Shown in pieces: positions 1 to 64,000 of a DNA stretch of 64,000 nucleotides (the first letter of the stretch is position 1; the number at the start of each line of letters is the position of its first letter). Made by a program: the position numbers and the translations under genes. Below the pieces are notes generated by a model. The model saw nothing but the letters and a program-made list of their open reading frames with translations. It was not told where the DNA came from and searched no databases. The stretch comes from an uncultured Aeromonadaceae bacterium (GTDB lineage: Bacteria; Pseudomonadota; Gammaproteobacteria; Enterobacterales; Aeromonadaceae), in contig CAMFKP010000004.1 of assembly GCA_945957385.1 (NCBI GenBank), forward strand, positions 1 to 64,000. Reading direction: 5' to 3'.

Positions 1-840
1 GATATACCCCGTTTTGAGGAGCTGTTCCTGCCGCCGGTTCTGCTGGATGTGATCATGGAAAAGCGTGGTCTGGTGCTGTTTGTCGGCGGAACAGGCTCAG
101 GGAAATCGACCTCACTTGCGGCGTTGATCGATCACCGCAATCGCAATACCAGCGGTCATATCATCACGATTGAAGATCCCATCGAATACGTCCACAGCCA
201 TAAGAAGAGCATCATCAACCAGCGGGAAGTGGGGGTCGATACTCGCAGTTTCCACGCGGCACTGAAAAATACATTGCGCCAGGCGCCGGATGTCATCCTG
301 ATCGGTGAAATCCGGGACCGCGAAACCATGGAGCATGCCTTGGCCTTCTCCGAAACCGGCCACCTCGCCATCTCAACGCTGCACGCCAATAATGCCAACC
401 AGGCGCTGGACCGCATCATCAACTTCTTCCCGGAAGAGCGCCGCCCGCAACTGCTCAACGATTTGGGCAATAACTTGAAAGCCTTCGTATCGCAACGGCT
501 GGTCAAGACGGTAGACGGCAACCGGCGCGCCGCGATTGAGGTACTGCTTGGTACCCACACCATCCGTGATTTAATCAAGCGTGGCGAGTTCGGCGCCATC
601 AAGGAGATCATGGAAAAATCGGCGGCGCTGGGCATGAAAACCTTCGATAACTCGCTGTTTGAACTGGTAACCGAAGGGGTCATCAGTGAGGAAGAGGCGC
701 TAAAGAATGCCGACTCCGCCAATAACCTCAAACTGCGGATCAAACTGTTCAATGAAGGCGGCCAGCTAAAACAGAGCGCGGATTCCGCAGGTTGGAGTCT
801 GGATCCCCTCAACGATCCCAACGCCGATCCGTTTGCCTGA
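1..840 (+). CDS. pilU: PilU, type IV pilus retraction ATPase (5' truncated by window edge)
   Basis: PilT-like hexameric ATPase that works with PilT to depolymerise type IV pili for twitching motility, at the cytoplasmic base of the pilus machine. The frame is open from base 1, so the N-terminal PAS-like part lies outside the window and about 279 residues remain. Visible motifs are the Walker A loop GGTGSGKST (about bases 88-117), the LIGEIRD Walker B-type motif (about 298-318), and the His-box stretch ETGHLAISTLHANNANQALD. The run NNANQALDRIINFFPEERR is characteristic of PilU rather than PilT. The gene ends at TGA 838-840 and is followed by an intrinsic terminator, so it is the last gene of its unit; pilT is probably just upstream, outside the window. 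Confidence 0.93.
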   Translation, partial: DIPRFEELFLPPVLLDVIMEKRGLVLFVGGTGSGKSTSLAALIDHRNRNTSGHIITIEDPIEYVHSHKKSIINQREVGVDTRSFHAALKNTLRQAPDVILIGEIRDRETMEHALAFSETGHLAISTLHANNANQALDRIINFFPEERRPQLLNDLGNNLKAFVSQRLVKTVDGNRRAAIEVLLGTHTIRDLIKRGEFGAIKEIMEKSAALGMKTFDNSLFELVTEGVISEEEALKNADSANNLKLRIKLFNEGGQLKQSADSAGWSLDPLNDPNADPFA

Positions 841-870
841 TATCTACCCTCGGTAAAAACGCCTATACTG

Positions 871-895
871 CGGGCCCCTCTGGGGCCCGTTTTAT
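871..895 (+). terminator. Intrinsic terminator after pilU
   Basis: An 8-bp GC stem (871-878 pairs with 882-889, loop TCT) is followed by TTTT and then ATT. It lies 30 bases after the pilU stop and just before the ribosome binding region of the next gene. Confidence 0.8.
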
Positions 896-913
896 TCAAG
901 AAGAACACCACTT

Positions 914-1813
914 ATGCACTATGAATGGCTGGCCATGTTGGCCGCGCTGCTCTGGGCCATTGCCGGCCTGCTCTCGGTTCGCCCGGCAGAACACCTGGGA
1001 GCCTTTGCCTTTAGCCGCTGGCGGATGGCGTGCGTCACACTGATGCTCGGCTCGGCGGCACTCTATACCGGCGGATTTGCCACTCTGCATGGCCAGCAGT
1101 GGTTATGGATGGCCTGTTCCGGCCTCATCGGCATCTTCATCGGAGATACGGCGTTGTACGGCGCGTTGAACCGCCTGGGGCCACGACGCGCAGGGCTGCT
1201 GTTTGCCAGCCATGCGGTCTTCTCGGCACTGCTTGGTGCCTGGTTGTTCGCCGAATACCTGACTGGACAACGCCTGCTGGGCGCAATTTTAGTGATGAGT
1301 GGCGTCGGCATCGCCATCGCGTTTTCGCGTCGGCAGCCACACCGCGCGCTGGAGAGCACCCAGGGGCCGCTGCTGCCAGCCATTGCCCTCGGTTTGCTGG
1401 CCGGCTTGTGTCAGTCTCTGGGCACGCTGATCGCCAAACCCGTCATGGTCACCGCGGTCGATCCGATCGCCGCGTCCGCCGTACGCATGGCGGCCGCGCT
1501 GGCAGCTCACCTGCTGTTGCTTGCCAGTGGTGCTAGGGTGGCCCGACCGCGGCGCCCCATCAACTGGCGCATCCTGGGGATCGTCGCCAGCAATGGCTTT
1601 CTGGCCATGGCGCTGGGCATGACGCTGATCATGACGGCATTACGGCATGGCGACGTCGGCATGGTGGCGATCCTCTCCTCCACCTCACCGGTGATGATGT
1701 TGCCACTGTTGTGGCTCTATACCCGCCAACGGCCGGCCAATAGTGCCTGGCTGGCAGCGGCCGCTGTGGTCTGTGGCACAGCGTTGATCGCGGTCGCCAG
1801 CCATCACGCGTAA
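914..1813 (+). CDS. EamA/DMT-superfamily inner-membrane transporter
   Basis: A 299-residue polytopic membrane protein. The hydrophobic segments form two repeats of about five helices each, the usual architecture of EamA (RhaT/YdcZ-type) drug/metabolite exporters. Typical signatures are the first-repeat FIGDTALYGALNRLGPRRAG and the second-repeat ALRHGDVGMVAILSSTSPVM, where the last helices of each repeat begin. The substrate cannot be read from the sequence. The start ATG at 914 follows an AAGAAGAA-type purine stretch. The stop lies 11 bases from the convergent rsuA stop, so the gene stands alone after the pilU terminator. Confidence 0.85.
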   Translation: MHYEWLAMLAALLWAIAGLLSVRPAEHLGAFAFSRWRMACVTLMLGSAALYTGGFATLHGQQWLWMACSGLIGIFIGDTALYGALNRLGPRRAGLLFASHAVFSALLGAWLFAEYLTGQRLLGAILVMSGVGIAIAFSRRQPHRALESTQGPLLPAIALGLLAGLCQSLGTLIAKPVMVTAVDPIAASAVRMAAALAAHLLLLASGARVARPRRPINWRILGIVASNGFLAMALGMTLIMTALRHGDVGMVAILSSTSPVMMLPLLWLYTRQRPANSAWLAAAAVVCGTALIAVASHHA

Positions 1814-1824
1814 CGCCATTGACC

Positions 1825-2514
1825 TCAGAAACCGGCAATCTCGTCAGCAGTCAGCAACCGATATTCTCCTGGCGCCAACTCAGGATCCAGTTTGACACCG
1901 CCGATCTGCTCCCGATGCAGCCCCACCACCTTGTTGCCGACCGCCGCAAACATGCGTTTCACCTGGTGGTATTTACCCTCATGAATTGTCAGGAGGGCCT
2001 CGGTTTCACTGACCTGCTGCAATTGTGCCGGTCGCGTCAGGTTTTTCTCACCACGCAGCTGCACACCGGCAGCGAACTGCGCCGCAGTGTCCGCACCAAT
2101 CGGATCGGCCAGCCAGACACGGTAGGTCTTGGCGCACTCGTGGCGTGGCGAAGTAATGCGATGGGACCACTGGCCATCATCGGTCAACAGCACGAGTCCT
2201 GTGGTATCGAGGTCAAGACGGCCAACGCAGTGCAACTTGCCCATCGCCGGTTCGTCGAGCAGGAAAAATACGCTCGGATGATCCGGATCCTCATTCGAGC
2301 AGACGTAGCCTTCCGGCTTGTTCAGCATGAAATAGCGCGGCCCCATGATCTGTAATTGCTGGCCAGCAACCTCGACCCGATCCGCCTCAGTGATATGGTG
2401 TGCCGCATTGCGCACCGGCTGCTGATTGACCAGCACTTCCGCCGCCCGGATCAGCTTGCCAGCCTGGGAACGGCTGATTCCCAGACTCTCGGTTAAAAAT
2501 CGATCCAGCCTCAT
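1825..2514 (-). CDS. rsuA: RsuA, 16S rRNA pseudouridine(516) synthase
   Basis: Converts U516 of 16S rRNA to pseudouridine during small-subunit assembly. The 229-residue product matches the family length (about 231). An N-terminal S4 RNA-binding domain (residues 1-60, starting [20 protein letters not shown]) precedes the catalytic domain, whose [17 protein letters not shown] motif carries the catalytic Asp near residue 100. A longer frame opens upstream at 2562, but the MRLDRF start at 2514 is the family start and is preceded by GGGAG. The gene converges on the DMT transporter with 11 bases between stops. Its start faces that of the HD-GYP gene across a shared 138-bp promoter region. Confidence 0.93.
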
Positions 2515-2604
2515 GTCACTCTCCCGCCGTAAAAAGGCGCACATTATAGGCAACTGCACCAAAGAGTGATAGCGATGCCACTTTATGTAGCTGACAAGCC
2601 CTGC

Positions 2605-2630
2605 CGTCTGGGCGAGAATCAGCCCAGACG
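2605..2630 (+). other. Perfect 9-bp hairpin in the leader of the HD-GYP gene
   Basis: CGTCTGGGC (2605-2613) and GCCCAGACG (2622-2630) form a perfect GC-rich stem with an 8-base loop, ending 22 bases before the HD-GYP start codon. No T-tract follows (TTAATAAAG), so it does not look like a terminator. It could be an operator or an mRNA structure. Confidence 0.5.
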
Positions 2631-2652
2631 TTAATAAAGATGTAATGTCACC

Positions 2653-3858
2653 ATGACAGAAGATAAAACCCCTAGCACACCGCTACTGGTCGCCGTACAG
2701 GATCTGCGTATCGGCATGTATGTCGTGGCCATCGGCCAGCAACGCCAGCAGAACGAAATCAAGCGTTCCGGACGCATTACCCAGCGCCGCCAGCTGGAAG
2801 AGTTGATGAACCTGGGCGTGCTCAGCGTCTGGATCGATCCCAGCAAGACCCAGCAGCTCAGCGAGCCCACGGCTCCAAGCACGCCGCTTGCGGCCACCGC
2901 GACTGAAAGTTCCAGCGCCGAGCGCGATAATCGGCCGCGTCAGGAGATCCGCATCCGTCGTCTCTACCAAGAGGCGAAGACGATGCAAAACAAGCTGTTT
3001 CACAACCTAAAGCGCGGTGAGCCGGTACAGGTCGACGAACTTGAGGCCATCGCCGACGAGTTGGTGGATTCGATCTTTGAAAACCGTGATGCGCTGTTTT
3101 GCCTGGCGCGCATCCGTGAAAAAGACAGCTATCTGATGGAGCATTCGCTGAATGTCGGCATGCTGCTGGCCAACTTTGGTCGTTTCCTCGAGCTCGAGCG
3201 GCCGGTACTGCGCGAGCTGACCATCGGCGGTCTGCTGCACGACACCGGCAAGATCATGATCCCCGACCATATCCTGCACAAACCCGGACGTCTGACCGAA
3301 GATGAATTCATCATCATGAAGAGTCACGTCAACCACAGCATCAGCATTCTCAAAGAGTCCAAGGGCATCACGCCAATCATGATGACAGTGGCGGCCTGCC
3401 ATCATGAACGCCTGGATGGCAAAGGCTACCCGCATGGCCTCCCCGGCGAACGGCTAAACCTGTATGCACGCATGAGCACAGTGGTCGATGTCTATGACGC
3501 GCTGACCGCCGACCGCTGCTATAAGGCCGGGATGCCGGCGACAGCCGCCTTCCGCATCCTGCTGCAGGGCGCCGGCAGTCAGTTTGACGAGGAGCTGGTG
3601 CGCAAATTTATCAAGTGCATGGGCATTCACCCGGTCGGCACCCTGGTCAAGCTGCAAAGCGGCAAGCTGGCGATCGTCGTCGAACGCAACGAAGATGCAC
3701 CGCTGCAACCCAAGGTCAAGGTGATCTACAGCACAGTGGGCCAGCATCATCTCGAGGTCAAACTACTGGATTTGGCGCGTCCCGGTGTTAACGAGACCAT
3801 TGAAGGGGTGGTGGATCCCAAGAGCTTCGGCATCGACATGAGCCGCTATCTGGCGTGA
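2653..3858 (+). CDS. HD-GYP domain protein (DUF3391 + HD-GYP), probable cyclic-di-GMP phosphodiesterase
   Basis: 401 residues. The N-terminal part (about 10-120, opening [18 protein letters not shown]) looks like the DUF3391 domain that precedes many HD-GYP modules. The HD-GYP domain occupies roughly 150-330, with [19 protein letters not shown] supplying the HD metal ligands and [16 protein letters not shown] the HHE and GYP motifs. All expected metal and signature residues are present, so hydrolysis of cyclic-di-GMP to GMP is likely. No membrane segment or receiver domain is seen, so it should be cytoplasmic. It is monocistronic and followed by a long hairpin. Confidence 0.9.
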
Positions 3859-3862
3859 AGCC

Positions 3863-3894
3863 ATATATCCCTGTCAACGATGACAGGGATATAT
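3863..3894 (+). terminator. Long perfect hairpin after the HD-GYP gene
   Basis: ATATATCCCTGTCA (3863-3876) pairs perfectly with 3881-3894, a 14-bp stem with loop ACGA, five bases after the stop codon. The T-tract is absent (TCCGATTTAAAA follows), so it may protect the 3' end rather than terminate efficiently. Confidence 0.55.
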
Positions 3895-4105
3895 TCCGAT
3901 TTAAAACCCCCTGCCTGAACATTATTTTCCACCTGGACTGTATTTATTTCGCGCAGTGCATCGTCAGTGATTAAATATCGTTTAATCAATAAAACTGTTT
4001 TTACATCTTATTGTTATTAAATGGAAAATTATATATTTGCGCATTGCATGAATAATATTTTCGGGCAATCGAATTATTAATTAACACCACCACTTTCTTC
4101 CCTAA
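3895..4105. other. AT-rich gene-free stretch between HD-GYP and fabB
   Basis: This stretch is clearly AT-richer than its neighbours. I see no plausible coding frame. It holds one 8-bp inverted repeat, TGATTAAA-TATCG-TTTAATCA at 3968-3988. Both flanking genes end here, so no promoter is required. Confidence 0.6.
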
Positions 4106-4135
4106 AAATAAACCCCGCATCAGCGGGGTTTATTT
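4106..4135 (-). terminator. Terminator of fabB
   Basis: A 13-bp stem (4106-4118 with 4123-4135, loop ATCA) with core CCCCGC/GCGGGG flanked by A and T runs lies 25 bases past the fabB stop. The flanking A/T runs make it usable from both strands. Confidence 0.85.
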
Positions 4136-4159
4136 AACGGATAATCGGTAAACTCCGGA

Positions 4160-5374
4160 TTAACCCTTGAATTTACTGAATACCAGCGTGGCGTTGGTAC
4201 CACCAAAACCAAAGCTGTTGGACATGACGTTATTCAGCTCGGCTTCCTGATACTGCTTGACGATCGGCAAGCCCACCGCCAAGTCATCCTCTTGCTGGAT
4301 GTTAATGCTCGGCGCCATGAAGCCGTGCTCCATCATCAGCAGCGAGTAGATCGCCTCGTGCACACCCGCGGCGCCCAGTGCATGGCCAGTCATCGCCTTG
4401 GTGGCAGAGAGCGCCGGCGCCTGATCACCAAACACGGCACGCAGCGCCTCCAGCTCCTTGACGTCACCAACCGGCGTTGAGGTGCCGTGAGTATTCAGGT
4501 AATCAATCGGCCCCTGCACGGTCGCCATGGCCTGGCGCATACAACGGGCGGCACCCTCACCGGACGGTGCAACCATGTCATAACCGTCGGAGGTGGCACC
4601 ATAACCGGTGACTTCGGCGTAAATCTTGGCGCCACGGGCCAGCGCATGCTCCAGCTCTTCCACCACCACGATACCGGCGCCGCCGGAGATGACGAAACCA
4701 TCACGCTCCGCATCATAGGTGCGCGAGGCCAGTTCAGGGGTTTCGTTGTATTTGCTGGACAGGGCGCCCATGCCATCAAACAGGCAAGCCAGCGTCCAAT
4801 CCACCTCTTCCCCACCACCGGCAAACACGATGTCTTGTTTACCGAGCTGGATCTGCTCTACGGCGTGGCCGATACAGTGAGCCGACGTGGCACAGGCGGA
4901 ACTCAGTGAATAGTTGATGCCTTTGATCTTGAACGGAGTCGCCAGACAGGCTGAGGTGGTTGAGGACATGGTGCGCGTCACCATGTAGGGCCCCACACGG
5001 CGCACACCCTTCTCACGCAGGGTATCGCAGGCTTCCAGCTGGTTCTTGGAGGAGGCGCCACCAGAGCCCACCACCAGACCGGTCCGCTCGTTGGAGACCT
5101 GATCCTCGGCCAGACCCGCATCGGCAATCGCCTGTTGCATGGAGAGATAGGCATAAGCGGCTGCTTCGCCCATGAAACGCAGGACCTTGCGGTCAATCAG
5201 TTCGGACACATCCATCTTGATGTTGCCCCAGACGCGGGAGCGCAGGCCCATCTGTTCGAACTGTTCGGAATAGGTGATACCGGACTTGCCGGCTTTGAGT
5301 GCGGCCAGCACCTCAGCAACATTGTTGCCAATGCTGGAGACAATACCAATACCGGTAATAACTGCTCTTCTCAT
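4160..5374 (-). CDS. fabB: FabB, 3-oxoacyl-[ACP] synthase I
   Basis: Condenses malonyl-ACP with acyl-ACP in fatty acid elongation and is essential for unsaturated fatty acid synthesis. The 404-residue protein has the Cys-His-His triad: Cys in [10 protein letters not shown], His in [11 protein letters not shown], and His in [12 protein letters not shown]. It reads as FabB rather than FabF because of the start [18 protein letters not shown] and the run [17 protein letters not shown] frame extends 20 codons further upstream, but the start at 5374 matches the family and has a GGAA ribosome site. It is divergent from mnmC. The stretch AACTGGTCTGCTTTC at 5435-5449 resembles a FadR activator site, as known for E. 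coli fabB, but the match is partial. Confidence 0.96.
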
Positions 5375-5492
5375 TGAATGAATTCCAAATAGATACAGGA
5401 TGTCGCCGCCTAGTGTACTCCGAGCCGCCTGCAAAACTGGTCTGCTTTCACGTAAGATGACGACTGCATATGTGATTTATGTCGAGGTCTGC

Positions 5493-7460
5493 GTGTCTTC
5501 TGCTTCTTCCTCCCCAAGCGTCATCCACTCTGCACAACTGGCGTGGAATGACGCCGGCACCCCGATTTCCAGCACGTTTGATGACGTCTATTTCTCCAAT
5601 GACAATGGCCTGGATGAAACCCGCTACGTTTTCCTGACCCAGAACGGCCTGCCAGAGCGCTTCAGCCAGCACGATCGCGATCTGTTTGTCATCGCAGAAA
5701 CCGGCTTTGGCACCGGCTTGAACTTTTTGGCCATCTGGCAGGCGTTTCGCCAGCACCTGAAGGACGATGCGACCGGCGCCAAACGGCTGCATTTTATCAG
5801 CTTCGAAAAGTTTCCACTGACCCACGCCGATCTGCAACAGGCGCTGACACACTGGCCAGAGTTGGCGGAGCTTAGCGCCGAGCTGCTGCGTCACTACCCC
5901 CACCTGGTACCCGGCTGTCATCGCCTGCTACTTGATGACGGCCGCGTGACACTCGATCTCTGGTTGGGTGATATTCAACACACCCTGCCACACGTCTGGT
6001 GTGATGAGAACACAGGCCTGGTGGATGCCTGGTTTCTGGATGGCTTTGCTCCCAGCAAGAATCCGGAGATGTGGACCGAGCAGCTGTTTAGCGGACTGGC
6101 GCGACTGGCACGTGATCACGCCACGCTGGCAACCTTCACCTGTGCCGGATTTGTCCGTCGCGGTCTGATCGCGGCAGGATTTGCCATGCAAAAGGTAAAA
6201 GGTCATGGCAACAAGCGCGAGATGTTACGCGGAGCCCGACTCCCCCGCACGTTCGACGCCATCAAAGTCCCGCCTCATGTGGTCAAGCCACAGGAGACCA
6301 TCACCATCATCGGTGGCGGCATGGCCAGTGCAGCACTGGCGCTGTGCCTGACGCGGCGCAGACGCCGAGTAGAGCTGCTGTGTGCCGATGCCACGTTAGC
6401 TCAGGCCGCCTCCGGTAACCGGCAAGGCGCCCTCTACCCACTGCTCAACGCTGATCACGACCGTTTATCCCGTTTCTATGCACCCGCCTTCGGCTTTGCC
6501 CGCCGTTTTTATACGCAACTGGTTAACCGGCAGCCGGTAGCCCATGCCTGGTGTGGCGTGCTGCAGTTTGCCAGCGATGAACGCAGCCAAAAGAAGTTAC
6601 AGCGCCTGAGCACCGCAGATTTTCCGGCCGAGTTGGTGCATGCACTGTCCGCTGGTGAACGCGACCATCACGCCGGTTTGCCGCTGGGTAATGCATGGAA
6701 TGCGGACGCCGCGGTGTTGTATCCCGAAGGGGGCTGGCTGGCTCCGGCAGAGCTGACGCGGGCGATGTGGCGTGAAGCTCAGCAGAGCGGACTCGCCACA
6801 CTGCAAACAATGTGTCGGGTCACTGCCATTGAGCCGAACGATGCGACATGGCAACTGACGCTTGCGGATCAGCCAACGAGGCAGGCCAGACATCTGGTCG
6901 TCGCGACGGGAGCAACGCTGACCGATTTGCTGCCCGCCGACACGCCGCTCCCCATCTATCCGGTACGTGGGCAGGTCAGCCACCTGCGCAGCAACGAGAC
7001 GCTGCAACACCTGGCTTGCGTGCTGTGCAGCGATGGTTACCTGACACCGGCCGCTCCCGATGGTAGCCATTGTCTGGGGGCCAGTTATGGACGAAATGAT
7101 ACCGAGTTGGCCCTACGCAGCAACGAGCACGAAGATAACTTGCAACGCTTGCGTAGCAGCCTGCCAAACCAGCCTTGGGTTGCCCAGCTAACGGCCGCCA
7201 CTGACGGCCGCGTGGGGCTGCGCGCTGCCACGCGCGACCATCTGCCCGTGGTCGGTGCGCTAACAACCGACGATCAACCGGCGTCACTCTGGTTATTCGG
7301 TGCGCTTGGCTCACGCGGCCTCTGCTCAGCACCACTGCTGGCCGACTATCTGGCCAGTTCGCTTTGTGGCGAACCACTCCCCTTGGAGCCAGAACTACGA
7401 GTAGCCTTGCACCCGACACGCTTCGCTCGCCACAAGGTCCGTGCGGAGCACGCTTCGTGA
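5493..7460 (+). CDS. mnmC: MnmC, bifunctional tRNA 5-methylaminomethyl-2-thiouridine biosynthesis enzyme
   Basis: Completes mnm5s2U34 in tRNA wobble positions. The C-terminal FAD oxidoreductase removes the carboxymethyl group and the N-terminal SAM-dependent methylase adds the methyl. The methylase half begins near WNDAGTPISSTFDDVYFSN and contains the SAM motif ETGFGTGLNFL. The FAD half begins at ITIIGGGMASAALALCL and ends with the GALGSRGLCSAPL motif. I place the start at GTG 5493 because GAGGT lies four bases upstream and the family N-terminus fits (655 residues). In-frame ATGs at 5457 and 5400 would add 12 or 31 atypical residues. The fabB neighbourhood is conserved in related bacteria. 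Confidence 0.92.
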   Translation: MSSASSSPSVIHSAQLAWNDAGTPISSTFDDVYFSNDNGLDETRYVFLTQNGLPERFSQHDRDLFVIAETGFGTGLNFLAIWQAFRQHLKDDATGAKRLHFISFEKFPLTHADLQQALTHWPELAELSAELLRHYPHLVPGCHRLLLDDGRVTLDLWLGDIQHTLPHVWCDENTGLVDAWFLDGFAPSKNPEMWTEQLFSGLARLARDHATLATFTCAGFVRRGLIAAGFAMQKVKGHGNKREMLRGARLPRTFDAIKVPPHVVKPQETITIIGGGMASAALALCLTRRRRRVELLCADATLAQAASGNRQGALYPLLNADHDRLSRFYAPAFGFARRFYTQLVNRQPVAHAWCGVLQFASDERSQKKLQRLSTADFPAELVHALSAGERDHHAGLPLGNAWNADAAVLYPEGGWLAPAELTRAMWREAQQSGLATLQTMCRVTAIEPNDATWQLTLADQPTRQARHLVVATGATLTDLLPADTPLPIYPVRGQVSHLRSNETLQHLACVLCSDGYLTPAAPDGSHCLGASYGRNDTELALRSNEHEDNLQRLRSSLPNQPWVAQLTAATDGRVGLRAATRDHLPVVGALTTDDQPASLWLFGALGSRGLCSAPLLADYLASSLCGEPLPLEPELRVALHPTRFARHKVRAEHAS

Positions 7461-7499
7461 ACCACGGCCACGAGGCAACGGTATAGCACCGTTCATAAC

Positions 7500-7528
7500 A
7501 ACAAAGGGACACTGTGCGTCCCTTTGTT
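7500..7528. terminator. Hairpin between convergent mnmC and DUF922 gene
   Basis: An 11-bp stem (7500-7510 with 7518-7528, loop ACTGTGC) lies between two converging genes. A weak T/G tail follows on the plus strand. It probably terminates both units. Confidence 0.65.
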
Positions 7529-7554
7529 GGTTGTGCAATCGAACCCCGAACAGA

Positions 7555-8160
7555 CTACAGATTGGGGTAGGAAACGCCCATATAGCGCCCCTTCCCGGTC
7601 TCGCTTTGATAACGCCGGGCCTGATCCTGTGCCTCACGGATCTTCGCCTGGCCTAATTTATCCGCCTCGAGCCGTAACGCCTGACAAGAGGGGCTGACAG
7701 GTAGCGTCGCCAGTCCATCACCGATTGCCCGCGCGGCCTGCTGTACTATGGCCTTGTGCTTGCCTTCGTACTCCTGCATCGCCGACAAGAAACCATTCCA
7801 GTTCATCTGGTTTTCTGCCGGCATCGTTGCCAGCTGCAACCAGTTGGGCATCACCAATTCCACCTTGGTGGTCACCTCGACACCGAACAGCTGACATTTA
7901 TCCGGCTGCTGGCTGGCATCCAGATGCCAACTGAGTTGATAGACAGCCTTGCCAATTGCCCTGTGCCCGGGAGCAACTTCTGGAGCCTTGGACAGTAACT
8001 GTTGTTTCAGGCCAGCACCAGATTCGGAACTGACATCATAAAAGCGCATGCTGATCTGGCGTTGCGGAGTGATTTTGACGTTCTGATACAGATCCGCGCC
8101 ATGTGCGAATGCCGTCAGCGCACTCAACACCGGCAGCAGGAGGAAAGGCGCATTTTTCAT
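7555..8160 (-). CDS. Secreted DUF922-type protein with degenerate HExxH motif
   Basis: About 201 residues from the ATG at 8158-8160, which gives a clear signal peptide (MKNAPFLLLPVLSALTAFAHG, cut near residue 21). ATGs up to 8205 are in frame, but none has a better ribosome site. The body resembles DUF922 proteins, described as predicted secreted zinc proteases: the pattern MRFYDVS, SWHLD, CQLFGVEVTTKVELVMPNW, and the helix MQEYEGKHKAIVQQAARAI. In that helix family members usually have HExxH. Here the first His is Tyr (YEGKH), so metal-dependent catalysis is doubtful. Function is unknown. It lies between mnmC and corA and reads away from corA. Confidence 0.7.
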   Translation of the reverse strand: MKNAPFLLLPVLSALTAFAHGADLYQNVKITPQRQISMRFYDVSSESGAGLKQQLLSKAPEVAPGHRAIGKAVYQLSWHLDASQQPDKCQLFGVEVTTKVELVMPNWLQLATMPAENQMNWNGFLSAMQEYEGKHKAIVQQAARAIGDGLATLPVSPSCQALRLEADKLGQAKIREAQDQARRYQSETGKGRYMGVSYPNL

Positions 8161-8327
8161 AGCAAAACAAGGATGCATCATTTTCATGCTCAAGAGGTTA
8201 CCCATGGCCGCGGCAAGAATACATTAGCCGTTCACAATTGAGTTCGATTCTGTGATCTACACTCGAGGTGCCCATCAAAAATGACCGGCATCCGGATGAT
8301 TTTTTTCAGGTTGTCGCCGGTGCGCAC

Positions 8328-8356
8328 CTGACATTGCCCATGAGGGCGCGTATAGT
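8328..8356 (+). promoter_or_regulatory. Sigma-70 promoter of corA
   Basis: CTGACA (8328-8333) and TATAGT (8351-8356) are separated by exactly 17 bases, five of six matches in each box. The predicted mRNA leader is about 40 bases and carries AAGGGGA ahead of the corA ATG. Confidence 0.7.
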
Positions 8357-8403
8357 GCGACTGGCAAAAATAACCCCGCCTTCGGAAGCTATAAGGGGAC
8401 TCA

Positions 8404-9351
8404 ATGATCACCGCTTACATGCTGAATAACAAGATCCTGGAGGTGATTCCACTCACCACCAATGATGTATTACCACCTAATACTATCTGGCTGGATGCCT
8501 ATAAACCGGATGACGACGAGCGTGACTGGCTAAGCGGGCTGTTTCTGGAAGACGTACCGGAAGAAGAGGAACTGGACGAGATCGAGGCCTCGGCACGTTT
8601 CTATTGGGACTCCGATGGACTGCATATATTGTCTCTGTTCCCACAACGGATTGGCGGCGAAACTCGTGGCGTCAACATGTCGTTCACACTGCGCAATAAC
8701 CTGCTGATCAGTTTCCGTGAGGAAGATATCGGCGTTGTGCGTCTGCTACGCCACTACATGCGTCATGACAGAGTCGAAATCGAAAACGCGATGGACATTC
8801 TGCTTGAGTTGCAGGATCTCAAAGTCGAATACCTGTCTGATCTGATTGAGGATGGTTATACCACCCTTGAAGAGACCTCGGAGCAGGTGCTCAACGACGA
8901 TGAAATTCATGCCATGTTGCAGGAGTTGATGTCTCAGGAAGAGACGAACAGTCAAATCCGGTTGGCACTGCACGATACCCGACGTGCATTGCGTTTTCTG
9001 CGTCGAACCGTTCGTCAACAACTGACGACCGAGCAGAAAAAGACCATAGACGAGGTGCTGCATGATATTGAATCACTGCTGCCTCATACCCAGTTCTTGT
9101 TCGACAAAATCAACTTCCAGCTCGAAGCGGCGATGGGTTTCACCAACCTGCAACAGAACAAGGTCATCAAGATCTTCTCGGTTGCAGCCGTGGTGTTCCT
9201 GCCACCAACCTGGATCGCAAGTATCTATGGTATGAACTTCGACAAGATGCCCGAGTTGCACTGGAACTACGGTTATCCCTTTTCGATCGGCTTGATGCTG
9301 TTTTCCGCGTTCTCAACCTACTACTTCTTCAAACGCAAGGGTTGGTTGTAA
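8404..9351 (+). CDS. corA: CorA magnesium/cobalt channel
   Basis: Pentameric inner-membrane Mg2+ (also Co2+, Ni2+) uptake channel. At 315 residues it is almost the length of E. coli CorA (316). The acidic cytoplasmic domain includes EEEELDEIEASARF. The long stalk helix leads into two C-terminal membrane helices, with the signature YGMNFDKMPEL between them (GMN selectivity motif) and the family ending YYFFKRKGWL. The start ATG at 8404 is preceded by AGGGGA. It has its own promoter at 8328-8356 and is followed by a 16-bp hairpin. Confidence 0.96.
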   Translation: MITAYMLNNKILEVIPLTTNDVLPPNTIWLDAYKPDDDERDWLSGLFLEDVPEEEELDEIEASARFYWDSDGLHILSLFPQRIGGETRGVNMSFTLRNNLLISFREEDIGVVRLLRHYMRHDRVEIENAMDILLELQDLKVEYLSDLIEDGYTTLEETSEQVLNDDEIHAMLQELMSQEETNSQIRLALHDTRRALRFLRRTVRQQLTTEQKKTIDEVLHDIESLLPHTQFLFDKINFQLEAAMGFTNLQQNKVIKIFSVAAVVFLPPTWIASIYGMNFDKMPELHWNYGYPFSIGLMLFSAFSTYYFFKRKGWL

Positions 9352-9356
9352 TCCCT

Positions 9357-9392
9357 CGCTATTGGGGCCAGGCATCCCTGGCCCCAATAGCG
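9357..9392. terminator. 16-bp perfect hairpin between corA and the Nudix gene
   Basis: CGCTATTGGGGCCAGG (9357-9372) pairs perfectly with 9377-9392 around loop CATC. It fills almost the whole gap between convergent stops. It has no T-tract on either strand, so it may act mainly as a 3'-end barrier for both mRNAs. Confidence 0.65.
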
Positions 9393-9896
9393 TCATGAGC
9401 CACGCTCTCGGCGTTGCTGCCAGATATGTAGTGCCGCAATAGAGTCTGGCGTAAACTCCGCCGCCCGCTGCTCAATTTCCTGTTCTGACATCATCAACAC
9501 AGCTTCCACCTCACTCTGCTGCAAGGTTAATTCGCCGTCGTAGTGACAACTGAACAGGCTGGCCCATACCCGATTCTGCTCGTTGACCAACCAGGCATCT
9601 CCCCAGGCGGTCAACTCGGTATCGCGGATCCCCATCTCCTCCTCCAACTCGCGCAAGGCGCTGGGCAAAATGGCCTCCCCCGCCTGAACCACGCCACCAC
9701 AGCAAGCATCCAGCATGCCGGGACAGTAATCCTTGATCAGGGTTCTGCGCTGGACGTAGAGTCGAGAATTCGAGTCGATGATGAAGATATAACTGGCGCG
9801 GTGAGGAAGATGTTCACGCCGCATCTGACTTCGCGGTACTGTTGCGATCACACGGTTCTGCTCATCGACCCAATCAACCCACTCTTCCTGATGCAT
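9393..9896 (-). CDS. yfcD: Nudix hydrolase, YfcD family
   Basis: 167 residues with a complete Nudix box (pattern G-x5-E-x7-REUxEExGU) at about 67-89, seen as GVVQAGEAILPSALRELEEE followed by MGI, so Mg2+-dependent cleavage of a nucleoside-diphosphate-linked substrate is expected. The start EWVDWVDEQNRVI, the VQRR and PGMLDA motifs, and the end EFTPDSIAALHIW match YfcD of E. coli (also near IPP isomerase in fold). The true substrate is not known. The first codons overlap those of the divergent acetyltransferase upstream region, so the two genes share a compact promoter. Confidence 0.88.
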   Translation of the reverse strand: MHQEEWVDWVDEQNRVIATVPRSQMRREHLPHRASYIFIIDSNSRLYVQRRTLIKDYCPGMLDACCGGVVQAGEAILPSALRELEEEMGIRDTELTAWGDAWLVNEQNRVWASLFSCHYDGELTLQQSEVEAVLMMSEQEIEQRAAEFTPDSIAALHIWQQRRERGS

Positions 9897-9975
9897 GCTA
9901 GATCCTCTGCATTTGGCAGCAGATAGCCCATTTTGCTACTATGGCCGCCACTATGACTGCTGTTTCCATGTTGAA

Positions 9976-10458
9976 ATGTTGATTCGCCCCATTCAAGAGC
10001 CCGATTGGGCGCCTATCCTGCGACTGCAGGATGAAGCCTACCACGCGTTAGACCCCGAAAGTGAAGTCGTTCTGAGATCTAAGGTGCAGCTTGGCCCCGA
10101 GACCTGCCTGGTCGCCTGCCAGGCTGAACGGGTGATCGGCTATTGTCTGGCTCATCCTTGGCTCGCCAACGAGCCCGCCAGCCTTTACCAGATTTATCGC
10201 CAACCCAAAGCCGAGGAAGGCCTTTACCTGCACGATATGGTTGTCAGTCCGCAGGCACAAGGACAGGGAGTGGCCGTTCGTTTTCTACAACATCTGGCGC
10301 GGCATGCGAGGACTCACAACTTCAACCGCATAAGCCTGGTGGCGGTGCAAGGCGCCGATCGTTACTGGCTGCGTCATCAGTTCTGTCCTCTGCCTTGTAC
10401 TAAAGATCTCTCGGCCTATGGCCCTGGCGCTGTCTATATGTGCTGTACAGTAAATTGA
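9976..10458 (+). CDS. GNAT-family N-acetyltransferase
   Basis: 160 residues from ATG 9976 (MLIRPIQEPDW). A longer frame from 9895 is open, but it would overlap the yfcD start and adds an un-GNAT-like Cys/His-rich leader. The acetyl-CoA binding motif is visible as LHDMVVSPQAQGQGVAVRFL (motif A with Q/GxGxG/A), followed by the usual beta strand ISLVAVQGADRYWLRHQF. The acceptor is unknown. The C-terminal Cys pair (YMCC) is unusual but has no clear meaning. It ends at a strong bidirectional terminator shared with pitA. Confidence 0.82.
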   Translation: MLIRPIQEPDWAPILRLQDEAYHALDPESEVVLRSKVQLGPETCLVACQAERVIGYCLAHPWLANEPASLYQIYRQPKAEEGLYLHDMVVSPQAQGQGVAVRFLQHLARHARTHNFNRISLVAVQGADRYWLRHQFCPLPCTKDLSAYGPGAVYMCCTVN

Positions 10459-10478
10459 GCCCTGGTTTAATCGCACAT

Positions 10479-10507
10479 AAAAAAACCGGGCCATGGCCCG
10501 GTTTTTT
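10479..10507. terminator. Bidirectional terminator between GNAT gene and pitA
   Basis: Seven A residues, then CCGGGCC-AT-GGCCCGG, then six T residues. It is symmetric, so it provides a U-tract on both strands for the two convergent genes. Confidence 0.92.
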
Positions 10508-10521
10508 GTTGTTGTCGCATA

Positions 10522-11994
10522 TCAGCTGAACAGTTTGATCAATCCGTAGAACATGCCGCCGGCCAACAAGATCGTTGCGGGTAACGTCAGCACCCATGCC
10601 ATCAAAATGTTCTTCACGGTGCCAGACTGCAATCCGGTCCGGTTGGCAACCATGGTCCCGGCCACGGCCGATGACAGCACATGGGTTGTGGAAACCGGCA
10701 TACCGGTGATACTGGCAATCCCGATGGCCGCCGCCGCCGTGATCTGCGCCGCCATGCCTTGCGAATAAGTCATGCCCTTTTGACCAATCTTCTCGCCGAC
10801 GGTCAACACAATCCGCTTCCAGCCGATCATGGTACCGACACCCAGCGCCATGGCCACCGCAATGATCACCCATGTCGGAGCATACTCGGTAGTGAGCGTC
10901 AGGTCCTTGCGCAGACGGGACAAGTCATCCTTATCTTTGCCAGAAACAAAAGGCATCTTGCTGACCTGTTTGGCCGTATCGTCAATACATAACAACAGCC
11001 GACGAACCTGACGACGCCCTTCGACATCCAACTGGTTGTAGTTGGTGATATTTTCTAGGCGCGAAGCCAGTGTCTGGATTTCAGCGACCGTCTGCTTGGT
11101 ATCACACTTGAAAATCGGCGGTAGCGTGTGATTGGCCTCTTTCCCCAACAACATCAGCTCGGAGAGCTGGGCCTGACTCTGCTCATAGAAAGACTGCATG
11201 TGCAGGGCCGCATCGCGGGTACGTGAAATCTGATATGCAGTGCTTTCCAGGTTAACGACAAAGGTTCCAGGAACGATACCGATCAGCACCAGCATGATCA
11301 TACCGATCCCCTTCTGACCGTCATTGGAGCCATGCACGAAGCTGACACCCATTGCCGAAGCAATCAGCGTGAAACGTGTCCAGAATGGCGGGTGCTTTTT
11401 GCCATCTACCAGCTGACGCTCTTCCGGTGTTTTGTGGATCTTGCTGCCAACCCAGATACGCTTGGAGAGCAACAACAACAAGCCTGCAATTACCAGACCC
11501 ACCGTCGGAGAAATAATCAGCGACAACATGATGTCGATGGCTTTTTGGATGTTGATGCCGCTGCTCAATGGGGTATCGGTAATAAACGCATTGGCTGCGC
11601 CGACCCCTAAAATAGCGCCGATCAGAGTATGAGAACTGGATGCCGGCAGCCCCAGGTACCAGGTCCCCAAATTCCACAAGATGGCCGAAGCGAGCAGTGA
11701 AAAGACCATGACAAGCCCGTGGGTCGACGCCACATTCAGTAGCAAATCAACCGGCAGCAGGTGGACAATGGCATAAGCCACCCCCAACCCGCCCAGCATG
11801 ACACCGGCAAAGTTGAAAATACCGGATGCGACGACGGCCATATGGGGCGGCATGGCTTTGGTATAGATGACGGTTGCCACAGCGTTAGCCGTGTCATGAA
11901 AGCCGTTAATGAACTCGTACGCCAGTACGAACAATAACGCCAGAAACAAGCTGATGCCGAGTACAGGACTCAGGCCAGTGAACATGTCTAACAT
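10522..11994 (-). CDS. pitA: PitA-type low-affinity inorganic phosphate/metal-phosphate transporter
   Basis: A 490-residue proton-coupled phosphate symporter (E. coli PitA 499). Both family signatures are present: FINGFHDTANAVATVIYTKA near residue 28 and VSFVHGSNDGQKGIGMIMLV near residue 230. A hydrophilic loop lies between about 270 and 370. The frame is open to 12060, but the start MLDMFTGLSPVLG at 11994 matches PitA. The gene directly follows, on the same strand, a NaPi-type transporter 153 bases upstream. It carries its own upstream gap and ends at a strong terminator. Confidence 0.94.
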   Translation of the reverse strand: MLDMFTGLSPVLGISLFLALLFVLAYEFINGFHDTANAVATVIYTKAMPPHMAVVASGIFNFAGVMLGGLGVAYAIVHLLPVDLLLNVASTHGLVMVFSLLASAILWNLGTWYLGLPASSSHTLIGAILGVGAANAFITDTPLSSGINIQKAIDIMLSLIISPTVGLVIAGLLLLLSKRIWVGSKIHKTPEERQLVDGKKHPPFWTRFTLIASAMGVSFVHGSNDGQKGIGMIMLVLIGIVPGTFVVNLESTAYQISRTRDAALHMQSFYEQSQAQLSELMLLGKEANHTLPPIFKCDTKQTVAEIQTLASRLENITNYNQLDVEGRRQVRRLLLCIDDTAKQVSKMPFVSGKDKDDLSRLRKDLTLTTEYAPTWVIIAVAMALGVGTMIGWKRIVLTVGEKIGQKGMTYSQGMAAQITAAAAIGIASITGMPVSTTHVLSSAVAGTMVANRTGLQSGTVKNILMAWVLTLPATILLAGGMFYGLIKLFS

Positions 11995-12127
11995 AGATAG
12001 TGGACAGGTTAGAGTCGGAAATTGACCGCGGCGAATTATGACAGAAAGATCCGTGAACAAAAGATGACGTTGAATAATTTACCGGTAAAAAAAGCGAATT
12101 CTCACGCCCATTTTTTTATAATTTGGC

Positions 12128-12139
12128 TTGATTAATCAA
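12128..12139. promoter_or_regulatory. Palindrome TTGATTAATCAA upstream of pitA
   Basis: A perfect 12-bp palindrome in the AT-rich gap between the NaPi transporter stop and the pitA start, near a TATAAT-like stretch. It is a possible operator; no regulator can be named. Confidence 0.3.
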
Positions 12140-12147
12140 CAAATCCA

Positions 12148-14028
12148 TTAACTTGGCGTCATTTGCTCCTCTTTTGCCAGCCAAGTTAAAAATTGCTGCA
12201 ATGTCCATTCGCGTTGCTGGCATATTTCAACAAACAGTTGACGAATTGCCTTGATTTGCTGCTTTTGTAAGCGTCGCAATGTTTGAATATCGTTCATCAA
12301 GGTTGCCGCCGTCATTGCATCGAGTTTGTCACTTCTGATCAGCCATTCAATATCTTCACGGTCATGCCGCGACTCCATCTCGATGCGAACTGTTATCTCG
12401 TTGAGTCGTGAATCAATCTGCAGCGAATTACCACACACCTGCGCCAAGTCCTGCAGCGCTTGTTGGAATAACAATATCCGCCGTTGCAATCCGCGATAGC
12501 GGGTGAGCAGCAACTCATCCTCGGACGTCAACATCGTCACCAGATTGGTTTGTAACTGCCGTTCCAGACGCACCGCCTCGGTCAGGCTGCGTGCAATAGA
12601 AACCAACTCGTCGATCCGCGCGACCTGTTCTGCGCTCATTGACGCCTTACATAATGCGGCGAAGCGGATGATCTCCCCAAATAATGGCTTGACCCGTTGT
12701 TGATAGAGCTCAGCCATCGAAGGCAGATCCTCCCCTAAGCCCATGGTATGGGGGTTGGTGTGTCGCAACATCGTCTGCCGTGACAGCCCGAGCATACCGC
12801 GCGCCGTGACATCCTGACACTGATGCAGCAGATGCATCACCTCCCTGAGCAGGGCTTGCTCTGCCGTCGCCGGGTGAGCAGCCACAACCCGATCCAGATA
12901 ACGGGCCTGACTGGCCTGCTTTAGCTTGCCATTATCCGGCCACCATAGTGGGAGTTGTGCTGCCAGCACGTAACGTAATGGCAAGATCCAACTGATAGCC
13001 AGCAGGTTGTAAAGGGTATGGCACAGCGCGATGCGCAACGTGAGATAGGCCTCGGGGATAGCGAGCAGATCGGCCAACAGATCCGCCCCCCAGCGAAATG
13101 GATAGAACAGTCCCAGACATAACAAGGCCGTGATGGACTTAAAACCTAAATCCAGGAATGCCAGCCGCTGCCCCTCGACCGAGGAGTTGAGCGCCCCCAT
13201 CAACACGGGCCCGGTCGCCCCGACATTGACCCCCAGTAGCAACGCCAGCGCATTGTCATAGCTGATCTGACCGGTACTCAGGGCCGCCATCAACAACAGC
13301 AACGCCGCATGGCTGGACTGCAGCACCAACGTGACCAGGGCACCTAACAGCGCGTATAACACTATGCCCTGCCAGCCCGAGACGGCGAGTTGCTGTAACT
13401 GGATTAAATCGGATAACGAGGTAAATCCAAGCCGGATGTAATCAATGCCAAGAAACAAAAAACCCGTCCCCGAGATAATTTGCCCCAAGCCACGGGTCCC
13501 CCAACGCGGCATCGATATCAACAACATGCCAAGCACCAGCAACGGCAGCGCATAATGGCCAATATTGATTTTCAGGCCCCAGGCGGCAATCAACCAACCA
13601 CCGGAGGTGGTTCCCAGGCTGGCGCCAGCCAAAATGCCGATGCTGGCGACAAAATCAATCATCCGCGCCGATAGAAACGAGAGCGTTAACAGGCCCACCA
13701 GAGCACTGGATTGCGTCAATACCGTAGAGAGCAGCCCCAGACCGAAAGCATGGGGCAAGGTTGCCGTCCAGCTACGTAATCCTCGGCGCCAACGTAGCGA
13801 GGCCAGCTGCGAGAACCCTTGCTCCAGGAAAAACATGCCAAACAGGAAAATGGCGATGCCGGCGGCGACTTGCGTGAGGCTGGCATGTTGCTGTAACAGC
13901 CAGAGCAGGCCCATCCCCAGCAGTAAAAGGAGCCAGCCTCTGAGGCGCCCCAACCCACGATTGAGGTTGCCTAAGGGACTGATCAGCCAGATGCGGCCAC
14001 GTCGCGAGAGCACAGGTTTTACGGCCAT
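12148..14028 (-). CDS. Na+/phosphate cotransporter family protein with C-terminal PhoU-like domain
   Basis: 626 residues. The membrane part (about 30-360) has the two inverted-repeat signatures of NaPi-II/NptA-type carriers, LTQSSALVGLLTLSF and LVLQSSHAALLLLMA, plus GVNVGATGPVLMGAL. The C-terminal 230 residues are helical and charged and resemble the PhoU-like domain of bacterial members such as YjbB. The likely role is sodium-linked phosphate transport; in E. coli YjbB the direction is export. ATG 14028 is chosen because AGGA lies eight bases upstream; ATGs at 14037 and 14073 are in frame. It is probably cotranscribed with, or stands beside, pitA, an unusual pairing of two phosphate carriers. 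Confidence 0.88.
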   Translation of the reverse strand: MAVKPVLSRRGRIWLISPLGNLNRGLGRLRGWLLLLLGMGLLWLLQQHASLTQVAAGIAIFLFGMFFLEQGFSQLASLRWRRGLRSWTATLPHAFGLGLLSTVLTQSSALVGLLTLSFLSARMIDFVASIGILAGASLGTTSGGWLIAAWGLKINIGHYALPLLVLGMLLISMPRWGTRGLGQIISGTGFLFLGIDYIRLGFTSLSDLIQLQQLAVSGWQGIVLYALLGALVTLVLQSSHAALLLLMAALSTGQISYDNALALLLGVNVGATGPVLMGALNSSVEGQRLAFLDLGFKSITALLCLGLFYPFRWGADLLADLLAIPEAYLTLRIALCHTLYNLLAISWILPLRYVLAAQLPLWWPDNGKLKQASQARYLDRVVAAHPATAEQALLREVMHLLHQCQDVTARGMLGLSRQTMLRHTNPHTMGLGEDLPSMAELYQQRVKPLFGEIIRFAALCKASMSAEQVARIDELVSIARSLTEAVRLERQLQTNLVTMLTSEDELLLTRYRGLQRRILLFQQALQDLAQVCGNSLQIDSRLNEITVRIEMESRHDREDIEWLIRSDKLDAMTAATLMNDIQTLRRLQKQQIKAIRQLFVEICQQREWTLQQFLTWLAKEEQMTPS

Positions 14029-14111
14029 CGAGTTCATCCTGCGTGTGGAAGCTTCTGTAACCATAACCGGCATCGCTAGCGATTGCTGCTACGTATCCCA
14101 CAGCACGGCGA

Positions 14112-14127
14112 TGTCACTGAGCTGTCA
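14112..14127. promoter_or_regulatory. Candidate PhoB box (two TGTCA repeats, 11-bp period)
   Basis: TGTCA at 14112-14116 and again at 14123-14127, six bases between, is the arrangement of a Pho box. The intervening CTGAGC is not A/T-rich as it should be. The site lies between the NaPi transporter and the divergent small gene at 14204. Confidence 0.3.
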
Positions 14128-14203
14128 AGAACAGTCCACATTTTTGCCATATAGCCTGTTTAGGATGCCCTCGCACTAACTGCTTCATCTGGAGACACTG
14201 GCG

Positions 14204-14413
14204 ATGATCAAGGTATTTCGACTGTTCCACCCGCGGCAGATTGCTCGCTATGTGAAGACTTTTCACCAAGGCATGTTTTTTATTGAAGAGCGCGGCCCTT
14301 TTCGCTTTGAGAACGGCCATGTCTGTTATGAGAGCCATCACGGCACTGCGTGCCTACAATCCATTGCGGAGATTAACCGTCAAGTGCGCGATCTGCGCCA
14401 ATTCCGGCCATGA
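14204..14413 (+). CDS. Small conserved-looking protein of unknown function
   Basis: 69 residues, basic and rich in His and aromatics (MIKVFRLFHPRQIARYVKTF opening; later GPFRFENGHVCYESHH). GGAG sits nine bases before ATG 14204 and the composition is protein-like, so I think it is real, although I do not recognise the family. There is no signal peptide or membrane segment. The two Cys and three nearby His residues (CYESHHGTAC) could bind a metal; that is inference. It is divergent from the NaPi transporter and convergent with the DUF2845 gene. Confidence 0.6.
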   Translation: MIKVFRLFHPRQIARYVKTFHQGMFFIEERGPFRFENGHVCYESHHGTACLQSIAEINRQVRDLRQFRP

Positions 14414-14468
14414 CGACAGCGCCGAGCGGATGGCTTGCCCGGCCCACAACAACATTGATTCACGGTAG

Positions 14469-14801
14469 TTAGTTGCGCGGCCCATCCTCTATTTGTCGGA
14501 TGATGCCGTTTTCCACTGTGACAAACAGATAGAATTTGCCATTCCCCCTGTCATAGGTCCAGCGCTCGCCGGCGGAGACCTGAGTCAGCTCCCCGGTACG
14601 GCTATAAGCGGTACGAGTCAAGGGTTCAACCAGTACCGGCTTGCCACATTTATCGATTAACTTGGCCGTTGAATCCCCTTCGGCAAGCAACGCATTATGA
14701 CAACGCATCGTGCCGGCGGTTGCCGTCGCGGCCAATAGCATCGACAGCAGACTGCCACACCCTATCCAGCGCAACGCGCACACCGTTTTTTGTCGCAGCA
14801 T
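14469..14801 (-). CDS. DUF2845 secreted protein
   Basis: 110 residues with an N-terminal hydrophobic signal (about residues 8-29, GCGSLLSMLLAATATAG). The mature part has the DUF2845 pattern: a paired-Cys small domain MRCHNALLAEGDSTAKLIDKCGKP, then GERWTYDRGNGKFYLFV and a final ENGIIRQIEDGPR. The two Cys probably form a disulfide in the periplasm. Function is unknown in the family. It has its own upstream region and converges with the small gene at 14204. Confidence 0.78.
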   Translation of the reverse strand: MLRQKTVCALRWIGCGSLLSMLLAATATAGTMRCHNALLAEGDSTAKLIDKCGKPVLVEPLTRTAYSRTGELTQVSAGERWTYDRGNGKFYLFVTVENGIIRQIEDGPRN

Positions 14802-14929
14802 GAATTATTCCCCCGTCCACATGCCTATGTTGAGAATATCCGATCTGCCGCGCACAGCGACAATAAATCCCTCAACAACGGCTCAATGAAGCCGATATAA
14901 GAAGCAAGCACTAAGGTTGCGGAGGCATT

Positions 14930-15133
14930 ATGAACATCGAACTACTGCGCCAACATCTGCATCAGGTGTGTCACCAGATCGGAGCCAGCTTTACTCTGGA
15001 GGAAGCCGAAGGTGAAATCCGTGCCTGTATCGTTCACGGCAACAGCTGGCTCAACCTGGTGGAGTACAGTCAGGCGGAACCGGCACTCTGGGAGCATCAG
15101 CTCAACGAGTGGCGGGGACATCTGATAAACTGA
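14930..15133 (+). CDS. Small acidic protein of unknown function
   Basis: 67 residues with a good GGAGG ribosome site seven bases before ATG 14930. It starts MNIELLRQHLHQVCHQIG and is predicted mostly helical and soluble, with no recognisable domain. The next gene starts about 60 bases downstream on the same strand, so the two may be cotranscribed. Confidence 0.6.
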   Translation: MNIELLRQHLHQVCHQIGASFTLEEAEGEIRACIVHGNSWLNLVEYSQAEPALWEHQLNEWRGHLIN

Positions 15134-15191
15134 AGTCCTGATCGCATGTTGTGCTGACTCGATGCCGATCCGAACTGTGGAGCCCCAGCGG

Positions 15192-15824
15192 ATGAAAATG
15201 CCTTACGACAAGAACACACAATCGCATGAACCCCACGCCCATCCCGTGCGGCATGCCGACACGCACATCCCCGCCCCGCCGTCACGACGCATGGTTCTGA
15301 GCATCGGGCTGTTGTTACTGATGGCGGTTGCATTGGGGCTGTTCCCATCGTGGAGTCGCTGGGTACAGCAGCAAAATATCGCCCAAACCCCAGATGGTGC
15401 CGTACGGCTGGGATTGGTGTATCAGGAAAAACTCGTCTCGCTGTTAGTCGTCACCCGGGTGGTGGATAACAGTGAACTGCTGAGAATTGAGACCACTCCC
15501 GATGCGCTCTATCCACAAGCCGTCGAGCATGTACTGCAGGACATCCGCAAAATCAACGACCAGGCGCGCACGCGTCAAGGCGAGGAGTTCAAGCCGGTGC
15601 AATATGAAACGGCCATGTGGAACGATGATATTCGCCTGCAATTGCAGACCCGGGTGATCTATCGCTCTGAGTATCAGGATCAGTTGGCAATCCCGATTCA
15701 ACATAGCGATCGCATTATCAAGAAAGAGGAGGCGGTCATCAGCAAGTTGCTGGATAGCCTCAAGAACTATGGTCCCCAGCAGATGGCACTGTACCGTAAA
15801 GAACACAGTTTTTTGCAACCTTGA
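15192..15824 (+). CDS. Single-pass membrane-anchored protein of unknown function
   Basis: About 210 residues. ATG 15192 is preferred because GGAG lies nine bases upstream; ATG 15162 is in frame but has no ribosome site. A His/Pro-rich, probably cytoplasmic tail of about 33 residues precedes one membrane helix (MVLSIGLLLLMAVALGLF). A C-terminal soluble domain of about 150 residues follows, probably periplasmic, and is rich in polar and charged residues. I recognise no family. It may form a unit with the small gene at 14930 and ends at a strong terminator. Confidence 0.65.
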   Translation: MKMPYDKNTQSHEPHAHPVRHADTHIPAPPSRRMVLSIGLLLLMAVALGLFPSWSRWVQQQNIAQTPDGAVRLGLVYQEKLVSLLVVTRVVDNSELLRIETTPDALYPQAVEHVLQDIRKINDQARTRQGEEFKPVQYETAMWNDDIRLQLQTRVIYRSEYQDQLAIPIQHSDRIIKKEEAVISKLLDSLKNYGPQQMALYRKEHSFLQP

Positions 15825-15830
15825 AACAGA

Positions 15831-15854
15831 ACGGGGGCCCTAGCCCCCGTTTTT
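15831..15854 (+). terminator. Intrinsic terminator before glgC stop
   Basis: ACGGGGGC (15831-15838) pairs with GCCCCCGT (15843-15850), loop CCTA, followed by TTTTT. It is a strong terminator for the plus-strand gene. On the minus strand the tail is weak. Confidence 0.88.
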
Positions 15855-15855
15855 G

Positions 15856-17103
15856 CTAGCCACCGCGTCGGCTGTTTGACACCACCACGATGCCGGAAGG
15901 CGTAATGGTATAACCGGCTCGGGCATCGGCCTCATGGTCGTAACCTATGATGGCTCCATCTTCGATCTGCACCCCCTCGTCGATAATGGCACGACGCACC
16001 CTGGCGCCGCGGCCAATCACCACCCCCTCCAGCAAAATGGCATCCTCAACCAGTGAGTAACTGTTGATCCGGCAGCGCTGCCCCAGCACTGAACGACGAA
16101 CCGTACCACCACTGATGACGCAGCCGCCGCATACGTATGAATCAAAACACTGACCACGGCGGTCGTCGTCATCGAATACGGTTTTCGCCGGCGGTAAATT
16201 GCTCGGCTTGGTCAGGATCGGCCAGCGGTAGTTATACAGATTCAGTTGCGGTGACACGGCCACCAGATCCATGTTGGCCTCGTAATACGAGTCCAGGGTG
16301 CCGACATCTTTCCAGTACCCCTTCTCTTCAGGCGTCATATCCGGGATCTGGTTTTCGTTGAAGTTGTAGGCATACACAGCCCCACCCTGCGCCAGCATCA
16401 TCGGGATCACATGCTTGCCAAAATCGAGATCGGCATAGCGCTTTTTGCCCTCTTTAATCACCTGAATCAGCTTTTGCCGAGAAAAGATGTAGTTACCCAT
16501 CGACGCAAAGCAGGTGTCACGTCCGGGAATACACTGCGGTTGAGCGGGCTTTTCGGCAAACTCCAGCACACGCCCTTGCTCGTCGACGCTGAACACGCCA
16601 AAACGCCGGGCTTCGGCCTGCGGCACCTCCAGCGAGGCGATCGTGATATCCGCCTGACGCGCGCTATGAAAGTCAATCATCTGGCGAATATCCATCTTGT
16701 AGATATGGTCGCCGCCAAACACCGCCACATAATCGGCATCGGAATCTTCGACAAAGCGCAGATAGTGGCTAATGGCATCGGCCGTTCCCTTGAACCACTC
16801 CTCGCCCTCGCTGTTGGTTTCCGGGGAAATGGCCTCGAAATGCTCATCCCAACCGGTCCACTTGTCCCAGGAGTCGCGGATATGTTTATTCAGTTGATAT
16901 GACTTGTACTGGGTCAGGATATAGACGTTTTTGATATTGGAATTGAAGAAGTTGCTGAGCACAAAATCGATAATCTTATACTTGCCGCCAAACGCGACGC
17001 CCGGCTTGGGGCGCGACAGGGTAAGCGGGCTCAGCCGCTCACCTTTACCGCCAGCCAGAACCATGCCGATGGTCTTGCGCGAGACCGGATTGATTGCTGT
17101 CAT
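15856..17103 (-). CDS. glgC: GlgC, glucose-1-phosphate adenylyltransferase
   Basis: Makes ADP-glucose from ATP and glucose-1-phosphate, the committed and allosterically controlled step of glycogen synthesis. The 415-residue protein has the nucleotidyltransferase signature MVLAGGKGERLSPLTLSRPK followed by PGVAFGGKYKIIDFVLSN, the catalytic-domain motifs WFKGTADA and AVFGGDHIYKMD, and a C-terminal left-handed helix domain (VSGGTVRRSVLG-type repeats). The ATG at 17103 follows AAGGGA with six-base spacing. No glgA, glgB, glgP or glgX lies within the window, so this copy is away from any glycogen operon. Confidence 0.95.
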   Translation of the reverse strand: MTAINPVSRKTIGMVLAGGKGERLSPLTLSRPKPGVAFGGKYKIIDFVLSNFFNSNIKNVYILTQYKSYQLNKHIRDSWDKWTGWDEHFEAISPETNSEGEEWFKGTADAISHYLRFVEDSDADYVAVFGGDHIYKMDIRQMIDFHSARQADITIASLEVPQAEARRFGVFSVDEQGRVLEFAEKPAQPQCIPGRDTCFASMGNYIFSRQKLIQVIKEGKKRYADLDFGKHVIPMMLAQGGAVYAYNFNENQIPDMTPEEKGYWKDVGTLDSYYEANMDLVAVSPQLNLYNYRWPILTKPSNLPPAKTVFDDDDRRGQCFDSYVCGGCVISGGTVRRSVLGQRCRINSYSLVEDAILLEGVVIGRGARVRRAIIDEGVQIEDGAIIGYDHEADARAGYTITPSGIVVVSNSRRGG

Positions 17104-17252
17104 TATGTATCCCTTGTGCGTAATTATTCGTGCCAATAAACCCTGAAAACGGTATCAGGGCCAGTACGAGTCTACCGCAGCAAGATGGCGATTCTGCTAA
17201 CTGGATCGGGTTTTTTCAGCAACAGGCATTTCGGTTTCATTTTGTTACGCAC

Positions 17253-17269
17253 CAGGCACGATGTGCCTG
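17253..17269. repeat. Small hairpin CAGGCAC-GAT-GTGCCTG
   Basis: A perfect 7-bp inverted repeat (17253-17259 with 17263-17269) between the putP terminator and glgC. It may be part of the putP 3' end or the glgC promoter region. Confidence 0.35.
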
Positions 17270-17277
17270 AGGCGGCC

Positions 17278-17310
17278 AAAAAGAACGGGCTCCCCGCTGG
17301 CAGCCCGTTC
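17278..17310 (-). terminator. Intrinsic terminator of putP
   Basis: On the minus strand GAACGGGCT (17310-17302) pairs with AGCCCGTTC (17291-17283), followed by TTTTT (17282-17278). It lies 27 bases after the putP stop. Confidence 0.88.
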
Positions 17311-17337
17311 ATTTCGGCACAGATTAGCCGGTAACCA

Positions 17338-18861
17338 TCAGCTCAATGTCTCCTGGGGCTGGCTGATGACAGCGCTATCTTCGCCAGCCATTTCACGCTC
17401 CATTTGGGCAAAGGCATGCTGGATGGTAGACGATGGCACCTTGTCGAGCAGGCTGACCACCACAATCCCCAGCGAAGCGAGCACAAAACCCGGGACCATC
17501 TCATACAATCCCCACCAGGCACCGTTACGCCAGATGATCACCGTGACCGCGCCGACAATCATGCCGACCAGGGCACCGTTGCGGGTCATGCGCCCCCACA
17601 GCAGCGAGAACAACACCACAGGACCGAAGGCGGCGCCAAAACCGGCCCAGGCATAACCGACCAGACCCAGCACCTGGCTCTGCGGATTACGGGCGATCAC
17701 CAGGGCGATCACCGCCACCAGCAGCACCATGCAGCGACCAAACCACACCAGTTCCTGCTCGCCGGCCTTAGGACGGAAGAACGCCTTGTAGAAATCCTCG
17801 GTCAGCGCCGACGCCGACACCAGCAACTGGCATGACAGCGTACTCATGATGGCGGCCAGGATCGCCGACAACAGCACACCCGCCACCCAAGGATTGAACA
17901 GCACCTGCGACAGCGTGATGAACACCCGCTCGCGGTTTTCCTGAACCGGTGCCGCCAGATCCGGATGTGCGGCGAAGAAGGCAATGCCGAAGAAGCCGAC
18001 CGCGATGGCGCCGCCCAGACAGAGGATCATCCAGGTCATGCCGATACGACGCGCCTTGACGATGGTGCGCACCGAATTAGCCGCCATGAAACGCGCCAGA
18101 ATGTGCGGCTGGCCCATGTAACCGAGCCCCCAGGCCATCAGCGACAAGATGCCAATGCCGGTGGTACCGCTGAACATGTCGGTGTAGTTGAGGTTGATGC
18201 TCTCGATGGCGTGCAGGCTATCGTCGAAGCTGCCGAGCGAGACCATCACCATCACCGGGGTCAGCAGCAATGCAAAAATCATCAGCGTCGCCTGCACGGT
18301 ATCGGTCCAGCTGACCGCCAGAAAGCCACCGACAAACACATAGGCGATGGTCGCCAGGGCGCCGGCCCACAGCGCCGTCTGGTAATCCAGGCCGAAGGTC
18401 TGCTCAAACAGGCGCGCGCCGGCCACCATGCCGGACGCACAGTAGATGGTGAAAAACAGCAGGATGATCAACGCCGAAAACAGGCGCAGCAAGCGGCTGC
18501 GATCCTCGAAGCGGTGGGTGAAAAAATCCGGCAGCGTCAACGCATTGTGGCTGATTTCGGTATAGACCCGCAGCCGGCCGGCCACGAACAGCCAGTTGAA
18601 CCAGGCCCCGAGAGTCAAGCCGATGGCAATCCAGCTCCCGGAGATCCCGGCCGCAAAGATGGCGCCGGGCAGACCCAGCAGTAGCCAGCCGCTCATGTCC
18701 GAGGCGCCGGCGCTCATCGCCGTGACGAAGCTGCCCAGCGAGCGGCCACCGAGAATATAGTCAGATAGATTGCGGGTATAACGCCAGGCGGCAAACCCAA
18801 TGCCGATCATGGCCAGGATGTAGACCATGAAGGTAATGGTTGTCGGATTGGTAAATGTCAT
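17338..18861 (-). CDS. putP: PutP, sodium/proline symporter
   Basis: A 507-residue member of the SSS (LeuT-fold) family that imports proline with Na+. About 13 hydrophobic segments are visible. Signatures include DYILGGRSLGSFVTAMSAGA followed by SDMSGWLLLGLPGA, with the Na+-site serines of PutP, and GYMGQPHILARFMA. The start MTFTNPTTITFMVYIL fits the family. The usual partner putA is not in the window. The upstream 460-bp gap would hold its promoter, and a terminator follows. Confidence 0.94.
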   Translation of the reverse strand: MTFTNPTTITFMVYILAMIGIGFAAWRYTRNLSDYILGGRSLGSFVTAMSAGASDMSGWLLLGLPGAIFAAGISGSWIAIGLTLGAWFNWLFVAGRLRVYTEISHNALTLPDFFTHRFEDRSRLLRLFSALIILLFFTIYCASGMVAGARLFEQTFGLDYQTALWAGALATIAYVFVGGFLAVSWTDTVQATLMIFALLLTPVMVMVSLGSFDDSLHAIESINLNYTDMFSGTTGIGILSLMAWGLGYMGQPHILARFMAANSVRTIVKARRIGMTWMILCLGGAIAVGFFGIAFFAAHPDLAAPVQENRERVFITLSQVLFNPWVAGVLLSAILAAIMSTLSCQLLVSASALTEDFYKAFFRPKAGEQELVWFGRCMVLLVAVIALVIARNPQSQVLGLVGYAWAGFGAAFGPVVLFSLLWGRMTRNGALVGMIVGAVTVIIWRNGAWWGLYEMVPGFVLASLGIVVVSLLDKVPSSTIQHAFAQMEREMAGEDSAVISQPQETLS

Positions 18862-19321
18862 CGGCTTCCTGCCTTAATTTATAATGTGGAAATTTGATTT
18901 TGCTGAACAATTAGTCTACCGACAAGCGGATTCGCCAGAGAAAGCATAAAAAGAGTGGGGTTTAACCGAATGACGTTGAGCCGGCCCAACGTCGGCATCC
19001 CCATAACCGGGTCAAATGGGGTCTTATTGGGCCTCCCGCTGGCATCAACCGCGGCGATTACCTCGAAAAAGCACTGCCAAATTACACGGATTATTAAGTT
19101 TCATTTAATAATCGCAGCGAATGCCGGGCTCAGCCCATTTCCTTTCGACCGCGCGCATACCGCTTTGCTCGCGCAGCCGAACACTGCCCGGCAGCGCACA
19201 CACCTTGCAACCGCAGATCACGGTTCACCTGCTTGCCACGCGGGTGTTACTCTTGGCGCACGCCACGCCGTCCCGGGCGGCAGCTGGCGCTTATCCAGTT
19301 CCACTTTTGCTTGGAGATCCC
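18862..19321. other. 460-bp intergenic region with several inverted repeats
   Basis: No convincing gene. It holds the putP promoter side (AT-rich, 18862-18950), a 7-bp stem GACGTTG/CAACGTC (18972-18978 with 18987-18993), a short CCCCA/TGGGG repeat, and the 25-bp palindrome at 19089-19113. The last 200 bases are GC-rich and form the leader of the lipoprotein gene. Open frames here are extensions of, or shadows over, the lipoprotein gene. Confidence 0.5.
19089..19113. repeat. 25-bp palindrome, copy 1 (GATTATTAA-N7-TTAATAATC)
   Basis: Arms GATTATTAA and TTAATAATC are perfect inverted repeats around GTTTCAT. The same 25-base arrangement, with the same arms and spacer length but a different spacer, occurs at 38917-38941. 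It is probably a binding site for a dimeric regulator. Confidence 0.6.
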
Positions 19322-19783
19322 ATGCGTTATCGTCTCATCCTGTTATCGCTGCTGACCCTGCTGGCCGCCTGCAGCAGCCTGAATCAACTCAAAGCGCCGA
19401 ACGCCACCGTTACCGCGGTACGCCCGATCCAGGGCAAAGGCATGTTGCCGGATTTTGCTGTCGATCTGCATCTGACCAATCCGAACGCGCAAGCGCTCTC
19501 CCTGCGCGGTGCCAGCTATACCCTGAGCATCGAGGGGCAGCAGTTGGTCAGCGGCGTGGCCAGCAAGTTGCCGGAGCTGCCCGCCTATGGCGAAGCCGAT
19601 GTGACCCTGACCGCCACACCGGATGTCCTCGGCACGCTGGGACTGGCGCAAAAACTGCTGCAGAGCCAGGACATCAGCCAGCTGCACTACAAGTTCACCG
19701 CGCGCCTGGATCTGACCGCGCTGTTGCCTGATCTGGTGATTGAAAAAGAGGGCCCGCTGTCGCTGCCGGCTGGCAAACGCTAA
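19322..19783 (+). CDS. LEA14-like (WHy domain) lipoprotein
   Basis: 153 residues with a lipoprotein signal, MRYRLILLSLLTLLAAC, lipobox LAAC with Cys 17. The mature domain resembles the LEA type 2/WHy family: DFAVDLHLTNPNAQALSLRG followed by ASYTLSIEGQQLVSGVASK, then LPAYGEADVTLTATPDV. Such domains have an immunoglobulin-like beta fold and are linked to desiccation or envelope stress in plants and bacteria; the role here is unknown. The start at 19322 is set by GGAG five bases upstream and by the signal peptide; the frame is open to 19121. It converges with carB. Confidence 0.83.
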   Translation: MRYRLILLSLLTLLAACSSLNQLKAPNATVTAVRPIQGKGMLPDFAVDLHLTNPNAQALSLRGASYTLSIEGQQLVSGVASKLPELPAYGEADVTLTATPDVLGTLGLAQKLLQSQDISQLHYKFTARLDLTALLPDLVIEKEGPLSLPAGKR

Positions 19784-19804
19784 CGCCCTGTGCTCGACAG
19801 GCAT

Positions 19805-19834
19805 AAAAAAACCCGGCTTAGTGCCGGGTTTTTC
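19805..19834. terminator. Bidirectional terminator between lipoprotein gene and carB
   Basis: An A-run, then CCCGGC-TTAGT-GCCGGG, then TTTTT. It can serve both convergent units. Confidence 0.9.
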
Positions 19835-19870
19835 TTTATGGCGCCCGCTTCAGGCGCTGAAGGCGCGTGG

Positions 19871-22800
19871 TCAGGCCAGGCTGGCCAGCACCCGAGCATG
19901 CAGCTCTTGTACCGAGCTGACGCTGGCCGTTTCATCGACCGGCATCGCCATGCAGCAGGCAAACGCGGCATTCAACGTGGTGGTGTAGGAGACCTTGTGT
20001 TGCAAGGCACCACGGCGCAGCTGCTTGGAGTCCTCAATCGCCTGACGGCCTTCGGCCGTGTTGACGATATAGGTGTACTCGCCGCTCTTGATGCGGTCGA
20101 GGATGTGCGGACGCCCTTCATGCACCTTGTTCACCAGACGCGGGTTGATGCTGGCTTCACCCAGAATCACCGCCGTGCCGTGGGTGGCATCGAGCTCGAA
20201 GCCGGCTTCGATCAGCTTGGAAGCCAGATCGACCACCCGTTGCTTGTCGCCATTGCGCACCGACAACAGCACGCGGCCAGTGCGCGGGATGGCGCTGTTA
20301 GCACCCAGTTGCGCCTTGGCATAGGCTTCGGCGAAGGAGTCACCGACCCCCATCACTTCCCCGGTAGAGCGCATTTCCGGGCCGAGCAGCGGATCGACAC
20401 CCGGGAATTTGTTGAACGGCAACACCACTTCCTTGACCGAGTAGAACGGCGGGATGATCTCCTTGGTGAAGCCCTGGGTCGCCAGTGACTGCCCCGCCAT
20501 CACGCGGGCGGCAATCTTGGCCAGCGGCGCACCGGTGGCCTTGGAGACGAACGGTACGGTCCGGGCGGCACGCGGGTTGACTTCAATCAGGTAGATCTCG
20601 TCATCCTTGACCGCGAATTGCACGTTCATCAAACCAATGACGCCCAGCTCCATCGCCAGCTTGCGCACCTGGTCACGGATGCGATCCTGGACGTCGGCCG
20701 ACAGGGTGTACGGTGGCAGCGAGCAGCCGGAGTCACCGGAGTGGATACCACACTGCTCGATGTGCTCCATGATGCCGCCGATCACCACCTGTTCACCGTC
20801 ACAGATGGCATCGACGTCCACTTCAGTAGCGTCATCGAGGAAACGGTCCAGCAGTACCGGTGATTCGTTGGAAACACTGACCGCCTCGTTGAAGTAGCGG
20901 CGCAGATCCTGCTCGTCGTAGACGATTTCCATCGCCCGGCCACCCAGCACGTAAGACGGACGCACAACCAGCGGATAGGTGATGCGATTCGCCGTCTGCA
21001 CCGCCATCTCGATGGTGGTCACGGTGCCGTTTTCCGGTTGCTTCAGGCCAAGACGCTCAACCGCCTGCTGGAAGCGCTCACGGTCTTCGGCGCGGTCGAT
21101 GGCGTCCGGGCTGGTACCGATGATCGGCACGCCAGCGGCTTCCAGAGCACGCGCCAGCTTCAGTGGCGTCTGGCCACCGTACTGCACGATCACCCCCTTC
21201 GGCTGCTCGACACGGACGATCTCCAGTACGTCTTCCAGCGTCACCGGCTCGAAGTAGAGGCGGTCGGAAGTGTCGTAGTCGGTGGAGACGGTTTCCGGGT
21301 TACAGTTGACCATGATGGTCTCGTAACCGTCTTCGCGCAGGGCCAAGGCGGCATGCACGCAGCAGTAGTCAAACTCGATGCCCTGACCGATACGGTTCGG
21401 ACCACCCCCCAGCACCATGATCTTCTGGCGATCGGTCGGTGCCGCTTCGCACTCCTCATCATAGGTGGAGTACATGTAGGCGGTGTTGGTCGCAAACTCG
21501 GCGGCGCAGGTGTCGACGCGCTTGTAAACCGGCACGATACCGTGCTTGTGGCGCAGCTTGCGGATCTCGCCTTCACCGACACCCAGCAACTTGGCCAGAC
21601 GGGCATCGGCAAAGCCTTTGCGCTTGAGCTGACGCAGGACTTCCGGCGTCAAGCCGGTCATGCCGCCGTCACGCACCTGGTCTTCGAGCTTGACGATCTC
21701 TTCGATCTGCACCAGGAACCAGGGGTCAATCTTGGTCAGTTTGAAGACACCTTCCACCGACAAACCGGCACGGAACGCATCGGCGATGTACCAAATGCGG
21801 TCGGCACCGGCGTTTTGCAGTTCGTGACTGATACGCGAGAAGCTGGCCGGATCCTTGGCATCGACCATGGGGTCAAACCCGGTCTTACCGGTCTCCAGAC
21901 CGCGCAGCGCCTTGTGCAGCGACTCCTGGAAGTTACGGCCAATCGCCATGACTTCACCCACAGACTTCATCTGGGTCGTCAAACGATCGTTGGCGCCGGC
22001 AAACTTCTCGAAGTTAAAGCGCGGCACCTTGGTGACGACATAGTCGATAGATGGTTCGAATGAGGCCGGCGTCTTGCCGCCGGTGATGTCGTTCATCAGC
22101 TCATCCAGGGTGTAACCCACCGCCAGTTTGGCCGCGACCTTGGCAATCGGGAAGCCGGTGGCCTTGGAGGCCAGCGCCGAGGAACGGGAAACCCGCGGGT
22201 TCATCTCGATGATGACCATGCGGCCATCCTTCGGATTGATACCGAACTGGACGTTGGAGCCACCGGTTTCCACGCCGATTTCACGCAGTACCGCCATGGA
22301 GGCGTTCCGCATCAGCTGGTATTCCTTGTCGGTCAGCGTCTGGGCCGGCGCAACCGTGATGGAGTCACCGGTGTGTACCCCCATGGGGTCAAAGTTTTCA
22401 ATGGAGCAGACGATGATGCAGTTGTCGTTGCGATCCCGCACCACTTCCATCTCGTACTCTTTCCAACCGATCAGCGATTCGTCGATCAGCAGCTCTTTGG
22501 TTGGGGAGAGATCCAGACCGCGTTCGCAGATTTCGACAAACTCTTCCGGGTTGTAGGCGATACCGCCACCTGAGCCACCCATGGTGAACGAGGGACGAAT
22601 GATGCAAGGGAAACCGACCTTGCGCTGCACATCCCAGGCTTCATCCATGTTGTGGGCGATACCGGCACGCGGGCACTCCAGGCCGATGCTGCGCATCGCC
22701 AGATCAAAACGGTGACGATCTTCAGCCTTATCAATCGCATCGGCAGTGGCACCGATCATCTCGACGCCAAACTCAGCCAGCACACCGTGACGCTCCAGAT

Positions 22801-23101
22801 CCAGCGCACAGTTCAGCGCGGTCTGACCGCCCATGGTCGGCAGTACGGCATCCGGCCGCTCTTTCTTGATGATCTCGCGCACCACTTCCCAGGTAATGGG
22901 TTCGATATAAGTGGCATCGGCCATCTCGGGATCCGTCATGATGGTCGCCGGGTTGGAGTTGACCAGAATGACGCGATACCCCTCTTCGCGCAGTGCCTTA
23001 CAGGCCTGAGCACCAGAGTAGTCAAACTCACACGCCTGACCGATGACGATGGGACCGGCACCCAGAATCAGGATGCTGTTAATGTCTGTACGTTTTGGCA
23101 T
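19871..23101 (-). CDS. carB: CarB, carbamoyl-phosphate synthase large subunit
   Basis: 1076 residues (E. coli 1073). Makes carbamoyl phosphate from bicarbonate, two ATP and ammonia channelled from CarA; the product feeds arginine and pyrimidine synthesis. Two homologous ATP-grasp halves are visible, each with a Rossmann-like start ([20 protein letters not shown] and [20 protein letters not shown]) and ATP-binding loops ([30 protein letters not shown]). A C-terminal allosteric MGS domain (about 940-1076) normally binds UMP and ornithine. It lies 14 bases after carA on the same strand, clearly one operon. Confidence 0.97.
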
Positions 23102-23115
23102 GGCAGCCCTACTCC

Positions 23116-24246
23116 TTACGCGCGGTACTTCTTGATGAGCTCGATGAAATGGTCAAACAGCGGCGCCGCATCGTGCGGGCCCGGGCTGGCTTCCGGGTGA
23201 CCCTGGAAGCTGAACGCCGGCTTGTCGGTGCGATGGATGCCCTGCAGGGAACCATCAAACAGCGACTTGTGCGTCGCGCGCAGATTGGCTGGCAGCGTGG
23301 CTTCATCCACCGCAAAGCCATGGTTCTGACTGGTGATCATCACCACATCGCGGTCCAGATCCTTCACCGGGTGATTACCACCGTGGTGACCAAACTTCAT
23401 CTTCACTGTCTTGGCCCCAGAGGCCAGGCCCAGCAATTGGTGGCCAAGGCAGATACCAAATACCGGGATTTCAGTCTTCAGGAACTCCTGAATCGCGGCG
23501 ATGGCATAATCACAGGGCGCAGGATCCCCCGGGCCATTGGACAGGAAGATCCCATCCGGATTCATTGCCAGCACTTCGGCAGCCGGGGTTTTGGCCGGAA
23601 CCACGGTCAGGCGGCAACCACGGTCCACCAACATGCGCAAAATGTTGCGCTTGGCGCCAAAGTCGTACGCCACCACATGGAATGGCAATTCAGCCGGCGT
23701 GGTGTGGCCCTTACCCAGTTCCCAACTACCTTCCGCCCAGCGGTAAGCTTCAGCCACTGTGACCTCTTTGGCCAGGTCCATTCCCTTGAGCCCCGGGAAC
23801 GCCTTGGCGTGCGCCAGCGCCGCCGCTTCGTCCAGCTGCTTGCCGGTCATGATGCAACCCGCCAGAGCGCCCTTCTCGCGCAGAATACGTGTCAGTTTGC
23901 GGGTATCAATATCGGCGATACCCACCACGTTTTGGCGCTTGAGATAATCAGAAAGGGAGAGTTCGGAGCGGAAATTTGAAGCTACCAGCGGGAGATCACG
24001 AATGATGAGGCCTTGAGCATGAATATTGGCAGATTCTTCGTCTTCGCTGTTGGTGCCGGTGTTGCCGATGTGAGGATAGGTGAGGGTAACAATCTGACGG
24101 GAATAGGAAGGATCAGTAAGGATTTCCTGATATCCCGTCATCGAGGTATTAAAGACCACCTCTCCTACGGAACAACCTTCGGCGCCAATTGAAACGCCCT
24201 TGAATATCGTGCCATCTTCCAACACGAGTAAGGCAGTATGAGTCAA
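23116..24246 (-). CDS. carA: CarA, carbamoyl-phosphate synthase small (glutaminase) subunit, TTG start
   Basis: 376 residues. Splits glutamine and passes ammonia to CarB. The class I amidotransferase nucleophile lies in [16 protein letters not shown], with the His-Glu pair in [15 protein letters not shown] place the start at TTG 24246. GGAGGT ends four bases upstream, and the resulting [13 protein letters not shown] aligns exactly with E. coli [13 protein letters not shown], whose gene is known to use UUG. The ATG at 24258 would include the ribosome site in the coding part. It is preceded by an unusual long U-rich leader and a candidate arginine repressor box. Confidence 0.94.
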
Positions 24247-24360
24247 GACGACCTCCAATTTCGTGATTCTGGGGGGAGTTTGCCCTGTTTGGCAGTGAAA
24301 GCCCGATTTTTCAAAATCAAGCCCCTGTCACCAGGCAAATTTCGCGCATTTTACATGAAC

Positions 24361-24600
24361 ACAGATTCTTTTCAACCCCGAACACACCAACAAAGAAAAT
24401 AAATTCTAAAAAAAAGAATACTTTTTCAAAATTAACGTCAACAAAACATAAAAAAACACATCCAAAACACGCAAAAACGTTTTACACAACACAAAACAAC
24501 CACTAAGCCACCAAAACACAATCAAAAACACATAAACAATTGAATAACAAGACTAAAAAACACAATAAAAAAACAAAACACTAAGCAATCAAGTCTAAAG
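24361..24600 (-). promoter_or_regulatory. U-rich, C-poor leader region of carAB
   Basis: By my hand count the 240 bases 24361-24600 contain A 135, C 55, T 37, G 13 on the plus strand, so the carA-sense RNA would be about 56 percent U with only 13 C. No gene is present and no strong hairpin could form. The bias stops sharply on both sides. The region lies between the candidate ArgR box and carA, so it would be transcribed as leader if the promoter is near 24640. Sensitivity of polymerase to UTP level is a possible reason; this is inference. Confidence 0.55.
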
Positions 24601-24638
24601 TGCCCCAGAAAGAACTAAATAAACCGCAACAAAGCCGA

Positions 24639-24656
24639 TCAGCATAAATATTCATA
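24639..24656 (-). promoter_or_regulatory. Candidate ArgR operator (ARG box) upstream of carA
   Basis: Minus-strand TATGAATATTTATGCTGA matches the ARG box pattern (TNTGAATWWWWATTCANW) at 16 of 18 positions with a perfect left half. E. coli carAB is repressed by ArgR at its proximal promoter. A second tandem box three bases away is not convincing. Confidence 0.5.
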
Positions 24657-24737
24657 AATCATTTATCGCAATCATCTGTTCTCACGAGGTCGAATCGACC
24701 AAGACAGCACGTCTGCAGCGCCAATCAGATGCAGCTT

Positions 24738-24764
24738 AAAAAAAACCGCCTTACGGCGGTTTTT
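24738..24764 (-). terminator. Intrinsic terminator of dapB
   Basis: CCGCC-TTAC-GGCGG (24746-24759) is flanked by eight A (24738-24745) and five T. On the minus strand it gives a long U-tract right after the dapB stop, isolating carAB from dapB. Confidence 0.92.
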
Positions 24765-24766
24765 AA

Positions 24767-26297
<1,531 letters not shown>

Positions 26298-26379
26298 GGG
26301 AACTCCATAAAGTGGCCACGTAGGCATCAAAGAGGCTGGGATGATAACAGAGTTTTTACCTCAGAGGCATGCGGCTGTA

Positions 26380-26883
26380 TCAGAGCCCGGCCAGCAGACG
26401 AAACATATGTCGCTGCTGGTATTCACCCGCTTTGACTGCCTGTAGCTGGGAGCGACCGTCATAACGGAAGCCTTCGCGCAGGTAAAAATGCTCAGCGCGT
26501 CGATTATTGGCCAACACCCATAAATCGACCCGCTGTATCCCCTCGTCTCGCATATCCGCCATTCCCTGACGCAACAATTGGTGGCCGATCCCCTGATTCC
26601 AAAAGAACGGATGCAAATATAGAGAACGCAGCAAGGCGCGAGTCCGCTGTTCTGGCTGCCAAAATAAAAATCCGGCGATGTTGCCATCCACTTCGGCTAA
26701 CAGCGTATGGCATGGCCAATCGACCAGCCGCTGCTGCCAAATCGCAATGCGCTCTTCTTCTTTGCGCAGTAAAAACTGGTCCGGCAGCAATGCCTTATAT
26801 GCTGCCTGCCAGCTTTCCTGCTGAACGTTAACTATGTCAGCAACATCACGCCCCAAGGCTGGACGGATTGTCAGAATTGACAT
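26380..26883 (-). CDS. GNAT-family N-acetyltransferase
   Basis: 167 residues. The GNAT fold is shown by the N-terminal IRPALGRDVADIVNVQQESW, the acetyl-CoA motif LYLHPFFWNQGIGHQLLRQG (Q/GxGxG/A as NQGIGH), and the motif B pattern VLANNRRAEHFYLREGFRYD. The acceptor is unknown. The start codon at 26883 lies inside the end of the M48 protease gene (13-base overlap), so translation is probably coupled and the two are one operon. Confidence 0.85.
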   Translation of the reverse strand: MSILTIRPALGRDVADIVNVQQESWQAAYKALLPDQFLLRKEEERIAIWQQRLVDWPCHTLLAEVDGNIAGFLFWQPEQRTRALLRSLYLHPFFWNQGIGHQLLRQGMADMRDEGIQRVDLWVLANNRRAEHFYLREGFRYDGRSQLQAVKAGEYQQRHMFRLLAGL

Positions 26884-27674
26884 TGCGGCTTGCGTCCCAA
26901 TTCCTTCGCTTTGGCATACAAGGGGGCAACTGCCGCTAACTGCTGATTCAGCTCATCAATTCGGTGCTGATCGGACGGGTGAGTCGACAACAGTTCTGAT
27001 TGTTTGTTCTTGCCGGTGGCCTGCGCCATGTTCTGCCACAGCACTATGGATTGCTCGGGATTAAAACCAGCCATCGCCATTAACTGCAGGCCCAGCACAT
27101 CGGCTTCGCTTTCCTGTATCCGGCTGTACGGCAACAGCACACCGACCTGGGCACCAATGCCCAAAGCGGCCATGGCTGGTTCACGATAGGTAGAATCGCC
27201 GAGCGCCGTATCGGCGGCCAGCATGCCCATATTCGCGAGCTGACTTTGGGACAACCGTTCGTTGGAGTGGCGCGCCAGGACGTGGGCAACTTCATGACCC
27301 AGAACCGCCGCCAACTGGTCCTGATTTTTTACCGCTTTGAACAAGCCGGTATAGACACCAATTCTGCCCCCAGGCAACGCAAATGCGTTGATGTCAGGAG
27401 AGTCAAACAGCTCGACCTGCCAATCCTGTGAGGAATAGTTATATTGCGCCGGGATCTCGTGAACAATTGCCTCAGCGACGCAACGCACATAGCGGGTTTC
27501 TTTTTTGTTTGTAGATATTTTTTCTTGTTTTTTCAATTGTTCGAATGAGGTCAATCCCAGTTGAGCAACATCACTGTCACCAAACAGAATTAACTGCCGA
27601 CGCCCGGTTGGAGACGTTGCGCAGGCCACCAGAAAGACACATAACGCTATACCCAACAACCACAGTTTTTTCAT
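26871..27674 (-). CDS. M48-family metalloprotease lipoprotein (LoiP/YggG-like)
   Basis: 267 residues. A lipoprotein signal MKKLWLLGIALCVFLVAC (lipobox LVAC) directs it to the envelope, probably the inner face of the outer membrane. The M48 zinc site is HEVAHVLARH with the third ligand in SRIQESEADVLGLQLM. Related proteins LoiP/YggG and BepA degrade misfolded outer-membrane proteins; the exact counterpart cannot be decided. The start is fixed by AAGGAGA upstream of ATG 27674 and by the signal, although the frame continues to 27728. It forms an operon with the GNAT gene. Confidence 0.9.
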   Translation of the reverse strand: MKKLWLLGIALCVFLVACATSPTGRRQLILFGDSDVAQLGLTSFEQLKKQEKISTNKKETRYVRCVAEAIVHEIPAQYNYSSQDWQVELFDSPDINAFALPGGRIGVYTGLFKAVKNQDQLAAVLGHEVAHVLARHSNERLSQSQLANMGMLAADTALGDSTYREPAMAALGIGAQVGVLLPYSRIQESEADVLGLQLMAMAGFNPEQSIVLWQNMAQATGKNKQSELLSTHPSDQHRIDELNQQLAAVAPLYAKAKELGRKPQCQF

Positions 27675-27760
27675 GCCACTCTCCTTGACGAAGTGCACAA
27701 ATGGTAATCCATTCAATGCCTTTGACAAGAGTAAGCCGTTATCAATTGACTCAACGAAAC

Positions 27761-27792
27761 AAAAAAATAACGCACCCCGAGGGGTGCGTTAT
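27761..27792 (-). terminator. Intrinsic terminator of the XRE regulator gene
   Basis: ATAACGCACCCC and GGGGTGCGTTAT (27767-27778 with 27781-27792) form a 12-bp palindromic stem. On the minus strand the stem is followed by seven T. It separates the regulator from the protease gene. Confidence 0.88.
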
Positions 27793-27808
27793 CGATGTAA
27801 CGAATGAA

Positions 27809-28072
27809 TCAGCGCTGATACTGCTCAGGACTAATTTGACCAATCTCGGCTGCCGTCTTGTCAGACAACAACCACAGGGTAAATTGATGAAGTTGAGCGT
27901 GACGAGACAGTGCGACGAGAAACGCACCGCCGACTTCACGATATCCCAATTCATAGTTTTTCAGCGTTGTTGGCGGAACGCTCAGCAGTTCAGCAAACTT
28001 GGGGCGGCTCAGGCCTACCGTTTCGCGAATTTGACGGATTTTTTGTCCTACAGAGACTTCACTGTTATTCAT
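27809..28072 (-). CDS. XRE-family helix-turn-helix regulator
   Basis: 87 residues. A single HTH_XRE domain covers about 10-65: VGQKIRQIRETVGLSRPKFA followed by ELLSVPPTTLKNYELGYREV, with the typical recognition helix. The C-terminal tail ends ISPEQYQR. There is no sensor domain. Such short Cro/C2-like proteins control nearby genes or phage functions. ATG 28072 follows AGGA; a GTG 12 bases upstream is less likely. It faces the unrecognised gene at 28351 across an intergenic region holding a 16-bp perfect inverted repeat, a good candidate operator. Confidence 0.85.
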   Translation of the reverse strand: MNNSEVSVGQKIRQIRETVGLSRPKFAELLSVPPTTLKNYELGYREVGGAFLVALSRHAQLHQFTLWLLSDKTAAEIGQISPEQYQR

Positions 28073-28219
28073 ACGATTCCTCACACAGCTAACTTTGCGG
28101 CTCAGGGCAGCAAAAAAGATTCAGACCAAGTAGACCAGTTTTTGTATGTCAGTTTTATCCGGCTCGGCTGTATCGTTGTTGTGTCGTTATCGTTTTGTCA
28201 TTTTCGCGTGCTATCTCTA

Positions 28220-28257
28220 CTCACGGACAATTGTGCAATTACACAATTGTCCGTGAG
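28220..28257. repeat. 16-bp perfect inverted repeat between XRE gene and unknown gene
   Basis: CTCACGGACAATTGTG (28220-28235) and CACAATTGTCCGTGAG (28242-28257) are perfect inverted repeats around CAATTA. The site is in the divergent promoter region, 148 bases from the XRE start and 94 from the other start. No T-tract follows on either side. The core ACAATTGT is itself a palindrome in each arm, so two stacked dimer sites are possible. Confidence 0.75.
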
Positions 28258-28350
28258 CGATGCGCATGTTAAACCTATCAGTTGACAGGGTAAACAAAAA
28301 AACAGTTTCCACTTGAATTCAGTGTAGCCCATTTGGAGCATTGTCAACGC

Positions 28351-28932
28351 ATGTCACTCTCGCTGGCCATGTACTTCACGGCGGAACAGTTGTTCCGAGT
28401 AGCGCAATCCCCCTCACGCCACTGTGTGGAACCGCTAAATATCAGACAATGCGATGCCATCGCCACGCAATGCGCGTCCCCATCAGCAGAGCCATTGCTG
28501 GCTGATTTCGCCAACCGATGCGGGAAAAAAGGGTTAATACGTCCTCTCACGGTTCACACCGGGACACTCCCAAAGGCGGCGGTGGAAGATTGGAAGTTAT
28601 TTGGCACCGAGGCAAGCCAGCCGCAGATGATCGACGCCTCGCAACTACAGAGCTTTGCCGATTGGCACGCCGACACGTTGCCACAGTGGTTAATCGTACC
28701 GGCCCCGTTATTTGCAGTAGCAAAAGGGCTCGTCAATATATACAAACTGGACCCCTACCTGGCGCGCCACTATTTACGTCAGCTCCACCCTCTGCTCGCC
28801 GTCCTGACGCCCCATGATATCGACACCCTGCTGTGGGCCAAAATGGCCCCTTCTTCCAACCACCTCAGTGCGAATCAGCACCGGTTCTGTCAATTTGAGA
28901 AAAAAATAGTCCGCCAATACGACGCGCATTGA
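28351..28932 (+). CDS. Unrecognised protein divergent from the XRE regulator
   Basis: 193 residues from ATG 28351. The GGAG at 28335-28338 is rather far away, and an in-frame TTG at 28333 is a weaker alternative. I recognise no family. There is no signal peptide or clear membrane segment. It contains several Cys in the first third (SRHCVEPLN, RQCDAIATQC, FANRCGKKG) and a hydrophobic, probably helical middle (WLIVPAPLFAVAKGLVNIYK). The Cys spacing might bind a metal or form disulfides; this is inference. It stands alone between the palindrome and ompA. Confidence 0.6.
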   Translation: MSLSLAMYFTAEQLFRVAQSPSRHCVEPLNIRQCDAIATQCASPSAEPLLADFANRCGKKGLIRPLTVHTGTLPKAAVEDWKLFGTEASQPQMIDASQLQSFADWHADTLPQWLIVPAPLFAVAKGLVNIYKLDPYLARHYLRQLHPLLAVLTPHDIDTLLWAKMAPSSNHLSANQHRFCQFEKKIVRQYDAH

Positions 28933-29036
28933 TCGCGCTGGTCAGGAATCATCCAGATGAAAAGCCAGCGCTTTCAAATTAACCACAGATCCCGCTTATC
29001 TCGATAAAGTTGTTGTTTTTTAAGCTATTGGGGGGA

Positions 29037-29065
29037 TTGGCAGCGTAAGGGTCTCGGCTCATAAT
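29037..29065 (+). promoter_or_regulatory. Sigma-70 promoter of ompA
   Basis: TTGGCA (29037-29042), 17 bases, CATAAT (29060-29065): five of six matches in each box. The leader to the ATG would be about 50 bases, ending in a GGAG ribosome site. Confidence 0.65.
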
Positions 29066-29121
29066 ATGACGCGCATCACAATCCCGTACCTAAACGGGCT
29101 ATTCCATACTTGGAGATAACA

Positions 29122-30162
29122 ATGAAATCGACAGTGGCTTCATCCCTCGTTGCCAGCCTGGTTGCTGGTCTGATGTTCAGTGCTTCCGCTCAAGCTAACG
29201 ATGCTCAAGGCGCATTTGTTGGCGCCGGCGCTGGTTGGTCCCAGTACCGTGATCTGAATGATATCGCCAGCTCAGGTGTTAATCGCGATGCCACCTCCAG
29301 CCGTCTGCTGGGTGGGTACACCTTCAATCAATACCTCAGCCTGGAAGCAGGTTATGACTGGTTAGGTCATGCCAAGGCCGGCGGCGATACCTATCGTATC
29401 GATGGTTGGACGCTGTCTGCGCTGCCACGCTACCCGCTGACCAAGTCCATCTCCCTGCTGGGTGAATTGGGCCTGATGCGCGACTTCACCACTAATGATG
29501 CCCGTGACACCAAGGCTCATGGCTATTCTCCGGTCTTTGGTATCGGCGCTGCTTACCGTGTAAACGATGCGCTGGATCTGCAAGCCCGCTATCGCATCGT
29601 CGATGATGCTGGCCGCGGCGCAACCGGCAACACTGATGTCAACAACCTCGGTCTGGAAGTGGTCTACTACCCAACCCGTAGCAGTGCGCCTGCTGCCGTA
29701 GCCGCACCAGCGCCTGTTGTCGAGCCGGCTCCGGCCCCTGCTCCGCAGGAAGTGGTTGAAACCAAACGTTTCACCCTGACCTCTGATGTCCTGTTTGACT
29801 TCGGCAAGGCAACCCTGAAGCCAGCTGGCCAAGCTGCCTTGACCAAGCTGTACAACGAAATCAGCACCCTGGATATGAAGGATCATCAAACCGTCGTCTT
29901 CGGTTATACCGATCGCATCGGTAGCGATGCCGCTAACCTGAAGCTGTCACAACAACGCGCTGAGTCCGTTGTTAACTTCCTCAAGGCCAAGGGTATCGCT
30001 GGCAACCGCATCACGGCGACAGGTCGTGGTGAAGCCAATCCGGTGACCGGCACCAGCTGCAACGGTATCAAGAACCGCAAGAACCTGATCGCTTGCCTGG
30101 CAGCCGACCGTCGTGTTGAAATTGAAGTCAAGGGCATCAAGGAAGTTGTAGTTCAGAAGTAA
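29122..30162 (+). CDS. ompA: OmpA-family outer-membrane porin
   Basis: 346 residues. The signal peptide runs about 1-23 (ASLVAGLMFSASAQA then ND). An eight-stranded beta-barrel domain (about 24-185) has alternating aromatic strands such as AFVGAGAGWSQYRDL and LSLEAGYDWLGHAK. A Pro/Ala hinge (VAAPAPVVEPAPAPAPQ) leads to the peptidoglycan-binding OmpA C domain with GYTDRIGSDAANLKLSQQRA and the paired Cys loop TSCNGIKNRKNLIACLAADR. It links outer membrane and cell wall. The ATG at 29122 is set by GGAG and the signal. A strong promoter and terminator frame it; codon use looks highly expressed. Confidence 0.95.
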   Translation: MKSTVASSLVASLVAGLMFSASAQANDAQGAFVGAGAGWSQYRDLNDIASSGVNRDATSSRLLGGYTFNQYLSLEAGYDWLGHAKAGGDTYRIDGWTLSALPRYPLTKSISLLGELGLMRDFTTNDARDTKAHGYSPVFGIGAAYRVNDALDLQARYRIVDDAGRGATGNTDVNNLGLEVVYYPTRSSAPAAVAAPAPVVEPAPAPAPQEVVETKRFTLTSDVLFDFGKATLKPAGQAALTKLYNEISTLDMKDHQTVVFGYTDRIGSDAANLKLSQQRAESVVNFLKAKGIAGNRITATGRGEANPVTGTSCNGIKNRKNLIACLAADRRVEIEVKGIKEVVVQK

Positions 30163-30185
30163 CTGCACTTTTGTCGACCTCTCTG

Positions 30186-30217
30186 GACGCCCGCTTAGTC
30201 GGGCGTCTTGTTTTTTA
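30186..30217 (+). terminator. Intrinsic terminator of ompA
   Basis: GACGCCCG (30186-30193) pairs with CGGGCGTC (30200-30207), loop CTTAGT, followed by TTGTTTTTT. Confidence 0.92.
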
Positions 30218-30235
30218 TCAAGAAGCTATGGAGTC

Positions 30236-30484
30236 ATGATGGAAAAACAAGCGATCACCGCAACCGAACTGCTTATCCTGGCTAACAAGATGCTGCGCGA
30301 GCATGAAGACTATATGTCCGGCATCGAGGCCAGCTCGGTGGAGCAACAGAACGGGATCCTGATCTTTAAGGGAGAGTTCTTCTTTGATGAGCAAGGATTG
30401 CCCTCGCCAAAAACCATGATGGTCTTCAATCTGTTTAAATATCTGGCGCAGACCCTTTCCGGCCAATACCGTCTCATTGATTGA
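30236..30484 (+). CDS. yciN: YciN-family protein (DUF2498)
   Basis: 82 residues. The pattern ILANKMLREHEDYMSGIEAS, NGILIFKGEFFFDEQGLP and the final VFNLFKYLAQTLSGQYRLID follow E. coli YciN closely. The family function is unknown; proteins are small, acidic and cytoplasmic. ATG 30236 is preceded by GGAG (an adjacent ATG at 30239 is equally possible). It sits between ompA and yffB, 70 bases before the latter. Confidence 0.9.
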   Translation: MMEKQAITATELLILANKMLREHEDYMSGIEASSVEQQNGILIFKGEFFFDEQGLPSPKTMMVFNLFKYLAQTLSGQYRLID

Positions 30485-30554
30485 TGGTTATCTTGCCTCC
30501 ATCGCCAGTGGATGACAGAATCCCCGCCTCAGCCAAATGTTGTGAAGTTGTAAC

Positions 30555-30902
30555 ATGACGACCATCGTTTACGGTATTCGCAACTGCGATACCATCAAAA
30601 AAACCCTTGTATGGCTCAATGAGCATGATGTGGCGCACCAGTTCCATGACTACCGCCGCGACGGCATAGACGCCGCATGGCTGGCGCTAGTCGAACAGCA
30701 TCTGGGCTGGGAAACCATGCTCAATCGGCGTGGTACCACCTGGCGGGCGCTGGCTGACACAGTCAAGACCAACATCAGCAAAGAGAGCGCCCTGGCGCTG
30801 ATGTTAGAACAACCGGCCATCATCCGGCGCCCCCTGATTGCCCACAATGATCGCTGGCTAGTCGGCTTTAACCCTGACGAGCTCTCCTCTGTATTACTCT
30901 GA
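30555..30902 (+). CDS. yffB: ArsC/Spx-like protein YffB
   Basis: 115 residues with the thioredoxin-like ArsC fold: MTTIVYGIRNCDTIKKTLVW carries the single N-terminal Cys, then FHDYRRDGIDAAWL and the cis-Pro stretch QPAIIRRPLIAHNDRWLVGF. It lacks the Arg triad expected of true arsenate reductases; family members such as YffB are thought to act with glutathione. Its position directly before dapE (21-base gap) is the same as in E. coli, so it is probably cotranscribed with dapE. Confidence 0.88.
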   Translation: MTTIVYGIRNCDTIKKTLVWLNEHDVAHQFHDYRRDGIDAAWLALVEQHLGWETMLNRRGTTWRALADTVKTNISKESALALMLEQPAIIRRPLIAHNDRWLVGFNPDELSSVLL

Positions 30903-32057
<1,155 letters not shown>

Positions 32058-32061
32058 GCTC

Positions 32062-32748
32062 ATGTCGCTGAGTGCCGCCCAATGGCTGGGAGTGGATGAA
32101 AGCCATCTGGTCTGTGTGCCAGACAATCCACCACATCGGCTGACCATGGCCACCGCCCAGGCGTTTGTCCGCCTGCAGCAAGCAGCGGCCAGTGACGGGA
32201 TCCAGCTGGCCATTGCCTCGTCATACCGCAATTTTGCGCGGCAGCTGCTGATCTGGAATGGCAAATATCTGGGTCAGCGCCGAGTACACGACGATGCCGG
32301 GAATACGCTGGAGATGTCTCAGCTGACCACCACGCAAAAACTGGCCGCCATCATGCGCTTCAGCGCCCTCCCCGGAACCAGTCGCCACCATTGGGGAACC
32401 GATCTGGACGTTTATGCGCCGGATCGGTTACCCGCCGGTCAAGCTTTACAATTGGAGCCATGGGAATATGCAACAACTGGTTATTTTGCACCGCTGACGG
32501 CCTGGCTGGATAATAATCTGCAACGGTTTGGTTTCTTCCGCCCCTTTACAACAGGCCAGGCGGTCGCAGCCGAACCCTGGCATATCAGTTTTCAAGAAGA
32601 AGCGACAACAATCATTGCCAATCTGGATTATTCAGCATTGCAACAGCAGTTAGAAAATAGTTCCATTGCAGGCAAAGAAGATATTTTGGAGCAATTGTCC
32701 GTGCTGTGGCAGCGTTATGTTATGAGTCACACTGACGATATTTCCTGA
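32062..32748 (+). CDS. M15-family (VanY-type) D-Ala-D-Ala carboxypeptidase-like protein
   Basis: 228 residues. The peptidase M15 zinc motifs are present: SSYRNFARQ, SRHHWGTDLDVYAPD (His and Asp ligands) and AAEPWHISF (catalytic Glu, third His). No signal peptide is visible, so a cytoplasmic location or unusual export must be assumed; LdcA-like recycling of peptidoglycan is possible. It starts four bases after dapE, so cotranslation with a diaminopimelate gene is likely, which fits a role with DAP-containing peptides. That link is inference. Confidence 0.87.
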   Translation: MSLSAAQWLGVDESHLVCVPDNPPHRLTMATAQAFVRLQQAAASDGIQLAIASSYRNFARQLLIWNGKYLGQRRVHDDAGNTLEMSQLTTTQKLAAIMRFSALPGTSRHHWGTDLDVYAPDRLPAGQALQLEPWEYATTGYFAPLTAWLDNNLQRFGFFRPFTTGQAVAAEPWHISFQEEATTIIANLDYSALQQQLENSSIAGKEDILEQLSVLWQRYVMSHTDDIS

Positions 32749-32781
32749 TCATCCGACTGAAATAGAAAGACGGAGAAAAAC

Positions 32782-33027
32782 ATGTGGTTATGGTTGGTTA
32801 TTGCACTGCCGGTAATATTATTGATTGGTTTGCTGCTCAATGCCGTGCGCGATATGAAACGCCTGGAAAAAGAGCTACCCAAATACCGTGATAAAGTGCG
32901 TCGCCTGGTTGATGATGACGAAGATGATGATCATTGGTTAAATCGACCAACCGCTCCCTGTCAGGCGCCAAAGAAGAAAACCGAGATCAATAATAGTGGC
33001 GAGAATAGCCAGAATTCTGGTCAATAA
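32782..33027 (+). CDS. ypfN: YpfN-family small membrane protein
   Basis: 81 residues with one N-terminal membrane helix (MWLWLVIALPVILLIGLLLN) and then a charged tail with an Asp-rich stretch (DDDEDDDHW), like YpfN of E. coli, which also lies downstream of dapE. Function is unknown. ATG 32782 has AGACGGAG upstream. It is the last gene of the yffB-dapE run and is followed by a terminator. Confidence 0.83.
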   Translation: MWLWLVIALPVILLIGLLLNAVRDMKRLEKELPKYRDKVRRLVDDDEDDDHWLNRPTAPCQAPKKKTEINNSGENSQNSGQ

Positions 33028-33086
33028 CGAATTTAAGTCCTCCCGACACTATTTCAAATAATACATCGCTAATTCAATGCAAAATA

Positions 33087-33113
33087 AAACGGCGCCAGAT
33101 GCGCCGTTTTTTT
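33087..33113 (+). terminator. Intrinsic terminator after ypfN
   Basis: AAACGGCGC (33087-33095) pairs with GCGCCGTTT (33101-33109), loop CAGAT, with a T-tract through 33113. Confidence 0.92.
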
Positions 33114-33152
33114 ATTTATTTATTGAAGCAAACGTTTGTGTGCCGAAGCTAA

Positions 33153-33866
33153 TTAATCGAGCTTGACGCCCAGACGGTGTGCCACTTCTTCATAGGCTTC
33201 AACGACACCACCCAGCCCCTGACGGAAGCGGTCCTTATCCAGCTTCTGACGGGTTTCCTTATCCCACAGACGGCAGCCATCCGGCGAGAATTCGTCACCC
33301 AGTACCACCTGGCCTTCAAATACACCGAATTCCAGCTTGTAATCGACAAGGATCAAGCCAGCGGCATCAAACATCGCCTTGAGCACATCGTTCACCTTGA
33401 AGGTCAGTTCCTTCATCTTGGCAACTTGTTCGTCAGTCGCCCAGCCAAACGAGCGGATGTGATAGTCGTTGACCATGGGGTCGTGCAGCGGATCGTTCTT
33501 CAGGAAGAATTCGAATGTTGGCGGATTGAGCTCCATCCCTTCCTGTACACCCAGACGACGGCAGATTGAGCCCGCGGTGACGTTGCGTACGACACACTCC
33601 ACCGGAATCATCTCCAGCTTCTTGACCAGCGCTTCGTTATCAGACAACAGGCGATCCATCTGGGTCGGCACACCGGCTTCTTCCAGCTTGGTCATGATGA
33701 AGTGGTTGAACTTGTTGTTGACCATGCCCTTGCGGTCCAGCTGCTCAACTTTCTGACCATCAAAAGCTGACGTATCGTTGCGGAACAGCAGGACGAGACG
33801 CGACGGATCGTCAGTGGTGTACACGGATTTGGCCTTGCCACGATACAGTTCGGCTTTCTTTTCCAT
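33153..33866 (-). CDS. purC: PurC, SAICAR synthase
   Basis: 237 residues (E. coli 237). Joins aspartate to CAIR with ATP in purine synthesis. It begins [20 protein letters not shown], with the nucleotide-binding stretch [16 protein letters not shown], then [15 protein letters not shown] and the C-terminal LVDYKLEFG and [12 protein letters not shown] motifs. It follows bamC with about 64 bases between that include a hairpin. dapA-bamC-purC is a conserved gammaproteobacterial order, so it is probably transcribed partly from the dapA promoter. Confidence 0.97.
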
Positions 33867-33904
33867 TTAGAGCTCACTCCAGTGTGGTGTTAACGGACAT
33901 AACA

Positions 33905-33927
33905 CAAAGGGGCCACGGGCCCCTTTG
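33905..33927 (-). terminator. Hairpin between bamC and purC
   Basis: CAAAGGGGCC (33905-33914) pairs with GGCCCCTTTG (33918-33927), a 10-bp stem with a 3-base loop just after the bamC stop. The tail on the minus strand is TGTTATG, not a full U-tract, so it may only partly attenuate read-through into purC. Confidence 0.55.
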
Positions 33928-33930
33928 CGA

Positions 33931-35052
33931 TTACTTCTTGATCACTGCGGTCTGCTGGCGACTGAACGCCTTGGACAGACCGAGGAACATCTTGCTGACA
34001 ACAGAAGACGGTACCGGCTTCTTGTTCTCGTCAAACAGCGTGATTGAGGTCTTGCCTTTATATTCACCAAATTGCAGGCGATAGGTGCCGGAATCTAGCC
34101 CGAACGGTTCGAGATCCTTGGCCTTCCAGAAATCACTATTCGGCTCATCATAATCAACTTCGATCAGTCCCTTGGACTGGGTCTTGCTGTTGATTTCAAA
34201 GTTCAGTTGCGGCAGCAACGCAATCACCCGATCCCAAGTGGTTTCGAAGGAGGCGTCAACCAACCAGGCCGTCAGGCCATTATCATCGACACCCAACGTC
34301 ATCTGCAGGCGGTTAGTGTCCTTGCTCACCACGCCAGCACGCAGTTGCTTGTCATAATCAACGGCGACCTGGTTCAGCATCAAGGCGGAATAACGCTGCT
34401 GGTCAAACGTAGTGAGCGCCGGCATATCATCACCATTGATCCCATATTCATGGTTCAAAAGTTGTGCAGTCAGACCGGTGCGATGGCGTTCCTTGTCACT
34501 TTTGATGATGAAGCGGTAGCGCTGATGCACCTGAACGTCATCATTGTCATCGGACTGTTCAGTCCATGGCTCCAGACGGGAATTAGCATAAAACCAGCCG
34601 GTATCCAGGCTGCGGTTGGCAATGTTCATATCATCGATGGCGACACCACGCCGCCGCAGGAAAGCAATCACTTCATTCCAGATATCATTGTCGATCTGCT
34701 GCGTGACACTGCGGGCGGTAAACCAGAGGGTGGAGCCATTGCCATCACTCTCGGCACGACTTCCCGGAACCAGAGTGAATACCTGAACCGGGGTACGGAT
34801 ATCGACATCGGCGCCTAACGGGCTATTAGGAACACCCGCCGCCAACGCTGGAACGCGATAGTCGGTCAGCAATCCTGGTGAACTGAGCTCAGCGGGAACC
34901 ACCAGCGGCTTATTGACCGTCTTGGTATCGAGATAGTTGAAATCACCATCGGCCTGGCGGAGATCCATCTTCGATGAGCAGCCCGCCATCAGAAAACTGA
35001 AAACACCGCCGAGAAGAACAACAGAAAATCGGGTGGTTGGTTGTTTATGCAC
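33931..35052 (-). CDS. bamC: BamC (NlpB), lipoprotein of the outer-membrane assembly machine
   Basis: 373 residues. The lipoprotein signal ends in the lipobox LMAGC near residue 25. The unstructured N-terminal region that binds BamD is seen as SSKMDLRQADGDFNYLDTK. Two helix-grip domains follow (roughly 100-215 and 230-345). BamC is a non-essential member of the BamABCDE complex that folds beta-barrel proteins. The start overlaps the end of dapA by eight bases, the same arrangement as dapA-nlpB in E. coli, so translation is coupled. Confidence 0.94.
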   Translation of the reverse strand: MHKQPTTRFSVVLLGGVFSFLMAGCSSKMDLRQADGDFNYLDTKTVNKPLVVPAELSSPGLLTDYRVPALAAGVPNSPLGADVDIRTPVQVFTLVPGSRAESDGNGSTLWFTARSVTQQIDNDIWNEVIAFLRRRGVAIDDMNIANRSLDTGWFYANSRLEPWTEQSDDNDDVQVHQRYRFIIKSDKERHRTGLTAQLLNHEYGINGDDMPALTTFDQQRYSALMLNQVAVDYDKQLRAGVVSKDTNRLQMTLGVDDNGLTAWLVDASFETTWDRVIALLPQLNFEINSKTQSKGLIEVDYDEPNSDFWKAKDLEPFGLDSGTYRLQFGEYKGKTSITLFDENKKPVPSSVVSKMFLGLSKAFSRQQTAVIKK

Positions 35053-35932
35053 GCTTGATTAACTCCGCTCGGGTCAGTGCCTGCTCCATCGCCATGGCAC
35101 CATCGGTGCTCAGGGGGGTTAGCGGCAAACGTAACCCGGAATTGGCTATCAAGCCCAGTCGGGCACAGGCCCACTTGACCGGGATTGGATTCGATTCAAT
35201 AAACAGCGTCCTGTGTACCGGCATCAACTGTTCGTTCAGCGCCAGTGCCGCATCGCGTTCACCGGCCAACGCCAGACGGCATAACTGCGCCATCTCTGCG
35301 GCCGCCACATTGGTGGTTACAGAGATCACGCCATTGCCCCCACGCAACATGAAATCGCAGGCAGAGGCATCATCGCCACTGTAGAGGGCAAACTCAGCCC
35401 CACACAGGTCGCGCAAAGTGGTCACACGCGCCACATCCCCTGTCGCTTCCTTGATACCACAGATACCAAACTGCTGCGCCAGACGCGCGACGGTGGCCGG
35501 TTGCAGATCGCAGCCGGTACGACCCGGGACATTATAGAGAATTTGTGGCAGACCACTAGCCTCGCCAATCGCGGCATAGTGGCGATACAGGCCTTCTTGC
35601 GTAGGTTTGTTGTAATACGGGGTAACGGAGAGCCCCCATTGGATCCCCAGTACTTTCAGTTCACGCGCCAGCTCAATGGCATGACGGGTGTTATTGCTGC
35701 CACACCCTGCCAGCACCGGGATACGACCGGCAGCCTGCTCCAGCGTAGCGCTGACCACGGCCAGATGTTCGGACATCGACAAGGTGGCCGACTCACCGGT
35801 TGTGCCCACGACCACCAATCCCGCCGTACCCGCTAAGATGTGGTACTCGACCAAACGTTGCAATGAGGAAAAATCCACCTCCCCCTGCTCGTCCATGGGG
35901 GTGATGAGGGCAACGAGACTACCGCTTAACAT
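35045..35932 (-). CDS. dapA: DapA, 4-hydroxy-tetrahydrodipicolinate synthase
   Basis: 295 residues (E. coli 292). Condenses pyruvate with aspartate semialdehyde, the first committed step of lysine/DAP synthesis, usually inhibited by lysine. The TIM-barrel markers are GTTGESATLS, NVPGRTGCDL (catalytic Tyr nearby) and GIKEATGD with the Schiff-base Lys. ATG 35932 has GGAG nine bases upstream. It is the first gene of dapA-bamC-purC and is divergent from gcvR, as in E. coli. Confidence 0.97.
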   Translation of the reverse strand: MLSGSLVALITPMDEQGEVDFSSLQRLVEYHILAGTAGLVVVGTTGESATLSMSEHLAVVSATLEQAAGRIPVLAGCGSNNTRHAIELARELKVLGIQWGLSVTPYYNKPTQEGLYRHYAAIGEASGLPQILYNVPGRTGCDLQPATVARLAQQFGICGIKEATGDVARVTTLRDLCGAEFALYSGDDASACDFMLRGGNGVISVTTNVAAAEMAQLCRLALAGERDAALALNEQLMPVHRTLFIESNPIPVKWACARLGLIANSGLRLPLTPLSTDGAMAMEQALTRAELIKRA

Positions 35933-36059
35933 GAATCTGAACTCCGCTTTGGCGAGGCCGCTATGGTAAGGCCGGACCCCGGCAATTACAAGGGAAGGCA
36001 GTAGACCGGCTGACAGTCTGTGCTACCATCGCTCGATGGGCAATAGCCGGAAATGTCTC

Positions 36060-36602
36060 ATGATTCATTATCTTGTGGTCACCGCACTCGGTAGCGACCG
36101 GGCGGGTATCGTCAACAAGGTCACCCACCATATCAGCGAGTGTGGTTGTAACATTGTCGACTCGCGCCTCGCCATTCTCGGCAGTGAATTTACCTTCACC
36201 ATGCTGCTGTCGGGCGACTGGAATGCGTTGACACGCGTGGAATCGACGCTGCCGCTAAAAAGCCATGAGCTTGAGCTGGTCACCTTAATGAAACGCACAC
36301 GCCCGCATCAAGTCACCGAATATCCATGGCGTGCACAGGCAGAATTATTGATCCGCGACCAGCCCGGGATCGTAAGTCAGTGCACCGGTTTCTTCAGCCG
36401 CCAGGGGTGGGATCTCCATGCCCTGCGCTCGGAAACCTTAGTGATGGCGCCCCATGACATGCTGCGCGCCCGATTTGAGTTGCAGTTGCCGCAAAGCGAT
36501 AACGAATCGATATTGGCGGCCCAATTTGCTGACTTTTGCCAGCAGCTGGGTGCCGAACAGCATGAGTTCTCCATCCTGCACAAGCCCGGAGGTATCAAAT
36601 GA
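36060..36602 (+). CDS. gcvR: GcvR, glycine cleavage system regulator
   Basis: 180 residues with two ACT domains: the first at HYLVVTALGSDRAGIVNKVT, the second at QAELLIRDQPGIVSQCTGFF. GcvR binds GcvA and represses gcvTHP when glycine is low. The start at 36060 (MIHYLVVTALG) has GGAAA upstream; the frame is open to 36036. Its stop overlaps the bcp start in ATGA, so the pair is translationally coupled, as in other gammaproteobacteria. gcvA itself is not in the window. Confidence 0.92.
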   Translation: MIHYLVVTALGSDRAGIVNKVTHHISECGCNIVDSRLAILGSEFTFTMLLSGDWNALTRVESTLPLKSHELELVTLMKRTRPHQVTEYPWRAQAELLIRDQPGIVSQCTGFFSRQGWDLHALRSETLVMAPHDMLRARFELQLPQSDNESILAAQFADFCQQLGAEQHEFSILHKPGGIK

Positions 36603-37066
36603 ACCGCTTGACAGCCGGCCAACCGGCTCCCGACTTTACGTTGCTGGACCAAAACAGCAATGCCGTCACGCTCTCCGCCCTGCGCGGCCAAAAAGTGCTG
36701 ATCTACTTTTACCCCAAGGCGTCGACTCCCGGCTGTACGACCCAGGCCTGCGGTTTACGTGATACCGACGCCGACTTTGCCGCGCTGAACACCCGCGTGC
36801 TCGGCATCAGTCCGGACGCACCGGCCAAATTGAAGAAGTTCGAGGATAAACAGCAGCTGAATTTCACGTTGCTGGCCGATGAAACTCATCAGGTTGCCGA
36901 CGCCTTCGGTGTCTGGGGCCCGAAAAAATTCATGGGCAAGAGCTTCGATGGTATCCATCGCATCAGCTTTTTGATCGACGAGCACGGCGTCATCCAGCAC
37001 GTATTCGATGATTTCAAGACCAGCAATCACCATGATGTGGTGCTGGCGTACCTCAAATCCGCATAG
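36599..37066 (+). CDS. bcp: Bcp, thiol peroxidase of the BCP/PrxQ type
   Basis: 155 residues. The thioredoxin-fold peroxiredoxin has the active site KASTPGCTTQACGLRD, with the peroxidatic Cys in PGCT and the resolving Cys five residues later, the atypical 2-Cys PrxQ arrangement. It reduces hydroperoxides with thioredoxin in the cytoplasm. It starts inside the gcvR stop codon and ends at a strong hairpin terminator. Confidence 0.95.
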   Translation: MNRLTAGQPAPDFTLLDQNSNAVTLSALRGQKVLIYFYPKASTPGCTTQACGLRDTDADFAALNTRVLGISPDAPAKLKKFEDKQQLNFTLLADETHQVADAFGVWGPKKFMGKSFDGIHRISFLIDEHGVIQHVFDDFKTSNHHDVVLAYLKSA

Positions 37067-37073
37067 CGTACAG

Positions 37074-37105
37074 CGTCAACGGGGTCCAGGCCCCGTTGAC
37101 GTTTT
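37074..37105 (+). terminator. Intrinsic terminator of gcvR-bcp
   Basis: CGTCAACGGGG (37074-37084) pairs with CCCCGTTGACG (37091-37101), loop TCCAGG, then TTTT. Confidence 0.92.
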
Positions 37106-37167
37106 CTCTGCCGGCCGGCGTGCGCAAGCCGCCGGCTTCTCAGCACGATTGCACGTCATCCTGTGGC

Positions 37168-37196
37168 TTGTCGCCAGCGTGCTATCGGCGAATAAT
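37168..37196 (+). promoter_or_regulatory. Candidate promoter of the MerR-type gene
   Basis: TTGTCG (37168-37173), 17 bases, AATAAT (37191-37196), ending 35 bases before the MerR-type start codon. Confidence 0.4.
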
Positions 37197-37231
37197 TCCA
37201 CCCTCTACCTCTGCTTGCGGCGCACCGGGTT

Positions 37232-37606
37232 ATGAACATCTCCGCTTTTTCACGTTTGACGGGTCTGTCGATCCATACGCTGCGTTACTACGAGCAGTTA
37301 GGCTTGATCGACAATATTCCGCGCAATGCCAGTGGCCACCGCCAGTATCGTCCTGCCGACGCGGAATGGGTCTGCTTTATCGGTCGTCTGAAACACACCG
37401 GCATGCCGCTGGCACAGATCGTCGACTACGCCAGATTACGCGCCAGAGGTGACGGCACACTGGCCGAACGCCATCAACTGCTGTGCCAGCACCGCGATGC
37501 CTTGCAGCAACGCCTGGCAGAAGAGCAGGCCCATTTACAGGCGCTGGAGAACAAACTCGCCCATTACCAGCAACAGCTGCAGCAACGGCATGAAAAAAGT
37601 GCTTGA
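37232..37606 (+). CDS. MerR-family regulator (AdhR/NmlR-like)
   Basis: 124 residues. The winged HTH lies at about 1-70 (NISAFSRLTGLSIHTLRYYE, then NASGHRQYRPADAEWVCFIG), followed by a long dimerisation coiled coil rich in Gln and Leu (about 75-120). There is no C-terminal ligand domain, as in AdhR/NmlR redox or aldehyde sensors. In remembered AdhR-type proteins a Cys lies in the FIxCL position; here that place is Arg 52 (FIGRLKHTGM), while Cys 48 is nearby. Its stop overlaps the -35 box of a MerR-type promoter for the next gene, so it most likely controls that gene. The ribosome site is weak. Confidence 0.88.
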   Translation: MNISAFSRLTGLSIHTLRYYEQLGLIDNIPRNASGHRQYRPADAEWVCFIGRLKHTGMPLAQIVDYARLRARGDGTLAERHQLLCQHRDALQQRLAEEQAHLQALENKLAHYQQQLQQRHEKSA

Positions 37607-37633
37607 CCTCGAGTTAACTCGAGGTCCTAGCCT
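37603..37633 (+). promoter_or_regulatory. MerR-type promoter with 22-bp palindromic operator
   Basis: TTGACC (37603-37608) and TAGCCT (37628-37633) are separated by 19 bases, the overlong spacer typical of MerR-activated promoters. The spacer contains most of the perfect 22-bp palindrome at 37605-37626 (arms GACCTCGAGTT and AACTCGAGGTC). It resembles GAGTTAACTC-type operators of AdhR/NmlR regulators. Confidence 0.85.
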
Positions 37634-37668
37634 GAGTGCGAACCCTAACGCCACACAGGAGCACGTTT

Positions 37669-38076
37669 ATGACCACATCACGTTATCAACTCGGCTGGGA
37701 ACAGCTGGCAGCCATCGATGGCCAGGCGGGCCAGCACGTCATCGACAGCTTGCAGCCGATCTGCCCGGATCTGGGCCGCTATATCATCGAGTTTGCGTTT
37801 GGTGATATCTATCGCCGCCCGGGCCTGGATCTGCGCGCCCGCGAGATCGCCACCGTCGCCGCACTGACGGTCCAGGGGCACAGCGCCCCTCAGCTCAAGG
37901 TGCATCTGCATGCCGCACTGAATGTCGGTTGTACGCCGGCCGAACTGATTGAGGTGATCGTGCAGATGGTGGCCTACGCCGGCTTTCCGGCGGCAATCAA
38001 TGGCATGCTGGTCGCCAGCGACGTGTTCGCCGAACGCCAGTTGCTGCCACAGGTTACCGTCGCCAATCCGGAATAA
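37669..38076 (+). CDS. Carboxymuconolactone decarboxylase-family protein
   Basis: 135 residues. The CMD fold is shown by DLRAREIATVAALTVQGHSA, then PQLKVHLHAALNVGCTPAEL and IEVIVQMVAYAGFPAAINGM. One Cys (NVGC) lies where AhpD-like members carry part of a CxxC pair, but the second Cys is missing, so it is of the gamma-CMD rather than AhpD type. It is downstream of the MerR-type operator. The related AdhR of Bacillus also controls a CMD gene, which hints at aldehyde or electrophile stress (inference). ATG 37669 has AGGAG upstream. Confidence 0.88.
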   Translation: MTTSRYQLGWEQLAAIDGQAGQHVIDSLQPICPDLGRYIIEFAFGDIYRRPGLDLRAREIATVAALTVQGHSAPQLKVHLHAALNVGCTPAELIEVIVQMVAYAGFPAAINGMLVASDVFAERQLLPQVTVANPE

Positions 38077-38176
38077 CCCCAACCTCAGGCGCGCCGTGCT
38101 GGACCTCACTGACGCTGGACACAGCACTCATCGACACGGTATACAGAACCGCCATTCACCCGTTCAGGAACCCCCT

Positions 38177-38893
38177 ATGCACGTCGCCATCTTGCAACAC
38201 GTCCCGTTCGAGGGCGCCGGTAGTATCGAGAGCTGGTTGCAGGCCCGTGGGGCCCGGCAGCGCCTGATCCCGCTCCATGCCGGCGCCAGCTTGCCAGAGC
38301 CTGAAACGTTCGATCTGCTAATAGTGCTTGGTGGACCAATGAGCGTGAATGATGAAGCCGACTACCCGTGGCTGCAGGCCGAGAAACAGCTGCTGGCCCG
38401 GGTGATCGACGCCGGTAAACCCGTGCTGGGCATCTGTCTGGGAGCGCAGCTGATGGCCGCCGCACTCGGCGCGCGCGTCACCCCGGGCGCGCACAAAGAG
38501 ATCGGCTGGTTTCCGCTTCAGGGACATCCAGTCGCGGAGGGGGATTTTCAGTTTCCCGAGCAGATCACTGTGTTCCACTGGCACGGTGAAACCTTCTCAC
38601 TGCCGGCCGGAGCCCGGTTACTGGCTAGCAGTGCGGCGTGTCGGCATCAGGCTTTTCAACTGGGCCGGCATGCCATTGGCCTGCAGTGTCATCTTGAAAC
38701 CACACCGCAGAGCGCAGCCAGCTTGATCGCCGCATGCCGTGACGAGCTGACAGCCGCGCCGTTTATCCAGGATGAAGCCAGCCTGCTGGCCACGCCGCAG
38801 CGCCACTACAGCGCCATCAACCAGCTGATGCACACCCTGCTGGATTATCTGGTGGCGCCGACACCACCCACGCCGTCGAGGGCGGCGCCGTGA
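38177..38893 (+). CDS. Class I glutamine amidotransferase (GuaA-N-like)
   Basis: 238 residues. The triad of a GATase1 is complete: Cys in VLGICLGAQLMAAALG (about 86), His in GLQCHLETT, and Glu two residues after. It lacks a synthase domain, like YfeJ/GMP-synthase-like stand-alone GATases. The glutamine acceptor is unknown. The ATG at 38177 lies 100 bases after the CMD gene, without a terminator between, so it probably belongs to the MerR-controlled unit. The ribosome site AGGAACCCCCT is moderate. Confidence 0.88.
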   Translation: MHVAILQHVPFEGAGSIESWLQARGARQRLIPLHAGASLPEPETFDLLIVLGGPMSVNDEADYPWLQAEKQLLARVIDAGKPVLGICLGAQLMAAALGARVTPGAHKEIGWFPLQGHPVAEGDFQFPEQITVFHWHGETFSLPAGARLLASSAACRHQAFQLGRHAIGLQCHLETTPQSAASLIAACRDELTAAPFIQDEASLLATPQRHYSAINQLMHTLLDYLVAPTPPTPSRAAP

Positions 38894-38916
38894 CACAGCA
38901 GCCCGCTTCCAACCGG

Positions 38917-38941
38917 GATTATTAAATCAGACTTAATAATC
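38917..38941. repeat. 25-bp palindrome, copy 2 (GATTATTAA-N7-TTAATAATC)
   Basis: Same arms and spacer length as the copy at 19089-19113, here with spacer ATCAGAC. It lies 24 bases after the amidotransferase stop and upstream of nothing on the plus strand; the next genes converge. Confidence 0.6.
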
Positions 38942-39018
38942 GTCGTTACCCAGCGCCTGCTTTTGGCAACGCATGGCCCCGCGGCGTCCGGCCGAGCGGT
39001 TGCCGAGGGGACCAATAG

Positions 39019-39045
39019 AAAAAGCCAGTCCGCAGACTGGCTTTT
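39019..39045 (-). terminator. Intrinsic terminator of the glycosyl-transfer operon
   Basis: AAAAGCCAGTC (39020-39030) pairs with GACTGGCTTTT (39035-39045), loop CGCA; on the minus strand a U-tract follows. It lies 22 bases past the last gene. Confidence 0.9.
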
Positions 39046-39066
39046 GGTTTTGCAGGCGAGCGGGAC

Positions 39067-40248
39067 TTACACCACAAAGAACTTGGCGTTGACCCAGGCA
39101 ATCGTGAAGTAAGCCGACAGCAGCGCCGACAACGCCAGCAGCAACGGCCGCAGCATTGGCTTGTTGCGGATCCACAACACCAACACCAGCATGGTCGGAT
39201 AGAGACCAAACAGGTAGCGCGGGAAGGCATTGGTGCTGGTGACGATCGGCACAAAGGTGCAGATCAGCATGAACAACGCCTCGGCATAGCGACGCTGATA
39301 CAGCAGGTACAGGTTCATCACCCAACCGAGGGCAATCACTACCGACAGGTAATACTTGCGACCACCGGTATTGAAACCTTCCCACCAGTAGTGGAACGGG
39401 TTGTCAAACACCCGGCCCCAAGCCAGTTGCACGTTTTTGAACGCAAACGCATCGCCGACATGCAGGTGCAGATAGAGCATGTAGCTGAACAGCGCCAACG
39501 GGATCACCCACAGGGTCAGCAGTACCCGCAACGTGCGGTCGCCAAAGCGCAATAGCTCACGCCAGCCGTAGGCCTGCCATGCCATGATGGCCACCGAGAA
39601 CACCACCATGACCCCCAAATTGCGCGTGGCCGTCATCAGGGCTCCGGCCACCGCGACCCACAACCAGCGGTGGCGATAGGAGAACAGGAACACCGCCATC
39701 GTGAAGGCCAGAAATGTCGATTCGGTATAAGGCGCGATGAAATAGACCGAATAGGGTGAAAAGGCCAGCAACCAGACGCCAAAGCGCGCGGTTTCCAGAT
39801 CCTGTCCCAGCTGCCGCAAACAGAGGAAGAACAGCGGCAGACAAGCAAAGAACATCACGTTGGTCAGCACATAAAAGCCATACAGGGTGCCGACACCCAG
39901 CAGCTTGCCAATCCAGTAGCCCGTCAGCGGGAACCCAGGCAGAAACGCCCAGTTCGCCGCATGTCCCGTCGTCAGGCCATGGGGATAGGTGTCATAGCCA
40001 ACATCGGCAATGCTCTGGAACCAGCCGCAGTCGAACTGGCAGAACATGCTGGGGATATCATCTTCCACCGCCTGCACCAAATTGATGGCATCGATGAAAT
40101 CGGTCTCGACGTTATAGTGCATGGCGCCAAAGTAGCCGATGGCGTACAACGCCAGCCGGCTGACAAAAAACGCCAGTAAGATCATCATCCAGTCGCGCCG
40201 GCTGATGCTGAGGCGCTCCGGGATCACCTGAACAGGTTCCAGATGCAT
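39067..40248 (-). CDS. Polytopic glycosyltransferase, PIG-V-like (GT-C fold)
   Basis: 393 residues with about ten membrane segments. The first periplasmic loop carries FCQFDCGWFQSIADVGYDTY, where the D-x-x-W-F/Y pattern and following GY are typical of PIG-V-like and other GT-C mannosyltransferases that use a polyprenyl-phosphate sugar. The later PYTESTFLAFTMAVFLFSYR is also characteristic. As the last gene after a GT2 and a GtrA protein, it is the likely periplasmic transferase of the set; the acceptor is unknown. ATG 40248 has GGGAG upstream; an ATG nine codons earlier is less likely. Confidence 0.82.
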   Translation of the reverse strand: MHLEPVQVIPERLSISRRDWMMILLAFFVSRLALYAIGYFGAMHYNVETDFIDAINLVQAVEDDIPSMFCQFDCGWFQSIADVGYDTYPHGLTTGHAANWAFLPGFPLTGYWIGKLLGVGTLYGFYVLTNVMFFACLPLFFLCLRQLGQDLETARFGVWLLAFSPYSVYFIAPYTESTFLAFTMAVFLFSYRHRWLWVAVAGALMTATRNLGVMVVFSVAIMAWQAYGWRELLRFGDRTLRVLLTLWVIPLALFSYMLYLHLHVGDAFAFKNVQLAWGRVFDNPFHYWWEGFNTGGRKYYLSVVIALGWVMNLYLLYQRRYAEALFMLICTFVPIVTSTNAFPRYLFGLYPTMLVLVLWIRNKPMLRPLLLALSALLSAYFTIAWVNAKFFVV

Positions 40249-40267
40249 GTATTCGTCTCTCCCGTGA

Positions 40268-40639
40268 TTAGACAAAAACCCACACCCGCGACAGCAGGTA
40301 CGTCAGGATGGTGACCGACAAGGTGGCGATGACGATCGGCAACAGCCCGCTCAGGCCGATCCACAGCAAGCCCAGCAACAACAGGTTTCTGACCGCCAGC
40401 GAGAACAACGCCACCAGCAGGAACTTGCCGACGGCACCGTGCTTTTGGAAGGTGATGTAGCGATGGCCGAAGAATGAAAACCAGAACGCCACAAAAAACG
40501 CCGCGGTACTGACCAGATTCTCTGCCAGATGGGGCCACAGCCACAGCAGCAGCGCCGCAGTCCCCAAATCGATCAGGGTGGCGCCGCCACCCACTAAACC
40601 AAACCGGAACAGACGCCAGAATTCGTCACGCGAGATCAT
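40268..40639 (-). CDS. GtrA-family polyprenyl-phosphate-sugar flippase
   Basis: 123 residues, four membrane helices, with the family opening FRFGLVGGGATLIDLGTAAL and the loop FFGHRYITFQKHG. GtrA proteins are thought to flip undecaprenyl-phosphate-linked sugars to the periplasm. Its start overlaps the end of the GT2 gene by four bases (ATGA type), so both are translated together. Confidence 0.9.
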   Translation of the reverse strand: MISRDEFWRLFRFGLVGGGATLIDLGTAALLLWLWPHLAENLVSTAAFFVAFWFSFFGHRYITFQKHGAVGKFLLVALFSLAVRNLLLLGLLWIGLSGLLPIVIATLSVTILTYLLSRVWVFV

Positions 40640-41610
40640 GCTTTCTCCTGCTGATCATCACGGGCGTACTGACCATAAATGCCTTCAACCACGAAAACCG
40701 GACGCTGTTTGACTTCAAGGAACATACGGCCCAGGTACTCACCGATGACACCGATGGAGATCAGCTGCATGCCTCCCAGGAACAAGATCACACACATCAG
40801 TGATGCGTAACCCGGGCTATCAATGCCAAAGAACAGCACCTTGGTAATGATCACCAGCATGTAGATGAAACTCAGCAAGGCCACGCCGGCACCGATGTAG
40901 CTCCAGACCCGAAGCGGCCAGCTGGAGAAGCTGAAGAAACCATCCAGCGCAAAGTTCCACAGCTTCCAGTAGTTGAATTTGGTTTCCCCGGCGGCACGCG
41001 CCGGGCGCTCATAAGGCACACCAATCGAGTTGAATCCAGCCCAGGCAAACAATCCCTTCATGAAGCGGTTACGCTCCGGCAACTGCTTGATGACCTCAAC
41101 GACACGACGATCCATCAAACGGAAGTCACCGGCATTTTCCGGGATTTTGGTCGTGGTCGAGACAGCATTGAACAAGCGGTAGAAGCCGCCGGCCGTCACA
41201 CGCTTCATCGCAGTGTCGGCATTACGGTCGGTACGCACGCCATAGACGGTGTCGTAGCCCTCTTGCCACAAGCGTACAAATTCATGGATCAGCGCCGGCG
41301 GATCTTGCAGATCGACGTCCATCGGGATCACGGCATCCCCGCGGGCATGGAACAGACCGGCGGTCATCGCCGCTTCCTTGCCAAAATTACGCGCCAGATT
41401 GACCAGGGTGACGCGCGGGTCACGGGTAATGACCTCCTCGATCACCTGACGGGTCCGGTCGCGGCTACCATCGTTGACGAAGACAATCTGCAAACGGTCG
41501 CTCAGAGTCGCCAGCTCCTTGTCGATGGTGTCGATGAAGGTCTGGATACTCTCTTCCTCGTTATACGCAGGAACCACCAATGACAGAGTAAAATCGTGTT
41601 TCTTTTCCAT
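40636..41610 (-). CDS. GtrB/DPM-like family 2 glycosyltransferase
   Basis: 324 residues. An N-terminal GT2 domain (about 1-230) starts LSLVVPAYNEEESIQTFIDT and has the DxD-type site PMDVDLQDPPALIHEF, both typical of dolichol- or undecaprenyl-phosphate sugar synthases. Two C-terminal membrane helices (about 235-300) match GtrB/YfdH-type proteins. The expected reaction is transfer of a sugar from UDP/GDP-sugar to undecaprenyl phosphate at the inner face of the membrane. It overlaps gtrA downstream; six bases separate it from the upstream gene. Confidence 0.92.
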   Translation of the reverse strand: MEKKHDFTLSLVVPAYNEEESIQTFIDTIDKELATLSDRLQIVFVNDGSRDRTRQVIEEVITRDPRVTLVNLARNFGKEAAMTAGLFHARGDAVIPMDVDLQDPPALIHEFVRLWQEGYDTVYGVRTDRNADTAMKRVTAGGFYRLFNAVSTTTKIPENAGDFRLMDRRVVEVIKQLPERNRFMKGLFAWAGFNSIGVPYERPARAAGETKFNYWKLWNFALDGFFSFSSWPLRVWSYIGAGVALLSFIYMLVIITKVLFFGIDSPGYASLMCVILFLGGMQLISIGVIGEYLGRMFLEVKQRPVFVVEGIYGQYARDDQQEKA

Positions 41611-41616
41611 GAGTTA

Positions 41617-42159
41617 TTATTCCCCGTTATCAATCATCATCGTCTGGAAGCGGATCGGAGCCTGGCTCTTCAATGCGATATAGTTCGCTTCCAGCGGATC
41701 GGCTACCAACAGGTGGGCCGGCAATGGCACGATCAGACGTTGCGGCCCCTTTACGTTAAGAGTGACCTGCTGCTGCCAGTCGCCAATGCGCAACGTCAGT
41801 TGGTTATCCGCCCGGGTGTTGCGCACCTCGGCGACCAGCCGCAGACGTTGTGGTACCCGATGCAGTGTAAAATAGAGCCCGCCGTCACCGGTAAATTCGG
41901 TGCCGGTCCCATCATCTTTGGGCAGCGTCCAACCCTGGCGGCTGAGGATCCAGGCGCGGTCATTGACCATGTCAAACTGGTATCCCGGTACATAGGCCAG
42001 TGTCTGGTTGCGATTCCAGTAGCGGGTCTTCATCTCCAGGTAGTACATGCGGTAGGCGTAACTGACATCCGGATGACGAGCCAGATAGAGTACAGCCAGG
42101 TAGTAAGCGGACAGGCACAACAGCGCCAGAATGAAAAGGGCTTTGACAGTTCGTGACAT
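41617..42159 (-). CDS. Membrane-anchored protein of unknown function, first gene of the glycosyl operon
   Basis: 180 residues from ATG 42159 (MSRTVKALFILALLCLSAYY), with one N-terminal membrane helix and then a periplasmic domain of about 155 residues. A Trp/Arg-rich part (ARHPDVSYAYRMYYLEMK) is followed by a beta-rich part that could be carbohydrate binding. I recognise no family. It is probably translated ahead of the GT2 gene (six-base gap), so it may help the same pathway. The extension to 42213 has no ATG. Confidence 0.68.
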   Translation of the reverse strand: MSRTVKALFILALLCLSAYYLAVLYLARHPDVSYAYRMYYLEMKTRYWNRNQTLAYVPGYQFDMVNDRAWILSRQGWTLPKDDGTGTEFTGDGGLYFTLHRVPQRLRLVAEVRNTRADNQLTLRIGDWQQQVTLNVKGPQRLIVPLPAHLLVADPLEANYIALKSQAPIRFQTMMIDNGE

Positions 42160-42378
42160 AACGGCAGAGGACTGTTTTTCAGGTGTGCCAATCCTAAAGC
42201 AGTTGACGGGCAAACAACAGAGAATGGGCGTGACCTCACATAAAAAAATCGCCTATCCACCGCAGAATCGGCCAGCATGACCGTGAAATGACCCAGATCA
42301 TGGAGTGTCAGCACAAAAGCGGTAATGCTGCATTTCAGATTCCACATTTCCCTGATTTGTTTACGCAAGGACAGTGCC

Positions 42379-42879
42379 ATGAACATGAACCACGCCCAGC
42401 GCCTCATTCTCAGCAACCAATATGAAATCCTGATGCGACTCAATCCCGAGCGCGCCGATTACTATCGTCGCTGCCAGACCATCATTGAGCGTGGCTATTG
42501 TCTGCAAATGCTTGAATTGGAAAAAGAGTTTGGTCATCTGGACGAAGCCACCTGTCGTGAAGTGATTGCGACGCTGGAGATGTACCATGCACTCAAGGTC
42601 TCTTACGAAAACCTGAGCCCAACCGAGACCGCCGATGTGGCGGCTAACCGCCTCGACTTCATCGGTTATTCCCGTGGCCACGAGAAAGAGCTGGCCGATT
42701 ATGTCTGTTTCCTGCTCGATGAAGAGGGGCGTTTTCCTGAACTCGGCAAAAGCTGCGCCATGCTCAACTCAGAATTGGCCATGCGTGACAAATACCAGCG
42801 CATGCTGGCCGCGTGGCGCGACTGTCCTCGTCACTACAAGTTGTCGATCCAGGAGATCCGCAAGGTACTCAACGCCTGA
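42379..42879 (+). CDS. yfbU: YfbU-family protein (UPF0304)
   Basis: 166 residues (E. coli 164). It opens MNMNHAQRLILSNQYEILMR, and TIIERGYCLQMLELEKEFGH, EMYHALKVSYENL and YQRMLAAWRDCPRHYKLS follow the family. The biological role is unclear; E. coli YfbU has been linked to cell death in overexpression work. ATG 42379 follows AAGGACAG. It is divergent from the glycosyl operon. Confidence 0.92.
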   Translation: MNMNHAQRLILSNQYEILMRLNPERADYYRRCQTIIERGYCLQMLELEKEFGHLDEATCREVIATLEMYHALKVSYENLSPTETADVAANRLDFIGYSRGHEKELADYVCFLLDEEGRFPELGKSCAMLNSELAMRDKYQRMLAAWRDCPRHYKLSIQEIRKVLNA

Positions 42880-43005
42880 GTCAACCGGCAACCAAATGCC
42901 GTTTACACCACTACAGCGGTGCCCGCCACCGCTGTCATCTTGTCCACAGGGCACAATCCGGCGAGGGGCACCATGGCGCCTCTCGCCTTCAGCGCCCTGA
43001 ACCTG

Positions 43006-43419
43006 TCATCGTTGCTGCCGCAATTCCCACCAGCAAACCACTTTGATGCCGGACACCATGGCCAAAACGAAAGACCACAGCATCACGCCCCCGACAGGTA
43101 ACGCGGTGAGCGCAGGCCCGGGACAGATGCCACCCAATCCCCAACCGATACCGAACAAGGCACTACCGAACACTAAACGACCATCGAGGCGCGTTTTGGT
43201 CGGCAGGTGGAAGTGCTCCCCATTCCAGGCCCATTGCCTCGGCTTCACCCAGTAGAAATATCCGGGTACATAGACCAGTAGCGCCCCGGCCATCACCAGC
43301 ATCAACGAGGGATCCCATTGACCGCTGACATCGAGAAATCCCTGCACCTTTTGCGGCAACACCATACCTGACAGGGCCAGCCCCAAGCCAAACAACACCC
43401 CGCTTAGCAACGCAATCAT
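43006..43419 (-). CDS. YeeE/YedE (DUF6691-like) inner-membrane sulfur transporter half
   Basis: 137 residues with about four membrane segments. GLALSGMVLPQKVQGFLDVS and the Cys-containing motif GIGWGLGGICPGPAL match the second partner of PmpA/PmpB-type YeeE pairs. Together with the preceding gene it would form one complete YeeE channel, thought to move thiosulfate or related sulfur species. It starts 10 bases after the partner gene on the same strand. The end of the unit shows a GC-rich imperfect hairpin without U-tract at about 42959-42988. Confidence 0.88.
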   Translation of the reverse strand: MIALLSGVLFGLGLALSGMVLPQKVQGFLDVSGQWDPSLMLVMAGALLVYVPGYFYWVKPRQWAWNGEHFHLPTKTRLDGRLVFGSALFGIGWGLGGICPGPALTALPVGGVMLWSFVLAMVSGIKVVCWWELRQQR

Positions 43420-43429
43420 CAGGTTCTCC

Positions 43430-43852
43430 TCAAGCCAATAAGTGACGCATCACGAACACGGTAACGATGCCCGCGAGCATAAAACTCAGCGTCGCGACCA
43501 ACGAACGCACCGAGAGACGACCCACGCCGCAAATACCATGTCCACTGGTGCAACCATTACCCAGGCGAGCACCGACGCCGACCAGGAACCCCGCAGGCAC
43601 CAGCACTGGCCAGGCACCCAATGCCAGCTGTGGCGCCGGCACACCGAGCAGCCAAAATCCCCCTAGCCCACCGAGCACTAATCCGGCCACGAACCACAAC
43701 CGCCAGCCGCGTTCGGCAAACGGTCGCATCAAGATGCCACTGAGGATGCCACTGATGCCGGCAATGCGCCCAGCACCCAGCATCAGCAATAACGCGCCCG
43801 CACCAATCAGTAGACCACCGGCCAATGCCGGCAGCGGGGTAAAGTGTTCCAT
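43430..43852 (-). CDS. YeeE/YedE inner-membrane sulfur transporter half
   Basis: 140 residues, about four membrane segments, with the Cys motif GNGCTSGHGICGVGRLS used by YeeE proteins to pass thiosulfate or persulfide sulfur. The start MEHFTPLPALAGGLLIGAGA has GGAG upstream. It is the first gene of the pair and lies below an AT-rich promoter region. In other bacteria such pairs sit with rhodanese and persulfide-handling genes under an ArsR-type regulator; a reductase-rhodanese fusion is 1.9 kb away here. Confidence 0.9.
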   Translation of the reverse strand: MEHFTPLPALAGGLLIGAGALLLMLGAGRIAGISGILSGILMRPFAERGWRLWFVAGLVLGGLGGFWLLGVPAPQLALGAWPVLVPAGFLVGVGARLGNGCTSGHGICGVGRLSVRSLVATLSFMLAGIVTVFVMRHLLA

Positions 43853-44156
43853 TCTCGACTCCTACCTCGTCACGCACTCATTACATTAGATATAATTGAT
43901 ATACTCTACCGGCGTTCACTACATTAGAAAAGACTTAATTAACATCGTTCTGCGCCATGCTGCCTGCTGGGTTGGACGGTAAGCGAGGCCAGCGCTGTGC
44001 AACACCTCCGGCTTGACCCATGGCTAAGCCCCGCACGCCAAAAGGATTTATATGAGTCGCAACTAAGGGGGGAATTCCGTGCTGACTGTCATCATTTCGA
44101 CAGCGGGTCTGTGGTCTAATTTGTTCAACAACGATAAGCACCGGATAACATTCCCT
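43853..44156. promoter_or_regulatory. Divergent promoter region with ACATTAGA repeats
   Basis: This 304-bp region between the YeeE pair and the binding-protein gene contains no gene. ACATTAGA occurs at 43883-43890 and 43921-43928, and an AT-rich block (43881-43912) could hold the YeeE promoter. The half TTAGA recurs in the palindrome upstream of the persulfide reductase (47441-47454). Confidence 0.4.
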
Positions 44157-44921
44157 ATGCGCCTAGCCATGTCTGCACTCACCCTGTATCTGGCCAGTTT
44201 GCCTACCCTGGCTGCCAATAGTCTCTGTCCGCAACCGCTCCAAGTCGGTTGGGATCCCTGGCCGCCTTACCATTTCCAGAATCAGCAGGGTGAGATGACC
44301 GGATTTGCCATTGAGGTGCTGAACTTGGTCATCCACGATCTCGGCTGTGAAGTGGAATACCGGGAACGCCCCTGGAAGCGGCAATTGCAAGAGCTCAAGG
44401 AAGGCCAGGCCGACATTGCGATGGAAGCCTATTACAACGCTGAGCGTGCCGAATACGCTATTTTCTCCGAGGCTTACAGCCCGAGCAGAGCCCAGTTATG
44501 GGTCAAATCCGGTACCCAGTTCAAGGCCACCAAAATAGCTGAGTTACTCAATCAGGGCACACTGATCGGCGTGACGAAAGATTTTTATTATGGCCCTGTG
44601 GTCGAACAGAATCGCAACGAGCCTAATGTGCAAGAAGTGTTTGCCGAAGAGAACAATTACAGCAAGTTGCTTAAGGGACGGATTGCCGGTTTCCTCGGCG
44701 ACTGGCTGGCGACAACCTGGAACCTCAAGCAACACGGCCTACAGCATAAAATCGTGCGTTCACCGGTCGATGTCTATGAGGCGCCGGCCTTCTTTATGCT
44801 CAGCAAACGCCGTTTATCCAATGACTTTGTCAATGCGTTCAATGCCGCGTTACAAAGAGCCAAGCAAGATGGTCGCTATCAGCACATTCTGGATAAATAC
44901 ACACGCATTGAGCCCCAATAA
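44157..44921 (+). CDS. Periplasmic solute-binding protein, family 3
   Basis: 254 residues. The signal peptide MRLAMSALTLYLASLPTLAA is followed by the type II binding fold: PLQVGWDPWPPYHFQNQQGE, then MTGFAIEVLNLVI, and GTLIGVTKDFYYGPVVEQNR. The ligand is unknown; no ABC permease or ATPase is adjacent, so it may be an orphan or act as a sensor input. The start is set by the signal peptide; the frame is open to 44079. It is divergent from the YeeE pair. Confidence 0.86.
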   Translation: MRLAMSALTLYLASLPTLAANSLCPQPLQVGWDPWPPYHFQNQQGEMTGFAIEVLNLVIHDLGCEVEYRERPWKRQLQELKEGQADIAMEAYYNAERAEYAIFSEAYSPSRAQLWVKSGTQFKATKIAELLNQGTLIGVTKDFYYGPVVEQNRNEPNVQEVFAEENNYSKLLKGRIAGFLGDWLATTWNLKQHGLQHKIVRSPVDVYEAPAFFMLSKRRLSNDFVNAFNAALQRAKQDGRYQHILDKYTRIEPQ

Positions 44922-45034
44922 ACCACTAAGTTCTGACGTGGCGCACACCGGAGCCAACTTCAACTTGGCTCCAGTTGGTGGTGCGTTATGCTCAGGAAAA
45001 CCGTCGCCATCCACGCATTTTCAGGAGCGTCACC

Positions 45035-45664
45035 ATGTCCTCGTCCTCGCAACCGGATCTCAGTGCCGGCAACAATGACTTACAGGCTGCCATTGCGATC
45101 AACCACCTGTTATCAGACAACCATCTGGCGCCCGAGCAGACCATAGAGCGCCTGTCGGATATCAGTTTACAGATCCAGCAGGCCGTTGCCCGGCTTTGGG
45201 AACAAGTTCAGCCCGATGCTCAAACCGCCAGCTTGCTGACCCTGACTCAGATTGAGGAGTTGGTATTTTGGCGCCCCAAACAAAATCAAGCACCGTTGAC
45301 CATCGAACAGGCCATCCGCATCGCCAAACTGTTCCTCACCCAAGGGGGCTTCTTCAACAACATGCTTGGCGAGGGAACCTGGCTGTTTGATAACGAGCGC
45401 CACCCGCTCAGTCTGGGGACCGAGTTGACCCGCGATCTGTTTGCCGCCTTGCGCCCGATACTGGTACTGCATCCTGTCGATTTTGATAGCGCACGTATTG
45501 ATGACTTCCGCATCGATGACGAATCCTATCCTGGCCACCATTTTCGCGCGGGTGATTTGAGCGTCTGGGGGCTCAGAGGCCAGGTCCCAACCTTCATCGA
45601 AGCGGCACGGCTGAGCATGATGGAGCTCGACAACCCGTTTGCCAATCTGCCAGATCTGGAATAA
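45035..45664 (+). CDS. Unrecognised soluble protein
   Basis: 209 residues from ATG 45035, set by AGGAG upstream. Acidic and mostly helical, without signal peptide. An Asp-rich stretch HPVDFDSARIDDFRIDDESY and a hydrophobic helix TIEQAIRIAKLFLTQGGFFN are the only notable parts. I recognise no family. It lies about 110 bases after the binding-protein gene on the same strand and ends at a terminator, so the two may be one unit. Confidence 0.65.
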   Translation: MSSSSQPDLSAGNNDLQAAIAINHLLSDNHLAPEQTIERLSDISLQIQQAVARLWEQVQPDAQTASLLTLTQIEELVFWRPKQNQAPLTIEQAIRIAKLFLTQGGFFNNMLGEGTWLFDNERHPLSLGTELTRDLFAALRPILVLHPVDFDSARIDDFRIDDESYPGHHFRAGDLSVWGLRGQVPTFIEAARLSMMELDNPFANLPDLE

Positions 45665-45685
45665 CAGGCTACAAACGAGAGAAGA

Positions 45686-45712
45686 AAAAGCCAGCATCCT
45701 GCTGGCTTTTTT
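45686..45712. terminator. Bidirectional terminator between unknown gene and the reductase
   Basis: AAAAGCCAGC (45686-45695) pairs with GCTGGCTTTT (45701-45710), loop ATCCT, with A-run before and T-run after. Confidence 0.9.
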
Positions 45713-45732
45713 GTGCTTAAAGATGCACGGAC

Positions 45733-47409
45733 TTAATAGCGTGCCGTAACCATCTCGAACGTCTTGTAACCCCCCGAGAGATTGCGAGCATTAAAGCCGG
45801 CATTGCGCAGCAGCCGGCACGCCACATGGCCACGCAGCCCGACCTGGCAGGTCACCAGGATCTCCTTGTCTTTGGGGATCTCGTCCAGACGTTGTCGCAA
45901 CTCATCTAGCGGAATATTCACCGCGCCCGGGATCTGGCCAATCGACTTGAGTTCGCCAGGATTGCGCACATCCAGCAACCACTGGTTCTCTCCCAACGCC
46001 AATAGCTCCTCGGCGTGACAGATACGCTCATCCCCCTTAATGACATTCGCCGCCACCATACCTGCCTGATTGACCACATCCCGAGCCGAACCAAACGGTG
46101 GTGCATAGGTCAATTCAAGGTCTTCGAGTTGCAGAACGCTCAAACCGGCACGCATCGCGACCGCCAACACATCAATGCGCTTATCGACCCCGTCTTTACC
46201 CACGGCTTGCGCTCCGAGGATGCGGCCATTTTGTGGATCAAACAGCAGTTTGAGGCTGACGGGATGGGCGCCCGGATAGTAGCTGGCGTGGCTGGCGGGA
46301 TGCACATAGATTTTCTCATAGGCCAGGCCCAGCGACTGGATGCGTTTTTCATTGAGCCCCGTGCTGGCGACCGCCAGATCAAACACCTTGCAGATGGCCG
46401 TGCCCTGGGTGCGCGTGTAGCTGACCTCACGCCCCAACATATGATCGGCCGCAAGCCGTCCTTGACGATTCGCCGGCCCCGCCAGCGGCATCAGTCCAGG
46501 CTTACCGGTGACGAATTCAGGTGTTTCGACAGCATCCCCCACTGCATAAATATCCGGATCCGAGGTCCGCATCGCGGCATCTACCTTGATGCCGCCGGCC
46601 AGGCCCAGTTCCAGTCCGGCAGCATTGGCCAGGCGCACTTCAGGTTTAACGCCTATCGCCAAAATCACCATATCGGTCGCCAGCGTTGTTTCCGTACTCA
46701 AATGCAACTCAAGACGACGACCGTCCCCGGCAGCAGGGACACCAGCCTGCGGCACCACGGCGCTCAAACCGGTATTCAGCCGCAACTCTACACCATGGTT
46801 AACCAGCGTCTGGTGCAGCATGTTTGCCATTTCAGGGTCAACCGGCGTCATCACCTGGGGCGCCAACTCCAGCAAGGTTACCTTGATACCGCGCTGATGC
46901 AGCGCCTCGACCATCTCCAGACCGATAAAGCCACCGCCGACTACCGTGGCATGGGCTGGCTTATCCTGCTCCAGCGCAGCCATGATCCGATCCATGTCCG
47001 GCATATTGCGTAATGAATAGACCCCATGGCTATCCAGACCAGGAATTGGCGGGAGCACAGGCGCCGCCCCCGGACTGAGCAGCAGCTTGTCGTAACGCTC
47101 TTGATACTCCTCACCGTTCGGCCACACCCTGACTGTCACAGAGCGTGCCGCGCGGTCAATCGCGATCACCTCATGAAAGGTGCGCACCTCCACATTGAAG
47201 CGGCGCTTGAAACTCTGTGGCGTCTGAAGCAGCAGCGCCTCGCGCTGGCGGATGTCTCCCCCGATGTGATAAGGCAAACCGCAATTGGCAAATGAGACAT
47301 GCTCGCCCCGCTCCAGAACAATAATGTCTGCCGTTTCGGAAAGCCGACGTGCCCGTGCGGCAGCAGAGGCTCCCCCGGCGACACCGCCGACGATCACTAT
47401 CTTGGTCAT
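45733..47409 (-). CDS. CoA-disulfide/persulfide reductase with C-terminal rhodanese domain
   Basis: 558 residues. The FAD part starts IVIVGGVAGGASAAARARRL and has the active-site Cys at exactly residue 43 in FANCGLPYHIGG, as in CoA-disulfide reductases. An NAD(P)H loop follows at ATVVGGGFIGLEMVEALHQR. The C-terminal rhodanese domain (about 460-558) has the loop VTCQVGLRGHVACRLLRNAG with the persulfide Cys. Fusions of this kind (Npsr type) reduce CoA-, glutathione- or poly-persulfide sulfur with NADH. It has its own promoter overlapping a palindrome, is monocistronic, and probably works with the nearby YeeE pair. Confidence 0.93.
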   Translation of the reverse strand: MTKIVIVGGVAGGASAAARARRLSETADIIVLERGEHVSFANCGLPYHIGGDIRQREALLLQTPQSFKRRFNVEVRTFHEVIAIDRAARSVTVRVWPNGEEYQERYDKLLLSPGAAPVLPPIPGLDSHGVYSLRNMPDMDRIMAALEQDKPAHATVVGGGFIGLEMVEALHQRGIKVTLLELAPQVMTPVDPEMANMLHQTLVNHGVELRLNTGLSAVVPQAGVPAAGDGRRLELHLSTETTLATDMVILAIGVKPEVRLANAAGLELGLAGGIKVDAAMRTSDPDIYAVGDAVETPEFVTGKPGLMPLAGPANRQGRLAADHMLGREVSYTRTQGTAICKVFDLAVASTGLNEKRIQSLGLAYEKIYVHPASHASYYPGAHPVSLKLLFDPQNGRILGAQAVGKDGVDKRIDVLAVAMRAGLSVLQLEDLELTYAPPFGSARDVVNQAGMVAANVIKGDERICHAEELLALGENQWLLDVRNPGELKSIGQIPGAVNIPLDELRQRLDEIPKDKEILVTCQVGLRGHVACRLLRNAGFNARNLSGGYKTFEMVTARY

Positions 47410-47437
47410 GTGCTATCTCCTCAACGAAATGACCATT

Positions 47438-47466
47438 ACTTTAGAATCTTCTAATTTATTATGCAA
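47438..47466 (-). promoter_or_regulatory. Promoter of the persulfide reductase with internal operator
   Basis: On the minus strand TTGCAT (47466-47461), 17 bases, TAAAGT (47443-47438). The inverted repeat TTAGAA-N2-TTCTAA (47441-47454) covers the -10 side of the spacer, as expected for a repressor site. ArsR-type sulfide/persulfide sensors control such genes elsewhere; none is encoded in the window. Confidence 0.55.
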
Positions 47467-47535
47467 TGGCTGTGACCCACACCCGGAGTCAGGGTATGCT
47501 GCGTAAAGAACTTTTGAATCATGGTATTCCCTGAC

Positions 47536-49152
47536 ATGGCTGTCACGCTTCCCAGTGCGGAAACCTCGCATTTATCCGGTTCGCGGCGTCCCTTGCTACG
47601 CTGGAACCCTGATAGCGGCCTGCTAGTGCCGTTGACGGACTGGCCCATTCCAGCGGAACTCTGCCCCTGGCCAGAGCGCCCCTGGTTACCGCAGCTGACA
47701 GCTGCTGAACATGCGCAGATGTCAGCCTTGCTAAGTAGCGGCAACGCCGGTTTCATCAGTTGTCAACGGCCACCGGAACAGTGGTTGCTGGAATGCATTC
47801 CCGACGGCAACGACTGGCTCATCCTGGTCCATTCGCTCTCGATGAACCCAGTCAGTACCGATCCCCATGGCCTGTTACTGCTGGAGTGTGAACGTGCCCA
47901 GCCAGACTGGACCGATACAGAACACAATCGGGTATTGCTGCAGCGCCTGTTCACCGCCAGCCACTGCGATCGACTGGTGATCTGGGAGTTCAACCGGGAA
48001 CAGATGCATCCGCGCTTTGTACTGGGTGAACGGGATTACCCTGCCGAGCAACCCCTTGAACCGCGCTATCTCAAAGCGCTCAAAGCGCGCGGCACGCTGG
48101 GGTTTTCAGACATCCGACATCAACCGGCTCTGGTCCAGCAACGCTACCTGCAACAGGACGGCATCCTGGCCCGTTTAGATGCCCTGCTGCTGCGCGAGCA
48201 ACACGCTTATGGCGTGCTGACGCTGGAATACCGATCGTGGCAATCCCGCTTCGAACCTGGATTATTTGCGCTGGCCGCCAAGGTCGCGGAGCGGCTGTTA
48301 CAACCACTACCAGACAGGCACAGACCCTATGCGCTGATCGATCCCTGGTTGATGACCCAGCTGAGCATGTTGCAACGTGAACCCAATCTGTCCGGGCTCA
48401 GAGCACTGCAAGCCGCCTGGTTACATGACTGGAACGCCGCGTTACGAGTCTGGAACTACCACACGGCCGAGGGGCAACTCCAGGGCGTTGCTGCACTGGA
48501 CACAGTCGGCGGCTGGTCGTTGAGTGACAGTGAGCAGCACCTGTTAACCAGCGGCAGCCCACCGTTTAACCCACAGCAGCTGCCCTCCTTCCCCACAGAT
48601 TGCTTGCCACAACAGGGCGATAACGCGTTGTGGATCTGGCCTGTGCTGGATGAATCATCCCGGTTGCTGGCGGTATTGGCCTTGCAGATTGCGATGCCGG
48701 CAGCGCAGTTGGCCGACATCTGGCAGCTGATGACACCGTCACTGCGTCAGGCACTCAGCCCGGCCAGCGCGGCGGCTGACGCAGTTTTGCCAACCGCCGC
48801 GCTGGAGGCGTGGCTGCCCCCCGTGCTGATGCTGGATCGTCATCTAGCAGTCACCTATGTGTCACCGGCGCTAACACAGGCATTCCCCGACAGCCCCTGG
48901 CAGCAGGAACTGGCCCAGTGGCTGCAGTGTGACCGCCTCGCCAGGCCCCAGCTGCGTCAGCTGTTACACGCTACAGAAACACAGTTGACCGTATCCTGTC
49001 TGCACGAAGCAGTCACCCCGACGCTGTCGCTCACCATTCGCCCCCAACGCGACGCAGGCCGCCTGCAAGGCTGGCTGATCCGCATCGACCCACCATCCCC
49101 CAGCGATGAGACATGGCACGGCGCCAGCGATGATCCGAAAAAAGGCGCCTGA
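47536..49152 (+). CDS. GAF/PAS-like sensory protein without visible output domain
   Basis: 538 residues. About 110-270 looks like a GAF domain (LFTASHCDRLVIWEFNREQM, then YLQQDGILARLDALLLREQH and AYGVLTLEYRSW). A second GAF-like part lies near 290-410 (LHDWNAALRVWNYHTAEGQL) and a PAS-like part at 430-530 (WLPPVLMLDRHLAVTYVSPA). No kinase, GGDEF, EAL or DNA-binding domain follows; the frame ends with a terminator overlapping the stop. It may be a receptor that partners another protein, or a truncated chemosensor. The start is uncertain: ATG 47536 or 47521, neither with a clear ribosome site. It is divergent from the persulfide reductase. Confidence 0.72.
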   Translation: MAVTLPSAETSHLSGSRRPLLRWNPDSGLLVPLTDWPIPAELCPWPERPWLPQLTAAEHAQMSALLSSGNAGFISCQRPPEQWLLECIPDGNDWLILVHSLSMNPVSTDPHGLLLLECERAQPDWTDTEHNRVLLQRLFTASHCDRLVIWEFNREQMHPRFVLGERDYPAEQPLEPRYLKALKARGTLGFSDIRHQPALVQQRYLQQDGILARLDALLLREQHAYGVLTLEYRSWQSRFEPGLFALAAKVAERLLQPLPDRHRPYALIDPWLMTQLSMLQREPNLSGLRALQAAWLHDWNAALRVWNYHTAEGQLQGVAALDTVGGWSLSDSEQHLLTSGSPPFNPQQLPSFPTDCLPQQGDNALWIWPVLDESSRLLAVLALQIAMPAAQLADIWQLMTPSLRQALSPASAAADAVLPTAALEAWLPPVLMLDRHLAVTYVSPALTQAFPDSPWQQELAQWLQCDRLARPQLRQLLHATETQLTVSCLHEAVTPTLSLTIRPQRDAGRLQGWLIRIDPPSPSDETWHGASDDPKKGA

Positions 49153-49162
49153 TGGCGCCTTT
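49141..49162. terminator. Terminator overlapping the GAF/PAS gene stop
   Basis: AAAGGCGCC (49141-49149) pairs with GGCGCCTTT (49154-49162), loop TGAT, with A-rich sequence before. It is probably bidirectional with tamB, whose stop is 15 bases away. Confidence 0.75.
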
Positions 49163-49176
49163 AGTCATATGTCAGC

Positions 49177-52100
49177 CTAGAACTCAAATTTGTAGAACAG
49201 ATCCAGCGCCTGGTTCAGGCCGCTGAGCGCCTGCAGGTAGAGTCGTGGCATCAGCTCATAGCGGATCTTGACCTCAGCAATCGAGGTGAACACCCCCACA
49301 CCATACTGCAGCTGCAACCCCGGAATCAGATAGCCACTGATGCTGACCTGGGTGTTATCGCCACTCCCTGTTGAGTCCAGACTGACATCACTGAGGCCCA
49401 GGCTCTCACCAATGCCCGACACCAGCCCGTTAGCCTGACTAAGTCCCGCGCCCAGCAGGATTCCGGTCATCGCTTCATCGTTCGAAGTGGTTCCACTGGA
49501 TGAGGTACTCTTGCCACGTAACAGGTAGGAGAGCTTCTCGGTCTCGGACAACTGGGGCTCGGAGTAGATCTCAATCTTCGGTTGTGTGGCCGGGCCACTG
49601 ACCTTGACGCCGACCGTCACGTTAGCGTCTTCCATTGTGTCCGGATCCCGATAGGCCTTCACCGACAGATAGGGTGACGCTATGTTGCCGCTGAAACGCA
49701 GTTTGCCCTCTTCGATCAGCAGGTTCTGACCAAACGATTTGAACCGGCCATCATCGAGCGAAATTTCGCCATCGGCGCGCAGCGGCGTATCCGGAGATTG
49801 GGACAATCGCACGCCCCCCAGCAGTTTGGTCTTCAGCCCCAACGCATCGAGCTGCACGTCGCCACCGAGCCCGACGGTCAGATCCAGCTTGATCGGCAAC
49901 GGCTTTGGCGGCGGCGGGGCGTTCTGGCGCCGCTTGGTGATGACCTGCACATCCTCAGACACACTGACCGCACTGTCCGGCACGCTCTTGACCTTGATGC
50001 GCGCCCACGGAATCATCACGCGTCCTTCAATGCTCATCGCCTCACCGAGCGCCATCACGATGTCCGAGCTGACGCGTGCCCGGCCATATCCGGCCAGACC
50101 GACTTCCAGCGTGTCAGCATGCAGGGTCAGTCGGCCATTAAGGCTACTGCCGGACCAGTCGGCAAAACCGCCGAGATCCAGTTTGCCCTTACCCACGTTC
50201 ATGCTCCCGGAGAGATCGGCGCGGGCACCGCGTATGTCCAGCTCACTGTGCAGCTGGCGGATGACGGCAATGTCAGCCGAGGTTTCAATTTCCCCCTCAT
50301 CCAGCGTGACCTTGCCGTAGAACAAGGGTTTTTCCAAGGTACCGTCCATGCGGCCGTGGGCGTCAACACGCCCCCGAGTCCGCTTGAGCTCATCCACCAG
50401 GGGGGCGATGCCGTACAGCCGCAGTCCACTGATATCGACATTGCCGCTGAGCTTGCGCGCTTTCATCGGCTCATCCACCTGTAGCTGGATATCCGCCTTG
50501 CCTAACTGGCGCGAGGCAAAATGCAGGCTGAAATCCGCCTGTTGCTCCTCGAGCCGCGCCTTCAATTGCAAGGCGTCATACTGGGTCTCGAACCGATCGG
50601 CTATCAGTTTCCCCGGTTCGGCGGTCAACGTCAGCTCGGCAGTGGGGATCTGCTTGTGCCAGCCGACGCGTCCAGTCGCATTCAGCTCACTGATCCACGC
50701 CAGACGCTCCGGCAGGTAGGGCTCGAGCTTCTGTGTCGGGAAATTTTTCAAAGTCAGCGCTAGCTCGCCCTGGCTCTGATTCAGACGGGTGGCGGCGGTG
50801 CACAGCATGCCCTGTTTGTCCGCCAGCCAACACTGCTCACTCAGTGTTAGCGTCGTCAAGGCGCGACTGAGCGCAACCTGCAACGGAGACTGCAACACCC
50901 AATTTGCAACCGGGGTCTTGATATGTGCCGTTTCCAGGGCGCCTTGCCAGCCGGCGCGCGTCCAGCTGCCGTTGACTTGCAGTGCCGCACTCAACGGCTG
51001 CCCATCCACACTCATCTGCAGCTGATGCGCTCGCTCGTCACCGGTCAGCTGCAAGGCAAACTGGGTAAAACGCAGATCACCGCTGCGCACCCGGCCGATA
51101 CTGGTCTGCAGATGACCACTCCACAGAGCCCCCATTTTCAACGCACCATCCAGCGCGACCTGGCGCAGACGCATATCCGGCAACGACAGTTCATCACTGG
51201 TCAGGGTTACGGCCAGCTCCGGCGCCCGACGCGTTCCATACAGAAGCAGTTTGGCCGATGCCGAGCCGGCCAGATCGGGGTGCAGCTGTTTGAGATCCGT
51301 GGCCTGCAGGCTGCCACGCGCCTGCCAACGCTCACCCAGGCTACCATCCAGTTGTAGCCGGTTCTGACCGCTGCTAAGACGGATATTCTCGAACGTCCAA
51401 TGCATCTGCTGATTGCCGCTGAGCTTGCCCTGCAGGCTCAGTGGATAACCATTGAGCTGACCGTTGGCCTGCAACTTGTCCAGTTTCAGTGTCCACTGCG
51501 TGCCCTGCAGCTGGAATTGGCTATCGACTTCAGCCGAGATCCGGCCGCTCAGCGCCGGCAGCAGATTATGCAAATTGCTGCCTTGCAGTTGTGTCTTGCC
51601 CTGCCAATGCAGGCCTTTGCGCCAGTCCAGTTTCCCATCGGCCATCAGGTGTGACTCGCCCAGGGCCAGTTTCAGCTGCTTGAGCACGACGCCGTCCAGC
51701 GAGCCCGTGAGCGCCACGCCCAATTTTCCTTTCGGCAATTCAGGCAGCTGCAGCGCACTGTCAAGCTGCAGCTGATACTGGCTCAATCGTCCCGTCAGCT
51801 TGAGCTGGCCCTTTGTCGCCTGATACTCCGCTTTGCCACTCAACGGCCACTGCAGGCTAGCCCACTGACTTGCCAGTTCGAAAGGTAAATCGGGTGCCAG
51901 CGTATTGAGCCGGGCCGAGAGCCTCAGTTTTTCGGCACCGGAAACGCTCAGCGTCGCCTGCAGATCCGTCAATGGACCGTCAACCTGCAGATCCAGCTGC
52001 CGGCCAGACAGTGGCGCCGGCAATGCCGGCCAACGCTCGACTCCACGCACACGGGCGTGAATGGGATAATAACCGGCCAGTTGAATACTCCCGTTCAGCT

Positions 52101-52950
52101 GGGCATCGCCCCACGGATGGGACACGTTAAGTTGACTTACCGTGATGGTGTTGCCGACAAACTGACCTGCGAGGTCAAAATCCAGTGACTGGGTATCAAA
52201 TCCGCGTTGATGATAACGGATGCGGCGCGCCTCCAGCTGCGCAACCTGAATATCAAACGGCAGAATGACTTCGGGTAGCGTCTCGATACGCTGGCGGATC
52301 TCCTGGGCAGAAAAGGGCTGTTTCAATGGCGTGTCATCTGCGGGGAGCTGAGACGTGGACGGCGCCGCCGGGCTGTCCAGCACCGCATCCGGCAAGGCCA
52401 CATCCACCCCGTCGATGCTGGCGTGCTGGATAGCCAACTGTTCGCCCTGCCACTGGCCGCGCAATGCCAGGTGGTTCGTGGTCACTCGGATATACGGGCT
52501 ATCAAACCGCACATCATCCAGCCGGACATCGGCTAGCTGCAGATCCAGCGGTAACGCCAGGCGCAACGGTGCCGAATCGGCCACCGGCGGCTCAGCGGAG
52601 GTCTCGGATGAGCTGTTCTCCGGCAGCGGGTGCAGGACAATCCGCGCCTTGCTCAGCAACAGCTTGTCGATCGGCAGGCGTCCCGAGAGCAAGGCCCCCA
52701 ACTGCCACTGTAGATCCAGGCGTTCGGCATCCAGATCGATGATCGCCGAGTGCCAGCTGAGATGACGCAACTCCCAGCCCACCCCAAGATGACCAGCGCT
52801 GAGTTCACCGTGCAGCCCCGGCAACGCGGCGCGCAGTTGCTGCCACAGCAGCTGGTTGCCCGTTGCGGTAAACAGCAACAATCCCGTCAGCACCAGCAGT
52901 AACAGCATCAGGCTGGTCAGTGACAACAGTATCAGGCGTAACCAGTTCAT
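49177..52950 (-). CDS. tamB: TamB, inner-membrane part of the translocation and assembly module
   Basis: 1257 residues (E. coli 1259). One N-terminal membrane helix (LILLSLTSLMLLLLVLTGLL) is followed by a very long beta-helical AsmA/DUF490-type periplasmic body with many repeated LxL strands. The conserved C-terminal DUF490 part ends LYLQALSGLNQALDLFYKFE. TamB bridges the periplasm, takes part in phospholipid transport between membranes and assists TamA. Its ATG at 52950 overlaps the TamA stop (ATGA), so translation is coupled. The extension to 52983 lies within tamA. Confidence 0.96.
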   Translation of the reverse strand: MNWLRLILLSLTSLMLLLLVLTGLLLFTATGNQLLWQQLRAALPGLHGELSAGHLGVGWELRHLSWHSAIIDLDAERLDLQWQLGALLSGRLPIDKLLLSKARIVLHPLPENSSSETSAEPPVADSAPLRLALPLDLQLADVRLDDVRFDSPYIRVTTNHLALRGQWQGEQLAIQHASIDGVDVALPDAVLDSPAAPSTSQLPADDTPLKQPFSAQEIRQRIETLPEVILPFDIQVAQLEARRIRYHQRGFDTQSLDFDLAGQFVGNTITVSQLNVSHPWGDAQLNGSIQLAGYYPIHARVRGVERWPALPAPLSGRQLDLQVDGPLTDLQATLSVSGAEKLRLSARLNTLAPDLPFELASQWASLQWPLSGKAEYQATKGQLKLTGRLSQYQLQLDSALQLPELPKGKLGVALTGSLDGVVLKQLKLALGESHLMADGKLDWRKGLHWQGKTQLQGSNLHNLLPALSGRISAEVDSQFQLQGTQWTLKLDKLQANGQLNGYPLSLQGKLSGNQQMHWTFENIRLSSGQNRLQLDGSLGERWQARGSLQATDLKQLHPDLAGSASAKLLLYGTRRAPELAVTLTSDELSLPDMRLRQVALDGALKMGALWSGHLQTSIGRVRSGDLRFTQFALQLTGDERAHQLQMSVDGQPLSAALQVNGSWTRAGWQGALETAHIKTPVANWVLQSPLQVALSRALTTLTLSEQCWLADKQGMLCTAATRLNQSQGELALTLKNFPTQKLEPYLPERLAWISELNATGRVGWHKQIPTAELTLTAEPGKLIADRFETQYDALQLKARLEEQQADFSLHFASRQLGKADIQLQVDEPMKARKLSGNVDISGLRLYGIAPLVDELKRTRGRVDAHGRMDGTLEKPLFYGKVTLDEGEIETSADIAVIRQLHSELDIRGARADLSGSMNVGKGKLDLGGFADWSGSSLNGRLTLHADTLEVGLAGYGRARVSSDIVMALGEAMSIEGRVMIPWARIKVKSVPDSAVSVSEDVQVITKRRQNAPPPPKPLPIKLDLTVGLGGDVQLDALGLKTKLLGGVRLSQSPDTPLRADGEISLDDGRFKSFGQNLLIEEGKLRFSGNIASPYLSVKAYRDPDTMEDANVTVGVKVSGPATQPKIEIYSEPQLSETEKLSYLLRGKSTSSSGTTSNDEAMTGILLGAGLSQANGLVSGIGESLGLSDVSLDSTGSGDNTQVSISGYLIPGLQLQYGVGVFTSIAEVKIRYELMPRLYLQALSGLNQALDLFYKFEF

Positions 52951-54668
52951 AGCTCGGACCCCAGACCAAAGTGGATGCGCCACGGTATCTGGGTCTCGGA
53001 TACCCCGAATGCCAGATCGATCCGGATGGGCCCCAAAGGTGACAACCAGCGCAGCCCCAACCCGGTACCGACTTTCAGCGGATCCTGATAGTTATTGGTA
53101 GCCGTACCGGCATCGACAAAGGTAGCCAGGCGCCATTTTTCAGCCACTGGATGCGCGTATTCAATGGATGCCGTGGTCACATAACGCGCCCCGGTCAACT
53201 GGCCGCTGGCATCCACTGGCGAGATGGTCTCGAAACCAAAACCGCGAATCGACTGATCGCCGCCGGCAAAGAAACGCAGACTCGGAGGAATACCATCAAG
53301 CGAGGCGCCAATGATGGCCCCCTGTTCCATCCGCGCCACCAGGCGCGCACCTTCCCAGGGGGTTCGCAACCACTTGGTGCGTCCCCACAAGCGCGTGAAA
53401 TTGAGATCGGATCCCCAGGTCTGTTGTGAAAATTCCGACGTCAACATCACCCGGTCGCCCCACTCCGGATCGACCCCCTTATCAACCCGCAAGCGGTTCA
53501 AACTGACACCAGGCAGTAACAAAATACTGTTACCGGATGACAGCCCCTGGGTGAAATCTTCATATTCCACCCGAAAGAAATAATCCCGCTCCCAGGAACC
53601 GATTAATTTGGTCCAATAATGGACACCGGCTTGTAATTTGCTCGACTGGGTATCATTTAAATGTTTACCTTCATAACCCGTCTGCAAGTTATAATAATCA
53701 TTAATCGGATCCTCACCGGGGATCCGATAATTAAAATTCAACTGTTGCACTGGCTGCGACACTTTAAATTGTGAAGTAAAACTGTGGCCATATTCATTCA
53801 GCCAGGGTTTTTCCCAGTTTAATTGCAGCCGAGGTCCTTCGTCAGTGGAATAGCCGATCCCGGTCTCAACTAAATTGTCACTCTTCGGCTCCAAGCCAAC
53901 ATAAATCGGCACACGATAATTATCTGACTTATCAATTAACGGCCGCACATCCACTTGTCGGAAATAACGGGTTTCCGAGAGCGATTGACTCAGGTTGGCC
54001 AACAGCTGCGCCTGATACTCATCACCTTCCTTAAAGGGAATCAAGGGTCGGATCAATTTTTGACTCTGTTGCACCCCTTCAATTTTCACCGCACCAAAAC
54101 GGTAGCGATGCCCGGACGAAAACTCGATATTTATTTCGGCCTCGTTCTGCTCTTTATAAACCTTGACGACAGAGGCAACTAATTCCGCATCAAAATAACC
54201 GCGATTCAGGGCACGCGACTGTAAACCAGACTTGATTGCCTCATATTTGCCGTGATTAAGAACATCACCGACTTTTAATGGCAAATTAGCAACATAGCGT
54301 GAAAAAGACTCATCGTTCAAGGCATCACCCCACAGGGTGATTTTTAACGAACGAATCACCACAGGTTTGCCACGGGTAATCTCTACATCCAGAAATCCGG
54401 GATCTTTTTCATCCTCATGCAACTGGATACGGGCATTATAATAACCCAACGCCTGCAACCCTTTTTGTACTGCGGCGATAATTTTGTCGCGGCGATATTC
54501 CAATCGCCCAGCAGGAATACCGGGTAATGCTTCCAGATAAATTTCAACATTATCCTGTAATTCACCGCCGATGCCGGTCACACGGTATTTCAGATCCTTA
54601 GCTTGAGCCACAGAACAAATAAGCAAGCTTGACCAGAAAATCAGTCGTATCCACATCGTTCTGCTCAT
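52947..54668 (-). CDS. tamA: TamA, Omp85-family outer-membrane protein
   Basis: 573 residues (E. coli 577). The signal peptide is about 1-23 ([14 protein letters not shown] then KD). Three POTRA domains lie at about 24-260 and a 16-strand Omp85 barrel at about 265-573, with the lid-lock motif [20 protein letters not shown] and the end IHFGLGSEL. With TamB it assembles autotransporters and other outer-membrane proteins. ATG 54668 follows AGGA at eight bases. It lies upstream of and overlaps tamB; the divergent neighbour is ppiC. Confidence 0.97.
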
Positions 54669-54842
54669 GCCGGAATCCTGTTCACTCTGTGCTTGACCTC
54701 TGGTGGCCGATACATCAACCGAGCCGTGTTCTGGAGTCGCCCGCGCATATTAACACAGCCTGCACCGGCTATCAGCCCGCGCAAAGCTTGCGCCCCGGCT
54801 AGGCTTATCACAAAATCGCGCAACTTTTTATCGGAGGACACT

Positions 54843-55118
54843 ATGAAGGCCGCCGCAGTACATATTCTCGTCAAAACTCGCCCCGAAGCAGAAAAATTAC
54901 TCAAACAACTGGAAAAAGGTGCCTCATTCAGTGAACTGGCACGCCGTCATTCGCTGTGCCCCTCCGGGAAACGCGGTGGCGACCTGGGGGAATTTCGTCG
55001 CGGACAAATGGTCAAGCCATTTGATGATGCCGTGTTCCGTGGCGAATTGCTGAAAGTCCTCGGACCGATAAAAACCAGTTTCGGTTTTCACCTGATCAAG
55101 GTGCTGTATCGCGGTTGA
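54843..55118 (+). CDS. ppiC: PpiC, small parvulin peptidyl-prolyl isomerase
   Basis: 91 residues (E. coli 93), a single parvulin domain. [20 protein letters not shown], then [20 protein letters not shown] and [12 protein letters not shown] follow the family throughout. It is cytoplasmic, with no signal. ATG 54843 has CGGAGGA upstream; the longer frame from 54693 overlaps the tamA promoter and is not needed. It stands between tamA and the ribB riboswitch. Confidence 0.95.
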
Positions 55119-55172
55119 TGTTAAAAAGGCGCTGGTAATCATCATCGTCTGTCACTACTCTGTTGGCGCTTA

Positions 55173-55306
55173 TTCTCAGGGCGGGGTGCAATTCCCCACC
55201 GGCGGTGATCCTGTTTCAGGCAGCCCGCGAGCGTTTCTGCAACGGCAGAAAGTCAGCAGATCCGGTGTGAATCCGGAGCCGACGGTATAGTCCGGATGAA
55301 AGAGGA
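55173..55306 (+). ncRNA. FMN riboswitch (RFN element) controlling ribB
   Basis: All conserved RFN blocks occur in order: AGGGCGGGGTG with CCCCACCGGCGGTGAT, AGCCCGCGAGCG, CAGCAGATCCGGTG, TCCGGAGCCGACGGT and AGTCCGGATGAAAGAGGA. It binds FMN and lowers ribB expression. Downstream, a possible stem of GGGATG (55337 region) with CATGCCC (55368 region) and a run of eight T (55379-55386) may be the terminator half of the switch, close to the ribosome site AAGGAG at 55388-55393. Confidence 0.96.
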
Positions 55307-55400
55307 TAGGACAGTTCACCTCAACGTTTCCCTTACGGGATGCGTGTGTCTGCCTTTTCCATGCCCTGATTCTGGTAATTTTTTTTCAAGGAGCGTTACC

Positions 55401-56057
55401 ATGGATCAGTCCCTGCTTTCCCTTTATGGCACCCCTTTGGCCCGCGTCGAAGCGGGCCTCGCCGCCTTGCGCCACGGACGTGGTGTCTTGGTGGTCGATG
55501 ATGAAAACCGCGAGAACGAAGGCGACCTCATTTTTTCGGCCCAGCATCTGACCCCAGCCCAGATGGCGCTAATGATTCGCGAAGGCTCCGGCATCGTCTG
55601 CCTGTGCCTGACTGACGAGCAAGTGCGTCGTTTGGCGCTGCCAATGATGGTGGAGCATAATTCCAGTCAAAATCAGACCGCCTTTACCGTCAGTATCGAA
55701 GCCGCCAGTGGCGTCACCACCGGCGTCTCCGCCCAGGACAGGGTCACCACCATCAAAGCCGCCACCGCCGCCCATGCCCGTCCGGAGGATTTACATCGGC
55801 CAGGGCACGTGTTTCCGCTACGCGCGCGTGATGGCGGTGTCCTGGAGCGCCGTGGCCATACCGAGGCCACCATCGATCTGATGCGCCTGGCTGGTCTAGA
55901 ACCCAATGGCGTGTTGTGCGAGTTGACGAATCCCGATGGCACCATGGCCCGACTGCCAGAGGTTATCGCCTTTGCCCAACGCCATGATATGCCGGTACTC
56001 AGCGTAGAAGATCTGGTGCAGTACCGTCAGCAACCGTCGTTAGCCGCAGCAAGCTGA
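55401..56057 (+). CDS. ribB: RibB, 3,4-dihydroxy-2-butanone-4-phosphate synthase
   Basis: 218 residues (E. coli 217). Converts ribulose-5-phosphate to the four-carbon unit for riboflavin. The acidic metal site [20 protein letters not shown], the loop GLCLT-like [14 protein letters not shown] and the substrate motif [20 protein letters not shown] are all present. It is not fused to RibA. ATG 55401 follows CAAGGAG. It is under the FMN riboswitch and monocistronic, as E. coli ribB is, while the other rib genes lie elsewhere. Confidence 0.97.
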
Positions 56058-56082
56058 AGCTCACTGCTGCCATAGTGTCACG

Positions 56083-56104
56083 ATCGGGGGGAACCCCCGA
56101 TTTT
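56083..56104 (+). terminator. Intrinsic terminator of ribB
   Basis: ATCGGGGG (56083-56090) pairs with CCCCCGAT (56094-56101), loop GAA, then TTTT; it touches the stop of the convergent CBS gene. Confidence 0.88.
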
Positions 56105-56528
56105 AGCGAGGTGGATGATGCGCGAAGCAGCTGGCCATCGTCGTCACCATAGCCTGTAGCACATGGTGCCGGCTGATGAGGCCCAGCAGCTTGCCTTCGG
56201 CATCCACAACCGGATAAGTTCGCGGCTTGGGTCCCATCATCGTCTGAGCCAACTCGACGATACTGTCATCTGCACTGACCGTCAGCACCTCGCGCTGCAT
56301 CATGTCAGCAACGGTGGCTAACGGCTCGCACAGATAGCAGGCTTCCAGCCCTTCCCGTAAACAGTCCTGTTCCGATAAAAAGCCGACCACCCGGTGTTGC
56401 TGATCGATGACAGGGCCACCACCGGTTCGGCTGTGCGCCAGGGCGACTAATGCCTCATAGAGACTCTCGTCCTCACGGAATGTGACTGGTCGCGGGTCCA
56501 TATAGTCCGCCACTCGAATGGATTCCAT
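56103..56528 (-). CDS. Two-CBS-domain protein
   Basis: 141 residues with a tandem CBS pair and nothing else: first CBS about 5-65 (RVADYMDPRPVTFREDESLY), second about 75-130 (VADMMQREVLTVSADDSIVE). Such Bateman modules bind adenosyl compounds and regulate partner proteins; the partner is unknown. ATG 56528 has GGAGGAAG directly upstream. The frame stays open to 56648 but overlaps the htpX 3' end and terminator. Probably its own unit. Confidence 0.88.
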   Translation of the reverse strand: MESIRVADYMDPRPVTFREDESLYEALVALAHSRTGGGPVIDQQHRVVGFLSEQDCLREGLEACYLCEPLATVADMMQREVLTVSADDSIVELAQTMMGPKPRTYPVVDAEGKLLGLISRHHVLQAMVTTMASCFAHHPPR

Positions 56529-56575
56529 GCTGCTTCCTCCGCACGTCTTTGCCTTAAGGATAGATGGCGGACAAT

Positions 56576-56602
56576 AAAAAGGGCTGCCGAGGCAGCCCCT
56601 TT
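56576..56602 (-). terminator. Intrinsic terminator of htpX
   Basis: GGGCTGCC (56581-56588) pairs with GGCAGCCC (56591-56598); on the minus strand TTTTT follows. It lies 15 bases past the htpX stop. Confidence 0.88.
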
Positions 56603-56616
56603 TAACAGCATGCGAC

Positions 56617-57501
56617 TCAGTGGAAAACGGTCTGGCGCAACGCCTCAATACGCTTTTCCAACGGCGGGTGGCTCAAGAACAGTTCACTCATGGAACGCTT
56701 GCCATTGATACCAAATGCCATCATGGCACCCTCCATCTGCGGCTCATTGCCGCGACGCAGACGCTCCAGCGCGGCAATCATCTTGTCGCGACCAACCAGC
56801 TGCGCTGAGCCAGCATCGGCACGGAATTCACGCTGACGCGAGAACCACATGACGATGATCGACGCCAGAACGCCAAAGACCATTTCCAGTGCAAAGACGA
56901 TGACGTAGTAAGCCAAGCCGCCCATTCCCGCACCCTGTTCTTCATCGTTGCTGCGGAAAAAGTTACTAATCAGGCCTGCCACCATACGAGCCAGGAAGAT
57001 AACGAAGGTGTTAACCACCCCCTGGATCAGCGCCAGCGTCACCATGTCACCATTGGCTACGTGGCTGACTTCGTGCGCCAGGACCGCCTCTGCTTCATCG
57101 CGGCTCATGCTGTATAGCAAGCCGGAGCTGACGGCCACCAGAGCACTATTACGGTTGGCGCCTGTAGCAAAGGCGTTCATATCCGGCGACTCGTAAATGC
57201 CAACCTCAGGCATGCCAATCCCTGCTTGCTGAGCTTGACGCTGTACCGTTGTCACCAGCCAATGTTCCACTTCGGTACGAGGCTGTTCGATCACCTGAAC
57301 ACCGTAGCTGCGCTTGGCCATCCATTTGGACATCAGCAAAGAGATAATGGAGCCGCCAAAACCGAATACCGCCGCCAACACCAGCAGACCACTGGTACTA
57401 CGACTATCAACGCCCAGCCAGCGAGTGACGATGCTCAGTACGATCGACAGCACCAGCATCACGGCCAGGTTGGTTAGCAGAAACAACGCTATGCGTTTCA
57501 T
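56617..57501 (-). CDS. htpX: HtpX, inner-membrane zinc protease
   Basis: 294 residues (E. coli 293). Four membrane helices, with the M48 site [20 protein letters not shown] (HExxH) and the third zinc ligand in the [15 protein letters not shown] stretch. It degrades misfolded membrane proteins together with FtsH. ATG 57501 ([16 protein letters not shown]) is the family start; the frame is open to 57564. In E. coli it is under CpxR and sigma-32; I do not see a convincing CpxR box (GTAAA-N5-GTAAA) upstream. Confidence 0.97.
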
Positions 57502-57729
57502 CTTGATTCCTCGGTTCAACAGATTGACATCAAGCCCACGCTTGAATGTGGCATTTAATATCACATTTTAACGTGGCGTATTAGCAGTCTTACTCAGAGC
57601 ATCTTGTCAGTTTTAACCTGATAAAAAGCAGATACAAAAACAAGCCAATACTGACACTCGTCATTACCTGTCCATCTTAGCCCGCGTTTTCTGAACGGGA
57701 GTCAAATAGACAGGCAATTTATGAGGCCA

Positions 57730-58413
57730 TCAGGCCAGCAATGCGGAAATATCGAGGTAATGGCCGAGATCGGATTCAAATGGGCGGGCAAGATATGGGA
57801 TCTCTCCCAAAAAAGGCTCGCTGATCAAGCTCTTGAGCGTTTCAACATTTGCCTTGTAATGACTCATACCTGGGTGGATCTGGTTGATACACCAACCCGC
57901 AATACGCAAACGATCACGCTGTATGGCCTCATAGGTCAACATGGCATGATTCATACAGCCTAACTTGACACCAATCACCAATATCACCGGCAAATCTTCG
58001 TGTCTGACCCAATCAGAGAGGAAATGGCCATGACCGACCGGCAAACGCCAGCCACCGGCACCTTCGACAAACAACACGTCGGCATCGGTTTCGCGCAAGC
58101 GATTCAACCCTTCAGACAACACATCAAACTCAATCGGAACGCCAGTCTCTTCGGCAGCAATGTGCGGGGCAATGTGCGGTTCAAAGCAGTAACCGACCAC
58201 TTCGTCATACGCCAGATGCAAAGAGGTATTTTTTTGCAGCATGACCACGTCCTGATTACACAGGCCATCCTCCATCAAATCACAGCCTGAAGCGACCGGC
58301 TTGTATGCCGCCGTCAATAAACCCTGTTTGTTCGCCGCACGCAGTAGTGCCACCGTCGAGACGGTCTTGCCGACCTCGGTGTCCGTTCCTGTGATGAAGA
58401 AGGTTTTTGTCAT
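57730..58413 (-). CDS. bioD: BioD, dethiobiotin synthetase
   Basis: 227 residues (E. coli 225). ATP-dependent ring closure of DAPA with CO2. The P-loop is FITGTDTEVGKTVSTVALLR; YKPVASGC carries the substrate Lys, and VEGAGGWRLPVG is the second phosphate-binding motif. It ends the bioB-F-C-D series; its ATG overlaps the bioC stop by four bases. Confidence 0.97.
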   Translation of the reverse strand: MTKTFFITGTDTEVGKTVSTVALLRAANKQGLLTAAYKPVASGCDLMEDGLCNQDVVMLQKNTSLHLAYDEVVGYCFEPHIAPHIAAEETGVPIEFDVLSEGLNRLRETDADVLFVEGAGGWRLPVGHGHFLSDWVRHEDLPVILVIGVKLGCMNHAMLTYEAIQRDRLRIAGWCINQIHPGMSHYKANVETLKSLISEPFLGEIPYLARPFESDLGHYLDISALLA

Positions 58414-59195
58414 CGAACTAAAACTCCATAGCAGACTTCATAACTGAGTGGCAGAAATCCAGACAAATCCCGTTGCTGTTCATACGCACATTCCAGTCTC
58501 CGCAGGCGCTCACGCCCACCCAAACCACCTTGACGCACACCTGATACCTGACTGGCTCCTATTCCCTTGAGCCCCATCAGTAAGTCACGCAGATTTTGAT
58601 ATTGCAAGCCATGTTTCCGACTCTCCCAGTGTACGCAACGAAAACCCTGTTGCTCCGACCAGGTTCGCAGCTGAGGCTCAGGCACAAAGTAGTTAACATG
58701 GTCAAACGAATCCAGACAGGCCCAGGCGCGCCGCAATTCGTCCAGGCTACCCTGGCATAGCGTAGCAAACACCAGATAGCCACCTGGTCGTATCACCCGA
58801 TACAACTCGGCCAACAAATCGGTATAGGAATGGCACCACTGAATCGCCAAGCTACTGAACACTACATCCAGCGACGCCGCCGCCAATGGCAACTGTTCTG
58901 CATCGCCACACAAAAAGAGTGCCTGCTCATGACGCTGTCTGGCCTGATGTAACATGCCCGAGGCAAGATCCAGTGCGAGCAACTGCTCAGATAAAGGTTG
59001 CAGACTTTGCAGGAAAAAACCGGTACCACATCCCAAATCGAGAACAACCTCATGTTTTCCATCCGGAATCAATGAAAGCAGATGCTGACCGACATCCTGC
59101 TGGAAACGGGCATAGCGATCATAGTGTTGCGCCGCGTGACCAAACCGCAGCGCCAGGGCCTGTTTGTCTACCGCCCCCACAGTCATCTCAGTCAT
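58410..59195 (-). CDS. bioC: BioC, malonyl-ACP O-methyltransferase
   Basis: 261 residues (E. coli 251). Methylates malonyl-ACP so that fatty acid synthesis makes the pimeloyl chain. The SAM motif is VVLDLGCGTGFFLQSLQPL, followed by VFSSLAIQWC and LYRVIRPGGYLVFAT. ATG 59195 is set by GAGG and overlaps the bioF end by eight bases; the frame continues upstream to 59258 inside bioF. The bioH partner esterase is not in the window. Confidence 0.95.
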   Translation of the reverse strand: MTEMTVGAVDKQALALRFGHAAQHYDRYARFQQDVGQHLLSLIPDGKHEVVLDLGCGTGFFLQSLQPLSEQLLALDLASGMLHQARQRHEQALFLCGDAEQLPLAAASLDVVFSSLAIQWCHSYTDLLAELYRVIRPGGYLVFATLCQGSLDELRRAWACLDSFDHVNYFVPEPQLRTWSEQQGFRCVHWESRKHGLQYQNLRDLLMGLKGIGASQVSGVRQGGLGGRERLRRLECAYEQQRDLSGFLPLSYEVCYGVLVR

Positions 59196-60357
59196 GGACA
59201 CACCTCGACCACTCCTGCACCAGCGCCTGTAACATGGCATCGACCTGCTGCTCATCATGTGCCGCCGTCAGGGTAATGCGCAGGCGGGCCTCGCCTTTGG
59301 GAACAGTCGGTGGGCGCATCGCCGAGATCCAGAAGCCTCGTGCACGCATGGCGTCAGCCAACGTCATGGCCTGAAGACTGTCGCCCACCAGCAAAGGCTG
59401 GATTGCGGTTTCCGAAGGCAACAGCGGTAATCCTAACGCGTGCGCACCTTGTCGGAAGCGCCTCACGGCGGCTTGCAACTGTGCTCGTGGTTCATCGGCA
59501 CTCTGTACCCAGCGTACTGCGGCCAGCGTCGCCACGGCCTGCGCGGGGGGCATATGGGTGCTGTAAACGTAATCGCGGGAGAAATTAACTAGATAATCAA
59601 TCAGTTCACGTCGCCCAGCCACGAATGCGCCAGCGGTTCCGAGCGCCTTGCCAAACGTTGCCATCAAGACATCTGGTTGCTCGCTGCCCACACCTTGATA
59701 AGCGAGCGTCCCCCGCCCGTTGGTGCCGTGCACACCCAGTCCATGAGCATCGTCCAGCATCCACCAGTTTTTGCTCTGGCGAGCCAGCGCCTGCAAACCG
59801 GCACAAGGAGCCTGATCACCGTCCATGCTGAAGACCCCTTCACTGACGATAAGACCTTGTGCCGGAGCCAGCAACGCTGCCAGATGCGCCAAATCATTGT
59901 GCCGGAATCGACGCATCCGGCAGCAGTGCTGACTGCCCGCTTCCTGTAATGAGGCATGGTTGAGGCGATCTTGCCAAACCGTGTGTTCGGCAGCCAACAA
60001 GCTCTTGATCACGGCCTGATTGGCAGCAAAACCACTGGAAAACAGCATCACCGCCTCGACATTAAGCCACTCGGCAATCGCCTCTTCGAGTTCACGGTGC
60101 GCCGCCGTGTAACCGGTCACCAAGGGGGATGCACCAGAACCCGCGCCCCATGACGCCAGGCCGGCTTGCCACGCCGAGCGAATCAACGGGTTTTGACTGG
60201 CGCCCAGATAGTCGTTAGACGAGAAATTGATGTACTCTCGGCCATCCACCACCATGCGCGTCCCGATTACCTGCGCGCTGCAGTTGCGCGCGCGCAGCAA
60301 TCCTTGTTCTTGCCGCGCTTGCAGGGCTGATGCCAGCGAGAATGGACCATCAACCAC
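59188..60357 (-). CDS. bioF: BioF, 8-amino-7-oxononanoate synthase, probable GTG start
   Basis: 389 residues (E. coli 384). PLP-dependent condensation of pimeloyl-ACP and alanine. The motifs [33 protein letters not shown] and [17 protein letters not shown] (PLP Lys) are complete. ATGs at 60405 and 60432 lie inside bioB and would add an unrelated N-terminus. GTG 60357 gives the usual family length and has AGGA about ten bases upstream, overlapping the bioB stop by eight bases. Confidence 0.94.
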
Positions 60358-61441
60358 GGCTAGCTTGTCCTGCTGGCATTGGTGCGCGGCGTGGCTTGGT
60401 GGCATCGTAAAACAGCGCATCATCGTCATCACGCTTGGCCTGCATGGCTTCGTGCAGTGCCTGCTCCTGCATCAAATCTGGTTTCTGTACCCGCTGCTCT
60501 GGCTGGATCCCCAGACGCTTGAACAGCTGCATATCGCTGTTCTCATCCGGGTTGGCGGTAGTCAACAGCTTACAACCATAGAAAATCGAGTTGGCCCCCG
60601 CGAAGAAACAGAGCGCCTGCATCTGCTCGTTCATCTTTTCCCGTCCGGCAGACAACCGGACATGGGAAGCCGGCATCATGATGCGCGCAACGGCAATAAT
60701 GCGGATGAAGTCGAACGGGTCGACATCATCTTGCTGCTCCAGCGGCGTTCCCTTGACCTTGACCAGCATGTTGATCGGCACGCTTTCTGGTTGCGGAGAC
60801 AGATTTGCCAACTGCACCAACAACCCGGCCCGATCATTGGCCGACTCCCCCATGCCCACAATGCCGCCGGAACAGATTTTCATGCCGGCATCGCGTACGT
60901 GCTGCAGCGTATCGAGACGATCCTGATAGCTGCGCGTGGAGATGATCTCGCCATAAAACTCCGGCGACGTATCGAGATTGTGGTTGTAATAATCCAGGCC
61001 GGCGTCTGCCAGTCGCAGCGCCTGATCGGCCGTCAACATACCCAGGGTCATGCAGGTTTCCATGCCCATCGCTTTAACCTCCTGCACCATGCGCAGCAAG
61101 TAGGGCATGTCCCGATCATGGGGATTACGCCAAGCGGCGCCCATGCAGAAACGGGATGAGCCGGCAGCCTTGGCTTCGCGCGCACGCTCCAGCACCTGCT
61201 CCACTTCCATCAACCGCTCGCTCTCAAGCCCGGTCTTGTAACGGGCACTTTGCGGACAGTATTTGCAATCTTCCGGGCAGGCGCCCGTCTTGATCGACAG
61301 CAGGGTACTGACTTGCACCTGATTGGCATCAAAATATTGACGATGCACCTGCTGGGCACGAAACAGCAGATCGTTGAATGGCAACGCAAACAGCGCATTA
61401 ACCTCGCTGACGAGCCAATCGTGGCGGATGGCAGCCTCCAT
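60350..61441 (-). CDS. bioB: BioB, biotin synthase
   Basis: 363 residues (E. coli 346). A radical SAM enzyme that inserts sulfur into dethiobiotin. The [4Fe-4S] motif is [20 protein letters not shown] (CxxxCxxC). The [2Fe-2S] ligands include the Cys in [23 protein letters not shown] and [15 protein letters not shown]. The C-terminal tail of about 25 residues ([20 protein letters not shown]) is a little longer than in E. coli. It is the first gene of bioBFCD and divergent from bioA. Confidence 0.97.
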
Positions 61442-61470
61442 GGGTCCCTCTTTTTATGATGTAAACAGAC

Positions 61471-61504
61471 TTGGCTAGTCTAGGGAGAGGCCGTATTCTG
61501 TCAA
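61471..61504. promoter_or_regulatory. Overlapping divergent promoters of bioA and bioBFCD
   Basis: Plus strand for bioA: TTGGCT (61471-61476), 17 bases, TATTCT (61494-61499). Minus strand for bioB: TTGACA (61504-61499), 16 bases, TAGACT (61482-61477). The two promoters overlap face to face, as in E. coli. Confidence 0.7.
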
Positions 61505-61531
61505 CCTAAAGCACAAATAAAGCATTGACAT
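61498..61531. promoter_or_regulatory. Candidate degenerate BirA (biotin operator) site
   Basis: TGTCAACC (61499-61506), 16 bases, CATTGACA (61523-61530). This has the half-site spacing of the E. coli operator TGTAAACC-N16-GGTTTACA, with some base changes. It covers the bioB -35 box and the expected bioA start of transcription, so one repressor could block both. Confidence 0.5.
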
Positions 61532-61542
61532 CGGAGTATTTT

Positions 61543-62817
61543 TTGAGCGATTTCGAGTTTGATCGTCAGCATATCTGGCATCCCTATACCTCGTTGACCC
61601 ACCCGCTGCCGACCTATGAAGTTGCTTCCGCTCAAGGCTGCACGCTGACATTAGCGGATGGCCGAACGCTGGTTGATGGCATGTCCTCATGGTGGGCGTG
61701 CTTGCACGGCTACAATGTGCCAGCACTGAATGCAGCCGCTCAGACCCAGCTGAGCAAGATGGCCCATGTCATGTTTGGTGGCATTCGCCATGCTCCCGCC
61801 ACCAGGTTGTGTCGCCACCTGGTCGACTTGACGCCGCCAGCACTACAACATGTGTTCCTCGCTGACTCCGGCTCGGTCGCGGTTGAAGTCGCCTTGAAAA
61901 TGGCGCTGCAATACTGGCAAAGCCGCGGCGCTCCCCGTTCGCGTTTTGTGGCCCTGCGGGGTGGCTATCATGGCGATACGTTTGGCGCCATGAGTGTCAC
62001 CGATCCCGATGGCAGCATGCACAGTCTGTACAAGGGCTTTGTCGCCGAACACTGGTTTGTTCCCGCGCCCCGCAGCCGCTTTGACGGTGACTGGTTAGCA
62101 GATGACTGTAACGAGCTCGACGCCTTGCTCGCCCAACACCACGCCGAAGTCGCGGCGATAGTCCTCGAACCCATAGTGCAAGGTGCTGGCGGCATGCGTT
62201 TTTATCACCCTGACTATCTCAAGAACGTGCGCGCACTGTGCGACCGGTACGGGGTGTTATTAATCGCCGATGAGATCGCGACCGGTTTTGGCCGCACCGG
62301 CAAACTGTTTGCCTGTGAGTGGGCCGGGATCAGTCCGGATATTCTCTGTGTCGGCAAAGCGTTGACCGGGGGTTATATGACACTGTCCGCCACCTTGACG
62401 ACCACGCATGTGATGCAGGAAATCTGTAACGGTCAAGCCGGTGTGCTGATGCACGGTCCAACCTTTATGGCCAACCCTCTGGCCTGTGCCGTGGCCTGTG
62501 CCTCGATTGAACTGCTGCTAAGCTCGCCGTGGCAAAGCCGGGTGCAGGCGATTGAACGCCAGCTGCGCCAGGCATTGCTGCCTCTGGCTGCACATCCTGC
62601 CGTCGCGGATGTGCGCGTTCTCGGCGCCATCGGCGTGGTGGAAACGCGGCAACCGGTCGATATGGCGCGGCTGCAAGCCAAGTTTGTCGAACTCGGCGTC
62701 TGGATCCGTCCGTTCGGCCGGTTGATCTACCTGATGCCACCATATGTCATCCGCTCCGAGGAGCTCAGACGACTCACCGATGCCGTCAGCACTGTGCTGG
62801 CCTTGATGGCAGAGTGA
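61543..62817 (+). CDS. bioA: BioA, adenosylmethionine-8-amino-7-oxononanoate aminotransferase, probable TTG start
   Basis: 424 residues (E. coli 429). Transfers the amino group of SAM to KAPA, giving DAPA. The opening [35 protein letters not shown], the PLP cofactor motif [20 protein letters not shown] and the Lys in [17 protein letters not shown] are complete. TTG 61543 follows GGAG by six bases, and the product [17 protein letters not shown] is the family N-terminus. A TTG at 61525 lies before the ribosome site. It is divergent from bioBFCD. Confidence 0.96.
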
Positions 62818-62879
62818 ACCAGCTTGCGTCACAGCAGCGTGTGACAGCCCTGCCGCACGGCTCGCGCTGTGGTAACATG

Positions 62880-62902
62880 GCGGCACAGTTTAGCTGTGCC
62901 GC
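62880..62902 (+). other. 9-bp hairpin upstream of the HAMP gene
   Basis: GCGGCACAG (62880-62888) pairs with CTGTGCCGC (62894-62902), loop TTTAG, 25 bases before the start codon. It has no U-tract, so it is either a weak bioA end structure or an mRNA leader feature. Confidence 0.4.
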
Positions 62903-62926
62903 TGTGGCCATGAATGGAAGCAATCG

Positions 62927-63658
62927 ATGCGCATCTCTATCGCCGGCAAAGTCTGTTTTATCCTCTTGCTGATCTTCTCCTCGGTATTACTGGCCATCAC
63001 AGGGCTGCAAACCCAGCGCGAGCTCGCGCAACTGCAGCTGATCGCCCGCTGGCAGGGTGAACAACAGCTGGAACACTATTTCCGCTACCTTGATTTGCGC
63101 CTGCAAGACCGCATCCCCCTGGCGCCGTATCAGGCCGCCAACGCAACGCCGATTCGGCTTACCGCTGGCGATACCTCACTGCCCGCCAGCATCCAACAAC
63201 GGCTACCCCTGCAAACACAGCACGACGCAATCAGCACCGGTGAAACACACCACACTCAAGGCAATCAAAGCTGGCTGACGGTGACACGCCCCTATCTATT
63301 GACCCGCGAGCTGCAGGCGGCCTGCGGCGCCCAGTGTCAGGCGCTCACGGTAGGGCAGCAGCTCGGCATGGCCAGCGTGCAAGTTCCCCTGACGGCAGCG
63401 CGCGAGAAAGTCGAAACAGCCGTACTAAAAACCGCCCTGCTGCTGAGTCTGCTATTTGGCGCCGGCGTGCTGCTGGCGTTGTACATTATCCGCCGCCAAG
63501 TCGTCGCGCCGTTACAACAGATCTCCATCGCCATGGAGCGTGCCAGCGATCTGGGTGACCATACCATCCGTCTGCCGGTCGCCGCCCGCAACGACGAGCT
63601 CACCCGCTTGAGTGAAAACTTCAACCAGCTGATGGACAGCCTGACGCCGCGGCGTTAG
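62927..63658 (+). CDS. Membrane protein with HAMP domain but no output domain
   Basis: 243 residues. The first membrane helix (about 6-26, GKVCFILLLIFSSVLLAITG) is followed by a periplasmic part of about 135 residues with two Cys (ELQAACGAQCQALTVG). The second helix (about 170-188, ALLLSLLFGAGVLLALYI) leads to a HAMP domain (about 190-240, RRQVVAPLQQISIAMERASD) ending MDSLTPRR. A kinase or chemoreceptor tail would be expected after HAMP but the frame stops; it may be a truncated receptor or partner protein. The upstream GGAAG is a fair ribosome site. Confidence 0.78.
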   Translation: MRISIAGKVCFILLLIFSSVLLAITGLQTQRELAQLQLIARWQGEQQLEHYFRYLDLRLQDRIPLAPYQAANATPIRLTAGDTSLPASIQQRLPLQTQHDAISTGETHHTQGNQSWLTVTRPYLLTRELQAACGAQCQALTVGQQLGMASVQVPLTAAREKVETAVLKTALLLSLLFGAGVLLALYIIRRQVVAPLQQISIAMERASDLGDHTIRLPVAARNDELTRLSENFNQLMDSLTPRR

Positions 63659-63776
63659 CAGGCCACAACGTGGCGCATCTTTTGCTTGAGTCCTGATTCG
63701 ACACAGGTAAGATGATGCGATCGCAAAACCGGGCTGGGAGTCCGGTCAAAGAGTATTAGCTGGAGACAATAATCAG

Positions 63777-64000
63777 ATGACGCATGCATCCATCGCCGAT
63801 GTGCTGAACGGCAAATTTGCTGTCGGCACCAGCCTGACCGTCAAGGGCTGGATCCGCACTCGCCGTGATTCCAAAGCAGGGATCTCATTCCTCGCCGTGC
63901 ACGACGGTTCCTGTTTCAATCCGCTGCAAGCGGTCGTGCCGAGCAATCTGGATAATTACGAGCAGGATGTGCTGCGTCTGACCACTGGCTGCTCCGTGGC
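63777..64000 (+). CDS. asnS: AsnS, asparaginyl-tRNA synthetase (3' truncated by window edge)
   Basis: The first 74 codons are visible. The N-terminal anticodon-binding OB fold reads [20 protein letters not shown], then [19 protein letters not shown] and [10 protein letters not shown], which follow E. coli AsnS nearly throughout. ATG 63777 has GGAG 11 bases upstream. The catalytic core lies beyond the window. Confidence 0.95.

Follow-up and report, generated by a model that had tools for sequence, protein, structure and literature searches.

The locus analysed here is best explained by a chromosomal relative of the P2 C phage repressor, stably kept beside ompA. In this reading, to which we assign a probability of about one half, its gene (xre) has a private 5' hairpin, a leader element (element A) and an extra 193-codon gene at its side. 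The window, a stretch of 64,000 nucleotides from an uncultured Aeromonadaceae bacterium, had previously been read from the sequence alone, and the locus was described as a lone regulator facing a Cys-rich gene of unrecognised family across a palindrome, a pair that looked self-contained and could be a small accessory module. The XRE gene, the palindrome with its perfect 16-bp arms and the divergent 193-aa ORF were all confirmed. The starting idea is corrected in that the palindrome is private to one genome, and it is other parts of the leader that hold the conserved signals.

Read from its ATG, xre occupies 27812-28072 on the minus strand and encodes 87 aa, with the stop codon outside these coordinates; the program-made ORF list gives a longer frame at 27809-28084 (-). 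A terminator scan placed an intrinsic terminator, made up of a 12-pair stem and a subsequent T run, 3' of the gene at 27766-27793 (-). On the plus strand, the 193-aa ORF lies in the xre-ompA interval, running from an ATG at 28351 to a stop codon ending at 28932, and is followed by a predicted ompA promoter, TTGGCA-N17-CATAAT, at 29037-29065 (+; 10/12 in the promoter scan) and by ompA itself at 29122-30162 (+; PF01389, E 1.3e-30; PF00691, E 1.9e-20). The seven neighbours tested against Pfam belong to the DapB, GNAT, M48, OmpA, DUF2498, ArsC and M20 families. Rfam searches of 27700-29150 of the window and of four loci gave no match above the gathering score. The sole low E-value in the window (sau-6072, 27763-27803, E 0.0012) was rejected as an RNA family, as it coincides with the xre terminator and its score is under the cut-off. 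A literature search of titles and abstract openings returned no publication on the locus.

Profile searches with XRE detected an HTH_3-type domain (PF01381; E 1.3e-7, 32 bits against a cut-off of 23) and a match to PHROG 147 (phrog_147) with an E-value of 5e-20, while comparison with the known-system models of PADLOC gave generic HTH matches only. Residues 7-83 of the 87 match the P2 C protein (2l49/2xcj) with an E-value of 2.5e-7. When 50,697 phage records were searched in translation, 102 matched, all below 60% identity, and in 97 of them at least 80% of the query was covered; P2 C itself is among the phage matches listed, with 42% identity. The similarity thus has the full-length extent expected of a P2 C-type repressor, and XRE is, as judged by sequence comparison, a full-length homologue of the P2 C repressor.

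Orthologues of xre were found in 59 of the 61 genomes of the bacterial family, with 71-92% identity in relatives, the two misses being G017 (87% complete) and G083 (84% complete). The gene is a core chromosomal gene of the family, and several family genomes contain additional copies, mostly at 41-55% identity. Weaker matches, with a best identity of 45%, were present in 5/39 other genomes of the order, and in a class sample of 369 genomes only the window's own genome passed an E-value of 1e-12 (0/368 others). The kinship would presumably run from phage to chromosome. A P2 immunity switch lies in a prophage and faces an early lytic operon; here the neighbours are not phage genes, and their families, together with a linkage to ompA that is conserved across genera, argue against a prophage setting.

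In 20 loci read from five genera, an ompA homologue was divergent to xre in 19, the sole exception being L047 of genus g3. The constant neighbour of xre is therefore the divergent ompA, and there is no specific link to the 193-aa gene. The term lone regulator, applied in the sequence-only reading, does not suit a near-universal family gene with such a constant neighbour. In all 23 Aeromonas species loci the order xre, 193-aa gene, ompA is identical. A tandem ompA pair is present in 22 of these 23 loci (L073-L095 set; L079 incomplete), and locus L056 has three ompA matches. A phage-repressor relative has thus been kept as a core gene beside ompA, including in all 23 named Aeromonas species examined. 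XRE may act on ompA, and this gene for a major outer-membrane (surface) protein would be an obvious testable target.

The distribution of the 193-aa gene is much narrower. With the window protein as query, 13/61 family genomes matched, its own genome included. An Aeromonas homologue used as query found matches in 38 of 75 family genomes. These comprise 35 of the 37 Aeromonas genomes (genus g5), the window's genome (G000), its congener G002, and G031, whose weak match (E 5.6e-5) covers 60 residues in a frame of 371 aa and was set aside. A scan with one genome per species (84,980 species) yielded 23 loci with a homologue, all of them in Aeromonas. The gene was not found in genera g2 and g4, nor in congener G001, which is 65% complete, yet its xre-ompA interval was read. 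Within Aeromonas, G110 (80% complete) has neither the 193-aa gene nor an xre match. G101 (99% complete) keeps xre with its leader, and ompA, with a spacer of ~760 bp and no such ORF between them (L172, 1753-2514), the 193-aa gene having been lost there or never present. In total, no 193-aa gene was detectable beside xre in 18 of the 20 loci read, nor in G101. Because xre is kept without the gene, the interpretation of the two as a self-contained accessory module was rejected.

Searches of Pfam, NCBIfam, PHROGs, PADLOC and PDB sequences with the 193-aa protein gave no significant match, bearing out its description as a protein of unrecognised family, and PADLOC gave no known-system match for either the protein or its homologue. 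A similarity to HAD proteins (PF12710 in 6/13 members, best E 0.004) was discarded, the fold search giving no support. The protein contains 5 Cys in 193 residues, none of them in the invariant columns of its family, and is not usefully called Cys-rich. Purifying selection acts on the gene within Aeromonas: the median dN/dS is 0.177 for 21 pairs drawn from 16 sequences, after exclusion of pairs with unequal length, less than 80% identity or dS of at least 2.5. Its product changes much more rapidly than XRE. The 193-aa gene is a fast-evolving but selected addition to the xre-ompA interval, and its partnership with the regulator is not obligate.

As the sequence-only reading had anticipated, xre accompanies the 193-aa gene in every case examined (13/13 loci and 23/23 Aeromonas species). 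This strict adjacency would suit a protein that modulates XRE in response to a ligand or acts as its antirepressor, the pair forming a functional unit where both genes occur. A precedent is the E protein of P4, an antirepressor that inactivates the P2 C repressor according to PMC4752584, and the DHDPS/NAL-like fold described below could bind a small molecule. We consider such a role very improbable, given that xre is kept without the gene in G001, G101 and two genera, that the protein evolves so much faster than XRE, and that the fold is without sequence support.

Structural models of the 193-aa family were built and compared with known structures. The model of the Aeromonas rivipollensis homologue is confident (pLDDT 90.8, pTM 0.86), and that of the window protein is not (pLDDT 51.7). 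Foldseek analysis of the homologue model gave no match below 0.001. The best match was keto-deoxyarabonate dehydratase (E 8.7e-3, probability 0.89), all 50 listed structural matches belong to the DHDPS/NAL group, and realignment covered 180/197 residues with an rmsd of 3.4 and a Z of 15.1. The order of elements in the model suggests, in our reading, a barrel without its middle strands. At the sequence level, PF00701 did not match any of 13 family members at E <= 1, and hhalign profile comparison with DHDPS gave probabilities of 4.0% (14 members) and 1.8% (45 members), leaving DHDPS homology without sequence support; the second, weaker alignment pairs the expected C-terminal parts but does not reach significance (P 0.47 to 0.89). 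The comparison alignment A4 contains GTTGE (G42 T43 T44 G45 E46) and K160, which we take to be the Schiff-base lysine; the invariant columns of the 193-aa family (alignment A2) include neither this motif nor any lysine. Since the profile-profile comparison does not support homology, we speak of resemblance only: in its model, the Aeromonas homologue looks like a DHDPS/N-acetylneuraminate-lyase barrel of reduced length.

The window also contains dapA (PF00701) at 35045-35932, dapB at 24767-25579 and an M20 peptidase at 30924-32057, all within ~11 kb. The M20 peptidase looks like dapE (the name being our own reading), and a distance of 6 kb separates dapA from the 193-aa gene, the Aeromonas homologue of which is similar to DapA in its modelled fold. 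A more elaborate scenario would have a P2-type immunity repressor captured by the family ancestor and rewired beside ompA, a long structured leader setting its expression, and a shortened, fast-evolving pseudo-aldolase serving as a small-molecule-sensing modulator in two genera. We regard this combination as more remote still than a modulator role by itself.

The palindrome spans 38 bp (28220-28257) and reads CTCACGGACAATTGTG-CAATTA-CACAATTGTCCGTGAG, with perfect 16-bp arms at 28220-28235 and 28242-28257 and a loop of 6; counting the loop in, the arms extend to 19 nt at 95%, and the RNA form is an 18-bp hairpin. Both arms contain ACAATTGT, as originally noted (28227-28234 and 28243-28250, the copies starting 16 bp apart), and these are the only two occurrences in the window, where 1.04 are expected. 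With an arm of 16 and a loop of at most 8, it is the joint longest perfect inverted repeat of the 64 kb, tied with a second one at 9357-9392 that has 16-bp arms and a 4-nt loop. Across 20 first-order Markov simulations no arm reached a length of 12, so chance does not account for the palindrome. Folding of the RNA gave -30.5 kcal/mol (z -9.95), with none of 200 shuffles as stable.

The palindrome is present as a single copy in the window's genome and lies between divergent starts, so that a 3'-end terminator or a dispersed 3'-end structure, the possibility raised against it in the sequence-only reading, does not apply; the xre terminator is a different hairpin, that at 27766-27793. No exact match was found in viral contigs. 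The palindrome is also absent from 12 homologous loci and from the aligned leaders of relatives, and is therefore not a conserved operator of the pair. Alignment within the genus revealed that the palindrome region is extra length relative to G001 and G002. The corresponding 5' segments (G002, z -0.56; G001, z -1.45) fold not clearly better than shuffles, so that the predicted 5' hairpin is a local gain and is not conserved in the genus.

A promoter-like pattern with a constant 17-nt spacer, TTTACC/G-N17-TAnnAT, was written after the alignments had been seen. It is found upstream of xre, between -159 and -222 relative to the ATG, in 33/33 loci from Aeromonas, g4 and the window's genus, and in 0/11 loci of g2 (10 loci) and g3 (1 locus). 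In the window, the predicted promoter TTTACC-N17-TAACAT lies at 28266-28294 (-), with the -35 at 28294-28289 and the -10 at 28271-28266. Its hexamers are weak, and a stricter general promoter scan did not list it. Transcription of xre would start near 28258, directly at the palindrome and, if the promoter is right, the transcript begins with the hairpin. Because it begins at the predicted start, the palindrome is most likely the 5'-terminal hairpin of the xre mRNA. Stabilising hairpins at the 5' terminus are known on bacterial mRNAs, for example in the E. coli ompA leader.

The main rival, and the view taken in the sequence-only reading, is that the palindrome is an operator: two XRE dimers would occupy its two ACAATTGT copies and thereby regulate xre as well as the 193-aa gene. 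The sites are symmetric, lie between divergent genes and overlap the predicted start of xre transcription, and within the window ACAATTGT is confined to the palindrome, all of which is consistent with this view. Two points speak against the reading: the loci read around orthologues that are 71-92% identical lack the palindrome, and P2 C, the nearest relative of XRE with a solved structure, recognizes 8-bp direct repeats 22 bp apart and not palindromes (PMC4752584), whereas the ACAATTGT copies start 16 bp apart; we consider it unlikely. A somewhat less probable proposal is that the palindrome is unrelated to XRE, being the operator of another regulator or a recently gained cis-element. Its single occurrence in the genome and absence from homologous loci accord with such an origin, but a single genomic site would be unusual for a regulator, and arm-like sequences number 19, both arms included, against 17 in the control.

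Motif search and leader alignments identified a conserved signal closer to the gene. Element A, at 28150-28166 (-) in the xre leader, reads GAGCCGGATAAAACTG in the window's genus and is the same in g4 with GC for AC; counterparts of the GAGTCCG/GAGTCTG type occur in Aeromonas and g2. In the motif search of 15 upstream regions, the best totals were 43-45 mismatches, whereas shuffles gave 54-60. Among the Aeromonas genomes that were searched, matches with 0 mismatches were confined to xre and the remainder were at control level; element A was rejected as a regulon motif. Six genomes of g1 and g4 contained 30 matches with at most 2 mismatches, against 5 in controls, those away from xre nearly all having 2 mismatches. 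One match with a single mismatch lies outside the xre locus in the window's genome (G000:C20:10233-10249, L133). Element A is the best candidate for an xre operator or an RNA control element.

Two further features of the leader were observed in other genera. In g4 (L048, L049, L050, L057, L058), a conserved AAATACAGACTATAATAAA, exact in 5/6 loci, precedes element A and is possibly a second xre promoter. The Aeromonas leader has a mean identity of 89%, and its predicted structure is paired in 99.0% of cells, with compensated changes in 10 cells against 3.6 in shuffles. This covariation rests on two pairs, mostly one U-A/C-G pair in nine sequences, and lends modest support to the leader as an RNA element. 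Repressors of the P2 C type are ~90-100 aa in length and bind two direct repeats that flank the -10 of the early promoter. The sequence ACGAGTC occurs twice in Aeromonas, ~31 bp apart, around a possible -10 noted by eye; as this pair is not conserved in the window, P2-C-like direct repeats are not claimed.

These features are consistent with the following mechanism. In the window's genome, xre would be transcribed leftward from the conserved sigma-70-like promoter (28294-28266), giving a leader of ~190 nt ahead of the ATG. The palindrome, at about +2 to +39 of the transcript and in this genome alone, would form a very stable 5'-terminal hairpin in vivo that probably shields the xre mRNA from decay from its 5' end. 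Element A, within the leader, would act as the gene's own operator or as an RNA control element, and we infer that XRE autoregulates through this leader region.

Comparison with known systems places these proposals in context. Like P2 C, XRE is a small single-domain HTH protein, with similarity across residues 7-83. In contrast to that of P2 C, its gene is part of the chromosomal core and is flanked by an M48 peptidase gene and ompA rather than by phage genes, and it diverges from ompA or the 193-aa gene instead of from a phage early operon. The modelled Aeromonas homologue of the 193-aa protein can be aligned with the DHDPS/NAL class I aldolase barrels (PF00701) over most of its length, but the family is ~100 residues shorter. 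With hairpins of the E. coli ompA-leader type, the locus shares a very stable stem-loop predicted at the start of a transcript; here the stem-loop belongs to the xre transcript and not to that of ompA, lacks conservation among relatives, and is placed at a predicted start.
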